A DNA stretch of 64,000 nt from Fusobacterium ulcerans (GTDB lineage: Bacteria > Fusobacteriota > Fusobacteriia > Fusobacteriales > Fusobacteriaceae). The DNA lies in the NCBI RefSeq assembly GCF_003019675.1, contig NZ_CP028105.1, positions 1,504,282-1,568,281 of the forward strand. Direction: 5' to 3'. The notes beneath the pieces were generated by a model. The model searched no databases, had not been told where the DNA came from, and saw only the letters and a list, made by a program, of their open reading frames with translations. This document shows positions 1 to 64,000 of the stretch, in pieces. Position numbers and translations under genes: made by a program. Each line of letters opens with the position of its first letter. Positions within the stretch are counted from its first letter, which is position 1.

Positions 1-177
1 TTCTCATTACTAGGGTATCTTGGCTTTTTGATAGCTGGAAATATCCTTCTTTATGTATTTATTTATAAAATGATTGAGAAATATTTTTTTAAAAGCACGA
101 TATTATTTATTCTACTGCTTTTAATAGGTATAGTAAGCGGCTTTTACAGTGCATATAAGCTGATAATGAAAAAGTAG
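1..177 (+). CDS. atpZ: AtpZ/AtpI-like small membrane protein, 5'-truncated
   Basis: An open frame enters from the left edge and stops at 175-177, giving 58 residues of a small membrane protein. Two hydrophobic segments are visible, about residues 5-23 and 34-56, the second ending in GIVSGFYSAYKL. This glycine-rich second helix followed by a Tyr-Lys end is the pattern of the AtpZ (ATPase_gene1) family, small proteins encoded ahead of atpI in many Na+-type and Gram-positive F-ATPase operons and proposed to help c-ring assembly or cation supply. The gene lies 13 bp upstream of atpI, which supports the call. The start codon is outside the window, so length and N-terminus are unknown. Confidence 0.65.
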   Translation, partial: FSLLGYLGFLIAGNILLYVFIYKMIEKYFFKSTILFILLLLIGIVSGFYSAYKLIMKK

Positions 178-190
178 AAAAGGTGATGGA

Positions 191-568
191 ATGAATGATA
201 TAAAAAGAATTTTTAAAAGAGCAGCAGTGACAACAGTCATTATTCTTATATATGGAGTGTTAGTGAAAAGTGAATATGTCTATCTGGGAATGTTTTCAGG
301 TAGTGTGATGTCTATTTTTGTATTCTATTTACTTTGCCTTGATATAAAATCCATAGCTGCTTCTGAAAATATTTCGAGAAAAAGGGGTTTTATAGGTTAT
401 GCAAAAAGATATGCCATTTATGGTATATATCTTGGTATAATGGCTCATTTTTTTGGGCTGCCCATGTTATTAGGTTCAGCAATAGGATTATTGAATGTAA
501 AGGCAAATATACTTTTAATAATTCTTTCTGAAAATATATTGAAGCTTAGAGACAAATATCTAAGATGA
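191..568 (+). CDS. atpI: ATP synthase subunit I
   Basis: This is a 125-aa integral membrane protein with about four hydrophobic helices (roughly residues 11-27, 31-51, 73-92 and 93-110) and basic loops. Length, topology and position, between the atpZ-like gene and atpB, match the AtpI family, an accessory factor for c-ring assembly rather than a structural subunit. An AGGTGATGG motif precedes the ATG. The sequence itself is poorly conserved in this family, so the identification leans on its place in the operon. It is probably cotranscribed with everything to 7016. Confidence 0.75.
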   Translation: MNDIKRIFKRAAVTTVIILIYGVLVKSEYVYLGMFSGSVMSIFVFYLLCLDIKSIAASENISRKRGFIGYAKRYAIYGIYLGIMAHFFGLPMLLGSAIGLLNVKANILLIILSENILKLRDKYLR

Positions 569-593
569 CGCAATGAAAGGAGGGTTTTAACAG

Positions 594-1400
594 ATGAGAT
601 TAGGAGCAATAGAGTTCGTAACACCCCCTTTGGTGGAAGGACCAAGAATTGTATTTTTTCTCCCTCTTCCTGAATTTCTTCATAAGATGCCATTTGCAAT
701 GGAAATGGCTAATGGGGGATATGGGTTACCAGTAACTATAACAGTTGTGACCACTTGGTTTATCATTTTGGTACTGTTTATTTTATTTAAACTGGGAACT
801 AAAAAATTGGAAATGATACCAGGAAAGGCTCAAATAATGCTTGAAAGTGTATATGACTTTTTAGATGCTATAATTGAGCAGATGCTGGGATCATGGAAGA
901 AAAAGTATTTTTCCTACATATCAACACTTTTTTTATTTATATTCACATCTAACATAGTAACATTCTTTCCTATACCATGGTATTCAGTAGAGAATGGAGT
1001 GTTTCAGTTAGCACCGGCTTTTAGATCACCAACAGCCGATTTGAATACTACAGTAGGATTGGCACTACTTACAACGTTTGCTTTCCTAAAAGCAAATATA
1101 TCAACAAATGGTTTTGGAGGATATCTGAAAGGATTTATCGAACCAATACCTGTTATGCTTCCTCTGAACATAGTTGGAGAGTTTGCTAAACCAGTTAATA
1201 TTTCTGTCAGACTTTTCGGGAACATGTTCGCAGGTGGAGTTATCATGGGGCTTCTTTATATGGCAGCACCAGCAATAGTTCCAGCACCTTTGCACTTGTA
1301 CTTTGATCTGTTTATGGGATTGGTACAAAGTTTTGTATTCATTATGTTGAGTATGGTATATATCCAAGGCTCTTTGGGAGATGCGGAGTATACAGACTAG
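594..1400 (+). CDS. atpB: F1Fo ATP synthase subunit a
   Basis: Subunit a is the Fo stator protein that carries the two ion half-channels facing the c-ring. The 268-aa product has the usual five to six membrane helices. The hallmark conserved arginine is R206 in the segment VNISVRLFGNMFAGG, the residue that releases the ion from the c-subunit carboxylate. A strong AAGGAGGG lies before the ATG. The gene sits between atpI and atpE in the standard order. Length is normal for the bacterial family. Ion choice is judged mainly from AtpE, where a sodium-type site is visible. Confidence 0.97.
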   Translation: MRLGAIEFVTPPLVEGPRIVFFLPLPEFLHKMPFAMEMANGGYGLPVTITVVTTWFIILVLFILFKLGTKKLEMIPGKAQIMLESVYDFLDAIIEQMLGSWKKKYFSYISTLFLFIFTSNIVTFFPIPWYSVENGVFQLAPAFRSPTADLNTTVGLALLTTFAFLKANISTNGFGGYLKGFIEPIPVMLPLNIVGEFAKPVNISVRLFGNMFAGGVIMGLLYMAAPAIVPAPLHLYFDLFMGLVQSFVFIMLSMVYIQGSLGDAEYTD

Positions 1401-1433
1401 ATAAAAAAACAATAGAACTTTAGGAGGTAATAA

Positions 1434-1709
<276 letters not shown>

Positions 1710-1763
1710 TTTCTTTGAAATAAAAAGAGAAATTTATCATCATCTGGAAAGGAGGTAGAGAAT

Positions 1764-2270
1764 TTGGCGACAACAATTATGCCAGCAGTATCGATAGATG
1801 TCAATATGTTCTGGCAGATAATCAACTTTTTTATACTTGTCTTTGTATTTAACAAATATTTTAAGAAACCTTTAGGAAAAATGCTTGAGACAAGAAAAGC
1901 AAAAATAACAAGCGATTTAAATGATGCTAATGTAAATAAAGAAGCAGCAATGAAACTTCAGAAAGAAGCTGAAGAACTACTGAAGAAAGCTAAATTTCAA
2001 GCAAATGAAATTCTGAAAACAGCTGAACATAAAGCTGATGAAAGAAGAGAATACATTTTGAGCGAAGCTAAAGATCAAAGAGATAAGATCATAAAAAATG
2101 CTGAACTTGAAGCTGTTAAAATGAAATCAGATGTAAGAAAAGAACTTCAGGATGAGGTAAAAGATTTGGCTGTAAGATTAGCTGAAAAGCTGATTGAAGA
2201 AAAAATAAACCCTAAACTTGAGTCTACCTTAATAGATGAGTTTATAGAAGAGGTAGGGGAAGAAAGATGA
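1764..2270 (+). CDS. atpF: F1Fo ATP synthase subunit b
   Basis: Subunit b is the peripheral stalk: one N-terminal membrane helix (about residues 12-30, MFWQIINFFILVFVFNKYF) then a long charged alpha-helical tail with heptad-like Lys/Glu/Ala content to the C-terminus. The 168-aa length is typical. The chosen start is TTG at 1764, since AAAGGAGG lies 8-12 bp before it and the next ATG would cut into the conserved N-terminal part. The stop overlaps the atpH start by 4 bp (ATGA), suggesting translational coupling. Confidence 0.95.
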   Translation: MATTIMPAVSIDVNMFWQIINFFILVFVFNKYFKKPLGKMLETRKAKITSDLNDANVNKEAAMKLQKEAEELLKKAKFQANEILKTAEHKADERREYILSEAKDQRDKIIKNAELEAVKMKSDVRKELQDEVKDLAVRLAEKLIEEKINPKLESTLIDEFIEEVGEER

Positions 2271-2791
2271 TTGATAATCAAGTAGGAAGAAGATATGCAG
2301 AAGCAATCTACGAAATCGCTGAATCTACTGACAAAGTAAAACCCATTTATGAAAAGCTAAATGCTCTCATGGAATTATATAAAAATGATAATGAATTTAA
2401 AACTTTTATCACACATCCTCTTATTGAAGAAGATGAAAAGAAAAAAGTTTTAAGCTCTATCTTTAAAGATTCTGATGAGGGTACTTTAAATATAATGTTT
2501 TATATTCTTGATAAAAAAAGAATGGAAAACATAAGAAATATTGTGGCAGAATATCTGAAAATATACTATGAAAAAAATCAGATACTTGATGTTGAGGCAA
2601 CCTTTGCTGTTGAACCAAGTGAGCTACAAAAACAAAAATTAATAGAAAAATTAATGAAAAAAACAGGGAAAAAAATCAATCTTGAAGTTAAAATTGATAA
2701 AGCCATCATAGGTGGAGGTATCATTAAAATAGGAGATCAGGTAACTGATGGATCTATACGTAAAGAGTTGAATTCCCTAAGAAAAAAATAG
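2267..2791 (+). CDS. atpH: F1Fo ATP synthase subunit delta
   Basis: The 174-aa product is the delta (OSCP-type) subunit that ties the peripheral stalk to the top of F1. The N-terminal helical bundle begins with the family pattern VGRRYAEAIYEIA, and the C-terminal part carries the conserved IIGGGIIKIGDQVTDGSIR stretch near residues 147-165. It overlaps the end of atpF by 4 bp and precedes atpA by 30 bp, the standard order. No irregularity is seen. Confidence 0.95.
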   Translation: MIDNQVGRRYAEAIYEIAESTDKVKPIYEKLNALMELYKNDNEFKTFITHPLIEEDEKKKVLSSIFKDSDEGTLNIMFYILDKKRMENIRNIVAEYLKIYYEKNQILDVEATFAVEPSELQKQKLIEKLMKKTGKKINLEVKIDKAIIGGGIIKIGDQVTDGSIRKELNSLRKK

Positions 2792-2821
2792 AAAGGCTTG
2801 GAAAGCAGGAGGTGTAATCAG

Positions 2822-4324
2822 TTGAAAATTAGGCCAGAAGAAGTAAGCAGCATAATCAAAAATGAGATTGAGAACTATAAAAAAAGTCTTGATATAAAAA
2901 CTTCAGGTTCTGTTTTAGAAGTAGGAGACGGTATAGCCAGAGTCTATGGATTGAGCAGTGCAATGTCAGGAGAGCTATTGGAATTTCCACATGGTGTTAT
3001 GGGAATGGCATTGAACCTTGAAGAGGATAATGTAGGAGCAGTTATACTTGGAGACTTCTCTCTGATAAAAGAGGGAGATGAAGTAAGAGCAACTGGAAGA
3101 GTTGTGTCTGTTCCAGCTGGAGAATCTTTACTAGGAAGAGTTGTAAATGCTCTTGGAGAACCAATTGATGGAAAAGGTGAAATTAAAGCTGAAAAATATA
3201 TGGAGATAGAGAGAAAAGCATCAGGAATCATCTCTAGAAAACCAGTATTTGAACCATTACAAACAGGAATCAAATCTATTGATGGGATGGTACCTATTGG
3301 TAGAGGACAAAGAGAGCTTATAATTGGAGACAGACAAACAGGAAAAACGGCTATTGCTATTGATGCTATCCTTAACCAAAAGGGAACAGGAGTAAAATGT
3401 ATCTATGTTGCAATTGGACAAAAAAGATCTACTGTTGCTCAAATATATAAAAAATTGGAAGATGCAGGAGCTATGGAATATACAACTATAGTTGCAGCTA
3501 CAGCATCTGAGGCAGCTCCATTACAATATATGGCTCCATATTCAGGAGTATCTATGGGAGAATATTTCCTAGATAAAGGGGAACATGTACTTATAGTATA
3601 TGATGACCTATCAAAACATGCAGTAGCATATAGAGAAATGTCACTATTGCTTAAAAGACCACCTGGAAGAGAAGCTTACCCAGGAGACGTATTCTATCTG
3701 CACTCAAGATTACTTGAAAGAGCAGCTAAATTATCTGATAAATTAGGTGGAGGATCTATAACGGCTCTTCCAATAATAGAAACACAAGCAGGAGACGTAT
3801 CAGCATACATTCCTACAAACGTTATTTCTATAACTGATGGACAGATATTCCTAGACTCTCAATTGTTCAACTCTGGATTCAGACCTGCTATAAATGCTGG
3901 TATATCTGTATCAAGGGTTGGAGGTTCTGCACAAATAAAAGCTATGAAACAGGTTGCTTCTAAAGTTAAACTTGAACTAGCTCAATATACAGAACTATTG
4001 ACATTTGCACAATTCGGATCAGACCTTGATAAATCTACAAAGGCTCAATTGGAAAGAGGTAACAGAATTATGGAAGTTTTAAAACAGCCACAATACAGAC
4101 CTTTCCCAGTTGAAGAACAAGTAGTTGCATTCTTTGCTGTTATCAATGGATATCTTGATTCTGTAGATGTGGATAAAGTAAGAAGATTTGAAGATGAACT
4201 TCTAACAGAACTTAGAAATACTACAGATATCTTAGCTGAAATAAAAGATAAAAAAGCTTTAAGTAAAGAGATGGAAACAAAATTGGGAGAAGCTATCAAC
4301 GCTTTCAAAAAGAATTTTAACTAG
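2822..4324 (+). CDS. atpA: F1Fo ATP synthase subunit alpha
   Basis: Alpha forms the noncatalytic nucleotide sites of the F1 hexamer. The Walker A loop is GDRQTGKT at residues 169-176, and the ATP-synthase alpha/beta signature [17 protein letters not shown] is present in the C-terminal half. Start choice: the open frame extends to a TTG at 2798, but AGGAGG at 2808-2813 stands the right distance before the TTG at 2822, which gives the family-typical N-terminus [19 protein letters not shown] and 500 residues. It is followed 14 bp later by atpG. Confidence 0.97.
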
Positions 4325-4338
4325 AAAGAGGTGGGATA

Positions 4339-5190
4339 ATGGCTGGAGCTAAAGAGATAAAAAGCAGAATTAAAAGTGTTCAGTCTACTCACCAAATCAC
4401 TAAAGCCATGGAAATTGTTTCTACTACAAAATTCAAAAGATTTTCAGCATTAGTAGCTAAATCAAGACCTTATGCTGAAAGCATCCATAACATCCTGTCT
4501 AACATAGCAGCAGGAGTTAAGAGTGAAAAACATCCTCTTTTTGATGGGAGAGAAGAAGTCAAGAAGATAGGTGTAATAGTTATGACATCTGACAGAGGAC
4601 TCTGTGGAGGATTCAATAACAATGCTCTTAGAGAAATGGAAAAAATCATGAGAAATAATAGTGGAAAAGAGGTTTCAGTGATTGCTATAGGAAGAAAAGG
4701 AAGAGAATACTGCTCTAAGAGAAAGTATGATCTGAAAGCAAGCTATATCCAACTTATTCCCGAGACAATGGGAGATAAGGCAAAAGAGATAAGTGAAAAT
4801 ATAGTTGAATATTACTATAATGGAATCTTTGATGAAGTGTATATGATCTATAATAAGTTTGTATCAGCTTTGAGAAGCGACCTTTTAGTAAGAAAACTTA
4901 TTCCTATAGAAAGAGTAGAAGCTACAGAAAACACAGCATATATTTTTGAACCAGATGCAGAGACTATATTGTCTGCACTTCTTCCTAAATATTTAAATGT
5001 TGAGATATATCAGGCTCTTTTGAATAATACTGCCAGTGAACATTCAGCAAGAAAAAATTCAATGAAGAGTGCCACAGATAATGCAGAAGAGATGATAAAA
5101 GAGCTTAATCTGAAATATAATAGAGAGAGACAATCAGCTATTACTCAAGAAATAACTGAAATAGTTGGTGGAGCAGCAGCTCTAAATTAA
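4339..5190 (+). CDS. atpG: F1Fo ATP synthase subunit gamma
   Basis: Gamma is the central rotating shaft inside the alpha3beta3 hexamer. The 283-aa protein opens with the conserved [20 protein letters not shown], contains the [13 protein letters not shown] motif near residues 81-93, and ends with the conserved C-terminal helix [19 protein letters not shown]. Length is normal and AGAGGTGGG precedes the ATG. It lies between atpA and atpD as expected. Confidence 0.97.
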
Positions 5191-5196
5191 AGATAA

Positions 5197-6609
<1,413 letters not shown>

Positions 6610-6611
6610 TT

Positions 6612-7016
6612 ATGGCAACTTTTAAGGTTAAGGTTGTAAATTATCAAGAAAAAGTTTTGGAACAAGACGCAGAGTTTCTTTTAGTAAGAACTACTGAAGG
6701 AGAAATGGGAATTCTTCCTAATCACTCACCTTTTGTTGCAGGACTTGCTATTGGTGAAATGAAAATCAGACTCAATGGTGAAGAAAAATGTTACTTTGTT
6801 TCAGGAGGGTTTCTAGAGATATCTAATAATAATGTAACTGTGCTAGCTGATGAAGCTATGCCATGTGAAATGATAGACTTGGAAAGAGCTAGAAAAGAAG
6901 CTGAAGAGGCTAAGGCCAAATTAGATAAATTGAAAGAGGATAAAGATATTCTTCTGACTGAAAAAAATCTAAATGAAGCTTTAGTAAAAGTACGTTTAGC
7001 AGAAAGATTATTATAA
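6612..7016 (+). CDS. atpC: F1Fo ATP synthase subunit epsilon
   Basis: Epsilon is the small rotor subunit that regulates ATP hydrolysis. The 134-aa product has the N-terminal beta-sandwich (TTEGEMGILPNHSPFVAGL near residues 28-46) and a C-terminal pair of helices rich in Ala, Lys and Glu. It starts 2 bp after the atpD stop, with an SD-like AAAGGGG inside the end of atpD. It is the last gene of the operon; a terminator follows at 7031. Confidence 0.95.
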   Translation: MATFKVKVVNYQEKVLEQDAEFLLVRTTEGEMGILPNHSPFVAGLAIGEMKIRLNGEEKCYFVSGGFLEISNNNVTVLADEAMPCEMIDLERARKEAEEAKAKLDKLKEDKDILLTEKNLNEALVKVRLAERLL

Positions 7017-7030
7017 ATATTTAAAATAAG

Positions 7031-7060
7031 AAAACAGGCATATTTTAAGCCTGTTTTTTG
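7031..7060 (+). terminator. Rho-independent terminator of the atp operon
   Basis: A 9-bp perfect stem (AAAACAGGC with GCCTGTTTT) with a 9-nt loop is followed by a run of T, 15 bp after atpC. Confidence 0.9.
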
Positions 7061-7097
7061 TTTTTGAGGGACTAATTGTGATTTCATAACATTCTAT

Positions 7098-7134
7098 AAA
7101 TCTATTTTATTTATATATAAAATAGATTTTTTTT
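7098..7134 (+). terminator. Second terminator-like hairpin
   Basis: A 13-bp perfect but all-A/T-rich stem (7098-7110 with 7117-7129) with a 6-nt loop is followed by a T run. It backs up the first terminator and further isolates the atp operon from the fibre locus. The remaining part of this 378-bp gap holds an 11-bp inverted repeat (7144-7154 and 7206-7216) and the promoter at 7294. Confidence 0.6.
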
Positions 7135-7293
7135 ATGTTGTTTATTTCAATTAAAATTTAGTTTGTTTACACTTTAACTTTGGAAATTCAAATAAAAGAA
7201 GTTTATTAATTGAAATTTAGAACCTTAACGAAAAAAGCATATTAGTATATATAATTAGTTATTTTATCTTAAAATGAGGAATAAAGATATTTA

Positions 7294-7322
7294 TTGAACT
7301 TCTGTATTTTATATGCTATAAT
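7294..7322 (+). promoter_or_regulatory. Promoter of the chaperone-usher locus
   Basis: TTGAAC and a perfect TATAAT are separated by exactly 17 bp, placing the transcript start about 65 bp before the first gene of the locus. Confidence 0.75.
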
Positions 7323-7395
7323 CCGATTAAAGACATAATTATTCAAAAAAATACCAAATAGAGGAAAAAATAAACAAAACAGGGATGATCAGCTT

Positions 7396-7812
7396 ATGAT
7401 AAAAAAAATTTTTTGTTTTTTGTTAATAAGTTTAAACTTGTATTCAGGGGAGTTTCAACAAGTTTCTGCTGTAATAAAAATAACAGGGAAAGTTGTTGCC
7501 AATGCTTCATTAGTTGTAAAAGTAGATGGAGTGGAAACAAATGAAATAGTTATGGAAAACTATATCAAAGGATCTAACAATAAAAATACAAAAACATTAA
7601 CATTTGGCCTAAAAGAAGAATATACAAATGGAGCTATAAATCTTAAAGATGTAGATTATAGCGGTAATGAAAAAAATCTCTATAAGATAGAAAAAGTATC
7701 TGAAGGAGAAGAGAAAAAATTTAAGATATCATATAATACAGAAACATTAAATAAAATGAATCATGGGGATGAAGCAGAGGATACAATAGTTTTTACTGCT
7801 ACCTATGATTAA
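7396..7812 (+). CDS. Small exported protein, probable fibre subunit 1
   Basis: The 138-aa product begins with a Sec signal peptide (basic KK then a hydrophobic run ending near residue 18) and the rest is predicted beta-rich with repeated alternating hydrophobic residues. It ends in TIVFTATYD, a terminal beta-strand pattern shared with the other small proteins of this locus (TVTASYD, TFTASYT, RLTAIYR). It is the first gene after the promoter and lies 13 bp before the chaperone-like gene. No lipobox or sorting motif is present. I do not recognise a named family; a role as pilus or fibre subunit is inferred from context and the shared C-terminus. Confidence 0.55.
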   Translation: MIKKIFCFLLISLNLYSGEFQQVSAVIKITGKVVANASLVVKVDGVETNEIVMENYIKGSNNKNTKTLTFGLKEEYTNGAINLKDVDYSGNEKNLYKIEKVSEGEEKKFKISYNTETLNKMNHGDEAEDTIVFTATYD

Positions 7813-7825
7813 GTGAGGAGCGTAT

Positions 7826-8536
7826 ATGAAAAAAATAATAAGTATTGCATTCATGTTTTTAATGGTAACAGTGAGCAGTTTTGCATTTTTTAGAACTTCA
7901 GTAGCCCCAGGGATATTTGAAATGAATCTGGATAGATCAGCTACAGAGGAGATAATACTTGTAAATAATTCAAATGAACCTATCAGAGTAAAAATATATC
8001 CGGGAAAAGATGAAAATATAAAAGATGAAGAATATCTTGGAGAATGGCTGAGAATATATCCAAGAACTATGACATTAGAAGGAAATTCAGAAAGAAGAAT
8101 AAAATTTTCTATAAGAGCTCCTAAAGATAAACCTGATGGAGAATATAGAGGACTGATATATATAGAGGAACTTCCAGAGGTGGTAGAGGGACAAAGTACA
8201 TTGACTTTAGCTGGAAGACATGGGCTTACAGTGTATGGAACTAAAGGAAAAGTAGAATATGATATAGCTGTTTCAAATATAAAAGTTGTAAATAATGAAC
8301 TTACAATGAATATCAAAAATAATGGAAAATATAGTTTAAGACCTGAAATAAAAGTAAATTATCTCTCTGCTAAGGGTAAAAAGCTGGGAGAAATGGAGGA
8401 AAAAACTGGAAGAATCTTAAAAGACAGAACAGCAGTAGTAAAGGTAGAGCTTAAAGATTTGAAAGGTGAAGCAGTAGAAGTAAATGTATCTGGAAAAAGC
8501 AAAATACTTTATAGCGAAACTGTAAAGTTAAAATAA
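7826..8536 (+). CDS. PapD-like periplasmic chaperone
   Basis: The 236-aa protein has a signal peptide (about residues 1-20, ending SSFAFF) followed by what reads as two immunoglobulin-like beta domains: an N-terminal one with SVAPGIFEMNLDRSATEEIILVNN-type strands and PRTMTLEGNSERRIKFSIRAP, and a C-terminal one after about residue 145. This order, size and the 'NN sentence' before the proline-rich strand resemble periplasmic chaperones of chaperone-usher systems, which cap pilin subunits by donor-strand complementation. It stands directly upstream of the presumed major subunit and 0.9 kb before an usher. The sequence is far from the classical enterobacterial proteins, so the match is by architecture. 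Confidence 0.7.
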   Translation: MKKIISIAFMFLMVTVSSFAFFRTSVAPGIFEMNLDRSATEEIILVNNSNEPIRVKIYPGKDENIKDEEYLGEWLRIYPRTMTLEGNSERRIKFSIRAPKDKPDGEYRGLIYIEELPEVVEGQSTLTLAGRHGLTVYGTKGKVEYDIAVSNIKVVNNELTMNIKNNGKYSLRPEIKVNYLSAKGKKLGEMEEKTGRILKDRTAVVKVELKDLKGEAVEVNVSGKSKILYSETVKLK

Positions 8537-8555
8537 AATAAGGAGATGACGTATC

Positions 8556-9005
8556 ATGAAAAAAACATTTTTTATGGTAGGACTATTAGCAGCATTATCT
8601 ATGACAGCATTTGGGGCAGAGGTTGGAAAGGTAGAAAAAGCAATTGGTATTACTGGAACAGCAGTAAAAGGAATTACAATAACATCAACAGAAGAGACAA
8701 TAGAATTTGGAAGAGTATTAGTTAATAGTGAAGCAGTTTCACAAGAAATAGGATTGACTTTAACAGGAGAATCAGGACAAAATGTTGTTTTGAATTCAAC
8801 TATGGTAGGAGATGGGAGAGCTGATTTAAGTTTTGATGACGCAGCTAAAATAGTAGATGGAGAAAAACTGCTATTAACAACTGGAACTGCAACCAAAAAA
8901 TTTAAATTGAAATATAAACCAACTACTGCTGGAGCTTTAAATGTAACTTTAACAGTAACAGCTTCATATGATGACACAGATGCTGCATGGGTAGCAACAA
9001 ATTAA
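8556..9005 (+). CDS. Probable major fibre subunit (pilin)
   Basis: A 149-aa exported protein with a signal peptide cleaved probably after the Ala-Phe-Gly-Ala at residues 18-21. The mature part is Thr/Val/Gly-rich and beta-predicted, with the pattern ITSTEETIEFGRVLVNSEA that recalls DUF4402-type proteins (a strand, then 'xxFGxxxxxxxx'), and ends in LTVTASYDDTDAAWVATN. It is called the major subunit because it has a strong AAGGAGATG site and is followed by its own terminator hairpin at 9026, as pilus operons often do to make most transcripts end after the major pilin gene. The function is inferred. Confidence 0.6.
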   Translation: MKKTFFMVGLLAALSMTAFGAEVGKVEKAIGITGTAVKGITITSTEETIEFGRVLVNSEAVSQEIGLTLTGESGQNVVLNSTMVGDGRADLSFDDAAKIVDGEKLLLTTGTATKKFKLKYKPTTAGALNVTLTVTASYDDTDAAWVATN

Positions 9006-9025
9006 TAAATATAAACAATTAAATC

Positions 9026-9048
9026 AGGAGGAGGAATCCTCCTTTTTT
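9026..9048 (+). terminator. Internal terminator/attenuator after the major subunit gene
   Basis: A short GC-rich hairpin (AGGAGG 9026-9031 with CCTCCT 9038-9043) is followed by six T. It sits inside the locus, 12 bp before the next start codon's SD, so it probably limits expression of the downstream minor subunit and usher genes. Confidence 0.65.
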
Positions 9049-9062
9049 ATAAAGGAGAAAAT

Positions 9063-9461
9063 ATGAACTTCAAATTATTATGTATTTTCTTAATATTAAC
9101 AGTAATAAGTCTTTCCCAGGACTTAAAACCATTGATAATAACTGAAAAACAAGGGTTTAATTTTGGTACTATCATAAAAAATTCCTCTTCTAAAAAAGTT
9201 CCTCCACTTAGAAACCTTATACTTAATATAAAAGGAACGCCTTTTGAAGAGATAAAAGTAGAAATGGATACCCATTTTGAATTGGAAGATGGAGTATATA
9301 TAACTGATCCTGTTATTTTAAATGATGATGCTCTTATACTTGATAAAAATGGAGAGTTGGATTTAGAAATAAAAGGAAACATATATATCAATCATAAAGT
9401 AAAGCCTAAATCTTCCAGAGAAAAAATTGGAAATCCAATATATGTGGAGTATAAAAATTGA
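9063..9461 (+). CDS. Exported protein, probable minor fibre subunit
   Basis: The 132-aa product has a signal peptide of about 19 residues (ending SLSQ) and a mature beta-rich domain containing GFNFGTIIKN, the same 'FGxx' turn seen in the neighbouring subunits, and a C-terminal strand IYVEYKN. AAAGGAG precedes the ATG. Its stop overlaps the usher start by 3 bp. I do not recognise a named family; a minor or adaptor subunit is an inference. Confidence 0.5.
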   Translation: MNFKLLCIFLILTVISLSQDLKPLIITEKQGFNFGTIIKNSSSKKVPPLRNLILNIKGTPFEEIKVEMDTHFELEDGVYITDPVILNDDALILDKNGELDLEIKGNIYINHKVKPKSSREKIGNPIYVEYKN

Positions 9462-12040
9462 GAAAATTAATTGTATTATATACTTTTTTTCTGATAGCTG
9501 TATTTAGTTATTCAATAGATATGGAAAATATTACTGATGGAAATATGGATTTACAGGTAAATAGAATAAAAGAAGAATTTTTTCCTCTCTATATAGATGA
9601 GTTGAAGGGGATTGGATATCTTCCTATGAAAGAGTTTCTTTATACTATAGAATTGAATGAGATAGAAGTGGATTTTCAAAATAAGATGATAAAGGGAATA
9701 CTTCCAGATAAAAGGAAAATTCAGTGGAAATTTGATTCAGACATATCGTTTATAGATAACGAAGAACTATATTTAGAGATTGAGCAGCTGAATAAAATTT
9801 TTCCAGTAAAAAATGTAAAATTCGATCTGGCTATGTTGAATATAAATATACAGTTTGATCTTAAAATTCCAGCTGACATACGATATGAGCAGGAACAAAA
9901 AAGAAGAGGTATGTCAAAAGGAGATAAAACAGGAAAAAAACATGAATATATAGATAATAAGAGTTTTTTTTCTCCAGGAGTTATTCAAGTAGAATATGAA
10001 AAAAATGATTTGGAGAAGAGCAGAGGAAGTTCATTGTCAGTGAATTACTCTACTCAGTTATTGTATGGTGAATTAGATGGGGAATTTAGTATTTTTGATG
10101 ACAGCAGAAAAAATAGAAAAAAATTTGAAGTAGAATCTTTATCATTAAATTATGAAGATGTAATGGATAAAAAAGATGTGATATTGGGAAGTTTTTATAT
10201 GAGAGTCCCATCTTTTTATGATGTGGAAACAGATATTAATGGAATAAGCATCTTAGATTCATCTTCAAGATATGATGTAACAGAAAAAAATGGAAATACA
10301 TTTGAAGGATATGCTCCTTCAGGTTCAGTTGTAGAATTATATAGAAATGGAATATTGATAGATTATCAAAATGCAGATAATCAAAGATATATTTTCAGAG
10401 ATATAAATACTCAATCTCTTACTGATAAATATTATATAAGAATATATAAAGATGATGGAACATACATACAGCAGGATATCTCCCTATGGCTTAATAACAA
10501 GACTCTTAATAAAAACCAATGGAGTTACAACATACAGAGCGGGAAGGTAGATAAAAAAGGCGATAATAACTTCTGGGGAACATTGAGATATGGAGTTAAT
10601 GATTTTGTTACAGTGGAAGCAGGATATTATGATTTAAAAGGAAAATCAGAAGAAAGATATAGATATAAAGAAAGAGCCTATGGAATATATCTCAGCTCTC
10701 CACCTATAAAATTTCCATTTTGGACAAATATCAACTGGTATGAAGATACAGAAAAGAATGATGGAACTCTTATCTGGGAATACAAGCAGAATTTTTATGA
10801 TTTCATTTTAGAGGGAAAAGGAGAAAAGTACAGCAAAAGAATAAGTCTGGAAGAAAATAAAGAGGAAAAATACAGAGCCAATATCAGAAAAAGTTTTGGA
10901 AGATTGAATGTTGGTGCTGGTTATGAAGTAGAGGTATCTAAAGGCAAATATTACAGAGACTACATAGCAAGTGTTGGATATAATAGGAGATATGTAAGTA
11001 ATAATATAGAATATCGTTTTCAGGAATATGAAGAGGATGAAAATAGAAACAAGCATTCTACAAGATTTCAGACAGGGATATCATATTTTGACAACTGGAA
11101 TATAACAGCAGAGATAGATATAAAGTACAATAATAAATGGGAAATGGATACTGATAAATATTCAGTGAAATTTATAAGACGTAATAATAATTACTACAGT
11201 AAAAAATATTTTGATCTCTCTTTAGGATTTACATATTCAGAAAAAGATGAAGATCATTTTAGAACAGAGGTATATGCAACAATTTATCTGGAAGATTTTG
11301 GACTGCCATTTTTTAATACTGAAGTTTCTTTTGAAGCTAATGACAGAAGAAGTGAGGATAGAAAAGTAGGAACAAAAATTAAAAAGATAATTGTGCTTGA
11401 AGATCTACAACGCAACAGTAAACTAAAAAATATTTCTAACTCATGGATAAGTGGAAAAGTTTATATAGATAATAATTCTAACTCAATATATGATGAGGGA
11501 GATGAACCTTTATCAGAGATAAAAGTAACTGTTTTAGGTAAGAGTGTAGAAACTGATGAAGATGGAAATTATCTGGTTGAAGATATTTCATCTAATAGTG
11601 AATTCAATGTCAAAGTAGATAGAACATATATTGATCCTCTTTTATATTATAATGAGGAGAAATACTATAAAATGATGCCATCTACAGGAATGCATATAGA
11701 TATTCCTTTCCAGAATACTATATCTTTAAGTGGAAATATAAAATTAGAAGGGGCAGATATTCCAGAGGATAAACTTCCATACATATATAATAAAATGAGA
11801 ATAACTATAAAAAAAGATGGAAAAGAGATAAAAACTTTAAAACCTGAATTTGATGGTTTTTTCATATTAGATGGTTTGATAGAGGGAGAATATGTTATGG
11901 AACTTTCTTCTAAAGATGAGCAATATAAACCTTTAAAAGATAAGATGGAACTGTCAATAAAACCAGAAGAAGCAGCAAATGGTGTTTTTGAAGTCGGTGA
12001 TTTGATCTTTATTAAGGAGGATCAAAATGAAAATATTTAA
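9458..12040 (+). CDS. Outer-membrane usher-like protein
   Basis: The 860-aa protein has a signal peptide (about residues 1-19), a periplasmic N-terminal region, then a long Tyr-rich stretch of alternating residues typical of an outer-membrane beta barrel, and a C-terminal periplasmic part. Within it, YAPSGSVVELYRNGILIDYQ near residues 286-305 matches the plug/Ig-like motif of PapC/FimD and related ushers ('G.AP.GS.VELYRNG.L'), followed by YYIRIYKDDG. Near residues 664-710 lies a SdrD/carboxypeptidase-regulatory-like beta domain (DNNSNSIYDEGDEPLSEI, EDGNYLVEDI). The length matches ushers (about 800-870 aa). The start is TTG, overlapping the preceding stop. Ushers secrete and polymerise chaperone-bound subunits; this is a divergent member, identified by motif and context. 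Confidence 0.7.
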   Translation: MRKLIVLYTFFLIAVFSYSIDMENITDGNMDLQVNRIKEEFFPLYIDELKGIGYLPMKEFLYTIELNEIEVDFQNKMIKGILPDKRKIQWKFDSDISFIDNEELYLEIEQLNKIFPVKNVKFDLAMLNINIQFDLKIPADIRYEQEQKRRGMSKGDKTGKKHEYIDNKSFFSPGVIQVEYEKNDLEKSRGSSLSVNYSTQLLYGELDGEFSIFDDSRKNRKKFEVESLSLNYEDVMDKKDVILGSFYMRVPSFYDVETDINGISILDSSSRYDVTEKNGNTFEGYAPSGSVVELYRNGILIDYQNADNQRYIFRDINTQSLTDKYYIRIYKDDGTYIQQDISLWLNNKTLNKNQWSYNIQSGKVDKKGDNNFWGTLRYGVNDFVTVEAGYYDLKGKSEERYRYKERAYGIYLSSPPIKFPFWTNINWYEDTEKNDGTLIWEYKQNFYDFILEGKGEKYSKRISLEENKEEKYRANIRKSFGRLNVGAGYEVEVSKGKYYRDYIASVGYNRRYVSNNIEYRFQEYEEDENRNKHSTRFQTGISYFDNWNITAEIDIKYNNKWEMDTDKYSVKFIRRNNNYYSKKYFDLSLGFTYSEKDEDHFRTEVYATIYLEDFGLPFFNTEVSFEANDRRSEDRKVGTKIKKIIVLEDLQRNSKLKNISNSWISGKVYIDNNSNSIYDEGDEPLSEIKVTVLGKSVETDEDGNYLVEDISSNSEFNVKVDRTYIDPLLYYNEEKYYKMMPSTGMHIDIPFQNTISLSGNIKLEGADIPEDKLPYIYNKMRITIKKDGKEIKTLKPEFDGFFILDGLIEGEYVMELSSKDEQYKPLKDKMELSIKPEEAANGVFEVGDLIFIKEDQNENI

Positions 12041-12461
12041 ATATTTTTTCTTGTTCTGTTTATTATTTAAATTTTCATACGGGGTATATCAAAATACTAA
12101 TTCAGAGAAAATGAAGGCGGAATCAGAAGTTGCATTAAAAGGTCTGATAATAGAGATGAAAGGAATAGAAGAAGAGGTTCCTACCAAGATTGAATTGACT
12201 TTTTCACAGGAAGGTACAGATGTCGAACTTGTATTTAATCATGACAATGTAGAACTGTCAAGTGATGGTAATAGTTTAGTAAATATAGGTATTTCAAAAG
12301 GTGGAGGAGAAAATTCTAAATCAGTATTCAATATCACTTTTAAAAGCAAAAAATTGAAAGATAGTGAAATTGAACTTTTAAAAAGCGGAAAATCTATATT
12401 AGAAGATACTCCAAATAATGAGGAAATGAAAATAATAAGACTGACAGCAATATACAGATAG
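12027..12461 (+). CDS. Exported protein, probable fibre subunit
   Basis: A 144-aa protein whose start overlaps the last 14 bp of the usher gene, with AAGGAGG before the ATG. It has a signal peptide of about 18 residues (FFLFCLLFKFSYG) and a beta-rich mature part ending in IIRLTAIYR, the C-terminal strand shared by the subunits of the locus. No lipobox, sortase motif or catalytic motif is visible. A minor subunit is inferred from position and the C-terminus. Confidence 0.5.
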   Translation: MKIFKYFFLFCLLFKFSYGVYQNTNSEKMKAESEVALKGLIIEMKGIEEEVPTKIELTFSQEGTDVELVFNHDNVELSSDGNSLVNIGISKGGGENSKSVFNITFKSKKLKDSEIELLKSGKSILEDTPNNEEMKIIRLTAIYR

Positions 12462-12468
12462 GAGGAAA

Positions 12469-12864
12469 ATGAAAAAAATAATTTTGCCATTTATTATATT
12501 TCTTACAATTACAATTTATTCAAGTGAAAGAGCAAGTTTCAGAGCAACAGCTGTATATGAAGTAAAATCTCCTATCACAATAATTTCTAACAGAAGTGAT
12601 ATTAATTTTGGAATCCTTCTGGATGGACAGAAAGGAATAGTATCAGGACATACATTAACGCTTGAAGGGACAGGAGATATGAATTTGAAATACACTCTGA
12701 ATGTTTCTCAAAGTGATATAGGGCTTGAAATTGTAGAAAAAAACAAAACAACTAAAAGTGAGGGCATAGTCTATGAGTATGAATATACATGGGATACTCA
12801 AAAGAGTAAGATAAAAAATTTAAAAGGAACAGTAATAACATTTACAGCCTCATATACAGAATAA
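12469..12864 (+). CDS. Exported protein, probable fibre tip or minor subunit
   Basis: This 131-aa protein, 7 bp after the previous gene, has a signal peptide of about 17 residues and a beta-rich domain with SPITIISNRSDINFGILLDG, very like the presumed major subunit's ITITSTEETIEFGRVLV segment (DUF4402-like pattern). It ends in VITFTASYTE. It is the last gene of the locus. Being last and after the usher, it may be a tip or anchor subunit, but that is only a guess from order. Confidence 0.5.
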   Translation: MKKIILPFIIFLTITIYSSERASFRATAVYEVKSPITIISNRSDINFGILLDGQKGIVSGHTLTLEGTGDMNLKYTLNVSQSDIGLEIVEKNKTTKSEGIVYEYEYTWDTQKSKIKNLKGTVITFTASYTE

Positions 12865-12917
12865 AATATTTTTTAATATAACTCACTCTAGCGGAAAAAC
12901 TATTATAATGTTAAAAT

Positions 12918-12953
12918 AAAGAGGAAGGCTCAAAGGCTGACCTCTTTTTATTT
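12918..12953 (+). terminator. Probable terminator after the usher locus
   Basis: AAAGAGG (12918-12924) pairs with CCTCTTT (12941-12947) around a 16-nt loop and is followed by a T-rich run. The stem is short, so the call is moderate. Confidence 0.5.
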
Positions 12954-12987
12954 TTTGAAAGAGAAGTACTTAATATAAGGGGGAAAA

Positions 12988-13467
12988 ATGGATATAATAA
13001 TAAGAACAGTAAAATTGGAAGATATAGAAAGCATAAATGCTTTGTACAAAGAAGTTGATGAACTTCATTTGAAAAAATATCCAGAACTTTTTAAGAAAGC
13101 AGAAGAGGAAGGAAGACCTGTTGAGTATATAAAGAGTATTATTGCAACTCCATATAGGGAAATATTTGTAGCTGAACGTGGGGGAGAGATAGCAGGGATA
13201 GCAGAAGTAATGGTAACTAAAAACCAGCCTTTTCCAGTAAAAGTGGATATGCAATGGGTAGCATTGGATAATCTTGTAGTAAGTGAAAAATTTAAAGGAA
13301 GAGGAATAGGAAGTATGTTGGTAGATTGTGTAATAGACTGGGCAAGAGATTGGAATATAAATAGAGTAGAGCTTAAAGTTTATGAGCAAAATTTTGAAGC
13401 TTTATCTTTTTATGAGGCCAAAGGATTTGAAACACTTAATAGAACAATGTTTTTAAATATAGAATAA
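12988..13467 (+). CDS. GNAT family N-acetyltransferase
   Basis: The 159-aa protein has the GNAT fold order: an N-terminal strand-helix (IIIRTVKLEDIESINALYKEV), the central strands with IAGIAEVMV, and motif A LVVSEKFKGRGIGSMLVDCV near residues 95-114, the acetyl-CoA pyrophosphate loop. The closing VYEQNFEALSFYEAKGF motif B is present. The substrate cannot be told from sequence. It is 9 bp before the TPR gene and likely cotranscribed with it. Confidence 0.9.
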   Translation: MDIIIRTVKLEDIESINALYKEVDELHLKKYPELFKKAEEEGRPVEYIKSIIATPYREIFVAERGGEIAGIAEVMVTKNQPFPVKVDMQWVALDNLVVSEKFKGRGIGSMLVDCVIDWARDWNINRVELKVYEQNFEALSFYEAKGFETLNRTMFLNIE

Positions 13468-13476
13468 GGAGGAAAA

Positions 13477-15321
13477 ATGGAAGATTTAAAAAGCAGAGTA
13501 GATGAACTTTTAGAAAATCAGGAATATGATAAGGCTCTTGAGCTCCTTACAGAAAATGAAATAAATGGGGAAGCAGATATATGGACTAATTCAACAACAG
13601 GGTGGATACTTGGAAAATTAGGAAGAAGAGAGGAAGCTCTTGAATACTTGAGAAAAGTAGAGGGAGAAGAGGAAGAGAATCCATGGTTGTGTTGTGAAAT
13701 AGGTTGGAATCTAGGAGCTTTAGGAAAGAGCAAAGAAGCATTATATTATCTAAATAGAGCTAAAGAATTGGGAAGAGATGATGTATGGATCAATAGTGAA
13801 TTAGGTTGGAATATGGGGAGATTAGATAGAAATGAAGAGGCAGTGTATTATCTAAACAGAGCCAAAGAACTGGGAAGAGATGATAACTGGATATTTGAAG
13901 AGTTAGGTTGGAATCTAGGTATACTGAAAAAATATGAAGAGGCTCTTGAGAATCTTATTATATCAGAGAAAATGAGAGAACCCGATGCATGGACTAATTC
14001 ACAAATAGGTTGGAATTTAGGAAAAATGGGAAGAGATGAAGAAGCTGTTGCTTATTTACAAAAAGCAGTTGATCAAGGAAGAGATGATGCATGGGTTTAC
14101 TCTACTCTTGCATGGAATCTAGGTAAGTTGGAAAAAAATAAAGAAGCTCTTGAATATCTTTTAAAAGCTAAAGACTTAGGAAGAGATGATGAATGGCTTA
14201 ATAGTGAAATAGGATGGAATTATGACAGAATAGATCAGTATGAAAAAGCTTATGAATATTTGAAAAAAGTAGAAGATATGGGTAGGAGTGATGCCTGGTT
14301 CTTTAGAGAATATGGATGGTGTATAGGTAGGCTGGAAGGAGACAGGGAGGAAGAAGCTCTGAAATATCTAATGAAGGCTGAAGAACTTGAGGAAGCTGAC
14401 TCGTGGCTGAATACAGAAATAGGTTGGAATCTAGGAAAATTAGGTAAAAATGAAGAAGCTATTGAGAGATTGAAAAAAGCAGAGAAACAAGGAGATACAA
14501 GCAGATGGTTGTATAGAGAGATTGCATGGAACCTTGGAAGAGCTAAAAAACCAAAAGAAGCTTTGGAGTACCTAAGAAAAGCAGAAGATAAAGATAATTT
14601 AACTCCTTGGATTTGTACAGAATTTGCATGGAACTTAGGAAAATTAGGGGAAGTGGAAGAGGCTATATTCTATTTGAGAAAGGCTAAAGAATTAGGAAGA
14701 GACGATGCTTGGGTTAATAGAGAATTAGGATGGAATTTAGGAAAACAAGATAAATACAAAGAAGCTCTAGAGTGTTTGAGAAAGGCTGAAAAAATAGAGG
14801 AAGATCCAGACGCATGGCTGTATAGAGAAATAGGCTGGAATCTTGGTATGCTTGATGAGTTTAAAGAAGCTTTGGAATATTTGAGAAAAGCAGAAGAAAT
14901 GGAAGAAGCAGATGATTGGTTAAATTCACAAATAGGTTGGAATCTTGGAGAACAGGATAAATATGTGGAAGCTATGGTGTATATAGAAAGAGCTATGAAA
15001 CAAGGAAGAGATGATGCTTGGATAAATGGAGAGTATGGATGGCTTTTATCTAAACTGAATAAATATGAGGAAGCTTTGGAGTACTTTAAGAAAGCAGAAG
15101 CGGAAAAAGAACCATCTGACTGGCTTTTAGGACAACTTGGAGATGTACATAAAGAGCTTGGAAAATATGAATTAGCTTTAGAATACTACAAAAAACTTGA
15201 AGAGGCAGACCCAGAAGATTCAAATAATCTTTCAAATATAGCTGATGTACTTACAAAACTTGAAAGAAGTGAAGAGGCTGTGGAATACTATAAAAAGAGT
15301 GAAAAAAAAACGGCAGAATAG
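13477..15321 (+). CDS. Long TPR-repeat protein (first frame)
   Basis: A 614-aa protein made almost wholly of about 17 tetratricopeptide repeats of 34-36 residues. Most carry a distinctive GWNLGKLGK..EALEYL core with a conserved Trp pair, spaced by acidic/Arg linkers such as LGRDDAW. No signal peptide or membrane helix is visible, so it is probably cytoplasmic and acts as a protein-binding scaffold; the partner is unknown. The frame stops at 15319, right after a run of nine A (15302-15310), yet two more TPR units follow in the -1 frame up to 15575. The stop is thus probably a frame break rather than the natural end. Confidence 0.85.
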   Translation: MEDLKSRVDELLENQEYDKALELLTENEINGEADIWTNSTTGWILGKLGRREEALEYLRKVEGEEEENPWLCCEIGWNLGALGKSKEALYYLNRAKELGRDDVWINSELGWNMGRLDRNEEAVYYLNRAKELGRDDNWIFEELGWNLGILKKYEEALENLIISEKMREPDAWTNSQIGWNLGKMGRDEEAVAYLQKAVDQGRDDAWVYSTLAWNLGKLEKNKEALEYLLKAKDLGRDDEWLNSEIGWNYDRIDQYEKAYEYLKKVEDMGRSDAWFFREYGWCIGRLEGDREEEALKYLMKAEELEEADSWLNTEIGWNLGKLGKNEEAIERLKKAEKQGDTSRWLYREIAWNLGRAKKPKEALEYLRKAEDKDNLTPWICTEFAWNLGKLGEVEEAIFYLRKAKELGRDDAWVNRELGWNLGKQDKYKEALECLRKAEKIEEDPDAWLYREIGWNLGMLDEFKEALEYLRKAEEMEEADDWLNSQIGWNLGEQDKYVEAMVYIERAMKQGRDDAWINGEYGWLLSKLNKYEEALEYFKKAEAEKEPSDWLLGQLGDVHKELGKYELALEYYKKLEEADPEDSNNLSNIADVLTKLERSEEAVEYYKKSEKKTAE

Positions 15322-15575
15322 AAAATTACAGTCTGGCTGCCAATTATGAAAAAACAGGCGATTATGAAAATGCAGCAAAGTACTATCATAAGGTAATTAC
15401 AGAAGAAAATAGAAGAGATACATGGATATATAAAAAAGCAGGAGCAGCTTTTAAAAAAACAAGAAGATATGCAGAAGCTTTAGATTGCTATAAAAAAGCT
15501 AAAGAATTTAATGGAAAGAGCAGCTCTAAAGAAATAGATGCTGAAATAGCATGGCTTGAAAGAAAAATAAAATAA
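15303..15575 (+). pseudogene. C-terminal TPR extension in the -1 frame
   Basis: From the A tract at 15302-15310 the -1 frame stays open to TAA at 15573-15575 and reads ENYSLAANYEKTGDYENAA.. and GAAFKKTRRYAEALDCYKKA, two plain TPR units that continue the upstream gene. There is no SD or start codon of its own, so it is not a separate gene. The junction offers a slippery A-AAA-AAA, followed two bases later by GGCAG (15312-15316) that can pair with CTGCC (15337-15341). It may be a programmed -1 shift, slippage-based variation, a real mutation, or a homopolymer miscount; the sequence cannot decide. Confidence 0.75.
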
Positions 15576-15600
15576 AAATGATTTTATATGTATAAAAATA

Positions 15601-15629
15601 TTGTAAAAATGCTCCAAAAAAGATAAAAT
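15601..15629 (+). promoter_or_regulatory. Possible promoter of the FUSC exporter gene
   Basis: TTGTAA and TAAAAT are separated by 17 bp, about 110 bp before the next gene. Confidence 0.4.
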
Positions 15630-15739
15630 AGTTTAGAATATATTTAAGATATATTTATTATTAAAAAAAGAAAAGGCAAAACAAATTCATGTCTTGGGGA
15701 GAGCTGACATGATTTTGGCTGAGTAATCTGAGGAGAACT

Positions 15740-16798
15740 ATGGTAGAAAAAAATGTCAGGATACTGAAAAGAGCATTTTTAGTATCTATAGCAGTTGCGA
15801 TATCCATATGGGTATGCAATTATTTTAACCTTTCTCACTTCTATGCTGGGATAGGAGCTTTAAATGTATCAGATCTGAATGATTCGAAAACTAGAAGACA
15901 GGCTTATGAAAGAGTTATGACTACTTTATTTGGAGGAGCTATAGCAGTTGCTATATGTTATATGGGATTTCAAGAAAATCTTGTTATGTATATTCTTGGA
16001 TTATGTATAGTGTGCTGTTTCAATGAAATAGTGATGAGAGTTCCGTCATCTGTAGGATGTATAGCTTTTACATATATCATGCTCAATGTAGATCCAGAAC
16101 GAACTCCAATTGGATATCTTATGGAGAGAGTAATTGGAACTTTTGCTGGGGTAGCAGCTATATCAATTGTTATTACACTCTATAATGTATTTTTTAATAA
16201 GGAAGAACTTAAAAACAAGGTGCCTCCAATGCCTAAGGCAGATTTGAAAAAACAAATAATGAGAGGATTGGAACCTGGGATGGCTGTTATTTTAGGACTG
16301 GCATCTATAAAATTTATCAATCACTTTTTTGATCCAATATACATAACTAACTATACTCTTTATTATTGTGCTCTTGCTATTGTAGTTCCTTTCAGGCTTG
16401 AATGGGATGAATTACTTTTAAGGACGAAAGAAAGATTTTTGAGTACTGTGTTTGGAGGATTTGTTGCTTTTGCATTTTATTTCTCTGGCTTCCGAGGAAC
16501 CTTTTGGTGTTCTATAGGGATAATAGTGGTGGTGGTAATAACAGAAATAATAGTGAAAGTACCAGCTTCTCTAGGTGGAATAGTATTTATGTTTATCATG
16601 GTAAATATGAAAAAACCTGGGATGACTCCTATGCTTTATTATACTAATAGAGTGTATGGAACAGCTGTTGGAGTAATAACTATCATTTTATTCTCATATA
16701 TTTTTAATAAGGTTGTGGAAAAATATAAAAAACCTAAAAAGAATAATGAAAAAATGAATGATGGAAACAATGAAGTGTTTAAAGGAGATGTAGAATGA
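15740..16798 (+). CDS. FUSC/aromatic acid exporter-like membrane protein
   Basis: A 352-aa membrane protein built as a duplication: each half has three or four hydrophobic helices and a motif such as KTRRQAYERVMTTLFGGAIA (first half, about residues 50-69) and RTKERFLSTVFGGFVAFAF (second half, about residues 231-249). This 'R...ER...T..GG..A' pattern belongs to the FUSC/ArAE family of putative efflux proteins (relatives of AaeB and YqjA-type ArAE_1). The C-terminus is a short charged tail. The cargo is unknown. Its last 4 bp overlap the YhcH-family gene (ATGA), so the two are translationally linked. Confidence 0.8.
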   Translation: MVEKNVRILKRAFLVSIAVAISIWVCNYFNLSHFYAGIGALNVSDLNDSKTRRQAYERVMTTLFGGAIAVAICYMGFQENLVMYILGLCIVCCFNEIVMRVPSSVGCIAFTYIMLNVDPERTPIGYLMERVIGTFAGVAAISIVITLYNVFFNKEELKNKVPPMPKADLKKQIMRGLEPGMAVILGLASIKFINHFFDPIYITNYTLYYCALAIVVPFRLEWDELLLRTKERFLSTVFGGFVAFAFYFSGFRGTFWCSIGIIVVVVITEIIVKVPASLGGIVFMFIMVNMKKPGMTPMLYYTNRVYGTAVGVITIILFSYIFNKVVEKYKKPKKNNEKMNDGNNEVFKGDVE

Positions 16799-17250
16799 TA
16801 TTTGATACTTTAAAAAATCTAAAAGACTATAAAGGAATGTCTGCTAATTTTGACAGAGCTGTAGAAAGTATTTTAGCTGGAGATTATCTGGAAGCTTCAG
16901 AAGGAAGACATGATATAGATGGAGATAATGTATATTTCAATGTACAAGAAAATTTACTAACTAGAGAAGTAAATGAAACTTGTTTTGAGAGTCACCAAAA
17001 ATATATAGATATTCAATTAATAGTTGATGGAGAAGAAAATTTTGGTTATTCGGCAAGAGAAACATTGAAAGAGAGAAATAACTATGATTCAGAAAAAGAT
17101 TATGATCATTTAGATGGAGAAATAGAAGTGATGTGTAAAATGTCAAAAGATAGATTTATTCTTTTTCTTCCACTGGAACCTCATATGCCATGTTTAAAAG
17201 TTGGAGAGAAGAAAAAAATAAAAAAAGCTGTGTATAAAATAAAAGTTTAA
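16795..17250 (+). CDS. YhcH/YjgK/YiaL family protein
   Basis: The 151-aa protein matches the DUF386 family, seen in FESHQKYIDIQLIVDGEENFGY (central His/Tyr-rich strand) and the C-terminal PLEPHMPCLKVGE with the metal-binding His. Family members (NanQ/YhcH, YiaL, EbgC) are cupin-like small proteins linked to sugar-acid and sialic-acid metabolism; NanQ is reported to speed anomer conversion of sialic acid. Here it is coupled to a FUSC-type exporter gene rather than to a nan cluster, so the substrate is uncertain. Confidence 0.85.
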   Translation: MIFDTLKNLKDYKGMSANFDRAVESILAGDYLEASEGRHDIDGDNVYFNVQENLLTREVNETCFESHQKYIDIQLIVDGEENFGYSARETLKERNNYDSEKDYDHLDGEIEVMCKMSKDRFILFLPLEPHMPCLKVGEKKKIKKAVYKIKV

Positions 17251-17264
17251 TTGATAAAAAACCG

Positions 17265-17299
17265 AAACTGCTTGAATAAAATCAGGCAGTTTTTTTTAT
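17265..17299 (+). terminator. Rho-independent terminator
   Basis: An 11-bp stem (17265-17275 with 17282-17292, one G-U pair) with a 6-nt loop is followed by a long T run. Confidence 0.9.
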
Positions 17300-17370
17300 T
17301 GCCTCAAATTCCTTTCTTTTTTCTTTAAATGAATTATTTTCATATTATTTGTTTTTAAATATTATCAAAA

Positions 17371-17390
17371 AACAACAAAAAACAACAAAA
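17371..17390 (+). promoter_or_regulatory. Tandem repeat, candidate DeoR-type operator
   Basis: Two exact copies of AACAACAAAA lie head to tail just upstream of the -35 box at 17405. The same pair, with one change, lies at 20778-20797 in front of the symporter-deoR unit. A/C-rich short direct repeats are typical of DeoR-family operators, and a DeoR gene lies at 22239. Confidence 0.5.
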
Positions 17391-17404
17391 ATACAAAAAA
17401 TAAC

Positions 17405-17433
17405 TTGAAAAAACATTTTTCTTGTGATATATT
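17405..17433 (+). promoter_or_regulatory. Promoter of the MFS-isomerase-yitT unit
   Basis: TTGAAA and TATATT are spaced 17 bp, about 45 bp before the MFS start codon. Confidence 0.65.
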
Positions 17434-17478
17434 TACAAATATAAAGAAAATAAAATTATTTAAGGAGAAAGATGAAAA

Positions 17479-18741
17479 ATGACAAAAAGTGCAAATTTTA
17501 AAAAATGGTTTACATTTGTAGTCTTGGTAATTGGAGGAGGAACAATATTTAAACTTTCTTCATTGAAAGACGCTTTCTATGTACCTATGCAGGAATTTAT
17601 GGGATTGACACATACACAGATCGGAGCTGCTCTTTCAGTATATGGGCTGGTTCAAACAATAGGAAACTTTGCATCTATTTATATCTCAGATAGATTTTCA
17701 AAGAGAATAATGATATCTGTTTCTCTTGTAGGTGTTGGATTAATCGGGATATATATATCAACTTTCCCTGGATATGGCGGAATTTTACTAGCATGGGGAC
17801 TTCTTTCATTCTTTGGAGAGGTTGTATACTGGCCAGTTCTTTTAAAAGCTATAAGACTTCTTGGAGATGAAACAGAACAAGGAAGACTATTTGGATTCTT
17901 AGAGGCAGGAAGAGGAGTTGTAGATACAATCGTTGCATTCTCAGCATTGGGAGTATTTGCTTTATTAGGAAAAGGATCAATAGCCTTAAGAGGATCAATA
18001 CTTTTCTACTCAGGAGCAGTAATATTAACTGGAATAATATCTTATTTTCTTGTAGAAGATGATAAAATAGGAGCAGGAAAAAATGTAAATAAAAATAAAT
18101 TAGCTTGGGACGGAGTTATACAGGCAGTAAAAACTCCTGAAATATGGGTAGTATCACTAACAATAGCTTCTATATATTCAGTTTACTGTGGGCTTACATA
18201 CTTTATTCCTTTCTTAAAAGATATTTATGGAATACCAGTGACACTGATTGGAGCTTATGGAATAATAAATCAATATGGACTAAAAATGGTTGGAGGTCCT
18301 GTTGGAGGGCTGCTTGTTGATAAAAAATTCAAATCAGCAACTAAGTTTTTAAGAGTAGCGTTAATAGTAGCAGCAATAGCTATGTTTGGATTTATACTTT
18401 TACCACATGAAACAATGAATGTATATGTAGGTATGGCTTGTACTTTAGGATTTGGAGCTATCATTTTCTCTATGAGAGCAGTATTCTTTGCTCCTATTGA
18501 TGAAATAAAAGTTCCTAGACATATAAGTGGAGCAGCAATGTCAATAGCTTGTATTTTTGGATATGCTCCACAAATGTTTGCTTTTGCTCTTTATGGAAAT
18601 ATGCTTGATAGAAATCCGGGAATGGCAGGTTATAGAATGGTATTTATGACAATGATAGGATTTGCAATATTGGGAGTAGTCATTACAACAATCTTATTAG
18701 GGATGATAAAAAAGAAAAAAGATCAGGAAATAGCAGATTAA
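17479..18741 (+). CDS. MFS transporter
   Basis: A 420-aa protein with about 12 hydrophobic helices in two halves and a central loop around residues 195-215. The MFS motif A variant DRFSKRIMI lies between helices 2 and 3 (about residues 75-83) and a related GGLLVDKKFKSA in the second half. It resembles the hexuronate/organophosphate-type branch (YihN/UhpC-like), but the substrate is not evident. It leads a unit with a TIM-barrel isomerase and a YitT protein, so a sugar or sugar-like compound is likely. The ATG is 15 bp after the SD (GGAGAAAG). Confidence 0.88.
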   Translation: MTKSANFKKWFTFVVLVIGGGTIFKLSSLKDAFYVPMQEFMGLTHTQIGAALSVYGLVQTIGNFASIYISDRFSKRIMISVSLVGVGLIGIYISTFPGYGGILLAWGLLSFFGEVVYWPVLLKAIRLLGDETEQGRLFGFLEAGRGVVDTIVAFSALGVFALLGKGSIALRGSILFYSGAVILTGIISYFLVEDDKIGAGKNVNKNKLAWDGVIQAVKTPEIWVVSLTIASIYSVYCGLTYFIPFLKDIYGIPVTLIGAYGIINQYGLKMVGGPVGGLLVDKKFKSATKFLRVALIVAAIAMFGFILLPHETMNVYVGMACTLGFGAIIFSMRAVFFAPIDEIKVPRHISGAAMSIACIFGYAPQMFAFALYGNMLDRNPGMAGYRMVFMTMIGFAILGVVITTILLGMIKKKKDQEIAD

Positions 18742-18766
18742 TAAAAAGATATTCAGGAGGAAAGAA

Positions 18767-19807
18767 ATGTTGAAGTTAGGATTGGAAACAGAAAGTCTTC
18801 ATTTGTGGTTACAGCATAAGAGAATGGATATATTCGGATTTATAGAAAAAGCTCATGAGTTTGGATTAGACGGAGTTCAGATAAATGTTATAAAAGATTA
18901 TAACCTTGATGAAAACTGGGGAGCTTTAGAAAGCAACTCTGATGAACATTTAAGAAAAATAAAAGAGTTGTTGAATAAATATGGAATGTATGTGGAATTA
19001 GATATGAGAAATCTCGATTATGATCGTCTTGTAGAAGTTTTGGAAGTGGCTAATAAACTTGGGGCAGAAGTAATCAGATCATATATTCCAATCAAACCTC
19101 TTGAAAAGAAAGAAAATGCTTCTGGAGCAGAGGGAGCCTATGACTTTGCTAAAGTGCGTTATGATTTTGATATGAAATCATATGATGAAGGAATTGAGAA
19201 AGTAAGAAAAATCATTCCATTATTGGAAAAATATAGAGTGAAACTTGCATTGGAAAATCATGAGTATGAAACTTCAGAAGAATTAGTAAATGTGATAAAA
19301 AAGATTGATTCTAAATGGGTAGGATTCCTGTTTGATTTTGGAAACTCTATGATGGCTTGGGAAGAGCCAGTGAAAGCAGCAGAAAATATGGCACCATATA
19401 CTTATACAACTCATTTTAAAGATCATATAATAATAGAAGAACCAGAAGATAAATATGGATATGTAGTTTGTGGAGTTCCAGCTGGAAGAGGAAATATTGA
19501 TTTAGAAAAATGTTTTAATATTTTGATGGAAAAATCACCTCTTACTAGAATAAATGTAGAAAGCTGTCATCCATATTGTGCTCAGTTTAAAAGAACACCA
19601 GGAACTGGGGGAGTAGAAAAAGTAGGAGAAGGAACTTTTAAAGTTGAAAAACATCCTTATGACTATAATATTATAAAGCCAGCACAATATTATTATCCTC
19701 ATGAAGTATCAGAAGAAATGCTGGAAAAGTTATTAGAGGATCAGTTAAATGGATTGGTTGAAACTGTAAATTATTTAAAAAAATTAAGAGACAACTATTC
19801 TAAATAA
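18767..19807 (+). CDS. Sugar phosphate isomerase/epimerase family TIM-barrel protein
   Basis: The 346-aa protein has the xylose-isomerase-like TIM barrel (AP_endonuc_2) layout: FIEKAHEFGLDGVQINV near the N-terminus, LEVANKLGAEVIRSYI, the metal-site Glu in VKLALENHEYETSEEL, then DFGNSMMAWEEP, THFKDHI and NVESCHPYC. These Glu, Asp and His residues are the usual divalent-metal ligands. It probably isomerises or epimerises the compound brought in by the adjacent MFS transporter, 25 bp upstream. The exact substrate is unknown. Confidence 0.82.
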   Translation: MLKLGLETESLHLWLQHKRMDIFGFIEKAHEFGLDGVQINVIKDYNLDENWGALESNSDEHLRKIKELLNKYGMYVELDMRNLDYDRLVEVLEVANKLGAEVIRSYIPIKPLEKKENASGAEGAYDFAKVRYDFDMKSYDEGIEKVRKIIPLLEKYRVKLALENHEYETSEELVNVIKKIDSKWVGFLFDFGNSMMAWEEPVKAAENMAPYTYTTHFKDHIIIEEPEDKYGYVVCGVPAGRGNIDLEKCFNILMEKSPLTRINVESCHPYCAQFKRTPGTGGVEKVGEGTFKVEKHPYDYNIIKPAQYYYPHEVSEEMLEKLLEDQLNGLVETVNYLKKLRDNYSK

Positions 19808-19834
19808 TGCCACAGGATGTAGGAGATGTATTCA

Positions 19835-20701
19835 ATGAATAAAAAAATAACTGATTATATTATTGTGTATATAGGCTGCATAATACAGGCGTTTTCAATT
19901 GTTTGCATTTTAAAACCTAATAATCTAGTCACTGGAGGAATAACAGGGTTATCTCTTACTATTGGAAAAGTAATAAATATGAATTATACATATATTTATT
20001 ATGGAATATGTATTTTAATATTGATAAGTGCAAAAATAATATTAGGAATCAAAGAAGTAAAAAAAATAATATTATTATCTACAACATATCCATTGATACT
20101 TATATTGATGAATAATATAAAATTTAATTTTTTACAGGATACCTCTGACAAGATATTGATATGCATCTATTATGGTATATTTATGGGAATAGGAACAGGA
20201 CTGGTTCTGAAAAAAGGATTTTCTCAAGGAAGTTCTGATACTGTAGCAAAAATCCTCCACAAAAAACTGCTTTCCTTTATGGGGATCAGTCAGGTCCTAC
20301 TCTGTATAGATATAACTATTCTTATAATATCAGGATTTGTATTTGGAAAAAAAGCAGTTCTTTATGCAATTATAATGCAGATGGTGTACAGCAAAACTAT
20401 CAGTGTAGTACTATTTGGTTTTGGTTCATCTCTGGTTAAGGTAGTAGTAATAAGCGACCAGCTGGAAAAAATATCTGATTTTATGAAGAATACAATAAAT
20501 AGAGGATATAGTATAGGTTATGTTTATGGTGGATATAATCATATTAAAAGAGAAAAAATAATATCTGTATGTTCATTGAGAGAGGCTATGCTGATAAAAG
20601 ATTTTATAACAAAAATTGATGAAAATGCTTTTATAAATATTGTGCCAACAATATCAGCATGGGGAAAAGAAGATGGATTGCAGAATCTTAAAGAAAATTA
20701 G
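19835..20701 (+). CDS. YitT family membrane protein
   Basis: A 288-aa protein with five or six hydrophobic helices in the first two thirds, including FSIVCILKPNNLVTGGITGLS (the family's N-terminal pattern) and GFSQGSSDTVAKILHKKL, followed by a soluble C-terminal DUF2179-like domain (about residues 205-288, with RGYSIGYVYGGYNHIKREKII). The family is widespread and mostly uncharacterised. Start choice: ATG at 19826 overlaps the SD itself, whereas ATG at 19835 lies 9 bp after AGGAG, so 19835 is used. Confidence 0.85.
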   Translation: MNKKITDYIIVYIGCIIQAFSIVCILKPNNLVTGGITGLSLTIGKVINMNYTYIYYGICILILISAKIILGIKEVKKIILLSTTYPLILILMNNIKFNFLQDTSDKILICIYYGIFMGIGTGLVLKKGFSQGSSDTVAKILHKKLLSFMGISQVLLCIDITILIISGFVFGKKAVLYAIIMQMVYSKTISVVLFGFGSSLVKVVVISDQLEKISDFMKNTINRGYSIGYVYGGYNHIKREKIISVCSLREAMLIKDFITKIDENAFINIVPTISAWGKEDGLQNLKEN

Positions 20702-20716
20702 AAAGTAAAATAAATT

Positions 20717-20763
20717 ACCCATAAAATTGCAGGACAAAACCTTTAGTTTTATGGGTTTTATTT
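20717..20763 (+). terminator. Rho-independent terminator
   Basis: A 10-bp perfect stem (ACCCATAAAA 20717-20726 with 20747-20756) with a 20-nt loop is followed by TTTTATTTT. Confidence 0.75.
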
Positions 20764-20777
20764 TAATCAGGAATGAA

Positions 20778-20797
20778 AACAACAAAAAACAATAAAA
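20778..20797 (+). promoter_or_regulatory. Tandem repeat, candidate DeoR-type operator
   Basis: AACAACAAAA followed directly by AACAATAAAA, the same 10-bp tandem unit as at 17371-17390, here about 85 bp before the symporter-deoR unit. Confidence 0.5.
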
Positions 20798-20881
20798 AAA
20801 CATAAAAATATTTATAAAATCACAAAAATATGATAAGATTTATTTAAACAACTAGGAGTTTTGGCTAGGAGGAAATGGCAT

Positions 20882-22252
20882 ATGAAAGAAATTGAAATAA
20901 TATTAGAAGAACTATCAGGAATAATATGGGGGAACTATCTTATAATAACCCTTATAGGCGTAGGGCTTTTCTTTACTATTATAACTGGAGGAATACAGAT
21001 AAAAGGATTTCCTCTGGCAATCAAAGAACTTGTAAATTCACTGAGAGGAAAGAATGAAATAAAGGGTGAAGGAACTTTATCAGCATTTCAAGCTCTTTGT
21101 ACAGCATTGAGCAGCTGTGTTGGAAATGGAAATATTGTAGGAGTAGCAACAGCTATTGCCAGTGGAGGGCCAGGAGCAGTATTCTGGATGTGGTTTGCTG
21201 GAATAGTGGGAATGGCAACAAAATATGCAGAGATAGTTTTGGGGATAATATACAGAGAAAAATCTGATGATGGAACATATGTGGGAGGACCAATGTACTA
21301 TCTTTCAAAAGGATTGGGATGGAAAAAAATAGCAACACTTTTTTCTATATTAATGTTTTTGCAGATAAGTGGAGGAGCTCTTATTCAGTCTAATGCTGTT
21401 GCAATTGTTATAAAAGATATGTTTAAAATAAAGCCGATTTTTTCTGGAATAATGATGGCAGGAGTAATTACAGCAGTTGTTATTGGAGGAGTAAGAAGAT
21501 TAGGAAAAGTAGCAGAAAGAATAATTCCTGTTATGACTATTACATATTTTATTGGTGGTTTGATAATAATAATTTCTAACTTTAATCATATAAGTTATGC
21601 TATAATAAATATAATAACTTGTGCCTTTAATACAGAGGCAGTAGGTGGCGGAGTTTTAGGTTATACAATTAAAGAAGCAATGAGATTTGGAGTAGCAAGA
21701 GGATTGTATTCCAATGAAGCAGGAGAGGGAAGTGCTCCAGTGCTTCATTCAGCTGCAATTACAGATCACCCAGCAAGACAGGGACTGTATGGTATACTTG
21801 AAGTATTTATTGATACAGTAGTTATCTGTTCCCTGACAGCTTTTATAGTTTTAACTTCAGGAGTAATGGAAATGAATGTATCTCCAGCAGTTTATGTGAT
21901 TACAGCTTTTGGAACTATACATCCTATGTTTAGATATGTGGTAGGAATAAGTATGGTATTATTTGCATTTTCTACTATATTGTCTCAATGGTATTTTGGA
22001 AATGTAACTCTTACTTATATTTTTAATTCTAAGGTAGCTTCATATTTTAAATATGTGTTTGTATGTCTTGCAATAATGGGTTCTCTGAGCAGTTTAAAAA
22101 TAGTGTGGCTGATACAGGACATTGTATTGGGATTGATGATAATACCAAATCTTATAGGGCTCCTTCTTTTAAATGGAAAAGTCAAAGATGCAACAAAGGA
22201 TTTTTGGAATATGATAAACAGAGGGGAGATAAAAAAATATGTTAGCAAGTGA
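20882..22252 (+). CDS. Alanine/glycine:cation symporter (AGCS) family protein
   Basis: The 456-aa protein has 10-11 hydrophobic helices and the AGCS signatures FQALCTALSSCVGNGNIVGV near residues 64-83 (the family Na+/amino-acid site region), GGPGAVFWMW, and YSNEAGEGSAPVLHSAA. Members import D/L-Ala or Gly with Na+ or H+, which fits an organism with a sodium-driven ATPase. Start choice: the frame extends to TTG at 20861, but AGGAGG at 20867-20872 serves the ATG at 20882. The end overlaps the DeoR gene by 14 bp. Confidence 0.93.
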   Translation: MKEIEIILEELSGIIWGNYLIITLIGVGLFFTIITGGIQIKGFPLAIKELVNSLRGKNEIKGEGTLSAFQALCTALSSCVGNGNIVGVATAIASGGPGAVFWMWFAGIVGMATKYAEIVLGIIYREKSDDGTYVGGPMYYLSKGLGWKKIATLFSILMFLQISGGALIQSNAVAIVIKDMFKIKPIFSGIMMAGVITAVVIGGVRRLGKVAERIIPVMTITYFIGGLIIIISNFNHISYAIINIITCAFNTEAVGGGVLGYTIKEAMRFGVARGLYSNEAGEGSAPVLHSAAITDHPARQGLYGILEVFIDTVVICSLTAFIVLTSGVMEMNVSPAVYVITAFGTIHPMFRYVVGISMVLFAFSTILSQWYFGNVTLTYIFNSKVASYFKYVFVCLAIMGSLSSLKIVWLIQDIVLGLMIIPNLIGLLLLNGKVKDATKDFWNMINRGEIKKYVSK

Positions 22253-23003
22253 TAGACAAGATAGAATATTAGAGCTGTTAGAAAGAGATGGAAGTGTAAA
22301 AACTTCTAATCTTGTTACCATTATGGATGTTTCACTTGAAACTATTCGTAGAGATCTGGATTTTTTAGAAAAACAAGGGTATCTTCAAAAAGTGTATGGA
22401 GGAGCTATTCTTAAGAATAAAGAGGGAAAAAATCTTACTTACTCTTTGAGAGAATCAAAGAATATAGAGGAAAAGAGAGAGGTAGCACTTTTAGCTTTAA
22501 AATATATAAATGAGGGAGATACAATAGCTCTCAATGGAAGTACAACAAATATTGAGATAGCAAGATTGATAAAGGATAAATATTCTTCTTTGACAGTTGT
22601 TACAAATTCTCTGCTTATAGCAAATGAATTAGCAGATGTAAAAGGAATAAATCTTATTCTGGCAGCGGGGATATATAACAAGACTGAGTTTGCTTTTTTA
22701 GGAGAGATAACTGAGCATTTCCTGCATAATTTTTCAGTTGATAAATCATTTATCTGTGTAGGGGGAATATCTCTAAAAAGAGGAGTAACTGATTTCCTTA
22801 TTGAAGAGGTACTGGTAGAGAGAAAAATGGCTGAAATAGCTGAAGAAGTATTTATTCTGGCAGATTCAACAAAGATAGAGAATAATTCTCTTATAAAAAT
22901 ATGCGATATAGAAAATTTAGATTTGATTATAACAGACTCAAGATTAGATGAGGATATTTTAAAAAAATATCTTGAAAATGGAGTGAAAATTATAAATAAA
23001 TAA
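22239..23003 (+). CDS. DeoR family transcriptional regulator
   Basis: The 254-aa protein has an N-terminal DeoR helix-turn-helix (about residues 5-58, VKTSNLVTIMDVSLETIRRDL then YGGA) and a C-terminal DeoRC sensor domain with the sugar-phosphate-binding pattern ALNGSTTNIEIARLI, VVTNSLLIANEL and CVGGISLKRGVTD. DeoR regulators usually repress nearby catabolic genes and respond to a phosphorylated intermediate. It is coupled to the AGCS gene by a 14-bp overlap; the tandem AACAACAAAA sites at 17371 and 20778 are its best candidate targets. Confidence 0.92.
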   Translation: MLASDRQDRILELLERDGSVKTSNLVTIMDVSLETIRRDLDFLEKQGYLQKVYGGAILKNKEGKNLTYSLRESKNIEEKREVALLALKYINEGDTIALNGSTTNIEIARLIKDKYSSLTVVTNSLLIANELADVKGINLILAAGIYNKTEFAFLGEITEHFLHNFSVDKSFICVGGISLKRGVTDFLIEEVLVERKMAEIAEEVFILADSTKIENNSLIKICDIENLDLIITDSRLDEDILKKYLENGVKIINK

Positions 23004-23010
23004 ACTAAGA

Positions 23011-23044
23011 AAAGAGGACAACTGGTTGGTTGTCCTCTTTTTAA
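23011..23044. terminator. Terminator between convergent genes
   Basis: A 12-bp perfect stem (23011-23022 with 23029-23040) and 6-nt loop sit between the deoR and cutC ends, with T on the plus side and A before it, so it may serve both strands. Confidence 0.85.
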
Positions 23045-23045
23045 G

Positions 23046-23654
23046 TTATATTATTTTTTTCCCATGATATTCAGGAGAAGGAATAGCAGCGACTACTTCA
23101 TCAAGATTATCATTTGTAACTTTTCCAGCTATAAGGATAGTTATTCTTCCAGCAGCTTTCTTTATCATTGCATTAAGGATATCTTTTCCTTCCAGAGCAG
23201 TTTCTTTTGTACCAGAAGAAAGAATTCTCTTTACTCCAATCTCTACAAACTTATCTATCACTTCAACAGGATCTTTCAATTCATCTACAGCTTTGTGAAA
23301 AGTTACTTCCATAGGAGAGGCAAGATCAACAAGTTCTTTTAAAGTTTCAAAATCAACTTTATTATCAGCAGTGAGAACTCCAAGAACAACACCTTTTGCT
23401 CCTAATGATTTACATATTTTTATATCTTCTTTCATGATTTCTATCTCTTCTTTTGAGTAATAGAAATCCCCTCCTCTAGGTCTGATTATAGGGAAAGCTG
23501 GAATAGAAAGTTTTTCCATAGCCATTTTGATAGTACCATAAGATGGAGTAGTTCCACCAAGATACAGATTATCACATAATTCTATTCTGTCAGCTCCTCT
23601 TTTTTCAGCTGCAAGAGCTTCAGAAAATGATTCTACACATACTTCTTTTATCAT
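23046..23654 (-). CDS. cutC: CutC family protein
   Basis: The 202-aa protein opens with the CutC pattern CVESFSEALAAEKRGADRIELCDNL, followed by GGTTPSYG, FPIIRPRGGDFYYS and ILSSGTKETALEG, a TIM-barrel family first linked to copper tolerance in E. coli; the biochemical role is still unsettled. It is on the minus strand, alone, with AAGGAG before the ATG. The C-terminus looks somewhat short (family about 210-250 aa), ending at EYHGKKII, but no frame break is visible. Confidence 0.92.
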   Translation of the reverse strand: MIKEVCVESFSEALAAEKRGADRIELCDNLYLGGTTPSYGTIKMAMEKLSIPAFPIIRPRGGDFYYSKEEIEIMKEDIKICKSLGAKGVVLGVLTADNKVDFETLKELVDLASPMEVTFHKAVDELKDPVEVIDKFVEIGVKRILSSGTKETALEGKDILNAMIKKAAGRITILIAGKVTNDNLDEVVAAIPSPEYHGKKII

Positions 23655-23839
23655 AAGATTCTCCTTATTTTATAAATTTTTAATTTGTATTTTCAACTTG
23701 TTATATATTTTTTATTTCATTTTTTATATTATATCCTATATTTTGTCTTTATGCCAGAGGGAGAGATTTAAAATTTTAATATATAGTCATTTTTTCAGTG
23801 AAATGTTAAAATAGAGAAAAGGTAATAAAGGGGGAGAAA

Positions 23840-24742
23840 ATGATATATATAAGCAAAGATTATGTGAATGACACACTTAAATGGGATAATAAAGCAGCAG
23901 CTCACTGCAAAGATGGAGAGATAGTAGTATTTGAAACAAGAGATTGTTATGACAATTCTATAACTAGTTCAGAAAGACCTCTAGGAGATAGAAGTGATGC
24001 TTTATCTAATCCTGTAACTGGAGCACTATATGTAGATGGAGCTGAAAAGGGAGATATATTAAAAGTTGAGATAAGAGATATAAAGCTTCGTCCATGGGGA
24101 GTAATGCGTTCTTCAAATATTGGAGGAGTTTTTCATGAGAAATATGATAAAAGAGAAGCTGTAATTTATTCTATCAGAAATAATAAAATATTATTTGATG
24201 ATGTATTGGAATTAGATGTAAATCCTATGATAGGAGTTATTGGGACAGCTCCAGAAGGAGAAGAGGGAATTCCAACAATCACACCAGGAAAACATGGTGG
24301 AAATATGGACTGTAAAAAAATAACAACAGGTTCTACAATTTATCTTCCTGTAAATGTAGATGGAGGACTTCTCTCTATGGGAGATATCCATGCTTTAATG
24401 GGAGATGGAGAAGTTTTTATCTGTGGTTTGGAAACAGCTGGTGAGATAACTGTAAAGGTAAGTGTATTAAAAAATATAAAGCTTCCAGTACCATTTTTAT
24501 ACTCTGGAGAAAAGGTTATGACTATACAGTCTGCTGAAACTTTAGATAAAGCAGGAGATATGGCAGCAAAAGAGATGTTTGAGTTTGTAAAAAATGCTTC
24601 TGGGCAGAGCGATTTGAGAACAGGAATGCTTATGTCTTTAATTTCTGATATGGCAGTATGTCAAGTAGTGGATCCACTTCTTACAATGAGAGTTGAATTT
24701 CCTTTGGAAGTTCTTGAAAAGTATGGATATAAGCTTCCATAG
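23840..24742 (+). CDS. Acetamidase/formamidase family protein
   Basis: The 300-aa protein matches the FmdA/AmdA family: an N-terminal region with VNDTLKWDNKAAAHCKDGEIV, NPVTGALYVDGAEKGD, then PGKHGGNMDCKKITTGSTIYLPV near residues 151-173 and GDIHALMGDGEV, which holds the conserved His and acidic residues thought to bind metal. Family enzymes hydrolyse formamide or acetamide to ammonia and the acid. It stands alone; GGGGGAG precedes the ATG. Actual substrate is unknown. Confidence 0.92.
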   Translation: MIYISKDYVNDTLKWDNKAAAHCKDGEIVVFETRDCYDNSITSSERPLGDRSDALSNPVTGALYVDGAEKGDILKVEIRDIKLRPWGVMRSSNIGGVFHEKYDKREAVIYSIRNNKILFDDVLELDVNPMIGVIGTAPEGEEGIPTITPGKHGGNMDCKKITTGSTIYLPVNVDGGLLSMGDIHALMGDGEVFICGLETAGEITVKVSVLKNIKLPVPFLYSGEKVMTIQSAETLDKAGDMAAKEMFEFVKNASGQSDLRTGMLMSLISDMAVCQVVDPLLTMRVEFPLEVLEKYGYKLP

Positions 24743-24871
24743 GATAAATTAAAAACAGATAAATAATATAAGAATATTTATAGATATGGACAGATTATTT
24801 TTATAAAAATAAAGCTTTATTTATGGACGAAACATAATAAATCTAAAAAATATTTTAGGAGGTTTTGCATA

Positions 24872-25297
24872 ATGAATGATGAATTGAAAATCAAGATGTA
24901 CTCATTTACAATAGACTGTCTAGAGCCTTACAAATTAGCAAAATTTTATGCTGATTTGCTCAAATGGGAAATAGCTTTTTATGATAAAGATTATGCCTGT
25001 ATTTGTCCTCCAGGAACATATCAAGGGGCATATCCTGGGATAACATTTCAGCGTAATCCTGATTATGTACCTCCTGTGTGGCCAGAAAAATCTGAAACTC
25101 AACAGCAAATGGCACATTTAGACTTTGCTGTTAATAATTTAGAGGAAGCAGTTCAGTATGCAATTCAATGTGGAGCAACAATGGCAGAGAAACAATTTTC
25201 TGATAGTTGGAGAGTTATGATAGACCCTGCTGGACACCCTTTTTGCTTGTGCTATATGAAGCCTGTTTTCAAGAGTCCTCATTTTGCATTGCTATGA
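24872..25297 (+). CDS. VOC (glyoxalase/bleomycin resistance) family protein
   Basis: A 141-aa single-domain protein with the vicinal-oxygen-chelate pattern: FTIDCLEPYKLAKFYADLLKW at the N-terminus, a middle strand QMAHLDFAVNNLEEAVQYAI (with a metal-type His), and a C-terminal WRVMIDPAGHPFCLCY. It resembles the many small 'glyoxalase-like domain' proteins of Firmicutes and Fusobacteria of unknown substrate. AGGAGG is upstream of the ATG. Confidence 0.85.
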   Translation: MNDELKIKMYSFTIDCLEPYKLAKFYADLLKWEIAFYDKDYACICPPGTYQGAYPGITFQRNPDYVPPVWPEKSETQQQMAHLDFAVNNLEEAVQYAIQCGATMAEKQFSDSWRVMIDPAGHPFCLCYMKPVFKSPHFALL

Positions 25298-25341
25298 AAT
25301 ACTGTAAATAATTTTATAATAAAAAAATAATTAAAAAAAAT

Positions 25342-25381
25342 CCCAGTAATCTAGGTTGATTAAATCATTCTAATTACTGGG
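25342..25381 (-). terminator. Terminator of the CGGC gene
   Basis: A 9-bp stem (CCCAGTAAT with ATTACTGGG) lies just past the minus-strand stop, with an A-rich stretch at 25321-25340 that is the T run on the minus strand. Confidence 0.65.
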
Positions 25382-25390
25382 GTGTTATTC

Positions 25391-25825
25391 TTATTTATTT
25401 AAGGCAATATAATCCTTGTATACTCCCTCTTCTCTTCTTCTTGTAGCAGTTTTAGAAAGATAGCTTCCTTCAACAATATTTTCATATCCCATTTTGTTTA
25501 TTATTTTTTTCATAGCATTGATAAATGGACATCTGTCAGAATGATGATTATCAAAAGCTACACATGAAGCAAAATGTATAGCAACTTCATCTTTAGTGAT
25601 AAGATTTTCTTTAGCAATTAGTTTGTTGACATTTCCTAAAAGACTGTTGATACCTTTTCCATGACATCCCCCACATTGAAAGGTAAGAAATCTAAGTTCT
25701 TCACTTTTAGGGTAATCTTTAAATATTCCTGTTCTAGTAAAAAATGAATTCATACAATGAAAACCACTGCATCTTCTTTTGGCAATTTCACATTGAATAG
25801 TGATGATAAGTTTTATATTTTCCAT
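25391..25825 (-). CDS. CGGC domain protein
   Basis: The 144-aa minus-strand protein belongs to the CGGC family, named for the motif seen here as FQCGGCHGKG near residues 48-57. Other conserved Cys are in KRRCSGFHC (about residues 17-24), ASCVAFDNHH and HSDRCPF, suggesting a metal or iron-sulfur site. The family's function is not established. AGGAGGG stands 5 bp before the ATG. It lies back to back with the TPP riboswitch transcript. Confidence 0.88.
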   Translation of the reverse strand: MENIKLIITIQCEIAKRRCSGFHCMNSFFTRTGIFKDYPKSEELRFLTFQCGGCHGKGINSLLGNVNKLIAKENLITKDEVAIHFASCVAFDNHHSDRCPFINAMKKIINKMGYENIVEGSYLSKTATRRREEGVYKDYIALNK

Positions 25826-25964
25826 TTCTCCCTCCTATGTTTCCTGTATAAAAATATAATAACATAAAACAAAGATTGAAGATATGATTTATATAAATAA
25901 AATTCATATTTTAAAATCCAGATTTTTTTAAGAAATGCTAGACATTCATAAGGAATAGTGATAT

Positions 25965-25970
25965 TATAAT
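25965..25970 (+). promoter_or_regulatory. -10 box of the riboswitch transcript
   Basis: A perfect TATAAT lies 9 bp before the riboswitch P1 stem; the -35 is weak (TAGACA at 25939, spaced for the overlapping TATTAT). Confidence 0.5.
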
Positions 25971-25978
25971 TTAGTTGA

Positions 25979-26063
25979 ATTACTGGGGTGCCCAAAAGGC
26001 TGAGATAGGAAAGTTCCTGAACCCACATAACTTGATTCGGATAATACCGGCGAAAGGAGTAAT
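25979..26063 (+). promoter_or_regulatory. TPP riboswitch (THI element)
   Basis: The core is readable in order: GGGGTGCC (25985-25992), GGCTGAGA (25998-26005), ACCC, and the thiamine-box half TTGATTCGGATAATACCGG (26032-26050) then CGAAAGGAG. P1 pairs ATTACT (25979-25984) with AGTAAT (26058-26063). The 3' strand AAAGGAG (26053-26059) can instead pair with CTCCTTT (26093-26099) of the following terminator, giving a simple switch: TPP holds P1, frees the terminator arm and stops transcription. It controls the ykoFEDC-like operon. Confidence 0.95.
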
Positions 26064-26088
26064 GTGTGAATTATTTATTTAAGTAATC

Positions 26089-26125
26089 AAACCTCCTTTT
26101 GCAGAGATAAAAGGAGGTTTTTTTA
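26089..26125 (+). terminator. Riboswitch-controlled terminator that contains the SD of the next gene
   Basis: AAACCTCCTTTT (26089-26100) pairs perfectly with AAAAGGAGGTTT (26109-26120) around an 8-nt loop, followed by T. The AAGGAGG in the 3' arm is also the only SD for the ATG at 26126, so the hairpin blocks translation as well as transcription. Confidence 0.9.
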
Positions 26126-26734
26126 ATGGGATTAAAAGATTGTTTATGGTGTATAGGTGGAGCAAGTAAGGGAGTATCTGGTTGTAGATTTTCTCTTTAT
26201 CCAATGGCTGATAATTTTGTAGATATTATTCTTGGGGGACTTGAAAAAACAGACACATCAAAAGTGTGGAAGCAAACTGATAAATTAAGCACTTGTGTGA
26301 GAGGAAAAAGCACTCATGTATTTGATGTGGTTAAGGGTCTTTTTGTAAATGCTTATAAAGAAAATGTACATATGGCTCTTGAAGCTACTTTTTCTAAAGG
26401 GTGTCCAGGGGATACTGATGCAGATTCATTTATGGAAGTGGATGATGAAAAAGTAAATGAAAAGAATATTAAAGATAAAAAATTTAATGTTGTAAGTAAA
26501 ATATCTTTCTACCCAATGGGAGAAGAGGACTATATGGAACATATAGCTAAAGCAGTAATGACAGCAAAAGACAAGGGAGTTTTTGCTAAAAGTTCTCACT
26601 ATATATCTATTCTAGAGGGAGATGTTCATGATGTATTTGGTGTATTGGAAGAGATATTCCAATATGGAGAGGCAAATCTGTCACACTATATTTTACAGGT
26701 TACTATTTCAGTAAATAGTCCAACAAAAGACTAG
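26126..26734 (+). CDS. ykoF: YkoF family thiamine/HMP-binding protein
   Basis: The 202-aa protein has two repeated ferredoxin-like halves, visible as SGCRFSLYPMADNFVDIILGGL (residues about 18-39) and KISFYPMGEEDYMEHIAKAV in the second half, each with the FSLYPM/FxYPMG pattern typical of YkoF, a thiamine- or hydroxymethylpyrimidine-binding cytoplasmic protein. It is the first gene after the TPP riboswitch, whose terminator holds its SD. It is followed by S, A and T components of an ECF transporter, the same set as Bacillus ykoFEDC. Confidence 0.9.
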   Translation: MGLKDCLWCIGGASKGVSGCRFSLYPMADNFVDIILGGLEKTDTSKVWKQTDKLSTCVRGKSTHVFDVVKGLFVNAYKENVHMALEATFSKGCPGDTDADSFMEVDDEKVNEKNIKDKKFNVVSKISFYPMGEEDYMEHIAKAVMTAKDKGVFAKSSHYISILEGDVHDVFGVLEEIFQYGEANLSHYILQVTISVNSPTKD

Positions 26735-26750
26735 GATATCAGGAGGAAAA

Positions 26751-27344
26751 ATGTTTAACTGGAAACTAAAAGATGTAATAATGGTATCAATTTTTTCTGT
26801 AATATTTTCATTTATATATTTAGGAGCTGTATATTTTGCTAATTTTCTTGCAACAATACTTGCTCCTTTTGGATTGGCACCTTTTGCCTATGAGATACTT
26901 TTTGGGGTGTGGTTTATGGCTTCTACTTTTGTACCATATATCGTACAGAGATCAGGAGTAGCAGTAGTATCAGAAGTACTTTCTGCTCTGATAGAGGTTA
27001 TCATGGGAAATATGTTTGGACCAATAGTTATTCTTTCTGGAATAATTCAAGGAATGGGGCCGGAGCTTGTATTTGCTAAGAATAAATATAGAAACTTTTC
27101 TATGATGAATATGTGCCTTGCAGCAGCAGCAGCTTGTGTAGCAAGTTTTATATGGGGATTTATTAGAGGGGGATTTGTAAAATATTCTCCAATGATGCTT
27201 TTATGGATGTTTATAGTAAGGCTTATCAGTTCAGTGGTATTTTCAGGAATCATCTGTAAAATTGCTGCTGATAAATTAGCTGGAACAGGGGCATTGAGTG
27301 GATATGTTCTTGGACAGAATAATGATCCTGAAATGGAAGATTAA
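26751..27344 (+). CDS. ykoE: YkoE-type ECF transporter S component
   Basis: A 197-aa protein with five to six hydrophobic helices; KLKDVIMVSIFSVIFSFIYLG at the N-terminus and FGVWFMASTFVPYIVQRSGVA in the centre fit the YkoE family, the substrate-binding membrane subunit for a thiamine precursor (hydroxymethylpyrimidine). AGGAGG precedes it. It lies between the ykoF-like gene and the ATPase under the TPP riboswitch, which is the main support for the substrate. Confidence 0.88.
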   Translation: MFNWKLKDVIMVSIFSVIFSFIYLGAVYFANFLATILAPFGLAPFAYEILFGVWFMASTFVPYIVQRSGVAVVSEVLSALIEVIMGNMFGPIVILSGIIQGMGPELVFAKNKYRNFSMMNMCLAAAAACVASFIWGFIRGGFVKYSPMMLLWMFIVRLISSVVFSGIICKIAADKLAGTGALSGYVLGQNNDPEMED

Positions 27345-27347
27345 TCT

Positions 27348-28790
27348 ATGGAAGAAGTTTTAAAATGTCAGGATATCATTTTCAAATATAGAGAGACATC
27401 AAAAGAAAATATAGTAGATGGATTTACATATTCTTTTAATAAAGGAAAAATATATCTGATAACAGGGTTTTCTGGCTGTGGGAAAAGTACTCTTGCCAAT
27501 GTGGCAGCAGGACTTTATCCAAGCAGCAAAGGAATACTTTCCAAAGGAGAAGTAGTGCTCTTTGGAAAAGATATAAATGAGTATACTCCAGAAAAAAGAG
27601 CAGAATATATTATGATGATGTTTCAAAATGCTGATACTCAATTTTGTATGGATATAGTAAAAGATGAGATAATATTCTGTCTGGAGAACATTGCTTTTCC
27701 TGTGGAAAAAATGGATGAAGTAGTAGACAGAGTTTTAAATGAAACTGGGATAGAATATCTGAGAGCCAGAAAAATATCATCACTTTCAGGTGGAGAAAAG
27801 CAAAAACTTTCACTGGCATGTGTATTGGCAGTAGAGCCCAAAATTATAGTGTTAGATGAACCTTTTGCCAATGTTGATTATGAAAGCAGTCAGGAAATTG
27901 TAAATATACTGAAAAATATAAATCGAGATAAAGAAGTGACTATAATAGCTGTAGACCACAGAATATCTCTTTGGAAAGATATAGATTACACTCTTCTCCA
28001 TTTAGGAAAAGGGTGTAGTTTTGTTGATAAAAATATTGATAAATATCTTGTTGATATAATAGATGAAGAGGAATATAAAAAAAATTATCTGAAAAAATGT
28101 GAAAAATTTAAAGATAGAGCAGATTCCATAGAGATAGAAAAATTAAAAATAGCATATGAAAAGGAATCGTTATTGGAAGATATTAATATTAAGATAAAAG
28201 AGGGAAGTATTACTTCAATAATTGGAAAAAGTGGAGCTGGGAAAACCTCTCTTCTTAAAGCAATAGCAGGAATCTCTAAAATATTGTCTGGAAATATAAA
28301 AATATTTGGAACAGATATCAAAAAAATCAAAGAGAAGATATTTATAAATACTATAGGAATAGTTTTTCAAAATCCCCAAAATCAATTTATTACATATAAA
28401 GTGATAGAAGAGATAATGTTTACTCTGAAAAAAAGATATCCTAAAGAGAATGAAAAAATTCTTTTAGAGAAAGCAGAAAATTTATTAAAAGAATTTGAAC
28501 TTTACAGATACAGAAATTTTTCTCCGTTTTCACTTAGTCAAGGGCAGCAGAGAAAACTTGCTGTTTTATCTATGTTGGGAGCTGGACAGAAAATAATCCT
28601 TTGTGATGAGCCTACTTATGGGCAGGATAATAAGACAAGCATAGAGATAATGGAGTTTCTTAAAAGAAAAGCTGAAGAAGATGGAATCACTGTGGTAATG
28701 GTATCTCATGACAGAAATCTTGTATTCAAATATTCAGACTTTATCTATGAAACAACAGATGATAAAAATATAAGGAGAGTGGAAGTATGA
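27348..28790 (+). CDS. ykoD: ECF transporter ATPase, two fused ABC domains
   Basis: A 480-aa protein with two ABC ATPase domains in one chain. Domain 1: Walker A GFSGCGKST (residues 40-48), signature LSGGEKQKLSLA, Walker B KIIVLDEPFANVD. Domain 2: Walker A GKSGAGKTS (about 292-300), signature LSQGQQRKLA, Walker B KIILCDEPTYGQD. Fused A components of this kind (YkoD) replace the EcfA1/A2 pair. Starts 3 bp after the S component stop and overlaps the EcfT gene by 4 bp. It powers import of the thiamine precursor. Confidence 0.92.
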   Translation: MEEVLKCQDIIFKYRETSKENIVDGFTYSFNKGKIYLITGFSGCGKSTLANVAAGLYPSSKGILSKGEVVLFGKDINEYTPEKRAEYIMMMFQNADTQFCMDIVKDEIIFCLENIAFPVEKMDEVVDRVLNETGIEYLRARKISSLSGGEKQKLSLACVLAVEPKIIVLDEPFANVDYESSQEIVNILKNINRDKEVTIIAVDHRISLWKDIDYTLLHLGKGCSFVDKNIDKYLVDIIDEEEYKKNYLKKCEKFKDRADSIEIEKLKIAYEKESLLEDINIKIKEGSITSIIGKSGAGKTSLLKAIAGISKILSGNIKIFGTDIKKIKEKIFINTIGIVFQNPQNQFITYKVIEEIMFTLKKRYPKENEKILLEKAENLLKEFELYRYRNFSPFSLSQGQQRKLAVLSMLGAGQKIILCDEPTYGQDNKTSIEIMEFLKRKAEEDGITVVMVSHDRNLVFKYSDFIYETTDDKNIRRVEV

Positions 28791-29482
28791 TAAAACTCAA
28801 TCCAGGCTATAAAGGACTGACTATATTTCTAGTTTCTCTACTCCTTTCTTTTGAATATAATTATTGTTTAAACTTTTCAGTATTCTGTATATGTATTATG
28901 CTTATGGTCATTAATAAAGTTCCAGTGAAAAAGATTCTTCTTGCATTTCTCCCAGTACTCCTTCTGGCAGGGGGAGTATTTTTTACAGGAATGCTCTACA
29001 GCAATTCAGGAACAGCTGAAGATGTAACCAGCCTTACCAAGACAGTTGTAATTATTGGAAATGTAGAAAATGGATTGCAGCTTTCAGTAAGAATACTTGC
29101 CTATGCAGGTCTTGGACTTCTTTTTGTATTTACTACTGATCCGAGACTTTTTATAATCAGCCTTATGCAGCAGTTTCATCTTCCAGGAAATTTTGCATAT
29201 GGAATACTTGCAGCTTATGGATTTATTCCAGTGATAAGACAAGAATATGAGAACATGAGATATGCCTATAGAGCCAGAGGAGTAAAAAGAAATATATTTA
29301 TGCTCCCAATGCTTGTAACAGCTGTACGATCTTCTGAGAGTATTGCAATGGCTATGGAATCAAAAGGATTCAATGCTAAAAGTAAAAGAACAGAATATAT
29401 AAAACTAAAGGTTACAAAATGGGATTATATAGTTTTGATAGGAAGTACAGGGATAACACTTCTTGCAATGTTTCTATTTTAA
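28787..29482 (+). CDS. ykoC: ECF transporter T component
   Basis: The 231-aa membrane protein has four or five helices and the EcfT signatures: the first coupling motif AYRARGVKRN (about residues 162-171) and the second AMAMESKGFNAK near residues 195-206, i.e. the paired ARG-type motifs that contact the ATPase. Its start overlaps the ATPase stop by 4 bp (ATGA). It completes the riboswitch-controlled operon. Confidence 0.92.
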   Translation: MIKLNPGYKGLTIFLVSLLLSFEYNYCLNFSVFCICIMLMVINKVPVKKILLAFLPVLLLAGGVFFTGMLYSNSGTAEDVTSLTKTVVIIGNVENGLQLSVRILAYAGLGLLFVFTTDPRLFIISLMQQFHLPGNFAYGILAAYGFIPVIRQEYENMRYAYRARGVKRNIFMLPMLVTAVRSSESIAMAMESKGFNAKSKRTEYIKLKVTKWDYIVLIGSTGITLLAMFLF

Positions 29483-29544
29483 CTTTCTATTTTTTTCATG
29501 CTGCTGTATAATATGATAAAATATTTGAGCAGGGGGAAATTATC

Positions 29545-30222
29545 ATGATAGGAACAATTGTCAATACAATCACTATTATACTGGGAAGTTTGCTAGGAAG
29601 TTTATTTAAAAAAGGAATAAAACAGGAATATCAGGGAGCTATGCTTACAGCTATGGGGCTTGCAGCGACAGCACTTGGAGCCAATGCAGTAGTAAGCAAT
29701 ATGCCTAAAAGTGCCTTTCCAGTGTTATTTATTGTCAGTCTGGCTATAGGAAGTCTTGTAGGAACAGTTATAAATATAGATAAAAGATTTCAAAACTTAA
29801 TGGGAAAATATTCAAAATCAGGTTTGGGGCAGGGACTTTCTACAGCTATACTTTTTTTCTGCATAGGAACTCTTTCTATATTAGGGCCAATAGAAGCAGC
29901 TTTGAATAAAAACTATACTTATCTTTTTACAAATGCAACTCTTGATTTTGTAACTTCTATGGTACTTGCATCAACTTATGGGGTAGGAATAGCTATTGCA
30001 GCAGCAGTTCTTTTCTGCTGGCAGGGGGCTATATATTTGTTTGCTGGATTTCTTTCAGCATTTTTATCACCAGCCCTTCTTACAGAGATATCTATTATTG
30101 GAGGAATACTTATAGCAAGTTCAGGAATATCTATATTGGGAATAAAAGACTGCAAAACTATGAACATGCTTCCTTCACTTCTTGTTCCCATAATATGGTT
30201 TTTGATAAGATCTTTTTTCTAG
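29545..30222 (+). CDS. DUF554 family membrane protein
   Basis: The 225-aa protein has six to seven hydrophobic helices and begins MIGTIVNTITIILGSLLGSLF, the DUF554 (YdfK-like) N-terminal pattern; LPSLLVPIIWFLIRSFF closes it. Function unknown; members are predicted transporters or channels. It stands alone with AGGGGGAAA before the ATG and a TATAAT-like element at about 29509. No catalytic motif is evident. Confidence 0.85.
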   Translation: MIGTIVNTITIILGSLLGSLFKKGIKQEYQGAMLTAMGLAATALGANAVVSNMPKSAFPVLFIVSLAIGSLVGTVINIDKRFQNLMGKYSKSGLGQGLSTAILFFCIGTLSILGPIEAALNKNYTYLFTNATLDFVTSMVLASTYGVGIAIAAAVLFCWQGAIYLFAGFLSAFLSPALLTEISIIGGILIASSGISILGIKDCKTMNMLPSLLVPIIWFLIRSFF

Positions 30223-30296
30223 GAGAAAATCTTTGTAAAACCTTTATTTATAAGGGATAAAGAGAGTTCTTTTTAATGGTAATGAATAGAAAAATA

Positions 30297-30305
30297 TGGT
30301 ATAAT
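30297..30305 (+). promoter_or_regulatory. Extended -10 promoter of the VbhA/Fic pair
   Basis: TGG-TATAAT forms an extended -10 box; no good -35 is visible. Confidence 0.5.
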
Positions 30306-30338
30306 ATATCATCAGATAAATTATATTCAGGAGGATCC

Positions 30339-30497
30339 ATGACTAGAGATGAAGCTGTAAAAGCTGTTGATTATATAGTAAAAACAAATGAGCTAGAGGG
30401 AGCAGTTTATACAGAGGCAGAGAAAGCTGATTTTATGGCAGCGGCAGAGGGAAGAATTTCAGTGGAGGAACTTATAGAAAAAATCATAAATGACTAA
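30339..30497 (+). CDS. VbhA-like antitoxin
   Basis: A 52-aa helical protein encoded just before a Fic gene. It contains TNELEG at residues 16-21, which fits the class I Fic inhibitor motif (S/T)xxxE(G/N), whose Glu blocks ATP binding in the Fic active site. The rest (AEKADFMAAAEGRISVEELIEKII) resembles the VbhA family C-terminal part. The ORF could begin at 30276, but AGGAGG stands 4 bp before the ATG at 30339, giving the usual family size. It precedes the Fic gene by 12 bp. Confidence 0.82.
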   Translation: MTRDEAVKAVDYIVKTNELEGAVYTEAEKADFMAAAEGRISVEELIEKIIND

Positions 30498-30509
30498 AGA
30501 GGTGTTTCT

Positions 30510-31100
30510 ATGGGAGATAAATATGTTTATCCAGGAACAAAGATTTTAGTAAATAAGTTGGGAATAAAAGACAGAAAACTTCTTGAGAAAAAGGAGAAAA
30601 ATTTGTCTGGAGCCAGACTTCTAGAGCTCAGGCTTAGAAATGATATAAAGAAAACTTTTGATTTTAATTACCTGAAAAGACTTCACAAACATATTTTTCA
30701 GGATGTATACTCATGGGCTGGAACTGTAAGAGATGTGAATATAGCTAAAGGGAAGTCTCTATTCTGCCTTGTAGAACATATAGAAGCTTATGGAGAAACA
30801 GTCTTTAAAAAAATAAAAAATGCCAATTACTTTAAAGATATAACTGATAAATCAGAGCTGGCTTTAAGGCTGGCAGAAACAATGCTTGATATAAATGCTC
30901 TTCATCCTTTCAGAGATGGAAACGGAAGAACTCAAAGGGAATTTATAAGACAGCTGGCAGAGGAAAGAGGATATGAACTTGTATTTGATCATATTACTCA
31001 AAGAGGGATAGTTGAATTATCTGATTTAACTCGTGATCCAGATATTCTGGCATTAAAATTTGAAAAGGGAATGACATTAATAAATAAAGAGGAAGGCTAA
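30510..31100 (+). CDS. Fic domain AMP-transferase (toxin)
   Basis: The 196-aa protein carries the full canonical Fic motif HPFRDGNGR at residues 132-140; the His is catalytic and the Asp and Arg hold the nucleotide phosphates. An upstream flap (GTVRDVNIAKG) and RLHKHIFQDVYSWAG fit the Fic core. No type IV secretion or BID domain is attached, so it resembles the stand-alone toxin of VbhT-VbhA type modules, which AMPylate targets such as gyrase. The TNELEG motif lies on the separate antitoxin just upstream. Confidence 0.92.
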   Translation: MGDKYVYPGTKILVNKLGIKDRKLLEKKEKNLSGARLLELRLRNDIKKTFDFNYLKRLHKHIFQDVYSWAGTVRDVNIAKGKSLFCLVEHIEAYGETVFKKIKNANYFKDITDKSELALRLAETMLDINALHPFRDGNGRTQREFIRQLAEERGYELVFDHITQRGIVELSDLTRDPDILALKFEKGMTLINKEEG

Positions 31101-31137
31101 AAGTTGAACTATATTTCAACTTAAAGGTCTTCCTCTT
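31086..31137. terminator. Hairpin terminator between fic and the aminotransferase gene
   Basis: AAGAGGAAG (31087-31095) pairs with CTTCCTCTT (31129-31137); an inner stem AAGTTGA/TTCAACTT fills the loop; T-rich sequence follows on the plus side. Confidence 0.7.
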
Positions 31138-31148
31138 CTTTGATTTTT

Positions 31149-32300
31149 TTATAGAGATATCATATTTTCCATTCTGTCAAAAGCCTCTCCCAATTTTGAT
31201 ATTTCAAGAGTACAAGCTATTCTTACAAAACCTTTTACTCCAAAAGGAGTACCATTAACAACTATTATATTACATTTTTCTAAAAGAAAATCTGTAAACT
31301 CTTCAGAAGTCATTCCAGTTTTTTCAATATTCAGGAATAAATATATTCCCCCCTGTGCTTTGAAACAATCTAGGAAAGGTATTTTTTTAACTCTGTCATA
31401 GCAGTAGTCGACTCTTTCTTTAAATACAGGAACAAGTTTTTCTTTCTGTTTCTCAAATTCTTTAAGAGCGTAAAGAGCACATCTTTGAGATACAGCAGGT
31501 GCACTGTAAATGATAGCTTCATTTATATAGTTGATACAACTTATAAGTTCAGGAACCTGAGATATAACATACCCAATTCTCCAACCAGTCATAGCAAAAT
31601 TTTTAGAAAAACTGCATACAGATATAGTTCTTTCCTTCATTCCATCTAAAGTAATGATAGGAGTAAAAGATTCCTCATATGAATAGAAATCGTAGACATC
31701 ATCTGCTATTACTAAAAGATCGTATTTTTCAGCAATCTCCTTGATAATATTCATACTTTTCATATTGTAGCATACTCCAGTTGGATTAGATGGTGAATTT
31801 ATCACTATACATTTTGTTTTTGATGTTACAGCTTTTTCTAAATCTTCTTTTATTATCTGGAAATTATTTTCGAGTTTTGTTTCTACAATTACAGGAACTC
31901 CATCAGATAATTTTATCTGGTCAGCATATACTGGGAAAAAAGGTGCAAGAAGTATTGCCTCTTCTCCTTTGTTGAGAATGCTTTTAAATACAAGATAAAG
32001 AGCATGGCAGGCTCCAGTAGTTATCATGACATCTTTAGGAGTGAACTCATAATTTTTAAAATTCTCCTTGTGGTATTTGCAAATCTCTTCTCTCAATTCA
32101 AGATAACCATATGAGTCAGTATAATGAGTATGTCCTTTTTTAGCATCAGCCATAGCCAGTTCAATCAGATGCTCATCAGTATGAATATCCAGATCTCCTA
32201 TTCCTAGATTGATAAGAGGAAGAGAACAAGTTTCTGATCCTTTTTTATTTCCCATAGAGTAATTTCTTTTCTTAAATTTATCTGCAATAAAGTTTCTCAT
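31149..32300 (-). CDS. Class I/II PLP-dependent aminotransferase
   Basis: The 383-aa protein has a fold-type I aminotransferase pattern: INLGIGDLDI near the N-terminus, YTDSYGYLELREEI, TTGACHALYLVFKSIL, NSPSNPTGV, the Asp/Tyr pair in VIADDVYDFY, and the PLP lysine in CSFSKNFAMTGWRIGYV. The substrate is not readable; GGAGDLDI-type enzymes act on aspartate, aromatic or branched amino acids and methionine. It is last in a minus-strand operon with a GldA-like dehydrogenase and an amino-acid binding lipoprotein, the arrangement of E. coli ybdL-ybdH being similar. Confidence 0.9.
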   Translation of the reverse strand: MRNFIADKFKKRNYSMGNKKGSETCSLPLINLGIGDLDIHTDEHLIELAMADAKKGHTHYTDSYGYLELREEICKYHKENFKNYEFTPKDVMITTGACHALYLVFKSILNKGEEAILLAPFFPVYADQIKLSDGVPVIVETKLENNFQIIKEDLEKAVTSKTKCIVINSPSNPTGVCYNMKSMNIIKEIAEKYDLLVIADDVYDFYSYEESFTPIITLDGMKERTISVCSFSKNFAMTGWRIGYVISQVPELISCINYINEAIIYSAPAVSQRCALYALKEFEKQKEKLVPVFKERVDYCYDRVKKIPFLDCFKAQGGIYLFLNIEKTGMTSEEFTDFLLEKCNIIVVNGTPFGVKGFVRIACTLEISKLGEAFDRMENMISL

Positions 32301-32312
32301 TTATATTTCCCC

Positions 32313-33374
32313 CTACAACGCAAAAAGTGTTTCTTTTAAATTTTCTTTGTTTATATTAAATTCCATATCTATTATATCAGGCCCTGCAAGAATAGCCCAA
32401 AGTATTTTATCTTCCATCTCTTCAAATTCCTCTTTTTTTACTACCTCTGATAACTTTGTTGGAAAAGCCAGCTTTTTATAAAAAGGAAGAAGCTGTATAT
32501 ATTCTTCTTTTTTACCTTCAAGAATCAACTGTACAAGGATACCAAAGGCTACTACTTCCCCATGGAGATGTTCTTTTTCCAGAGAAGGAAGAAGAGTCAG
32601 CCCATAGAATACAGAATGTGCAATAGCTCCATTGAGAAAATCATCTACCAGATTGGAAACCATTCCAGTATTTACTACAATGGAAAGAACAACTTTCTTG
32701 AATTCATCATTGATATCTTTAGAGAAATAAGCAGAAACTCCATTTTCAAGTATTACAGAACCGCAGAGGTGGCTTATCTCTTTTCCAAGAGAATTTGGAT
32801 AACTCATAGTTCCATTATTTTTTTCAGAAACATATTCATATTTCATTCTCACTTCATAAAATTTAGCAAGGGTATCTCCCATACCTGCCCAGATATATTT
32901 AGCAGGAGCAGATTTAATAGTTTCTAAATCTATGAAAGTTTTTTTAGGTGGAGCAGGAAAATTAAAAAATTCCTTAAAGCTGCCATCATTATTATATACA
33001 ACAGATAAAGCAGATGCAGCTGAACAGGTAGAAGCAATAGTAGGGATAGAAAAAATTTCTATCCCCAATTTAAATGCTGCAATTTTAGCTGTATCTATGG
33101 CTTTTCCGCCTCCAATTCCAAGGACGAGATCAAATTTTTTATTCAATGTATTATTTAATATTTCTTCAATATTTTCATATGAACACTCTCCATGATACTT
33201 TTCAAGAGAATATTCTTTATCTGAAAGTATAGGAAGAATTTTATCTTTTATACTGTCAAAAGATTTTTCTCCTACAATAATAAGTATATTATTGTAGGGG
33301 ATAATCTCCTTTTTCAGATATTCCCATATGTTTTTGTCTATAAAGTAAGAAGTGAATGAAAAATTTTCAAACAT
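32313..33374 (-). CDS. Iron-containing alcohol dehydrogenase family (GldA/YbdH-like)
   Basis: The 353-aa protein has the NAD-binding half with LVLGIGGGKAIDTAKIAA and PTIASTCSAASALSVVY, and the metal half with AGMGDTLAKFYEVR, IAHSVFYGLTLLP and EHLHGEVVAFGILVQ; the Asp and two His are the metal ligands of glycerol dehydrogenase-like enzymes. It is 12 bp upstream of the aminotransferase, so it may reduce the 2-oxo acid formed by that enzyme, as proposed for E. coli YbdH (HcxA). Start: GGAGG lies 7 bp before the ATG at 33374; the longer frame to 33398 would run into the preceding gene. Confidence 0.85.
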   Translation of the reverse strand: MFENFSFTSYFIDKNIWEYLKKEIIPYNNILIIVGEKSFDSIKDKILPILSDKEYSLEKYHGECSYENIEEILNNTLNKKFDLVLGIGGGKAIDTAKIAAFKLGIEIFSIPTIASTCSAASALSVVYNNDGSFKEFFNFPAPPKKTFIDLETIKSAPAKYIWAGMGDTLAKFYEVRMKYEYVSEKNNGTMSYPNSLGKEISHLCGSVILENGVSAYFSKDINDEFKKVVLSIVVNTGMVSNLVDDFLNGAIAHSVFYGLTLLPSLEKEHLHGEVVAFGILVQLILEGKKEEYIQLLPFYKKLAFPTKLSEVVKKEEFEEMEDKILWAILAGPDIIDMEFNINKENLKETLFAL

Positions 33375-33387
33375 AGATATGCCTCCA

Positions 33388-34113
33388 TTATACACCATAT
33401 TTTTCTCTTAATTTTTGAATAGTACCATCATCTATGAGTTCTTGAAGAGCTTTATTGAATTTTTCCATAAGCTCTGTATCATCCTTATTGAATGCAATAG
33501 CTTTAGGTTCTCCTTCAAGGGCTCCTACAAGCATAAGCTCAGGATTGTTTTCTACAAATTTTACAGCAACACTTTCATCAAGTACAATACCATCTATTTT
33601 ACCGCTTTTTAAAGCAACGAGAGCACCTGTATTAGATGAAAAAGGAGTTACAGTTGCACCTTTTATTTTTCTCGCAGCAGCTTCTTTTGTAGTTCCAAGT
33701 TCTGCTCCATAGTTTTTATTTTCCAAATCTTCTATCCCATTAATAGGTTTGCTTTTATTAGCTATAAAAGCTACATTAGAAGAAAGATAAGGAATTGAAA
33801 AATTAACAGCTTTTGCTCTCTCTGGAGTTATACTCATTCCAGCTATTACAGCATCCATTTTCTTTGTTTGAAGTGCTGGGATAAGTCCATCAAAGTTTGT
33901 ATTTGACCATTTATACTGAATATTTAATTTTTGAGCTATGGCAGCTATTATATCAGCATCAAGTCCACAAACTTTACCATCTTCCAGATATTCAAAAGGT
34001 GGATATTCAGCATTAGTTCCTATTACATAAACTTTTTCAGTTTTTGAAGCTCCACAAGCAGCAGTCAGTACAATTAATAAAGATAGCATAAATAATTTAA
34101 AAAGTTTTTTCAT
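33388..34113 (-). CDS. Amino-acid ABC transporter substrate-binding lipoprotein
   Basis: A 241-aa SBP_bac_3 protein: signal sequence with a lipobox LTAAC (Cys about residue 20), then VIGTNAEYPPFEYLEDGKVCGLDADII, FDGLIPALQTKKMDAVIAGMSITPERA and a closing LIDDGTIQKLREKYG, which are the family signatures for polar amino-acid binding. No permease or ATPase gene is adjacent; the next genes are a dehydrogenase and an aminotransferase, so it must share a transporter elsewhere. It is first in a minus-strand operon behind a 260-nt leader RNA. Confidence 0.92.
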   Translation of the reverse strand: MKKLFKLFMLSLLIVLTAACGASKTEKVYVIGTNAEYPPFEYLEDGKVCGLDADIIAAIAQKLNIQYKWSNTNFDGLIPALQTKKMDAVIAGMSITPERAKAVNFSIPYLSSNVAFIANKSKPINGIEDLENKNYGAELGTTKEAAARKIKGATVTPFSSNTGALVALKSGKIDGIVLDESVAVKFVENNPELMLVGALEGEPKAIAFNKDDTELMEKFNKALQELIDDGTIQKLREKYGV

Positions 34114-34148
34114 GATTTTCCCTCCATGTTTTATTAATATTTAAAATT

Positions 34149-34185
34149 AAAAAAAGCACTGATCCTTAAAAAGAATCAGTGCTTT
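34149..34185 (-). terminator. Attenuator-like terminator in the leader RNA
   Basis: An 11-bp perfect stem (34153-34163 with 34175-34185) is followed on the minus strand by seven T (34149-34155). It sits 36 bp upstream of the binding-protein start codon and about 185 nt downstream of the promoter, so it would stop the transcript before the operon unless opened. Confidence 0.85.
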
Positions 34186-34265
34186 AATAAACGAACCCAT
34201 AAAATATACTCTGGGAAAACTTCTCCCATCTTTACAAAATATATTATATTATGAATAATGCCATA

Positions 34266-34340
34266 TTAAAGAATCCTTTTATATAGGAATATGTTAAAAA
34301 TATTTAATTGTGGCATACTCCTTAGATTCTTAAATAACAT
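34266..34340 (-). CDS. 24-codon leader ORF
   Basis: Downstream of the consensus promoter, AAGAGGAG stands 6-7 nt before an ATG that opens a 24-codon frame reading MLFKNLRSMPQLNIFNIFLY then KRIL. It contains five Leu and four Ile codons. Its first part (AAGAATC in codons 4-6) can pair with GATTCTT at its end or with GATTCTT in the terminator stem-loop. A leader peptide controlling attenuation is plausible; no match to a known leader was recognised, and expression is unproven. Confidence 0.5.
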   Translation of the reverse strand: MLFKNLRSMPQLNIFNIFLYKRIL

Positions 34341-34376
34341 TTTTTTCTCCTCTTGATAATTTTATTTATTGAAGTG

Positions 34377-34405
34377 ATTATATAACTTGAAAAGAATATT
34401 GTCAA
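34377..34405 (-). promoter_or_regulatory. Consensus sigma70 promoter of the leader-aminotransferase operon
   Basis: On the minus strand TTGACA (34400-34405) and TATAAT (34377-34382) are both perfect and exactly 17 bp apart. The transcript would begin near 34370. Confidence 0.9.
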
Positions 34406-34624
34406 TATATTTTTTAAAAAATATTTTTCATAAAAAAATAAATAAAAAAAATTTTTGATAATAAGAATAAAATCTCATATGGAGTTTTTATGATCAATTA
34501 TGTATTATTTTTATTCTTAAATTCGATGGAAGAGATAAAGTTCTTGTAAAAAAATAAAAAATAACGTAGTATAAGTATATCAAACAAATATATGATAGAG
34601 AGAAACTTAAAATTAATATATTCA

Positions 34625-34653
34625 TTGAAATAAATGAGAAAATGTGATACGAT
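34625..34653 (+). promoter_or_regulatory. Possible promoter of the peptide transporter operon
   Basis: TTGAAA and TACGAT are 17 bp apart, 65 bp before the first gene. The A/T-rich stretch between this and the divergent promoter at 34405 shows no other clear signal. Confidence 0.45.
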
Positions 34654-34718
34654 AAATCAGCTTTAATATTATTATTGATGTATTCTGAAACACATTTTTA
34701 ATGGACTAGGGAGGAAAA

Positions 34719-36212
34719 ATGCATTTGAAAGGTAGAAATAAAAAGCTGATAGTAATGTCACTATTGGGACTGGCTCTTTTAGGATGTGGAAAGGAGGAAA
34801 AAGCTCCTGAAAAAAAAGTGGTAAGAACTATCACTAGTATGGATATAGACAGTTTGAACCCATATAAGCTTGTATCAAGCGGTTCAGAAGAAATAATGAT
34901 GAATGTTTTTGAAGGACTTGTAATGCCTACAGTTGATGGAGGACTTGCTCCAGCAGTAGCCAAAGAATACAAAATATCAGATGATGGATTGACATATACT
35001 TTTGAAATAAGAGAGGGAATTAAATTTCACAATGGAAATCCTTTAGATGTAAAAGATGTAGAATTTTCTTTGAGAAAAATGTCAGGGAGAGAAGGAGATA
35101 CTCCAGCTCAAGCTATGTTCTCAAATATAGATGATATAAAAATAACTGGAGATAATGAAATAACAATTACTCTTAAAGTTCCAGATTCAGCTTTTATTTA
35201 TTACATGACTGAAGGGATAGTTCCAGATGAGAATAGAGATTCTTTGGATAAAGAGGCAATAGGAACAGGACCTTTCAAAGTGTCAGGATATGACAGAGAG
35301 CAGAAAATAACTCTTACAAAGAATGATGATTATTGGGGAGAAAAGGCTAAGATAGATGAAGTTGATATATTTGTAACTCCAAATGCAGAAACAGCTTTTC
35401 TTAAACTTTTATCAGGAGAGATAGATATACTTCCTCGTGTTGATTCAAAGAGATTAAATGAACTTAAAAACTTTAAGACAATATCAGGAGCCCAAAATAC
35501 AGTACAGCTTTTTGCTCTTAATAATAAATTTGAACCATTCAGCCATAAGGAAGTTAGAGAAGCTATCAATCTGGCAGTGGATAAAGATGCTGTAATAAAA
35601 AATGTTATGGGTGGGTACGGAATAAAACTTGAAACAAATATGAGCCCAGTAATGAAAAAATATTGTATAGATAATATTGGTGAAAAAAGAGATGTTGAAA
35701 AGGCAAAAGAACTTTTGAAAAAAGCAGGCTATGAAAATCTTAAATTTACTGTAAAAGTTCCAAGCAACTATGCTATGCATGTATCAACGGCTCAGGTAAT
35801 AGCTGAACAACTTAAAGAAGTTGGGATTACTATGAATATAGAGACTGTAGAATGGGCAACATGGCTGTCAGAAGTTTACAGTGGAAGAAAATATGAAGCA
35901 ACTATAGTAGGACTTACAGGAAAACTTGATCCAGACTCAATATTAAAGAGATATGTTTCAGATTATCCTAGAAATTTCTTCAACTATGAAAATCCAAAAT
36001 ATGATAAACTTATTGCAGATGCAAAAATAACATCTGATGAAAATAAAAGGATTGAGTATTATAAAGAAGCTCAAAAAATATTAAGAGATGAAAATGTAGC
36101 AGTTTTCATAATGGATCCAGAACTTATTACAGCTGTGAATAAAAACATAAATGGATATGTGTTCTATCCACTCTCATTTACGAACTTCGCAAAAATTAGT
36201 ATTGGAGATTAA
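34719..36212 (+). CDS. Peptide ABC transporter substrate-binding lipoprotein
   Basis: The 497-aa protein is an SBP_bac_5 (DppA/OppA) type binding protein. A lipoprotein signal ends in LALLGCG (Cys about residue 22). SMDIDSLNPYKLVSSGSEEI, PAVAKEYKISDDGLTYTF and REGIKFHNGNPLDVKDVEFS match the family start; DDYWGEKAKIDEVDI follows. It is the first gene of a complete five-gene importer. The cargo (peptides, or nickel as in NikA) cannot be told from sequence; peptide is more likely from the length and family pattern. Confidence 0.93.
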   Translation: MHLKGRNKKLIVMSLLGLALLGCGKEEKAPEKKVVRTITSMDIDSLNPYKLVSSGSEEIMMNVFEGLVMPTVDGGLAPAVAKEYKISDDGLTYTFEIREGIKFHNGNPLDVKDVEFSLRKMSGREGDTPAQAMFSNIDDIKITGDNEITITLKVPDSAFIYYMTEGIVPDENRDSLDKEAIGTGPFKVSGYDREQKITLTKNDDYWGEKAKIDEVDIFVTPNAETAFLKLLSGEIDILPRVDSKRLNELKNFKTISGAQNTVQLFALNNKFEPFSHKEVREAINLAVDKDAVIKNVMGGYGIKLETNMSPVMKKYCIDNIGEKRDVEKAKELLKKAGYENLKFTVKVPSNYAMHVSTAQVIAEQLKEVGITMNIETVEWATWLSEVYSGRKYEATIVGLTGKLDPDSILKRYVSDYPRNFFNYENPKYDKLIADAKITSDENKRIEYYKEAQKILRDENVAVFIMDPELITAVNKNINGYVFYPLSFTNFAKISIGD

Positions 36213-36213
36213 A

Positions 36214-37128
36214 ATGTTCTATATAAAAAAACTGGCAAAAATGATTTTTTCTATATTTCTCATAGGAACACTTTCATTTTTGCTCTTAGAAATGATCCCG
36301 GGAGATCCAGCATCAGCAATACTTGGTGTTGAGAGCACTCCAGAGGACATTGAATTATTAAGAGAAGCACTTGGTTTGAATAAGAGTTTGATAGTGAGAT
36401 ATCTCACTTGGGGGAAAGGAGTACTTGCAGGGGATTTTGGAAATTCCTTCAAGTATTCTGAACCTGTAGTTGATCTTATTCTTAAAAGACTTCCTCTTAC
36501 ATTAGAAATAGCTCTGATTTCGATAGGGATAGTATTTTTAGTATCTGTACCCCTATCTTTTTTGCTATATAAAATAAAAAATAAACATGTAAAAAAAATT
36601 GGAGACTTTATGATAGGAGTCTTTATATCTGTTCCATCATTCTGGCTGGGAATAATTTTCATGTTCGTTTTTGGTGTAATATTGAGATGGTTTTCTGTAG
36701 GGTATAACAATACTTTTGCTTCCTTGATTCTCCCATGTGTAGTTATAGCTATTCCAAATATCGGAATAATTACAAGCTATATCAAGAGTAATCTGGAATA
36801 TGAGATGAGAGAAGAGTATATAAAATACCTCTATGTAAATGGACTTAAAATGAAGTGGCTGAATCTGTATATATTGAAAAACTCTATTCTTCCAGTGGTT
36901 CCTTTAATAGGAATTATGATAATAGATCTTATTACAGGAATTGTAATAATAGAACAGATATTTTCTATTCCGGGAATAGGAAGGCTGTTGATAACCTCAG
37001 TAGTAACAAGAGATATACCTCTGATACAGGGATTAATTTTTTATACATCTGTAGTCCTTGTACTTATAAATTTCATTATAGATATCCTCTATTCAATTAT
37101 TGATCCTAGAATAAGAGGAGGGGAGTAA
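36214..37128 (+). CDS. Peptide ABC transporter permease (DppB-like)
   Basis: A 304-aa membrane protein with six helices. The N-terminal MIFSIFLIGTLSFLLLEMIPGDPA and EALGLNKSLIVRYLTWGKG are DppB/OppB-type signatures, and the EAA-like coupling loop EYIKYLYVNGLKMKWLNLYIL faces the ATPase. The open frame could begin at 36151, inside the previous gene, but GGAG lies before the ATG at 36214, one base after the upstream stop. It is followed by the second permease after 1 bp. Confidence 0.92.
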   Translation: MFYIKKLAKMIFSIFLIGTLSFLLLEMIPGDPASAILGVESTPEDIELLREALGLNKSLIVRYLTWGKGVLAGDFGNSFKYSEPVVDLILKRLPLTLEIALISIGIVFLVSVPLSFLLYKIKNKHVKKIGDFMIGVFISVPSFWLGIIFMFVFGVILRWFSVGYNNTFASLILPCVVIAIPNIGIITSYIKSNLEYEMREEYIKYLYVNGLKMKWLNLYILKNSILPVVPLIGIMIIDLITGIVIIEQIFSIPGIGRLLITSVVTRDIPLIQGLIFYTSVVLVLINFIIDILYSIIDPRIRGGE

Positions 37129-37129
37129 A

Positions 37130-37888
37130 ATGAAAAAGAAATATATTTTATTTGTACTCCTTTTGATTGTGGTAGTATATTTTTATCAAAACCCATATGC
37201 TATGAATAATGATATGATACTTGCAAGACCAAGCTTAGAAAATTTATTAGGATGCGACAATTTAGGAAGAGATATTTTCAGCAGACTTGTATTGGGTTCT
37301 TTTTATACTCTGCTTATAGCATTTGTTTCTGTAGCACTTTCAGTAATGGCAGGAACAATGATAGGAAGTATAGCAGGTTATTATGGAAAAGCTTTAGATT
37401 CTGTGATTACATCTTTTATAGAGGTAATTATAGCTATTCCATCAATATTGATAGCTCTTGGAGTAATAATAATTTTGAAAACAGGATTTATTTCAATGAT
37501 AGTAGCAATTTTTATCATTTATCTTCCAAGATGTGTAAATATGGTAAGAGGACTTGTGAAAAAAGAGAGAAATATGGAATATGTAGTAGCAGCTAAAACA
37601 TATGGAGTATCAGATTTAAGAATAATTTTTTACCACATACTGCCAAATATAATGAAACCTGTACTTATCAGTTTTACAACTGGATTTGCTGGGGCAATAC
37701 TTACAGAAGCAGGGCTGGGATATCTGGGACTGGGAATACAGCCGCCATATCCTACATGGGGAAATATTTTGAATCAGTCACAGTCATACTTTTTATCAGC
37801 TCCATGGTTTACTATAGCTCCAGGACTTGCCATAATATTCACAGTTTATCAGATGAATAAACTTGAAAAGAGAGGAAAAAGATTTTAA
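37130..37888 (+). CDS. Peptide ABC transporter permease (DppC-like)
   Basis: The 252-aa protein has about five or six helices with GCDNLGRDIFSRLVLGSFYTL (the DppC N-terminal pattern, about residues 39-59) and an EAA-type loop EYVVAAKTYGVSDLRIIFYHILPN followed by ILTEAGLGYLGLGIQPPYPTWG. It pairs with the preceding DppB-like permease. Its stop overlaps the next start by 1 bp. It is somewhat short at the N-terminus compared with DppC (about 300 aa). Confidence 0.92.
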   Translation: MKKKYILFVLLLIVVVYFYQNPYAMNNDMILARPSLENLLGCDNLGRDIFSRLVLGSFYTLLIAFVSVALSVMAGTMIGSIAGYYGKALDSVITSFIEVIIAIPSILIALGVIIILKTGFISMIVAIFIIYLPRCVNMVRGLVKKERNMEYVVAAKTYGVSDLRIIFYHILPNIMKPVLISFTTGFAGAILTEAGLGYLGLGIQPPYPTWGNILNQSQSYFLSAPWFTIAPGLAIIFTVYQMNKLEKRGKRF

Positions 37889-38616
37889 TGATAATAAATA
37901 TAGAGAAATTAAATTTGGAAATTGATGGACAGGTACTTTTAAAAGATGTAAATTTTCATATGGAAAAAGGAGAGGTAGTTGCTCTTGTAGGAGAGTCTGG
38001 AAGTGGAAAGACATTGACTACAAAATTTATACTTGGAATACTTCCAGAGAGAAGTATAATACATTGTGAAAAATTTGAAAAGAACTGTAAAATAGGAGCA
38101 GTTTTCCAAAATGCTTTTATATCATTAAATCCAACAATAAAGATAGGAAGTCAGTTGAGAAGACTTTATGAATCACATTATGGAAGCAATGGAAACTGGA
38201 AAGAGGAAATAACAGCTCTTTTAGAAAAAGTTGGAATAAAGGAAACTGATAAATTTTTAAAGAAATATCCCCATGAAACAAGTGGAGGAGAGAGACAAAG
38301 GGTAGTTATAGCAGGTGCATTAATAGGAAAACCAGAAGTATTAATTGCAGATGAAGTAACTACTGCACTGGATATGAGAACCAAAAAAGAAGTAATAACT
38401 TTATTTAAAAATATAAAGAAAGAACTGGGAATATCTATACTTTTTATCTCCCATGATCTGGACTCTATAAAAAACTTTGCAGATAGAGCATGTGTGATGT
38501 ATAAAGGAAGTATTGTAGAAGAAAACAGTTGTGAGGGAATATTTGAACATCAGGAACACCCTTATGTAAAAAAACTCATAGGTTTTTCAAAAACTCTGTG
38601 GACAAGAGGAGAATAA
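37888..38616 (+). CDS. Peptide ABC transporter ATPase 1 (DppD-like)
   Basis: A 242-aa ABC ATPase: Walker A GESGSGKT (about residues 34-41), Q-loop GAVFQNAFISLNP, signature ETSGGERQRVVIAGAL, Walker B VLIADEVTTALD and the switch His in SILFISHDLDSIK. The protein ends about 40-90 residues earlier than typical OppD/DppD, lacking the usual C-terminal 'oligo_HPY' extension, closer in length to NikD. Confidence 0.93.
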   Translation: MIINIEKLNLEIDGQVLLKDVNFHMEKGEVVALVGESGSGKTLTTKFILGILPERSIIHCEKFEKNCKIGAVFQNAFISLNPTIKIGSQLRRLYESHYGSNGNWKEEITALLEKVGIKETDKFLKKYPHETSGGERQRVVIAGALIGKPEVLIADEVTTALDMRTKKEVITLFKNIKKELGISILFISHDLDSIKNFADRACVMYKGSIVEENSCEGIFEHQEHPYVKKLIGFSKTLWTRGE

Positions 38617-38617
38617 G

Positions 38618-39364
38618 ATGTTTTTAGAAGTAAGAGATCTAAATAAATACTATAATTCAAGAAATCTTTTTTCCAAAGAGAAAAAGCAGATACTGAAAGA
38701 TGTAACTTTTGATGTGAAAGAGGGAGAAATATTCTCGATTATTGGACAGTCAGGAGCAGGAAAATCTACTATTGGAAAGATACTTTTAGGAATAGAAAAA
38801 GAAAGCAGTGGAGATATAATGCTTATGGGACGCCCTCTTAAAGAAATGGTAAAAAGAGAGGTACAAATGGTATTTCAAGACCCATACAGTTCTTTAAATC
38901 CTGCTATGAAAATAGGAAAAATATTGGAAGAACCATTGAAAGTAAATGGTGTGAAAGATAAAAAAGAAAGAGAAGAAAGAGTGAAATCTATGCTTAAAGA
39001 AATAGGCTTAGAAGAAACTTGTGGAGTAAAATATCCATCAGAATTAAGTGGAGGACAAAGACAGAGAGTAGTTATTGGAGCTGCTATGATATTGAAACCA
39101 AAACTTGTAGTGTGTGATGAGCCAGTGGCATCTCTTGATCTTTCTATACAGAATCAGATATTGAATCTTATTAAGAAATTTAATAAAGAGTATAATACTA
39201 CTTTTATTTTTATTTCTCATGATCTGGGAGTGGTATATAATATTTCTCATAGAGTTCTTCTTTTATATAAAGGAGAAGTTCAAGAGATAAGAGAAACTGT
39301 TGAATTTTTTAAAAATCCTGAAAGCGAGTATGGAAAATATTTTCTTGAGGGAATAAAAGTTTAG
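38618..39364 (+). CDS. Peptide ABC transporter ATPase 2 (DppF-like)
   Basis: The 248-aa ABC ATPase has Walker A GQSGAGKST (about residues 42-50), Q-loop VQMVFQDPYSSLNPAMKIG, signature LSGGQRQRVVIGAAM, Walker B LVVCDEPVASLD and FISHDLGVV. The phrase VFQDPYSSLNP is typical of the OppF/DppF branch. It is also shorter than usual (about 300 aa), as in NikE. It closes the operon; a terminator follows at 39410. Confidence 0.93.
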   Translation: MFLEVRDLNKYYNSRNLFSKEKKQILKDVTFDVKEGEIFSIIGQSGAGKSTIGKILLGIEKESSGDIMLMGRPLKEMVKREVQMVFQDPYSSLNPAMKIGKILEEPLKVNGVKDKKEREERVKSMLKEIGLEETCGVKYPSELSGGQRQRVVIGAAMILKPKLVVCDEPVASLDLSIQNQILNLIKKFNKEYNTTFIFISHDLGVVYNISHRVLLLYKGEVQEIRETVEFFKNPESEYGKYFLEGIKV

Positions 39365-39409
39365 AAATGAATTTTTGAATATTAAGATAATTAAATTATA
39401 AAATATATA

Positions 39410-39468
39410 GATGAGAGTACCTAAAAAGTTAGATTGGATTTCTAACTGTAAGTACTCTCATCTTTTTT
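39410..39468 (+). terminator. Rho-independent terminator of the peptide transporter operon
   Basis: An 11-bp outer stem (39410-39420 with 39452-39462) encloses a 7-bp inner stem (39427-39433 with 39441-39447) and is followed by T. Confidence 0.85.
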
Positions 39469-39470
39469 CT

Positions 39471-40367
39471 TTAAAATAAACTTAATTGAGAAGAAAAATT
39501 TTTTTCATCAAAAGTATTGAGATATTCAAAGATTTCGTTATTATTATGTAAAATTCCATTTTGAGAGCATTTTTTATAAAATAATTCCATTAACCTTTTA
39601 TTATTTGGACTGACTATTTCATATCTATTTCCAAAAGTGCGAATATATCTTTCTTTCATATGAGGAAATAATTTATCTAATTGCTGATAAAAATATTCTC
39701 TGCTTCCTTCTCGAAGCGTCATACCAATTCCAAAGCATATAATTCCATGAACTTTAGCTTCAATACAGTAATCTAAAAGTCCATTGATATTTTCAGCAGT
39801 ATCATTAATGAAAGGAAGAATAGGACAGAGCCATACAACTGTTGGGATTCCTGCATCTCTTAATTTTTTTAACACTTCAAAGCGTTTTTTGGTAGTACAC
39901 ACATTAGGCTCAATTTTTCTGCATAAATTTTCATCATAAGTTGTTAAAGTAATTTGAACTACACATTTTGTTTTTTCATTTATTTTTTTCAATAAATCCA
40001 AATCTCTCAATATCATATCTGACTTTGTTATAAGAGTAAATCCAAAACCATATTTATACACTAATTCCAATGTTTTTCTGAGATTTTTGATTTTTAATTC
40101 AAGAGGAATATACGGATCAGTCATTGAACCAGTACCGATCATACATTTCTTTCGTCTGCGTTTCAGAGTTTCTTCCAATAGTTCAATGGCATTTTCTTTG
40201 ACTTCAATATCTTCAAAGTCATGTAGCATTCTATAACAGCTGCTTCTTGAATCACAATAAATACATCCATGAGAGCAACCACGATAGAGGTTCATTCCAT
40301 TTTTAGGTGATAGGATTCCTTTTACTTTTACATAGTGCATGTTATCTTTTTTAAAAATCGGGTCCAC
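39471..40367 (-). CDS. SPL family radical SAM protein
   Basis: The 298-aa protein has the radical SAM CxxxCxxC motif as YRGCSHGCIYCDSRS (about residues 28-42), preceded by ILSPKNGMNLY. GTGSMTDPYIPLE and LITKSDMILRDLDLL are typical of the Rv2578c/spore-photoproduct-lyase-like family with unknown reaction. The start is GTG at 40367 because AAGGAGG stands 4 bp before it; the longer frame to 40400 has no SD. The gene is alone on the minus strand. Confidence 0.9.
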   Translation of the reverse strand: MDPIFKKDNMHYVKVKGILSPKNGMNLYRGCSHGCIYCDSRSSCYRMLHDFEDIEVKENAIELLEETLKRRRKKCMIGTGSMTDPYIPLELKIKNLRKTLELVYKYGFGFTLITKSDMILRDLDLLKKINEKTKCVVQITLTTYDENLCRKIEPNVCTTKKRFEVLKKLRDAGIPTVVWLCPILPFINDTAENINGLLDYCIEAKVHGIICFGIGMTLREGSREYFYQQLDKLFPHMKERYIRTFGNRYEIVSPNNKRLMELFYKKCSQNGILHNNNEIFEYLNTFDEKNFSSQLSLF

Positions 40368-40629
40368 AATTCCTCCTTGATTTATAATGAAATAAAACAT
40401 AAATATTTATATCTATATTATATCATAGATAGTTTTGAAAAGATAAAAATTTAAAATATCTGAAATCTTTATAAAATATTTTTATAAACAAAAATCAGAA
40501 TAGGTTATATTTTAAATATTGTTGCAAAATAAAAAATCAAGTTAGTTTTCAAATAGCTTTTTATATACAAATCTTTTTTATAATTATATAATATATAAAG
40601 AAAGCATTGAAAAAACAGGGAGGAATGCA

Positions 40630-41322
40630 ATGAAAACAATAGGTTTGATTGGTGGGATGAGCTGGGAAAGTACAGTAACTTATTATGAAATAATCAATAG
40701 AATAATAAAAGAAAAACTTGGAGGGCTTCATTCAGGGAAATTGGTTCTTTTCAGTGTAGATTTTCAGGAGATAGAAGAGTGCCAAGCAAAAGGTGAATGG
40801 GATAAAAGTGCAAAAATTTTGACAGAAGCAGCACAAAGTCTGGAAAAAGCAGGGGCAGATTTTATAGTTATCTGTACAAATACAATGCATAAAATAGCTC
40901 CAGACATTCAAAAAAATATTAATATTCCTATACTTCATATAGCAGAGGCGACAGCTGATGAACTAGATAAAAAAGAAATAAAAAAAGTTGCTTTGTTGGG
41001 AACAAAATATACAATGGAGCAGGATTTTTATAAGAATAAATTAATAGATAGAGGAATAGAAGTAGTGATTCCTGATGATGAAGATAGAGCAGAGGTAAAT
41101 AGAGTAATTTATGAAGAATTATGTCTTGGAAAGATATTGCCAGCATCTAAAAAAAGATTTCTTGATATTATGGATAAATTAGCAAAAAATGGAGCACAGG
41201 GAGTTATACTTGGATGTACAGAAATTGGGCTTTTGGTGCAGCAGAAAGATACAGAAATTTCTTTGTTTGATACAGCAGCAATACATGCTGAAAGTGCAGC
41301 TTTGAAATCCATAGAGAAATAA
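40630..41322 (+). CDS. Aspartate/glutamate racemase family protein
   Basis: A 230-aa protein with the PLP-independent racemase pattern: LIGGMSWESTVTYYEIIN at the N-terminus, the first catalytic-type Cys in FIVICTNTMHK (about residue 82) and the second in GVILGCTEIGLLV (about residue 194). This matches the YgeA/aspartate racemase group. It likely inverts an acidic amino acid or a related one. It stands alone, with AGGGAGG before the ATG. Confidence 0.93.
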   Translation: MKTIGLIGGMSWESTVTYYEIINRIIKEKLGGLHSGKLVLFSVDFQEIEECQAKGEWDKSAKILTEAAQSLEKAGADFIVICTNTMHKIAPDIQKNINIPILHIAEATADELDKKEIKKVALLGTKYTMEQDFYKNKLIDRGIEVVIPDDEDRAEVNRVIYEELCLGKILPASKKRFLDIMDKLAKNGAQGVILGCTEIGLLVQQKDTEISLFDTAAIHAESAALKSIEK

Positions 41323-41370
41323 TTTTAAGGATTTACAGTTGAGGAATACTTATATAAAAAAGGGGAAAGA

Positions 41371-42363
41371 ATGATAAAAAAACTATTGAGTTTATGCAGT
41401 ATATTGATATTCTTGTTATTCACAGGATGTTTTCAAAAAACAGTAGATAGTTCAAAGTTAGAAAAAAGAAACGGAACTGTCTATCAAGTAGGAGAAAAAA
41501 AGCCTTTTACAGGAGTAATGAAAAACTTTTATTCAAATGGGCAGCTAGCAGTGATGGAAAAATTTAAAAAAGGAAAAAACCATGGAAAGGGTGAAAAGTA
41601 CTATACTAATGGAAAGCTGTGGATAGAGTATTCATATAAAGGTGGAAACCTTCATGGAAAATATATGGAGTATTTTGAAGATGGAAAACCTCAGAAAGAG
41701 ATAAATTTTAAAGATGGAGAAAAGCATGGAATAGTAAGATGTTATTGTGGAGAAGATGGAAAATTACATCAAGATTCCATATATGATGAAGGAAAACTTA
41801 CAGGGAAAAGAACTACTTATTATCCAGATGGAAATCTTTTAGAAATAACAGAATGGAAAGATGATGAACTTTCAGGAATATTTGAACAGTACTATATGAA
41901 TGGACAGTTAAAAGTAAAAGGCAACTTTATAGATGGAAAAGCTGATGGAAAGGCAAATGAATATTATGAAGATGGTTCTCTTATGGGGGAAACATATTAT
42001 ATTGCTGGAAAAGCAGAAGGTTATTCTGTAGAGTATTATTCTGATGGAAAAATAGCGAAAGAACTTAATTACACAGATGGATTTGAAGATGGAGATAGCA
42101 TAAGTTATCATTCAAATGGGCAGATACAGGAAAAAGGAAAATATATTCAAGGAAAAAAAGAAGGAATATGGGAAACATATCATTCAAGCGGAAAGATTAT
42201 AAACAGGATAACTTACAAAGAAGATGATTCTAAATATGGAGAAGAGTATAATTATGATAACGAAGGAAGTTTAGAATTGAAAGTTACATGGAATGCTCTA
42301 AATGATAAATTTATATATGAGCATTACAAAGATGGAAAAGTCATAAATAAAATAATACAGTAA
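41371..42363 (+). CDS. MORN-repeat lipoprotein (YwqK-like)
   Basis: A 330-aa exported protein with a lipobox (LLFTGC, Cys about residue 20) and about ten MORN_2 variants of some 22-24 residues, such as YYTNGKLWIEYSYKGGNLHG, EYYEDGSLMGETYYIAGKAEG and YHSNGQIQEKGKYIQGKKEG. These repeats form a beta-sheet surface and are common, often annotated 'YwqK family antitoxin', in Fusobacteria and Bacteroidetes; the function is unknown. No toxin partner is adjacent, so the antitoxin label should not be taken literally. Confidence 0.88.
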   Translation: MIKKLLSLCSILIFLLFTGCFQKTVDSSKLEKRNGTVYQVGEKKPFTGVMKNFYSNGQLAVMEKFKKGKNHGKGEKYYTNGKLWIEYSYKGGNLHGKYMEYFEDGKPQKEINFKDGEKHGIVRCYCGEDGKLHQDSIYDEGKLTGKRTTYYPDGNLLEITEWKDDELSGIFEQYYMNGQLKVKGNFIDGKADGKANEYYEDGSLMGETYYIAGKAEGYSVEYYSDGKIAKELNYTDGFEDGDSISYHSNGQIQEKGKYIQGKKEGIWETYHSSGKIINRITYKEDDSKYGEEYNYDNEGSLELKVTWNALNDKFIYEHYKDGKVINKIIQ

Positions 42364-42459
42364 ATAATGAATATTAAAATCATAAAGAAAAAAAGAATTT
42401 TACAAATACCACGAATAATATAATATAGAACATAAAAAATTCAAAGGGGTGGTACTAAA

Positions 42460-42999
42460 ATGACTATTTATGATTTTAAAGTTAAAAATGTAGATGGAAC
42501 AGAAGAAACATTAGAAAAATATAGAGGAAAAGTATTACTTATAGTAAATACAGCTACAAGATGTGGACTTACATCTCAATATGAAGGACTTGAAAAACTT
42601 TATGAAAAATATCGTGATAAAGGATTTGAAATATTAGATTTCCCAAGCAATCAATTTTTAAAACAGGCACCAGAAAGCAGTGAGGAAATAGCTGAATTCT
42701 GTCAATTGAGATATGGAACTAAATTTAAAACTTTTGCTAAGATAGATGTAAATGGAAAAGATGCAGATCCATTATATATATATTTGAAAGATAAAGCAAG
42801 TGAAGAGATAAAAAATAGAGAAACAGACTCATTTAAAGATAAACTTGAAAAATTAGGACAGACATTATTAGGAAAAGAGATAAAATGGAACTTTACTAAA
42901 TTCCTAATAGGAAAAGATGGAGAGATAATAGGAAGATTTTCTCCTACTGTGACACCTGATGAAATAGATGCAGAAGTTGCAAGAGCAATATTAAAATAA
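42460..42999 (+). CDS. Glutathione peroxidase family protein
   Basis: The 179-aa thioredoxin-fold protein has the GPx signatures: NTATRCGLTSQYEGLEKLY with the peroxidatic Cys35 in place of selenocysteine, DFPSNQFLKQAP with the catalytic-site Gln, and the KWNFTKFLIGKDG segment with the Trp and Asn of the active site. It detoxifies peroxides, probably using thioredoxin rather than glutathione, as Cys-type bacterial members do. It has GGGGTGG before the ATG and a terminator behind it. Confidence 0.95.
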   Translation: MTIYDFKVKNVDGTEETLEKYRGKVLLIVNTATRCGLTSQYEGLEKLYEKYRDKGFEILDFPSNQFLKQAPESSEEIAEFCQLRYGTKFKTFAKIDVNGKDADPLYIYLKDKASEEIKNRETDSFKDKLEKLGQTLLGKEIKWNFTKFLIGKDGEIIGRFSPTVTPDEIDAEVARAILK

Positions 43000-43018
43000 T
43001 AAAAAGAAAATATTTATC

Positions 43019-43049
43019 AAAAGCAGATCTTTTATGGTCTGCTTTTTTG
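43019..43049 (+). terminator. Rho-independent terminator
   Basis: A 9-bp perfect stem (AAAAGCAGA with TCTGCTTTT) and 10-nt loop are followed by T. Confidence 0.88.
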
Positions 43050-43203
43050 TTGGAATATGCAGTTAGAAAAATAGGTTTGATGAAATAAAAAGAACATTAA
43101 AGCAACTGTAATTAGCATTTTTCAATGAAAAAGCAACCATTAATATGTAGAGATATTCTCAGGTCTATGTTACAATTTAATTAAAAAAGATGGGGTGAGA
43201 TCT

Positions 43204-43674
43204 ATGTCATGGAAATTAAAAGAAGAAGAACTTCAATTCATAGATGAAAATGAGGAACAAATAAGAGAATATGTAGGAAAAAAGGGAGAGGACTATATAA
43301 ATATCTGGAGAGAAGGAAAGAAATTCAATCCAGCAGCTCTTTTTCTAGGAATGATATGGCTTGGCTACAGAGGAATGTATAAAATTATAATGTATCTTAT
43401 CATAGCTTTTATTCTTACAGATATTTTCATGATTTTTTTAGGGATAGATTTGACAAGAATATCTGGAATAGTTGCTGGAGTAATTTTAGGAACATATGGA
43501 AGTTACTGGTATTTCTTACAAGTTAAAAAAGATATACTTGCTGGAAAGGAAAAATGTATAGATGGCGGAGTAGGTGTAGTACTGTCTTTAGTAATGCTTG
43601 CAGGATATGTACTCTTCTCAGTTTATGTAGTTGATACATTTCTCTATTATATACTTTATGGATATTATTATTAA
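43204..43674 (+). CDS. DUF2628 family membrane protein
   Basis: The 156-aa protein has an acidic N-terminal part with FNPAALFLGMIWLGYRGMYK (about residues 43-62), the hallmark of DUF2628, and three hydrophobic helices after it. Function unknown. An alternative GTG at 43195 is in frame, but GATGGGGTGAG is better spaced for the ATG at 43204. A TACAAT box lies about 35 bp upstream. It is followed 37 bp later by a VWA-domain gene. Confidence 0.8.
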   Translation: MSWKLKEEELQFIDENEEQIREYVGKKGEDYINIWREGKKFNPAALFLGMIWLGYRGMYKIIMYLIIAFILTDIFMIFLGIDLTRISGIVAGVILGTYGSYWYFLQVKKDILAGKEKCIDGGVGVVLSLVMLAGYVLFSVYVVDTFLYYILYGYYY

Positions 43675-43711
43675 ACTTTATGTACTAAAATATATTACTG
43701 AGGAGGAGTTT

Positions 43712-44842
43712 ATGAAGAGAATTTTATCACTAGCAACAGTTTTTGTTTTTTCTGCTTTAACAGTATTTGCAACAGGACAAAAACCAGAAAACACAGCTGT
43801 TGAACAGACAAGAGCAATAGAAAAGGATGTTGAGATTGTTTTTGTTCTGGATACTACTGGATCTATGGGAGGACTTATTCAAGGAGCTAAGACTAAGATA
43901 TGGAGTATAGTGAATGAAGTAATGCAGAACCATAAGGATTCAAAAGTAAAAATTGGACTGGTAGCTTATCGTGATCGTGGAGATGTTTATGTGACTAAAG
44001 TTACACAGCTTAATGAAAATCTAGATGAAATATATAGTGTATTGATGGATTATAAAGCTCAAGGTGGAGGAGATGATCCTGAAGATGTAAGAAAAGCTCT
44101 TCATGAAAGTTTAGAAATAATTCAATGGTCAGCACCTAGAGAAAATTTATCACAGATAATATTTTTGGTAGGAGATGCGCCTCCTCATGATGATTATAAT
44201 GATTCACCAGATACTGTAGTTACTGCTAAAAAAGCTAAAAGTAAAGGAATTATTATAAATACTATTCAATGTGGAAATATGCCAAGTACAGATCGTTACT
44301 GGAAAGCAATAGCACAATTTGGTGGAGGAGAATATTTCCATATCTCTAGAGATGGAGGAGTAAAAGTTGTAACAACTCCTTATGATGATAAGCTTTATGA
44401 ACTAAACAAAAGAATAGATAAAACATATATAACATATGGAAGTACAGAAGTAAGAACTGAAGCAGTGAAGAAATTTGATTCAGAAAAACATTCAGTAGAT
44501 GCTGCACCAGTAGAGGCAAAAGCATCACGAGCAATAAATAAAGCAATAAACAAATATAGCTATTCTAAGGAAGACTTGGTACAAGCAGTAGAAAATAAGG
44601 AAGTTTCTTTGAAAGATATTAAAGATAATGAACTTCCTGAAAATATGCAGAGAATGTCTTTAAAAGCTAGAGAAGGATATATTCAAAGTATTATGGATAC
44701 TCGTAAAGAAATAAGAGAGGAAATAATAAAAGTATCAAAAGAAAGAGAGGAATATATATTAGAACAAAAGAGAAAAGGAACAGCAGGTAAGAGTGAATTT
44801 GATTCTGCTGTATCAGAAGTTCTAAAAAAACAAATAAAATAG
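43712..44842 (+). CDS. VWA-domain secreted or periplasmic protein
   Basis: The 376-aa protein has a signal peptide (about residues 1-20, ending TVFATG) and a von Willebrand factor A domain beginning IVFVLDTTGSMGGLIQGAK with the MIDAS residues DxTxS, followed by VGLVAYRDRGDVYVT and IIFLVGDAPPHDDY. The C-terminal third is a charged helical region. The family's exact function is unknown. The open frame reaches back to 43631, overlapping the DUF2628 gene, but GAGGAGG lies just before the ATG at 43712. Confidence 0.9.
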   Translation: MKRILSLATVFVFSALTVFATGQKPENTAVEQTRAIEKDVEIVFVLDTTGSMGGLIQGAKTKIWSIVNEVMQNHKDSKVKIGLVAYRDRGDVYVTKVTQLNENLDEIYSVLMDYKAQGGGDDPEDVRKALHESLEIIQWSAPRENLSQIIFLVGDAPPHDDYNDSPDTVVTAKKAKSKGIIINTIQCGNMPSTDRYWKAIAQFGGGEYFHISRDGGVKVVTTPYDDKLYELNKRIDKTYITYGSTEVRTEAVKKFDSEKHSVDAAPVEAKASRAINKAINKYSYSKEDLVQAVENKEVSLKDIKDNELPENMQRMSLKAREGYIQSIMDTRKEIREEIIKVSKEREEYILEQKRKGTAGKSEFDSAVSEVLKKQIK

Positions 44843-44853
44843 TATAAAAATAG

Positions 44854-44937
44854 AGAAAGATGTAAAAAACTAATAAAATTTTAAAATATCAGAAATTTTA
44901 GAACTTTATTTTAGTTTATGAACATCTTTCTTTTTTA
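44854..44937 (+). terminator. Long-hairpin terminator
   Basis: AGAAAGATGT (44854-44863) pairs with ACATCTTTCT (44922-44931), with further A/T pairing inside, and is followed by a T run. Confidence 0.6.
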
Positions 44938-45025
44938 ATTGAAATAATAAAGTGGAAATAATTAGGTAAACAATGTTAGAATGTATTTGCTTGGTTATAA
45001 AATTATTATATAAGGAGGAAAAAAA

Positions 45026-45946
45026 TTGAAAGATTTTTTAACTAATAGAGTTTTAATGATAAGACCAATAGCATTTACTTATAATGCAGAAACAGCTAAA
45101 GATAATCTTTATCAAAAAAATGATCACAAAGATGGAAAAGAATTACAGGCTAAAGCAGTAGCAGAATTTGATGCTTTAGTAGAAAAATTGAGAGAGGCAA
45201 CTATAGAGGTGCTGATTGTACAGGATACCAAAGAACCTCATACACCTGATAGTATTTTTCCAAATAACTGGTTCAGTACACATGAAGATGGGACTTTAGT
45301 TTTATACCCTATGTATGCAGAAAACAGAAGATTAGAGAGAACTCCTAAAATTTTAGATTTTGTAAAAGATAGGGAGGATCTAAAAATAATAGATCTTACT
45401 AAAAATGAAAAAGAAGGTAAAGTATTAGAAGGAACTGGAAGTATGTGCCTAGATAGAAAAAATAGAATAGCATATGCAAGTTTGTCTAAGAGAACAAATA
45501 AGGATCTTTTTGAAGAGTTCTGTAAAATGATGGATTATAAACCTGTAAGTTTTTCTGGAAAGCAGACTATAGATGGAAAACAGTCTCCAATATATCATAC
45601 AAATGTTTTGATGGCTATTGGGGAAGAATATGTTCTTATATTCTTAGACTCAATAGTGGATGAAAAGGAAAAAGAAATGGTAAGAAAATCTATATTGGAT
45701 TCAGGAAAAGAACTTATAGAGATAACAGAAGAGCAGACAAATCATTTCTTAGGAAATGCTCTGGAACTTAGAAAAAAAGATGGAAATAAGGTATTGGTAA
45801 TGTCTAAGTCAGCTAATGATATATTAAGAGAGGATCAAAGAAAAATAATAGAAAAATCAGCAGAGATAATATATTCAGATATTCCTACTATTGAAAGATA
45901 TGGTGGAGGATCAGTCAGGTGTATGTTGGCAGAATTTTTCTTATAA
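45026..45946 (+). CDS. ctlX: CtlX-type citrulline/amidino hydrolase
   Basis: A 306-aa protein of the amidinotransferase superfamily (DDAH/arginine deiminase fold). FPNNWFSTHEDGTLVLYPM (about residues 77-95), GTGSMCLDRKNRIAYASLS, and the final GGGSVRCMLAEFF with the catalytic Cys are typical of CtlX, described as a citrulline utilisation hydrolase. The start is TTG at 45026 with AAGGAGG 6 bp before it. The reaction is inferred from family; the gene stands alone. Confidence 0.88.
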   Translation: MKDFLTNRVLMIRPIAFTYNAETAKDNLYQKNDHKDGKELQAKAVAEFDALVEKLREATIEVLIVQDTKEPHTPDSIFPNNWFSTHEDGTLVLYPMYAENRRLERTPKILDFVKDREDLKIIDLTKNEKEGKVLEGTGSMCLDRKNRIAYASLSKRTNKDLFEEFCKMMDYKPVSFSGKQTIDGKQSPIYHTNVLMAIGEEYVLIFLDSIVDEKEKEMVRKSILDSGKELIEITEEQTNHFLGNALELRKKDGNKVLVMSKSANDILREDQRKIIEKSAEIIYSDIPTIERYGGGSVRCMLAEFFL

Positions 45947-45963
45947 TATAGAGAAAAAAATAT

Positions 45964-46016
45964 GAGGGATCAAAAGCTAGATTAAATTTCTGCTTATGAA
46001 TCCCTCTTTTTATTTT
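45964..46016. terminator. Bidirectional terminator between convergent genes
   Basis: GAGGGAT (45964-45970) pairs with ATCCCTC (46000-46006); T follows on the plus strand and A precedes it, so it can serve the minus-strand gene as well. Confidence 0.75.
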
Positions 46017-46032
46017 TAGTTATTTTAATTAA

Positions 46033-46461
46033 TTATTTATTAACCACATAGACCGGTTTTGAACTAAATATAAGAATTATGCTCCCTATAACATAGATAA
46101 TGAATAAAGGGATTCCTATATATGTCATTAAGATAAGAAGAAAAATATGAATTACAGCTGCCAGTGTTCCAAATATTATATTAGTTTTTCTGTAAGATGA
46201 AATAAGTACTCCAATGGTTATTATTCCACCTAATACCAATAATACAATTCCATTTAATGTATCTCCCTTAGATTTTAGAGCTTCCTGATACCAAAGCAAT
46301 CCCGCAAATAAGCAGATTGCAGCAATAAAAGTAGCACTAGCACTACCTTTTGAAAATAATGGTACCTGAAATTTTTCTATACACTTTTGATTTAAAATAT
46401 CAACTACAGATATTATTCCAATTATAATAGCAATAACTCCCAAAATTTTTAATACTAACAT
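46033..46461 (-). CDS. Small membrane protein of unknown function
   Basis: A 142-aa protein with about five hydrophobic helices (roughly residues 3-22, 40-58, 68-87, 94-112 and 116-134) and no recognised motif. AAGGGA lies before the ATG and a consensus promoter lies upstream on the same strand, so it is likely a real, independently expressed gene. I do not recognise the family. It sits alone, convergent with ctlX and divergent from hrcA. Confidence 0.7.
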   Translation of the reverse strand: MLVLKILGVIAIIIGIISVVDILNQKCIEKFQVPLFSKGSASATFIAAICLFAGLLWYQEALKSKGDTLNGIVLLVLGGIITIGVLISSYRKTNIIFGTLAAVIHIFLLILMTYIGIPLFIIYVIGSIILIFSSKPVYVVNK

Positions 46462-46497
46462 TAGTCTTCCCTTAGATGTAATCTTTTTGTAATAAAA

Positions 46498-46526
46498 ATT
46501 ATACTATTTAATTTTACATTTTTCAA
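46498..46526 (-). promoter_or_regulatory. Promoter of the unknown membrane protein gene
   Basis: On the minus strand TTGAAA (46521-46526) and TATAAT (46498-46503) are 17 bp apart. Confidence 0.75.
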
Positions 46527-46652
46527 ATATTAAAATTATTTTAAATATATGTATGGCTAATTTTTAAAAAATCATAATAACTTTAAAGATAGAAATAAAG
46601 GAAAAACTAAAAAAACAATAAAATAAATTATTAAAAAAAATTCAAAAAAGTA

Positions 46653-46681
46653 TTGACAAATATATAAAATTGATGTATCTT
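46653..46681 (+). promoter_or_regulatory. Promoter of the hrcA-grpE-dnaK operon
   Basis: TTGACA (46653-46658) and TATCTT (46676-46681) are 17 bp apart, and the CIRCE operator begins 12 bp downstream, across the expected transcript start. Confidence 0.85.
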
Positions 46682-46693
46682 TTTAATTGAGAA

Positions 46694-46720
46694 TTAGCAC
46701 TCGACTTTGATGAGTGCTAA
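46694..46720 (+). promoter_or_regulatory. CIRCE operator (HrcA binding site)
   Basis: TTAGCACTC, nine bases, GAGTGCTAA: a perfect CIRCE inverted repeat immediately before hrcA. It makes the operon heat-inducible through HrcA. Confidence 0.97.
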
Positions 46721-46737
46721 CAAAAAGGTGATGAAAG

Positions 46738-47757
46738 ATGTCTATTTCAGAAAGAGAAAAGTTAGTATTAAATGCAATAGTAAATTATTATTTAACTTTT
46801 GGAGATACTATCGGTTCAAGAACTTTGGTAAAAAAATATGGGATTGATCTTTCATCAGCAACTATTAGAAATGTAATGGCTGATTTGGAAGATATGGGAT
46901 ATATATCAAAAACTCATACATCTTCAGGGAGAATCCCTACTGATAAAGGCTATAAATATTATCTTGATGAACTGCTGAAAGTTGAAAAACTTACAAAAGA
47001 GGAAAAGAACAATATAGAACTTGAGTACGAGCACAGAGTTAATGAGCTGGATCTGCTTTTACAAAAGACTTCTTCTCTTCTTTCAAAGATGACTACTTAT
47101 GCAGGAATAGCAATAGAGCCAAGTACTATAATAGAAAGAATAAAAAAAATAGAACTGGTACATATAGATGAGTTCTTAGTTTTAGCTGTTATAGTTACTG
47201 AAAACAGAGCTGTAAAAACTAAAAAGATAATGCTTGATCAGTCTATTTCTAAAGAAGAACTTGAGGTAATATCAAGAGAGTTAAATACAAAAGTAGCAAA
47301 TCATGAAATAAATTTTGGGAATATAGAGAAATTTATTTTAGGAAAAAAATTATTAACAGATGATATAGAACAATATGAAGATGACAGTAAATTCTTTATA
47401 AATAATGTTCCGAGTATCTTTAAAGATAAGAATGTTAATGAGGTTTCAGAAGTCTTAGAACTTTTCCATCATAGAAAAGATATAAAACTTTTATTTGAAC
47501 AACTTGTAAAAAATAGAGATAGTTCCTATGGAAAAGTAAATGTAGTATTTGGAGAAGAATTAGGAATAAAAGGATTGGAAGACTATAGCTTTGTATATTC
47601 ATTATATAAAGCAGGATCATCTCAAGGAATACTTGGAGTAATAGGTCCTAAAAGGATGGCGTATTCAAAAACTATGGGACTGATAAAATATGTAACTCAA
47701 GAAGTAAATAAAATATTAAATAAAATAGAGAGAAAGGACGAAACAAATGATAAATGA
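46738..47757 (+). CDS. hrcA: Heat-inducible transcription repressor HrcA
   Basis: The 339-aa protein has an N-terminal winged-helix domain (LNAIVNYYLTFGDTIGSRTLVKK then SSATIRNVMADLEDMGYI, about residues 11-60) and the HrcA C-terminal region with GYKYYLDELL. It represses its own operon at the CIRCE site 17 bp upstream, and GroEL is known to keep it active. AAAGGTG precedes the ATG. It overlaps grpE by 11 bp. Confidence 0.96.
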   Translation: MSISEREKLVLNAIVNYYLTFGDTIGSRTLVKKYGIDLSSATIRNVMADLEDMGYISKTHTSSGRIPTDKGYKYYLDELLKVEKLTKEEKNNIELEYEHRVNELDLLLQKTSSLLSKMTTYAGIAIEPSTIIERIKKIELVHIDEFLVLAVIVTENRAVKTKKIMLDQSISKEELEVISRELNTKVANHEINFGNIEKFILGKKLLTDDIEQYEDDSKFFINNVPSIFKDKNVNEVSEVLELFHHRKDIKLLFEQLVKNRDSSYGKVNVVFGEELGIKGLEDYSFVYSLYKAGSSQGILGVIGPKRMAYSKTMGLIKYVTQEVNKILNKIERKDETNDK

Positions 47758-48382
47758 TAAAGAAAAAGAATTAGAAAAAGAATTGGATAAGGAAATGAAA
47801 AAGGAAGTTGAAACTTTCGAAGAAGATATAATAAAAGAGGAAGAAGAAAAAGAAGAATGTGGATGCGGATGTAAAGGTCATGGAGAAGAAAAAGGATCTT
47901 GCTGTTGCGAAAAGGAAGAAAAAGATACAGAAGAAGAAATTGGAAAATTAAAAGCTGAAGTAGAGGATTGGAAACAATCTTATCTTAGAAAACAAGCTGA
48001 TTTTCAAAATTTTACAAAAAGAAAAGAAAAAGAAGTTGAAGAGTTAAGAAAATTTGCTTCTGAAAAAATAATTACAAAATTATTAGATGGACTGGACAAT
48101 TTAGAAAGAGCTATCTCAGCATCAGAAGCAACAAAAGACTTTGATGGACTTGTAAAAGGTGTAGATATGATACTTGGACAATTAAAAGGTATCATGGAAA
48201 CTGAAGGAGTAGAACCAATAAAAGCTGAGGGTAAATATGATCCAATGTATCATCATGCTGTAATGGTAGAAGATAATCCAGAATTTGAAGATGATACTAT
48301 CATTCTTGAACTTCAAAAAGGTTATACAATGAAAGGTAAAGTAATAAGACCATCAATGGTAAAAGTATGTAAGAGAGGTTAA
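47747..48382 (+). CDS. grpE: Nucleotide exchange factor GrpE with a cysteine-rich insert
   Basis: The 211-aa protein is the DnaK nucleotide exchange factor. The coiled-coil part (about residues 66-120, DWKQSYLRKQADFQNFTKRK) and C-terminal beta wing (ITKLLDGLDNLERAI, YDPMYHHAVM, ILELQKGYTMKGKVIRPSMV) are standard. The N-terminal tail is unusual: within a Glu/Lys-rich stretch sit C38, C40, C42, H45 and C52-C53-C54, a six-Cys cluster resembling a metal-binding patch. Such tails are normally only acidic and cysteine-free. The start overlaps hrcA by 11 bp. Confidence 0.95.
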   Translation: MINDKEKELEKELDKEMKKEVETFEEDIIKEEEEKEECGCGCKGHGEEKGSCCCEKEEKDTEEEIGKLKAEVEDWKQSYLRKQADFQNFTKRKEKEVEELRKFASEKIITKLLDGLDNLERAISASEATKDFDGLVKGVDMILGQLKGIMETEGVEPIKAEGKYDPMYHHAVMVEDNPEFEDDTIILELQKGYTMKGKVIRPSMVKVCKRG

Positions 48383-48447
48383 TAAAAAACCTTAATATAA
48401 AAAAGTTAAAAATAAAATTTAAATATAGACGACATTTTAGGAGGTAA

Positions 48448-50277
<1,830 letters not shown>

Positions 50278-50315
50278 TAATTAATTGAATAATTCCTGAA
50301 AAGGAAAACCAATAG

Positions 50316-50347
50316 AGGGAATAGGGTACTTTACTCTATTCCCTTTC
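50316..50347 (+). terminator. Possible terminator after dnaK
   Basis: AGGGAATAG (50316-50324) pairs with CTATTCCCT (50336-50344), a 9-bp stem, but only a short T run follows, so some read-through into ogt is likely. Confidence 0.5.
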
Positions 50348-50391
50348 TGGTAATTGAACTTGACTATCTTTGACAGCATGAAGGAGGGGGA

Positions 50392-50859
50392 ATGAAAGGA
50401 AGAGGATATTTAGAAATAAAAGATTTAGGAATGATCGAGGTATGTGAAGAAAAAGATGGAATCAGTGGTGTAAATTTCAGAGATATCAAATTAGAAGAAA
50501 TTTATTCAAAAGAAGTAGAGAAATGTATAAAAGAACTTCAAGAATATTTTGCAGGAAAAAGAAAAACATTTGATGTAAAACTTGATATAAGTCAAGGAAC
50601 TGAATTTCAACAGGAAGCATGGAAAGCCCTATTGGCAATACCATATGGGGAAACAAGATCATATCAGGGTCAGGCAATAGCTATGAAAAATCCTAAAGCT
50701 GTGAGAGCTGTTGGGGGAGCTAATCATAATAATCCTATTTCAATCATAATTCCTTGTCATAGAGTCATAGGTAAAAATGGAAAATTAACAGGATATGGAG
50801 GAGGTCTTTTCAGAAAAGAATATCTGTTGGACCTAGAAAAAGCTGAATATAGGAGATAG
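50392..50859 (+). CDS. ogt: Methylated-DNA-[protein]-cysteine S-methyltransferase
   Basis: The 155-aa protein carries the catalytic IPCHRVIGKNGKLTGYGGG motif (Cys about residue 123) and the DNA-binding KALLAIPYGETRSYQGQA helix. It repairs O6-alkylguanine by transferring the alkyl group to its own cysteine. GAAGGAGGGGG is before the ATG. It is placed between dnaK and the aldose-epimerase-like gene, 2 bp before the latter. Confidence 0.96.
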   Translation: MKGRGYLEIKDLGMIEVCEEKDGISGVNFRDIKLEEIYSKEVEKCIKELQEYFAGKRKTFDVKLDISQGTEFQQEAWKALLAIPYGETRSYQGQAIAMKNPKAVRAVGGANHNNPISIIIPCHRVIGKNGKLTGYGGGLFRKEYLLDLEKAEYRR

Positions 50860-50861
50860 AA

Positions 50862-51734
50862 ATGGAATATAGTTTAAAAATTAGTTTAATGGAAATAAGA
50901 GTGGAGAGTCTAGGAGCAGAGCTCACAGGGATGAAAGATCTGAAGACAGGGAAAGAATATATCTGGCAGAAAGATCCTAAATTTTGGGCAAAGAGCTCTC
51001 CAATACTATTTCCTTTTGTTGGAGCTTTAAAAGATAACAGATATTTTTATGAGGGAAAAGAATACAATCTTACTTCAAAACATGGATTTGCAAGAGATTA
51101 TGAATTTCAGATGAGTGATCAGGGAGATGACTATCTGGAATTTCTTTTTGCTTCAAGTGATGAAACAAAAAAAGTCTATCCTTTTGATTTTAAACTTTAT
51201 ATAAAATATGTAATAAAAGATAAAAAATTAAGAATAGAATATAAAATAGAAAATCTGGGAGAGAAAGAGATGTATTTCTCATTAGGAGCACATCCAGCAT
51301 TTAATACTCCTGTAGAAAATGGAATAGGAATTTCAGATTATTATCTGGAGTTTGAAAAAGAGGAAACAGGAGAAGTAAAAACTTTTAATGGAACATTGAT
51401 ATCTTCTCAAAAGAAAATAAAAGCTTTTGAAGGAAAAATAATTAATTTAGATATAAATACTTTTGAAAATGATGCCCTCATCATAGAAAATCCTAATTCT
51501 GATACTGTTTATTTAAAAAATAGAAAAAATAGCAGAGGAATAAAATTTGTATATAAAGGTTTCAAATATATAGCTTTCTGGAATAAGCCAGGAGCAGAGT
51601 ATGTGTGTCTGGAGCCTTGGAATGGAATATCAGATTTTGATAATGCTTCAGGAAACCTTAAAGAAAAAGCAGGAATAGAAAAACTTGAAAAAGCTGAAGT
51701 ATATTATAGGGCATTAGATATAACTATTTTATAG
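50862..51734 (+). CDS. Aldose 1-epimerase family protein (LacX-like)
   Basis: A 290-aa beta-rich protein with the galactose-mutarotase-like pattern: VESLGAELTGMKDLKTGKEYIWQKDPKFW, SPILFPFVGAL, the His motif SKHGFARDYEF (about residues 73-83) and LGAHPAFNTPV (about residues 143-153), whose two His are the catalytic-site residues. It most resembles the LacX/'aldose 1-epimerase family' group acting on hexose or hexose-phosphate anomers. Its substrate is unknown. Confidence 0.88.
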   Translation: MEYSLKISLMEIRVESLGAELTGMKDLKTGKEYIWQKDPKFWAKSSPILFPFVGALKDNRYFYEGKEYNLTSKHGFARDYEFQMSDQGDDYLEFLFASSDETKKVYPFDFKLYIKYVIKDKKLRIEYKIENLGEKEMYFSLGAHPAFNTPVENGIGISDYYLEFEKEETGEVKTFNGTLISSQKKIKAFEGKIINLDINTFENDALIIENPNSDTVYLKNRKNSRGIKFVYKGFKYIAFWNKPGAEYVCLEPWNGISDFDNASGNLKEKAGIEKLEKAEVYYRALDITIL

Positions 51735-51770
51735 TTTATATAAAAATGTATCATGTTATATTGAAAATTG

Positions 51771-51779
51771 TGATATAAT
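51771..51779 (+). promoter_or_regulatory. Extended -10 promoter of dnaJ
   Basis: TGA-TATAAT forms an extended -10 box about 35 bp before the dnaJ start; no CIRCE element is seen here, unlike hrcA. Confidence 0.55.
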
Positions 51780-51812
51780 ACTTTAGATATTAGAAATGGA
51801 GGAAAATATTAA

Positions 51813-52985
51813 ATGGCAAAAAGAGATTATTATGAAGTATTAGGAGTAGCAAAAGATGCTTCTGAAGCTGATATTAAGAAAGCATACAGAAAAGCTGCCA
51901 TGAAATATCATCCTGATAAATTCAGTAACGCCAGCGAAAAAGAGAAAAAAGAAGCTGAAGAAAAATTTAAAGAGGTAAATGAAGCATATCAGGTGATATC
52001 GGACAAAGAAAAAAGAGCTCAATATGATAGATTCGGTCATGCAGCCTTTGAACAAGGTGGTCCAGGAGCAGGTGGATTCGGAGGAGGATTCAGCAGTGAA
52101 GGATTCGAAGATATATTCAGTTCATTCTTCGGAGGAGGATCTGGTGGATTTGGAGGATTCAGTGGTTTTGGTGGAGGAAGTTCTAGAAGAAACTACGTGG
52201 AACCAGGATCTGACTTGAGATATCAAGTAGAAATTACTCTTGAAGAAGCAGCAAAAGGTGTAGAAAAGACAATAAAATATAAGAGAAATGGAAAATGCGG
52301 TACTTGTAATGGAAATGGAGCTGAACCAGGAAGTACAATGAAAAAATGTACTAAATGTAGTGGTTCTGGAAGAGTTAAAACAGTTCAAAGAACTATACTT
52401 GGAAACTTTGAAAGCTTTGTTGAATGTGATGAGTGTCATGGTAAAGGAGAAATTCCTGAGAAAAAATGTAAAACTTGTCATGGAACAGGTATTGTAAAAG
52501 AAACAGTAGAAAAGAAAATAAAAATACCAGCAGGAATAGATGATGGTCAAAAATTAAGACTTGATGGAATGGGAGAGGCTAGCGAAAGCGGTGGACCTAA
52601 TGGAGATCTTTATGTAATAATAAGGGTAAAGGAACATGAGTTATTCCAAAGAAGAGGAGACGATATACTTTGTGAAGTACCTATTACATTCACAGCTGCT
52701 GCTCTTGGAGGAGAAGTCGAAATTCCTACTTTAAATGGTAAAAAGAATATAAAAATACCAGCTGGAACACAAACAGGAAAACTTTTCAAATTAAGAGGAG
52801 AGGGAATTAAGTCTTTGAGAAGTTCTATGATAGGAGATCAATTAGTACAGGTAGTAGTAGAAACACCTACTGATCTTAATGATAAACAGAAAGAATTACT
52901 GAAAGCCTTTGATGACAGTTTGAAAGATAAAAACTATAAAAAACATAAAACTTTAAAAGATAAAATAAAAGCTTTTTTTAAATAA
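51813..52985 (+). CDS. dnaJ: Molecular chaperone DnaJ
   Basis: The 390-aa protein has a J domain with HPD at residues 33-35, a Gly/Phe-rich stretch (about 76-126), four zinc-finger CxxCxGxG repeats ([32 protein letters not shown], about 162-226) and the C-terminal substrate-binding domain. It feeds clients to DnaK. It has its own extended -10 promoter and lies 1.5 kb after dnaK, separated by ogt and an aldose-epimerase-like gene. Confidence 0.97.
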
Positions 52986-53021
52986 AATACTCAAAAAAAG
53001 CTATATAAATCATAGAAAAAA

Positions 53022-53050
53022 TTGAAAAAAAACTTGCAATATGTTATACT
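53022..53050 (+). promoter_or_regulatory. Promoter of yajC
   Basis: TTGAAA and TATACT are 17 bp apart, about 35 bp before yajC. Confidence 0.7.
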
Positions 53051-53084
53051 TGTAACAAAGCTTTTCTGATGAGGGGGATTAACA

Positions 53085-53354
53085 ATGGAACAATTATTAG
53101 GTAAATATGGTGGAATGGGACTAACTTTTGTAGTATGGATAGCTGTATTCTACTTCTTATTAATATTACCAAACAAGAAAAAACAAAAGAAACAAAAAGA
53201 AATGATGGATTCATTAAAAGAAGGATCTGAAGTGGTTACAGTTGGTGGAGTAAAAGGTACTATAGTTTCTGTAAGTGAAGATTATGTAGAAGTAAGAGTT
53301 GACAAAGGTGTAAAAATAACTTTCACTAAAGGAGCTATTTCTAGAGTATTATAG
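53085..53354 (+). CDS. yajC: Preprotein translocase subunit YajC
   Basis: The 89-aa protein has one N-terminal membrane helix (about residues 15-29, WIAVFYFLLILPNKKKQKKQ) and a small cytoplasmic domain with EGSEVVTVGGVKGTIVSVSEDYVEVRVDKGVKITF, the family signature. It is an accessory of the SecDF translocon. SecD/F genes are not in this window. A short promoter and terminator suggest monocistronic expression. Confidence 0.95.
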   Translation: MEQLLGKYGGMGLTFVVWIAVFYFLLILPNKKKQKKQKEMMDSLKEGSEVVTVGGVKGTIVSVSEDYVEVRVDKGVKITFTKGAISRVL

Positions 53355-53364
53355 TAATTGAAAT

Positions 53365-53393
53365 AAAACGACAATGAACATTGTCGTTTTTTC
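53365..53393 (+). terminator. Rho-independent terminator of yajC
   Basis: An 11-bp stem (AAAACGACAAT with ATTGTCGTTTT) and 4-nt loop are followed by T. Some transcription must read past it, or another promoter exists, for the amidase gene. Confidence 0.88.
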
Positions 53394-53415
53394 TTTAATA
53401 AAGCGGGGACATAAG

Positions 53416-54435
53416 ATGAAGAGGATACTTACAATTTTTTTATTTTTGTTTTTGACAGTGATTTCGTTTGCTGGAACTATTAGATCAGTAAAACTGAATG
53501 GAGCTGTTCTTACTATGGATTTTGCAGGATCGGAAAAACCAAAGTATACAATGAATTATGACGAGTACAACAAATTGATTTTTTTAGAATTCCCAGGGAG
53601 CACTCTCATTGGAAAAATAAATAGTAAAAACTTCGCAGGAAAATATATAGAAAGCCTTGAAGTTGTAGATTACAGTGGATCAGTTGGATTTTTTATCAAA
53701 CTGAGAAAAAATATCAGTTATACTGGAAGAATCGCTCCTAAAGGAAATGATTTTCTCCTTACGTTCAATGATAAATCTCAAAAGAAACAATTTACTATAG
53801 CTATAGATGCTGGACATGGTGGAAAAGATCCAGGAGCAATAGGATTTAAAAAATACTATGAAAAAACAATAACTCTAGCAGTGAGTAAATATTTGAGAGA
53901 TGAATTGAAAAAAGATTTTAATGTTGTCATGACAAGAGAGACAGATGTTTTTGTGTCTTTATCACAACGTCCTAAAATAGCTAATAAAGCAAAAGCGAAT
54001 ATGTTTATCAGTATACATGCCAATGCAGCAGTATCAAGTAAAATGAATGGAGTAGAAGTTTTCTATTTCTCTAAAAAATCTTCGCCATATGCTGAAAGAA
54101 TAGCTTCTTTTGAAAATAGTTTTGGAGACAAGTATGGTGAAAATAGTAGTGATATAGCTCAAATAATGGGGGAACTGGCATATAAAAAGAATCAGGAAAG
54201 TTCAATTGGATTTGCAAGAAAGACAAATAATTCTTTAGCTGATGCTATAGGATTAAATAATAGAGGAATACATGGAGCTAACTTTGCTGTACTAAGAGGA
54301 TTTAATGGGCCAAGTGTGTTAGTAGAGGTAGGATTCATAAGCAACAAGAGCGATCTTCAAAAAATAACAAATCCAGTATATCAAAAAAAGATGGCAAAAG
54401 AGATAGCTGAGATGGTAAGAGGATATTTTTATTAA
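53416..54435 (+). CDS. N-acetylmuramoyl-L-alanine amidase
   Basis: The 339-aa protein has a signal peptide (about residues 1-20, ISFAG) and an Amidase_3 domain: IAIDAGHGGKDPGAIG (first zinc His), YEKTITLAVSKYL (zinc Glu), MFISIHANAA (second His) and VLVEVGFISNKSDL (catalytic Glu). An AMIN-like N-terminal beta region (about residues 21-120) precedes it. It cleaves the stem peptide from peptidoglycan in the periplasm, typically in cell separation. The frame extends back to 53374, but that falls in the yajC terminator; GGGGA before the ATG at 53416 fixes the start. Confidence 0.93.
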   Translation: MKRILTIFLFLFLTVISFAGTIRSVKLNGAVLTMDFAGSEKPKYTMNYDEYNKLIFLEFPGSTLIGKINSKNFAGKYIESLEVVDYSGSVGFFIKLRKNISYTGRIAPKGNDFLLTFNDKSQKKQFTIAIDAGHGGKDPGAIGFKKYYEKTITLAVSKYLRDELKKDFNVVMTRETDVFVSLSQRPKIANKAKANMFISIHANAAVSSKMNGVEVFYFSKKSSPYAERIASFENSFGDKYGENSSDIAQIMGELAYKKNQESSIGFARKTNNSLADAIGLNNRGIHGANFAVLRGFNGPSVLVEVGFISNKSDLQKITNPVYQKKMAKEIAEMVRGYFY

Positions 54436-54451
54436 TCAGTGAGGTGAAGCA

Positions 54452-54979
54452 GTGAGTAAAAAATGGATAGGAGTATTGGTAGGAATATGGATAATTGCTG
54501 CAATATGTGGAACGACATATTTTAATCTTGTAAAAAAAGATAAAGGCATAAGGACTATTGCTGCTAATGGACTGACTAAAGAAGAAAAGCCTAAAGAAAA
54601 AGTAGTAGTATATATCCCTGGAGCTGATGGAAAATCACTTATTAAAAAAGATGGGGAGATAGAACAGAGTCAAAGCAGAAAAGATAAATCTGTTAAAGTA
54701 GTTGCTAAGACTATCGAAATTCTTCAAAATGAAGGGTTTATTGAAAGTAAGGATATTACTGTATTGAATTTATATTTTTCTGGAGATACAGCATACATTG
54801 ATTTAAGTTCTCAAGCAAAGGAAATGGATGACAACAGTCGTAAGAATCTTTTGAATATTTACTCAATAGTAAATAGTTTAACAGAACTTGGAAATATAAG
54901 CAGAGTAAAAATACTGGTGAACGGAAAAGATGGAAGCAAGAATTTAGATAAATTTTATAATAGGAATACAAGTATATAA
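54452..54979 (+). CDS. GerMN domain membrane-anchored protein
   Basis: A 175-aa protein with an N-terminal membrane anchor (about residues 7-25) and a GerMN-like domain: VVVYIPGADGKSLIKKDGEI, TIEILQNEGF, then NLYFSGDTAYIDLSSQ and SIVNSLTELGNISRVKILVNG, the family pattern. The domain is found in sporulation and cell-wall proteins but is widespread in non-spore-formers. The start is GTG at 54452 with GAGGTG upstream. It is 16 bp behind the amidase and probably works at the cell envelope too. Confidence 0.85.
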   Translation: MSKKWIGVLVGIWIIAAICGTTYFNLVKKDKGIRTIAANGLTKEEKPKEKVVVYIPGADGKSLIKKDGEIEQSQSRKDKSVKVVAKTIEILQNEGFIESKDITVLNLYFSGDTAYIDLSSQAKEMDDNSRKNLLNIYSIVNSLTELGNISRVKILVNGKDGSKNLDKFYNRNTSI

Positions 54980-54994
54980 CTGAATAAAAAGTTG

Positions 54995-55035
54995 AGAGAG
55001 TGCCTTGAAAGAAAATAAGGTACTCTCTTTTTTTA
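54995..55035 (+). terminator. Rho-independent terminator
   Basis: A 12-bp stem (54995-55006 with 55017-55028, one G-U pair) and 10-nt loop precede a T run. Confidence 0.88.
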
Positions 55036-55130
55036 TTTATTAATAAAATAAGACTAAAAAAGATTGATATGAAAAAATAAAATACATATTGTTTTAATAA
55101 AGTGTAAGAAAAAAATAAAAAAAATTTTTA

Positions 55131-55185
55131 GATACAAGTTGATATGAAGTGATTAATATAGTGGTTTAGGTGTATGATACAAGTT
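55131..55185 (+). repeat. Direct repeat GATACAAGTT x2, candidate operator
   Basis: GATACAAGTT occurs at 55131-55140 and again at 55176-55185, just upstream of the promoter at 55207. Spacing of 45 bp is about four helical turns, so both copies face one side of DNA. They may be binding sites for one of the two GntR regulators. Confidence 0.4.
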
Positions 55186-55206
55186 AAAACCTAGTAAAAA
55201 TCAGTA

Positions 55207-55235
55207 TTGACAACAGTTAAAGGTTGAATTATACT
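55207..55235 (+). promoter_or_regulatory. Promoter of the first GntR-symporter unit
   Basis: TTGACA and TATACT are 17 bp apart, about 45 bp before the GntR start. Confidence 0.8.
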
Positions 55236-55282
55236 TATCGTAACAGAAAAGATAATATTATTAAAACCCATGGGAGAAAATT

Positions 55283-56005
55283 ATGTTTGAGATTAATAAG
55301 AAAAGCGAGGTTCCTTTATATCAGCAATTAGTACATAGTATAAAAAAACATATTGAAGAAGGTACATTAAAAGAAAATGACAAAATACCTGCTGAATCAG
55401 AATTTTGTACTGTATATGATCTTAGCAGAACAACTGTAAGACAGGCTTTAAGAGCTTTGGAAAAAGAAGGATATATTTATAAGCTTCAAGGAAAGGGGAG
55501 TTATGTATCATCTCCTAAAATTTATCAAGATCGGTCAGGTTTTAGTAAATTTTATGATGATATGATGAGTCTGGGAAAAATTCCTATTTCTAAAATATTA
55601 TCACTGAAAATTAAAAAGCCAAATACTCTTGTTAAAGAGAGAATGAATCTTTCTGATGATGAACTTATATGTAAACTTGTATGGATAAGATATGGAAATG
55701 ATGAAGCTTTAATCTATGAAACTATTTATCTGAACTACTCTTTAGTAGAAGGAATTGAAAATATCGATCTCAAATCAAAAAAATTATATGATGTTTTAGC
55801 AAATGAATTTGGAATAAAAATGACTCATGGAAAAGAGTTGTTTTATCCATGTAAATTGGATGCTTCTGAGGCTAAATTTCTGGGACTAAATGAAGGAGAT
55901 TTAGGAATGAAAGTAGAAAGAACAGTTTTCCAAGGAAGTAAGGTTTTAGAATACACGAAATCTACAGTGAGAGGAGATAGGTTTGTTTATACAACGAATT
56001 TTTAA
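55283..56005 (+). CDS. GntR/HutC (UTRA) family regulator 1
   Basis: The 240-aa protein has a GntR winged helix (PLYQQLVHSIKKHIEEGTL then AESEFCTVYDLSRTTVRQALRALEKEGY, residues about 10-62) and a UTRA effector domain (about 90-235) that typically binds a sugar phosphate or similar. It begins a locus of sugar-catabolic genes and lies 33 bp before a sodium:solute symporter gene. The second UTRA regulator at 59332 is only distantly similar but has the same architecture. Confidence 0.93.
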   Translation: MFEINKKSEVPLYQQLVHSIKKHIEEGTLKENDKIPAESEFCTVYDLSRTTVRQALRALEKEGYIYKLQGKGSYVSSPKIYQDRSGFSKFYDDMMSLGKIPISKILSLKIKKPNTLVKERMNLSDDELICKLVWIRYGNDEALIYETIYLNYSLVEGIENIDLKSKKLYDVLANEFGIKMTHGKELFYPCKLDASEAKFLGLNEGDLGMKVERTVFQGSKVLEYTKSTVRGDRFVYTTNF

Positions 56006-56037
56006 AAATCTCCATTGAAATAAATTAGGAGGGAAAA

Positions 56038-57735
56038 ATGACTTTTTTTACATTTGTTTTAATAACAGCATTAATTGCTTTTGTTTCATGGTTAAAAACT
56101 AAAGGTGAAGACAACAGTGCACAGGGATATTTTCTGGCAGGGAGAGGTTTAAGTGCCACTGTTATTGGATTTTCAATGGTGTTGACAAGTCTTTCAACAG
56201 AACAATTAGTAGGGGTAAATGCCTCTTCATATATAAGCAACTTTTCAATAATAGCATGGACTGTACAATCTGTAGTTCCTTTATGTGTACTTGCATTATT
56301 TCTTTTACCGAGATATTTAAAAGGTGGATTTACAACTATACCTGAATTTTTCGAGGAAAGATATGACAAACAGACAAGACAGATAATGTCATTGCTTTTC
56401 CTAGTTGCATATACTTTTGTAATGATACCAGGGGCGCTTTATTCAGGAGCTATTGCTTTTACACAAATATTTGATATAACAGGAATGTTTGGAGTAAGTT
56501 TTAATACAGCTCTTTGGGGAGTGGTATGGCTGATTGGAATTATTGGAGGAATCTATGCAATATTCGGTGGACTGAAAGCAGTTGCAGTATCAGATACACT
56601 AAATGGATTTGCTTTGATAATAGGTGGAACAATGATACCTTTCTTTGCTCTGAAATTTTTAGGAGATGGAAGCTTATCAAAGGGAGTGGATATAGTTACA
56701 TCATCTCATATAGAAAAATTGACAGCTTGGGGAGCAGCAGGGGATCCAGTACCTTGGACAACAATATTTACTGGTATATTAATAGTAAACTTTTTCTACT
56801 GGACAACAAATCAGGCAATAATCCAAAGATCTCTTGCAGCTAAAAGTTTAGCAGAAGGGCAAAAAGGAATTTTATATGCAGGAATATTTCTATTATTCCT
56901 TCCTGTATTATTAAATGTTCCTGGACTTATTTCTTTTCATATCTTTGGAAATTCATTGGGAAATATAGATTTAGCCTATCCAACACTTGTATCAAAAGTT
57001 TTGCCAAAACCTTTATTGGGATTTTTCACAGCATGTTTGTTTGGAGCAATATTGAGTACATTCAATTCATTTATAAACAGTGCTGCAACATTATTCTGCT
57101 ATGATATTTATAAGCCGATATTTAATAAAAATATATCAGATGAAGATTTAATAAAAGTGGCTAAGATAGCTGGAACTATAATAGCAATAGTATCTATGAT
57201 AATAGCACCATTACTTCAGTATGGAACAGGGGGATTATTTCTGCTTTTAAAAAGATTTGCAGGATTCTTCAATATACCTATAGTTGCTCTTGTAGCAGTA
57301 GGATTCTTGAATAAGACAGTATCTGGAAAAGCAGCAAGAATAACAGTACTTCTCCATGTAATATTATATTTTTCATTAGTATGGATATTTAAAGTAAAAC
57401 TAAACTTTGTTCATGTAATGGGAGGGCTGTTTGTATTTGACATAATAGCAATGTTTACTCTAGGAAGTGTTTTCAAAAGAGAAAAACCATATGTTCCATC
57501 AGTTAAAAATAAATCAGATGTAGATTTAACAAATTGGAAATATGCAAAGGAAACATCAACTCTGCTTGTATTGGGATTATGTTATCTATATTGTGTTCTT
57601 TCTCCAATAGGACTGGCAGGAGGAAATAGTCTGACAAAGATAACAATGGTATTTGCAGTAATTGCTCTGGTATTGATGGGAGCTTTAAATATAAAAAAGA
57701 AAAAAGTAACTAAATCACTATGTGAAGAATATTAA
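56038..57735 (+). CDS. Sodium:solute symporter (SSS family)
   Basis: The 565-aa protein has about 13-14 hydrophobic helices and the SSS patterns: [30 protein letters not shown] near residues 30-59, [19 protein letters not shown], and [22 protein letters not shown]. It resembles the SGLT-like (YidK) branch that imports sugars with Na+. It lies between the first GntR gene and a sulfatase gene, so a sulfated or amino sugar is a likely cargo. The substrate is inferred. Confidence 0.93.
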
Positions 57736-57781
57736 AGAAAATTGGAAACAAGGTAGCTGGAAGTTTAAGGAGGAAAAATAG

Positions 57782-59236
57782 ATGAATAATAATATAGCTT
57801 TTATATTATTAGATCAAGTAAGAGTTGATATGTTGGGAACATATGGACATAAAATAGTAAAAACACCAAATATGGATGCAATAGCAGCAGATGGAGTCAA
57901 ATTTAATAATGCATTTACTCCAGCTTCTGTATGCAGTCCAGCAAGAACTTCATTATTTACAGGACAGATGCCAAGCAATCATGGGCTTATGAGAAATAGT
58001 GAAAAGGGAGGATTGGGAGATCCTTCATTATCAAATCCTAATATAATAACAGAGATGCAGGATTATATGAATTATTTAATTGGGAAATGGCATGTTGGGA
58101 AAACAGTTCTTCCTAGAGATTTTGGATTTAAGGGTCATAACTTTGATGGATATGGATATCCAGGAAGCGGAGTATATAAAAATCTTGTATTTGCACAAGG
58201 GCCAGAGCAGGAAACTAGGTATAAAGACTGGCTGGAGGAAAAAGGTTTTGAAATACCAGAAGTTTCTAAAAGCTACTTTGGAGAAAATGCTCATCTTAGA
58301 GTTCAAGAGCTTTGTGGACTTTTAAGTGGAACAAGAGAGGCTACTCTTCCTTTCTTTGTAATAGATGAAGCAAAAAAAGCTGTACTTGAAGCAAAAAAAG
58401 AAAATAAGCCATTCTTTATATGGATGAATTTCTGGGGACCACATACTCCTTGTGTGATTCCAGAGCCTTATTATTCAATGTATAAATCTGAAGATGTAAT
58501 CTTAGATGAAAGCTTCTATAACCCAATGGCAGGAAAACCAAATCACTATAGAGATATAGCTAAAATGTGGGGAGTATGGGATGCTTCTGAAGAAAGATGG
58601 AAAGAAGTTATTGCTAAATTCTGGGGCTATATAACTTTAATAGATGATGCAATAGGAGAATTTGTAAAGTTTTTAAAAGAAGAAGGTCTTTATGAAAGTT
58701 TATTTATGGCAATAACAGCTGACCATGGAGATGCAATGGGAGCTCACAGACTTATAGAAAAAGGGGAATTTATGTTTGATACAACATACAGAATTCCTAT
58801 GATAATCAAAGATCCTGGGTCAAATAGAAAAAATGAAGAAGACAATAATTTTGTATATCTTCATGATTTAACACCAACTTGTAATGATGTTGCAGGAAAA
58901 AATATTTCTGATTTCTTTGATGGAGAATCTCTTCTTCCTATTTTAAGAGATGGAAAAAGTAATGGAAGAAAAGGTGTTCTTGGACAGCTGGCTGGACACT
59001 TTGTGTATTTTGAACAGAGAATGTGGAGAAGAGAAGACTATAAGATAATTTTTAATGCTTCAGATGTTGGAGAGCTTTATGATATGAAAAATGATAAAGA
59101 AGAAATGAATAATCTATTCTATGATGAAAGATATAAAGATGTAAAAAAAGAGATGTTGGAAGAGTTATATAGTGAAATGGTAAAATTAAAAGATCCATTG
59201 GCAGGATGGCTTTACAGAATAATATATGAAATCTAA
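57782..59236 (+). CDS. Sulfatase (type I, Cys-type)
   Basis: The 484-aa protein starts IAFILLDQVRVDMLGTYG and carries the sulfatase signature C51-S-P-A-R55 (ASVCSPARTSLFTGQ), whose Cys must be converted to formylglycine. AITADHGDAMGAHRLIEKGEF and MWRREDYKIIFNA follow. It has no signal peptide at the N-terminus, so it is expected in the cytoplasm, unlike most glycan sulfatases. It likely removes a sulfate ester from an imported sugar. No anaerobic sulfatase-maturating enzyme is in the window. It is 46 bp behind the symporter gene. Confidence 0.92.
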   Translation: MNNNIAFILLDQVRVDMLGTYGHKIVKTPNMDAIAADGVKFNNAFTPASVCSPARTSLFTGQMPSNHGLMRNSEKGGLGDPSLSNPNIITEMQDYMNYLIGKWHVGKTVLPRDFGFKGHNFDGYGYPGSGVYKNLVFAQGPEQETRYKDWLEEKGFEIPEVSKSYFGENAHLRVQELCGLLSGTREATLPFFVIDEAKKAVLEAKKENKPFFIWMNFWGPHTPCVIPEPYYSMYKSEDVILDESFYNPMAGKPNHYRDIAKMWGVWDASEERWKEVIAKFWGYITLIDDAIGEFVKFLKEEGLYESLFMAITADHGDAMGAHRLIEKGEFMFDTTYRIPMIIKDPGSNRKNEEDNNFVYLHDLTPTCNDVAGKNISDFFDGESLLPILRDGKSNGRKGVLGQLAGHFVYFEQRMWRREDYKIIFNASDVGELYDMKNDKEEMNNLFYDERYKDVKKEMLEELYSEMVKLKDPLAGWLYRIIYEI

Positions 59237-59331
59237 AGAATGATTGTGAAGTTGAAAGTAGTAAATCTCTTGTAAAATAATTGGACAGATGATATTATTT
59301 AATCAATAATAAAATATTTATGGAGGACAGG

Positions 59332-60057
59332 ATGCTGTTAAATAAATCTAAAAGTCCACTTTACTACCAATTAGCAGAGATCATCATAGAAGAAATAAAA
59401 ACTAAAAATTTAAAAGAAGATGATAAAATTCTTACTGAAAGAGAATATTGTGAAAAATATAATTTAAGCAGAGCTACAGTGAGACAGGGAATAGCCTATT
59501 TAGAAAAAAAAGGATATCTATATAAAATTCAAGGATGCGGAACTTTTGTTTCATCAAGAGTATTAAAGCAGAAACTTTTAAAATTCTATAGCTTTACAGA
59601 GGAAATGAAAAAGCAGGGAAAAACTCCAGAATCAAAAATACTTTCATTTAAAGAAAAAATAGCTGGAGAAAAAATAGCTCAGGAATTAAATCTGGATAAA
59701 GAGGAAAAGATATTTGAGCTTGTAAGATTAAGACTGGCTGATGAAGAGATATATATGTATGAAAAAACTTACCTTCCAGTTAAAAAACTTTTGAATTTTT
59801 CTAAAAAGGATATTTTAAATACACCTTTGTATGATGTTTTGCAGAAGAAATATAATATAATTTTCAGCAAAGCAACTGAAAGATTTTCAGTTCTCAGTGC
59901 AGATAAAAAAATTTCTGAAGCGTTGGAAATAGATGAGAAGAGTCCTATTATAAAACTTCAGAGATGGACATATACAGGAATAGAAAAAATAGAGTATACA
60001 GTAAGTTTTCTTCGTGGAGATAAATTTGAATTTGAAGTAGATTTGGAAGATAACTAA
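59332..60057 (+). CDS. GntR/HutC (UTRA) family regulator 2
   Basis: The 241-aa protein has a GntR winged helix (PLYYQLAEIIIEEIKTKNL then TEREYCEKYNLSRATVRQGIAYLEKKGY) and a UTRA domain, like the regulator at 55283. The ORF could begin at 59320, but GGAGG at 59322-59326 lies just before the ATG at 59332. It is followed directly by a strong terminator, and the next gene has its own promoter region, so it is probably a separate or attenuated unit that controls the locus. Confidence 0.92.
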   Translation: MLLNKSKSPLYYQLAEIIIEEIKTKNLKEDDKILTEREYCEKYNLSRATVRQGIAYLEKKGYLYKIQGCGTFVSSRVLKQKLLKFYSFTEEMKKQGKTPESKILSFKEKIAGEKIAQELNLDKEEKIFELVRLRLADEEIYMYEKTYLPVKKLLNFSKKDILNTPLYDVLQKKYNIIFSKATERFSVLSADKKISEALEIDEKSPIIKLQRWTYTGIEKIEYTVSFLRGDKFEFEVDLEDN

Positions 60058-60085
60058 AAATCAGACTCATGGGAGTCTGATTTTT
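60056..60085 (+). terminator. Rho-independent terminator of the second GntR gene
   Basis: AAAAATCAGACTC (60056-60068) pairs perfectly with GAGTCTGATTTTT (60073-60085) around a 4-nt loop. Confidence 0.92.
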
Positions 60086-60164
60086 AAAAGCTAAAAATTG
60101 GTACGGACAACATGACAAATAATAAAAATATTTCAAAGGTATAAAATAAGAGAAAGGGGATAAA

Positions 60165-61118
60165 ATGGCTTATTTTGCTGGAATAGATATAGGCGGGACA
60201 AATGTTGAAATTGGAATTTTAGATGAAAAAGCTGAAATATTAAAGAAGACAAGTATAAAGACAAATTCTCAAAATGGCAGTGAAGAAACCTTTATAAAAA
60301 TATGGAATACAGTGAAACAATTAGCAGAAGAATTAAAAATTTCAGAGAGGGAAATTGAAGCTGTTGGGATGGGAATTCCTGGACCAGTAGTAAATAATTC
60401 AGTTGTAAAAATAGCGGCAAATTTTTCATGGGGAAATGATTTTCCTGCAAAGGAACTTATGGAAAGGATTTCAGGAAAATCTGTGAAAGTAGGAAATGAT
60501 GTAAAAGTTATTGCTTTAGGGGAAGCACTTTTTGGAGCAGCAAAAGAATATAAAAACAGCATAACTATTCCTATTGGAACTGGAATTGCAGCAGGAATAA
60601 TAATAAACGGACAGATAGTAGAGGGTTCTGGAGGAGCAGCTGGAGAGCTGGGACATATAGTGGTAAATAAAAATGGGTATAAATGCGGGTGCGGTCTTAC
60701 AGGATGCCTTGAAACATATTGCTCTGCCACTGGAATCGTAAGAGAAGGAATAAAAAGATTAGAGAAAGATAAAAATAATGAACTATATAAAAAAATAAAT
60801 GGAGATTTGAGCAGATTAGAAGCAAAGGATATATTTGATCTGGCTAAATCTGGAGATAAGTTTTCAATAGGGATAGTAGATTTTTTTTGTGAGTATATGG
60901 CAGAAGGTCTTGGGATGCTTTTGAATATAGTGAACCCTGAAATAATTATTTTCACTGGAGGAGTTGCAAGAGCAGGAGATGTTCTATTAGATGGAATAAA
61001 AAAGTATTTGTCAAAATATGCTCTTGGAATGACTATGGAAAATCTTAAAATTTCTTTTGGAGAATTAAATGAAGAAGCTGGAATAAAAGGGGCAGCAGCA
61101 TTAGTAATAAAAAAATAA
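60165..61118 (+). CDS. ROK family sugar kinase
   Basis: The 317-aa protein has an ASKHA phosphate-1 motif GIDIGGTNVEIGIL, a catalytic Asp in VGNDVKVIALGEALFGAA, GTGIAAGIIINGQI, and the ROK zinc motif GYKCGCGLTGCLETYCS near residues 174-190. ROK kinases phosphorylate glucose, GlcNAc, ManNAc or related sugars. In this locus, upstream of AgaS-like and aldolase genes, an amino-sugar kinase is the most likely role. It begins the operon after the terminator at 60085. Confidence 0.93.
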   Translation: MAYFAGIDIGGTNVEIGILDEKAEILKKTSIKTNSQNGSEETFIKIWNTVKQLAEELKISEREIEAVGMGIPGPVVNNSVVKIAANFSWGNDFPAKELMERISGKSVKVGNDVKVIALGEALFGAAKEYKNSITIPIGTGIAAGIIINGQIVEGSGGAAGELGHIVVNKNGYKCGCGLTGCLETYCSATGIVREGIKRLEKDKNNELYKKINGDLSRLEAKDIFDLAKSGDKFSIGIVDFFCEYMAEGLGMLLNIVNPEIIIFTGGVARAGDVLLDGIKKYLSKYALGMTMENLKISFGELNEEAGIKGAAALVIKK

Positions 61119-61138
61119 ATTATATAAAGGAGAGAAAA

Positions 61139-62281
61139 ATGGAATTTAAAAATTGTGTAACATGGAAAGAAATAATTCAGCAGCCATCTATTTGGAGAGA
61201 AGAAGTGGAAATAATAAAGGAAAAACTTCCAGAAATAAGCAGATTTTTAGATGGAATAAAAGAAAATAAAATCAAAGTAATATTTACAGGTGCAGGGTCA
61301 TCAGAATTTGTAGGAAATACAATAAGCTCATATATAAACAGTAAAGTGGATATAGAAGTAGTTTCTATTCCTACTACAGATATAGTATCTATGCCAGAAC
61401 AATACTTGAACAAAGATACAGCAACAATACTGATATCTTGTGCAAGATCAGGAAATTCTCCTGAGAGTGTAGCAACAGTAGCGTTAGCAGATAAATTAGT
61501 AGGAAATATATATCACATATTTGTAACTTGCAATCCAGAAGGAAAGCTGGCAAAAATATCAGAAAATCAAGACAATAAATTTTTACTGTTAATGCCTGAG
61601 AAAACAAATGATAAAGGATTTGCCATGACAGGAAGTTTTTCATCTATGTTAGTTGCTGGAGTACTTGTTTTATTGAGAGAGAAATTTGAATATTATGCAG
61701 AAAAGATACTTTATATATCAAAAATTGTAGAGAAAAATTTAGAAAATATTTTAGCAGATGCAGATGTTATTTCAGATCTGGATATAGAAAGAATAGTATA
61801 TTTAGGAGATGGAACTTTAAAAGGACTAGCAGAGGAAGTATCTTTAAAGGTTTTAGAACTTACTGGGGGGAAAATAGCTTCTTTCTATAATACTTTTTTA
61901 GGATTCAGACATGGGCCTAAATCAATAGTAAATGATAAAACAACTATTGTATGTATGATGTCAAATAATAAGCATACAAGAGTTTATGAACTTGACCTGC
62001 TAAAAGAATTTAAAAGTGAAAAGGGAGAAAAGAAAATAGTGGTGTTGGATACTATTTTTGATAAAGAGGTAAAAGAAAACTCTGATTTTTATTTTTCTTT
62101 TGGAGATGAAAAAATGGGAGAGATGGAAGAGGTAGTTGCTGGACTTGGATATCTTGTATATGGACAATTGATTTCTCTTTTAAAATCATCAAAGCTTGGA
62201 ATAAATCCAGATAACCCTTGTCCTACAGGGGAAGTAAACAGAGTGGTTAAAGGTGTAATTATCCATAACTATGAGAAATAA
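61139..62281 (+). CDS. agaS: SIS domain sugar-phosphate isomerase, AgaS-like
   Basis: The 380-aa protein has two SIS domains. IKVIFTGAGSSEFVGNT near residues 44-60, ILISCARSGNSPESVATVALA and GFAMTGSFSSMLVAGV, then GGKIASFYNTFLGFRHGPKSIV, closely follow the AgaS pattern of E. coli, the galactosamine-6-phosphate deaminase/isomerase that yields tagatose-6-phosphate. It is 20 bp after the ROK kinase and 20 bp before the aldolase, the same neighbourhood as aga clusters. The match is from memory, not alignment. Confidence 0.85.
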   Translation: MEFKNCVTWKEIIQQPSIWREEVEIIKEKLPEISRFLDGIKENKIKVIFTGAGSSEFVGNTISSYINSKVDIEVVSIPTTDIVSMPEQYLNKDTATILISCARSGNSPESVATVALADKLVGNIYHIFVTCNPEGKLAKISENQDNKFLLLMPEKTNDKGFAMTGSFSSMLVAGVLVLLREKFEYYAEKILYISKIVEKNLENILADADVISDLDIERIVYLGDGTLKGLAEEVSLKVLELTGGKIASFYNTFLGFRHGPKSIVNDKTTIVCMMSNNKHTRVYELDLLKEFKSEKGEKKIVVLDTIFDKEVKENSDFYFSFGDEKMGEMEEVVAGLGYLVYGQLISLLKSSKLGINPDNPCPTGEVNRVVKGVIIHNYEK

Positions 62282-62289
62282 AATTCTAG

Positions 62290-63153
<864 letters not shown>

Positions 63154-63155
63154 TT

Positions 63156-64000
63156 ATGAATAAGATTTTAACAGTTACACTTAATCCTGCAATAGATGTA
63201 AGGTACAATATTGAAAAAATTGAGATGGGAAATATAAACAGAACTACAGCTGTTGAAAAAAATGCTGGAGGAAAGGGAATAAATGTAAGCAGAGTAATAA
63301 AGCAACTGGGAGGAGATATTCTTGCTACTGGAATTGTAGGAGGATATACAGGGAAACTATTTTTATCAAAATTAGATAAAGACAGCATAGAGAATAGTTT
63401 TTTGGAAACTGATTTTGAAACGAGAACCTGTATAGCTGCAATTGATAAGAACACAGGAAAAATAACTGAATTTCTTGAATCAGCTGAGGGAAAGGAAAAA
63501 GATTTTGAGAAATTTTTAGAAAAATATATCTCGATTTTAGAAAAAGGAATAAAGTTAGTATGTGGTTCTGGAAGTCTTTTAAAAGGAATAAAAAAAGATT
63601 CCTACAATATTCTTATAAATGAGGCTTCTAAAAGAGGGATAAAATTTATTCTTGATACAAGTGGAGACACTCTTGCAAAAGGGATTGAAGCTGCTCCTTT
63701 TCTTATAAAACCTAATCAAGATGAGCTGGAAGATATGTTTAAGAAAAAATTTGCTACTTTAAATGAAATAGTTGAAGGAGCAAGGGAGATTATAAAAAAA
63801 GGCGTGGAAAATGTGATGGTAACTCTTGGGGGAAATGGAGCAGTGCTCATAACTAAAAATGAAGTCTACAGAGCAACTTTTCCAAAAGTTCAAATAAAAA
63901 ATACTGTAGGGTCAGGAGATTCAACAATTGGAGGATTTGCCTATGGAATTGCTGAAGGAAAAAGTTTAGAAGAAAGTTTTAAACTGGGAGTGGCCTGTGG
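63156..64000 (+). CDS. LacC/FruK-type sugar-phosphate kinase (PfkB family), 3'-truncated
   Basis: The frame begins at ATG 63156 and runs off the window with about 281 residues visible. LTVTLNPAIDVRYNIEKI, the substrate loop AGGKGINVSRVIKQLGG, LIKPNQDELEDMF and the phosphate/ATP motif TVGSGDSTIGGF match the 1-phosphofructokinase / tagatose-6-phosphate kinase (LacC) group of PfkB kinases. It starts 2 bp after the aldolase stop. In context it should make tagatose-1,6-bisphosphate. The end of the gene is outside the window. Confidence 0.9.
   Translation, partial: MNKILTVTLNPAIDVRYNIEKIEMGNINRTTAVEKNAGGKGINVSRVIKQLGGDILATGIVGGYTGKLFLSKLDKDSIENSFLETDFETRTCIAAIDKNTGKITEFLESAEGKEKDFEKFLEKYISILEKGIKLVCGSGSLLKGIKKDSYNILINEASKRGIKFILDTSGDTLAKGIEAAPFLIKPNQDELEDMFKKKFATLNEIVEGAREIIKKGVENVMVTLGGNGAVLITKNEVYRATFPKVQIKNTVGSGDSTIGGFAYGIAEGKSLEESFKLGVAC

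What the first reader, a model, noticed from the sequence alone, without database searches (positions are those of the whole stretch)
7396..12864. Divergent chaperone-usher surface-fibre locus
Seven tightly packed genes under one consensus promoter encode a PapD-like chaperone, an 860-aa usher with the 'AP.GS.VELYRNG' motif, and five small exported proteins that share a closing beta-strand pattern (TATYD, TASYD, VEYKN, TAIYR, TASYT). No sortase, type IV or Gram-positive pilus gene is present. Subunits with 'INFG' or 'IEFG' turns resemble DUF4402 proteins, and the usher carries a SdrD-like beta domain near its C-terminus. The subunits look unlike any named pilin; a fusobacterial branch of chaperone-usher pili is the inference. 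Adhesion is a central trait of this group, so the locus could matter for host contact.
Basis: partly seen in the sequence, partly recalled or inferred. Interest (0 to 1): 0.78.

Follow-up and report, generated by a model that had tools for sequence, protein, structure and literature searches.

The report
Fusobacterial chaperone-usher pilus operon
These seven genes very probably build a hair-like surface fibre by the chaperone-usher route, in a bacterial group where that route has not been described, and they belong to an overlooked branch of the machinery that the standard 'usher' protein model mostly fails to recognise.

Summary
In detail: seven tightly packed genes (7396-12864) encode five small exported proteins, a PapD-like chaperone and an 860-aa usher. 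The usher model has 24 barrel strands with a plug between strands 6 and 7; its best PDB matches are all FimD/PapC. Relatives of the chaperone pass Pfam PapD_N. Three of five subunits form one pilin family related to DUF4402, CsuA/B and FimA; S149, A138 and S144 carry a FimA/FimG-like donor-strand motif. Homologous systems occur in 37 of 61 Fusobacteriaceae genomes and in none of 37 other Fusobacteriota. In usher trees they form, with DUF4402-type proteobacterial operons, a branch apart from classical and archaic ushers (AU p = 7e-5 and 5e-4); its relation to the alternative pathway is unresolved. Pfam's Usher model misses most of this branch; no paper found reports it in Fusobacteria. S149 evolves far faster than its neighbours, as an exposed shaft pilin would, and an invariant hairpin follows it. 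Fibre assembly and adhesion remain untested.

The parts
7037..7061 (+). hairpin with T-run (aacaggc...gcctgttttttg): likely terminator of the upstream atp operon
   Evidence: read directly in the sequence; loop longer than the scanner's limit
7294..7322 (+). promoter-like site TTGAAC-17-TATAAT with TG before the second hexamer
   Evidence: best + strand match upstream of the operon; matches are not in excess over shuffles
7396..7812 (+). A138: exported subunit, most conserved small protein (84-94% identity), donor-strand-like IKITGKVV and closing strand VFTATYD; no detectable whole-domain homologue
7826..8536 (+). C236: periplasmic chaperone, PapD-like, non-classical type (Pro79, GEYR motif)
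   Evidence: criteria from PMC4654587
8556..9005 (+). S149: probable major (shaft) pilin, DUF4402-like, N-terminal donor strand I30-x-I32-x-G34-x-A36; fastest evolving gene
9026..9043 (+). conserved stem-loop followed by T-run between the pilin gene and the distal genes: probable partial terminator
   Evidence: arms invariant in five loci incl. Cetobacterium; -12.9 kcal/mol, z -2.2
9063..9461 (+). S132: pilin-family subunit with a short N-terminus (no donor strand) just upstream of the usher; probable tip-initiating subunit
9458..12040 (+). U860: outer-membrane usher (N-terminal domain, 24-strand barrel, plug about 272-341, two C-terminal beta-sandwich domains, first SdrD_B-like)
12027..12461 (+). 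S144: exported subunit, donor-strand-like VALKGLII, closing strand RLTAIYR; no homologue outside this operon type
12469..12864 (+). S131: pilin-family minor subunit with INFG turn and closing strand FTASYTE
   Evidence: linked to the S149 family at 7e-18 with signal peptides removed

Best explanation
The operon encodes a chaperone-usher pilus. Shown by homology or prediction: C236 is a PapD-like periplasmic chaperone of the non-classical type, U860 is an outer-membrane usher (24-strand barrel, plug, two C-terminal domains), and S149, S132 and S131 are pilins of one family related to DUF4402, CsuA/B and FimA. Inferred from established chaperone-usher biology: subunits enter the periplasm by Sec. 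C236 caps each unfinished Ig fold with its G1 strand and hands it to the usher. The next subunit's N-terminal strand (I-x-I-x-G-x-A-V in S149, I-x-I-x-G-x-V-V in A138, V-x-L-x-G-x-I-I in S144) replaces the chaperone strand, and the fibre grows outward through the usher. S149, the fastest evolving gene and the one followed by a conserved hairpin, is most likely the shaft pilin, made in excess. S132, which lacks a donor strand, most likely starts the fibre at the tip. A138, S144 and S131 are minor, adaptor, adhesin or terminating subunits. The system belongs to a branch of chaperone-usher pathways that also includes DUF4402-type operons of Pseudomonadota and is separate from the classical and archaic pathways.
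For: Usher: the profile of 22 fusobacterial relatives finds PapC in the PDB at 1.2e-7; 6 of 22 relatives match PF00577, best 5.5e-13; the model has 6 + 18 barrel strands around the plug; Foldseek's top 17 are FimD/PapC, best 2.5e-25; VIA's top 15 are the same, Z 15.3-18.5 against 14.5 for the best other barrel. Chaperone: 16 of 27 relatives match PapD_N, best 7e-9; the Glaciecola and Psychromonas orthologues pass Pfam's cut-off and the former's only PDB matches are PapD. Pilins: 23 of 48 members are DUF4402, 5 SCPU; the top 17 PDB profile matches are all chaperone-usher pilins; Foldseek's top 20 are FimA, FimG, FimF, FimI, PapA and similar; hydrophobic alternation at residues 30/32/34/36 is 1.00/1.00/0.83/0.96 against 0.13 or less between them. 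Linkage: DUF4402 genes lie mostly in or beside usher loci in Fusobacteriota. Pilus-operon signs: S149 dN/dS 0.57-0.82 against 0.06-0.36 for the others, at similar dS; invariant hairpin after S149. Separate branch: AU p 5e-4 against a join with archaic and 7e-5 with classical.
Against: The window's own proteins match no Pfam usher, PapD or pilin family above cut-off; everything rests on relatives and models. The usher model has pTM 0.59 and low TM-scores (0.38-0.40). PDB sequence matches of the pilin profile are weak (best 0.0047), and general Ig folds tie with pilins in VIA. A138 and S144 have no whole-domain link to pilins once signal peptides are removed. No expression, fibre or adhesion data exist. 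Tree branches are long, few alternative-pathway ushers were sampled, and the root is unknown.
Confidence: 0.9

Rival explanations
1. The system is not a separate lineage but a deep member of the alternative (alpha) chaperone-usher pathway. It would work the same way, with two-domain carboxylate anchoring and register-shifted donor strand complementation.
For: The chaperone carries the Arg89-type residue shared by archaic and alternative chaperones (GEYR in the window, YYR in EcpB). In one tree EcpC is the sister of this branch. Two relatives have a faint TcfC match.
Against: The usher profile barely sees EcpC (2.5 bits, against 35 for archaic and 17-33 for classical). In the first tree EcpC lies on the other side, with a very long branch.
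Confidence: 0.25
2. The system is a divergent archaic (sigma) pathway whose pilins have drifted.
For: Profiles score an archaic locus highest among the named pathways (usher 35 bits, chaperone 12.7 bits, pilins 24-28 bits). Some relatives' pilins match SCPU.
Against: Holding the branch together with ten archaic ushers is rejected (AU p 5e-4). The archaic usher tested matches PF00577 strongly (121.7 bits), while none of the ushers of this branch in that scan passes its cut-off.
Confidence: 0.1
3. The usher and chaperone secrete the small proteins as surface-bound monomers or short capsule-like polymers rather than a true pilus shaft.
For: All subunits are single-domain and there is no FimH-like two-domain adhesin in this operon. 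Thin polyadhesive fibres exist in known pathways (PMC9452303).
Against: At least three subunits carry a donor-strand motif and one lacks it, as expected for a polymer with a tip.
Confidence: 0.15
4. A decayed, non-functional operon.
For: One relative (G022) has a broken usher and lacks the upstream genes.
Against: All seven frames are open and six are under clear purifying selection in four species.
Confidence: 0.03

Closest known systems
Polaromonas sp. JS666 plasmid operon NC_007950 (two DUF4402 genes, 'fimbria/pilus periplasmic chaperone', 'carboxypeptidase-like regulatory domain' protein) and similar operons L128-L131
   Same: Same usher branch (133 bits to the fusobacterial usher profile), DUF4402-type pilins and usher with SdrD_B/CarboxypepD_reg C-terminal domains
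   Different: Subunit set differs; the usher is annotated as a carboxypeptidase-domain protein, not as an usher
Archaic chaperone-usher pathway (Csu, CupE; SCPU pilins)
   Same: Chaperone carboxylate-anchor Arg and CU-wide Pro; pilin fold and closing strand
   Different: Separate usher clade (AU p 5e-4), SCPU not the pilin family, usher largely outside PF00577
Classical pathway (type 1, P pili)
   Same: Usher architecture and donor-strand motif hxhxGxVV as in FimA and FimG
   Different: Chaperone lacks the classical basic pair; no subunit cysteines; separate usher clade
Psychromonas and Glaciecola operons (L069, L071-L073)
   Same: Same order chaperone - pilin - S149-like - S132-like - usher; ushers nest inside the fusobacterial clade
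   Different: No A138 or S144; in marine Gammaproteobacteria, probably by gene transfer

Membership tests
Chaperone-usher pathway (superfamily) | Outer-membrane usher: 24-strand barrel with plug between strands 6 and 7, N-terminal domain and two C-terminal domains | tested here: met
   AlphaFold2 model and DSSP count; FimD/PapC are the top matches in Foldseek and VIA
Chaperone-usher pathway (superfamily) | Usher matches Pfam PF00577 at its cut-off | tested here: not met
   No match for the window protein or anywhere in its genome; 6 of 22 relatives match, mostly weakly; the profile finds PapC at 1e-7. A sensitivity limit of the model rather than a defining biological trait.
Chaperone-usher pathway (superfamily) | Two-domain Ig-like periplasmic chaperone related to PapD | tested here: met
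   Through relatives: 16 of 27 match PapD_N, orthologues over cut-off, only PDB matches are PapD. The window protein alone does not match PapD_N.
Chaperone-usher pathway (superfamily) | Superfamily-wide invariant proline of chaperone strand D1 (PMC4654587) | tested here: met
   Pro79 invariant in 27 of 27 and aligned with EcpB and FimC
Chaperone-usher pathway (superfamily) | Incomplete Ig-like subunits with an N-terminal donor strand | tested here: met
   S149 model and Foldseek; hydrophobic alternation; motif shared with FimA/FimG in A138, S149 and S144. S132 lacks the strand.
Chaperone-usher pathway (superfamily) | Fibre assembly by donor strand exchange | not testable with these tools
   needs protein biochemistry or microscopy
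Classical pathway (FGS/FGL) | Two conserved basic residues of chaperone domain 1 anchoring the subunit C-terminus (Arg8/Lys112 of PapD) | tested here: not met
   Positions hold other residues in the alignment with FimC, YadV, ElfD, YraI and YehC and with PapD
Classical pathway (FGS/FGL) | Usher within the classical clade | tested here: not met
   AU p 7e-5
Archaic (sigma) pathway | Chaperone Arg89-type anchor (shared with the alternative pathway) | tested here: met
   Arg in the window's GEYR motif, Lys in many relatives (PMC4654587)
Archaic (sigma) pathway | SCPU (PF05229) pilins | tested here: not met
   No SCPU match in the window's subunits; weak in 5 of 48 relatives
Archaic (sigma) pathway | Usher within the archaic clade | tested here: not met
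   AU p 5e-4
Alternative (alpha) pathway | Usher within the alternative clade | tested here: inconclusive
   Only EcpC and one uncertain relative sampled; EcpC changes place between trees
DUF4402 (PF14352) | Subunits match the family at its cut-off | tested here: inconclusive
   Window subunits do not match; 23 of 48 members of the S149 family do at E <= 0.01

The most novel reading that the evidence does not exclude
A further major lineage of chaperone-usher pathways, beside the classical, alternative and archaic ones, with DUF4402-type pilins and ushers with SdrD/carboxypeptidase-like C-terminal domains. It would be widespread in Fusobacteriaceae and scattered in Pseudomonadota, and overlooked because its ushers mostly fall outside Pfam's Usher model. 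It would give DUF4402 a function as a pilin domain.
Probability: 0.6. Interest if true: 0.8.

Novelty: new variant of a known kind. Interest (0 to 1): 0.72.

Why it matters
Fusobacterial surface adhesion is usually explained by autotransporters and FadA. A 2026 review states that F. nucleatum genomes lack chaperone/usher pathways (PMC12940168), the F. varium Fv113-g1 genome paper mentions no usher or fimbria (PMC5720691), and a survey of outer-membrane pore families lists ushers in Proteobacteria, Spirochaetes, Cyanobacteria and Deinococcus-Thermus but not in Fusobacteria (PMC4827864). If this operon makes pili, much of the family Fusobacteriaceae has an undescribed class of surface fibre. The domain of unknown function DUF4402 (no paper in the searched library names it) would become a pilin domain, and usher surveys based on PF00577 would have missed a branch. 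The question of how chaperone-usher pathways diverged would gain a fourth, cysteine-free set to compare.

Tried and rejected
PF00577 search of the own genome: nothing. Pfam and NCBIfam on the seven proteins: no match above cut-off; weak ones (WxLIP_PGBD, choice_anch_D, CagD, DUF2208) taken as Ig-like resemblance or chance. Viral contigs and plasmids: no relative except Polaromonas. SCPU search of the Psychromonas/Glaciecola genomes: none, with no control ringing, so not evidence of absence. A first link of A138 to the pilin family (5e-12) vanished when signal peptides were removed, so it is not claimed; the S131 profile drifted into chaperones. Two ushers (L136, L138) were left out of the second tree and L148 of the third because of long branches. 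In VIA the S149 fold ties with unrelated Ig folds, so the fold alone is not used as proof. Recent import into the window's species was considered: GC (0.29-0.31) is like much of the window and the locus is syntenic in four species, so there is no sign of it.

Full report
What is there. Seven same-strand ORFs at 7396-12864 (138, 236, 149, 132, 860, 144, 131 aa) lie between the atp operon and a GNAT gene. Gaps are 57 nt or less or the genes overlap, and each has a Shine-Dalgarno-like stretch. The atp genes end with a hairpin and T-run near 7037-7061 (read), and a promoter-like site lies at 7294-7322 (such matches are not in excess). The same order and position occur in G026, G027 and G028.

Usher. 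The window protein matches no usher family by itself. An alignment of 22 relatives finds PapC in the PDB at 1.2e-7 over the plug and neighbouring barrel, and six relatives match PF00577, best 5.5e-13. The AlphaFold2 model (mean pLDDT 79, pTM 0.59) has, by my count of its DSSP strands, six barrel strands, then the plug (about 272-341), then eighteen more, preceded by an N-terminal domain and followed by two beta-sandwich domains. The plug position between strands 6 and 7 is that of PapC (own knowledge of the PapC structure). Foldseek's 17 best chains and VIA's 15 best are all FimD or PapC. TM-scores are modest, probably because of domain placement.

Chaperone. Of 27 relatives, 16 match PapD_N, and orthologues in Psychromonas and Glaciecola pass Pfam's cut-off. 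The only PDB matches of the Glaciecola protein are PapD. PMC4654587 names the proline of strand D1 as the only invariant residue of the whole superfamily and Arg89 of CsuC/EcpB as the most characteristic residue of the non-classical chaperones. Here Pro79 is invariant in all 27 sequences. The arginine is present in the window protein (GEYR, aligned with YYR of EcpB) and replaced by lysine in many relatives. The classical basic pair is absent. The chaperone is therefore of the non-classical type.

Subunits. The S149 family (48 members collected in chaperone-usher loci) includes 23 DUF4402 and 5 SCPU matches. Its profile's 17 best PDB sequences are all chaperone-usher pilins (CsuA/B, FimA, FimG, CsuE), at marginal E-values. 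The S149 model (pLDDT 86) is an Ig-like fold with FimA, FimG and PapA first in Foldseek; in VIA other Ig folds tie. Before strand A, hydrophobicity alternates sharply at residues 30, 32, 34 and 36. The motif reads IGITGTAV in S149, IKITGKVV in A138 and VALKGLII in S144, against VHFKGEVV in FimA and ITVNGKVV in FimG. A loose form of the motif occurs in 47% of the pilin family and 11% of other ORFs; the strict form is rare (7% vs 1%). With signal peptides removed, S149, S131 and S132 stay linked, while A138 and S144 do not. No subunit has a cysteine beyond residue 25.

Roles, inferred. S149 is only 42-48% identical between species while A138, the chaperone, S132, the usher and S131 are 67-94% identical (S144 50-76%); its dN/dS is 0.57-0.82 at similar dS, against 0.06-0.36 for the other six. 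That fits the exposed shaft pilin. Just after S149 a stem-loop (AGGAGGAG-N-AA-TCCTCCT plus T-run) has invariant arms in five loci, including a Cetobacterium locus whose usher is 43% identical; it folds at -12.9 kcal/mol, z -2.2. A partial terminator after the major pilin gene would make that subunit in excess. S132, immediately upstream of the usher, lacks the donor strand, as do most of its relatives listed; in the second operon type the same position holds a roughly 280-aa protein with an N-terminal domain and a C-terminal pilin domain, the layout of a FimH-like tip protein. S132 is therefore most likely the tip-initiating subunit. A138, S144 and S131 are left as minor, adaptor, adhesin or terminating subunits.

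Distribution and branch. Usher relatives occur in 37 of 61 Fusobacteriaceae genomes and in none of 37 other Fusobacteriota; DUF4402 genes follow the same pattern. The own genome has a second, 27% identical system (L031). Relatives outside the phylum are Psychromonas and Glaciecola, which nest within the fusobacterial clade and so were probably transferred, and a sister set of proteobacterial operons, among them a Polaromonas plasmid operon annotated with DUF4402 proteins, a periplasmic chaperone and a 'carboxypeptidase-like' protein. Three trees keep this branch apart from classical and archaic ushers; joining it to either is rejected (AU p 5e-4 and 7e-5). EcpC moves between trees, so the relation to the alternative pathway is open. 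Ushers of this branch tested against Pfam all fall below the PF00577 cut-off, while an archaic usher and a possible alternative one score 121.7 and 69.8 bits.

Novelty. The pathway and mechanism are of a known kind. New, as far as the searched library shows, are its occurrence in Fusobacteria (PMC12940168, PMC5720691 and PMC4827864 report none), a branch mostly invisible to the Pfam Usher model, and a function for DUF4402 (no paper names it). Subscription papers were not searchable, so an earlier report cannot be excluded.

Noticed in passing
L031 (G000:C1:848000-867000), and similar loci L033, L034, L050-L053, L056, L063, L064, L067, L070: A second chaperone-usher operon in the same genome, with several chaperone-pilin pairs, a 280-aa two-domain DUF4402 protein, a MORN-repeat protein, an SBP_bac_5 protein and a 708-aa SBP_bac_3/HD-domain sensor, which suggests signal-linked (perhaps c-di-GMP) control of these fibres.
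   Followed up: partly
L043:11503-17892, L044:12564-16670, L045:2039-7534, L046:46-6435: Giant exported proteins (1368-2129 aa) ending in a pilin-like closing strand, next to the usher and chaperones: possible very large tip adhesins.
   Followed up: partly
L069, L071-L073: Marine Gammaproteobacteria carry a fusobacterial-type operon that nests inside the fusobacterial clade: probable transfer between phyla.
   Followed up: partly
L055:7192-9701: Usher gene split into two ORFs with the upstream genes missing: a decayed copy.
   Followed up: no
window 13477-15321: TPR-repeat protein downstream of the operon whose length varies between species (575-701 aa in relatives, 614 here), suggesting repeat-number change.
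   Followed up: no
L094:1548-5444: A 1299-aa usher with extra C-terminal stretches resembling the CTD.
   Followed up: no
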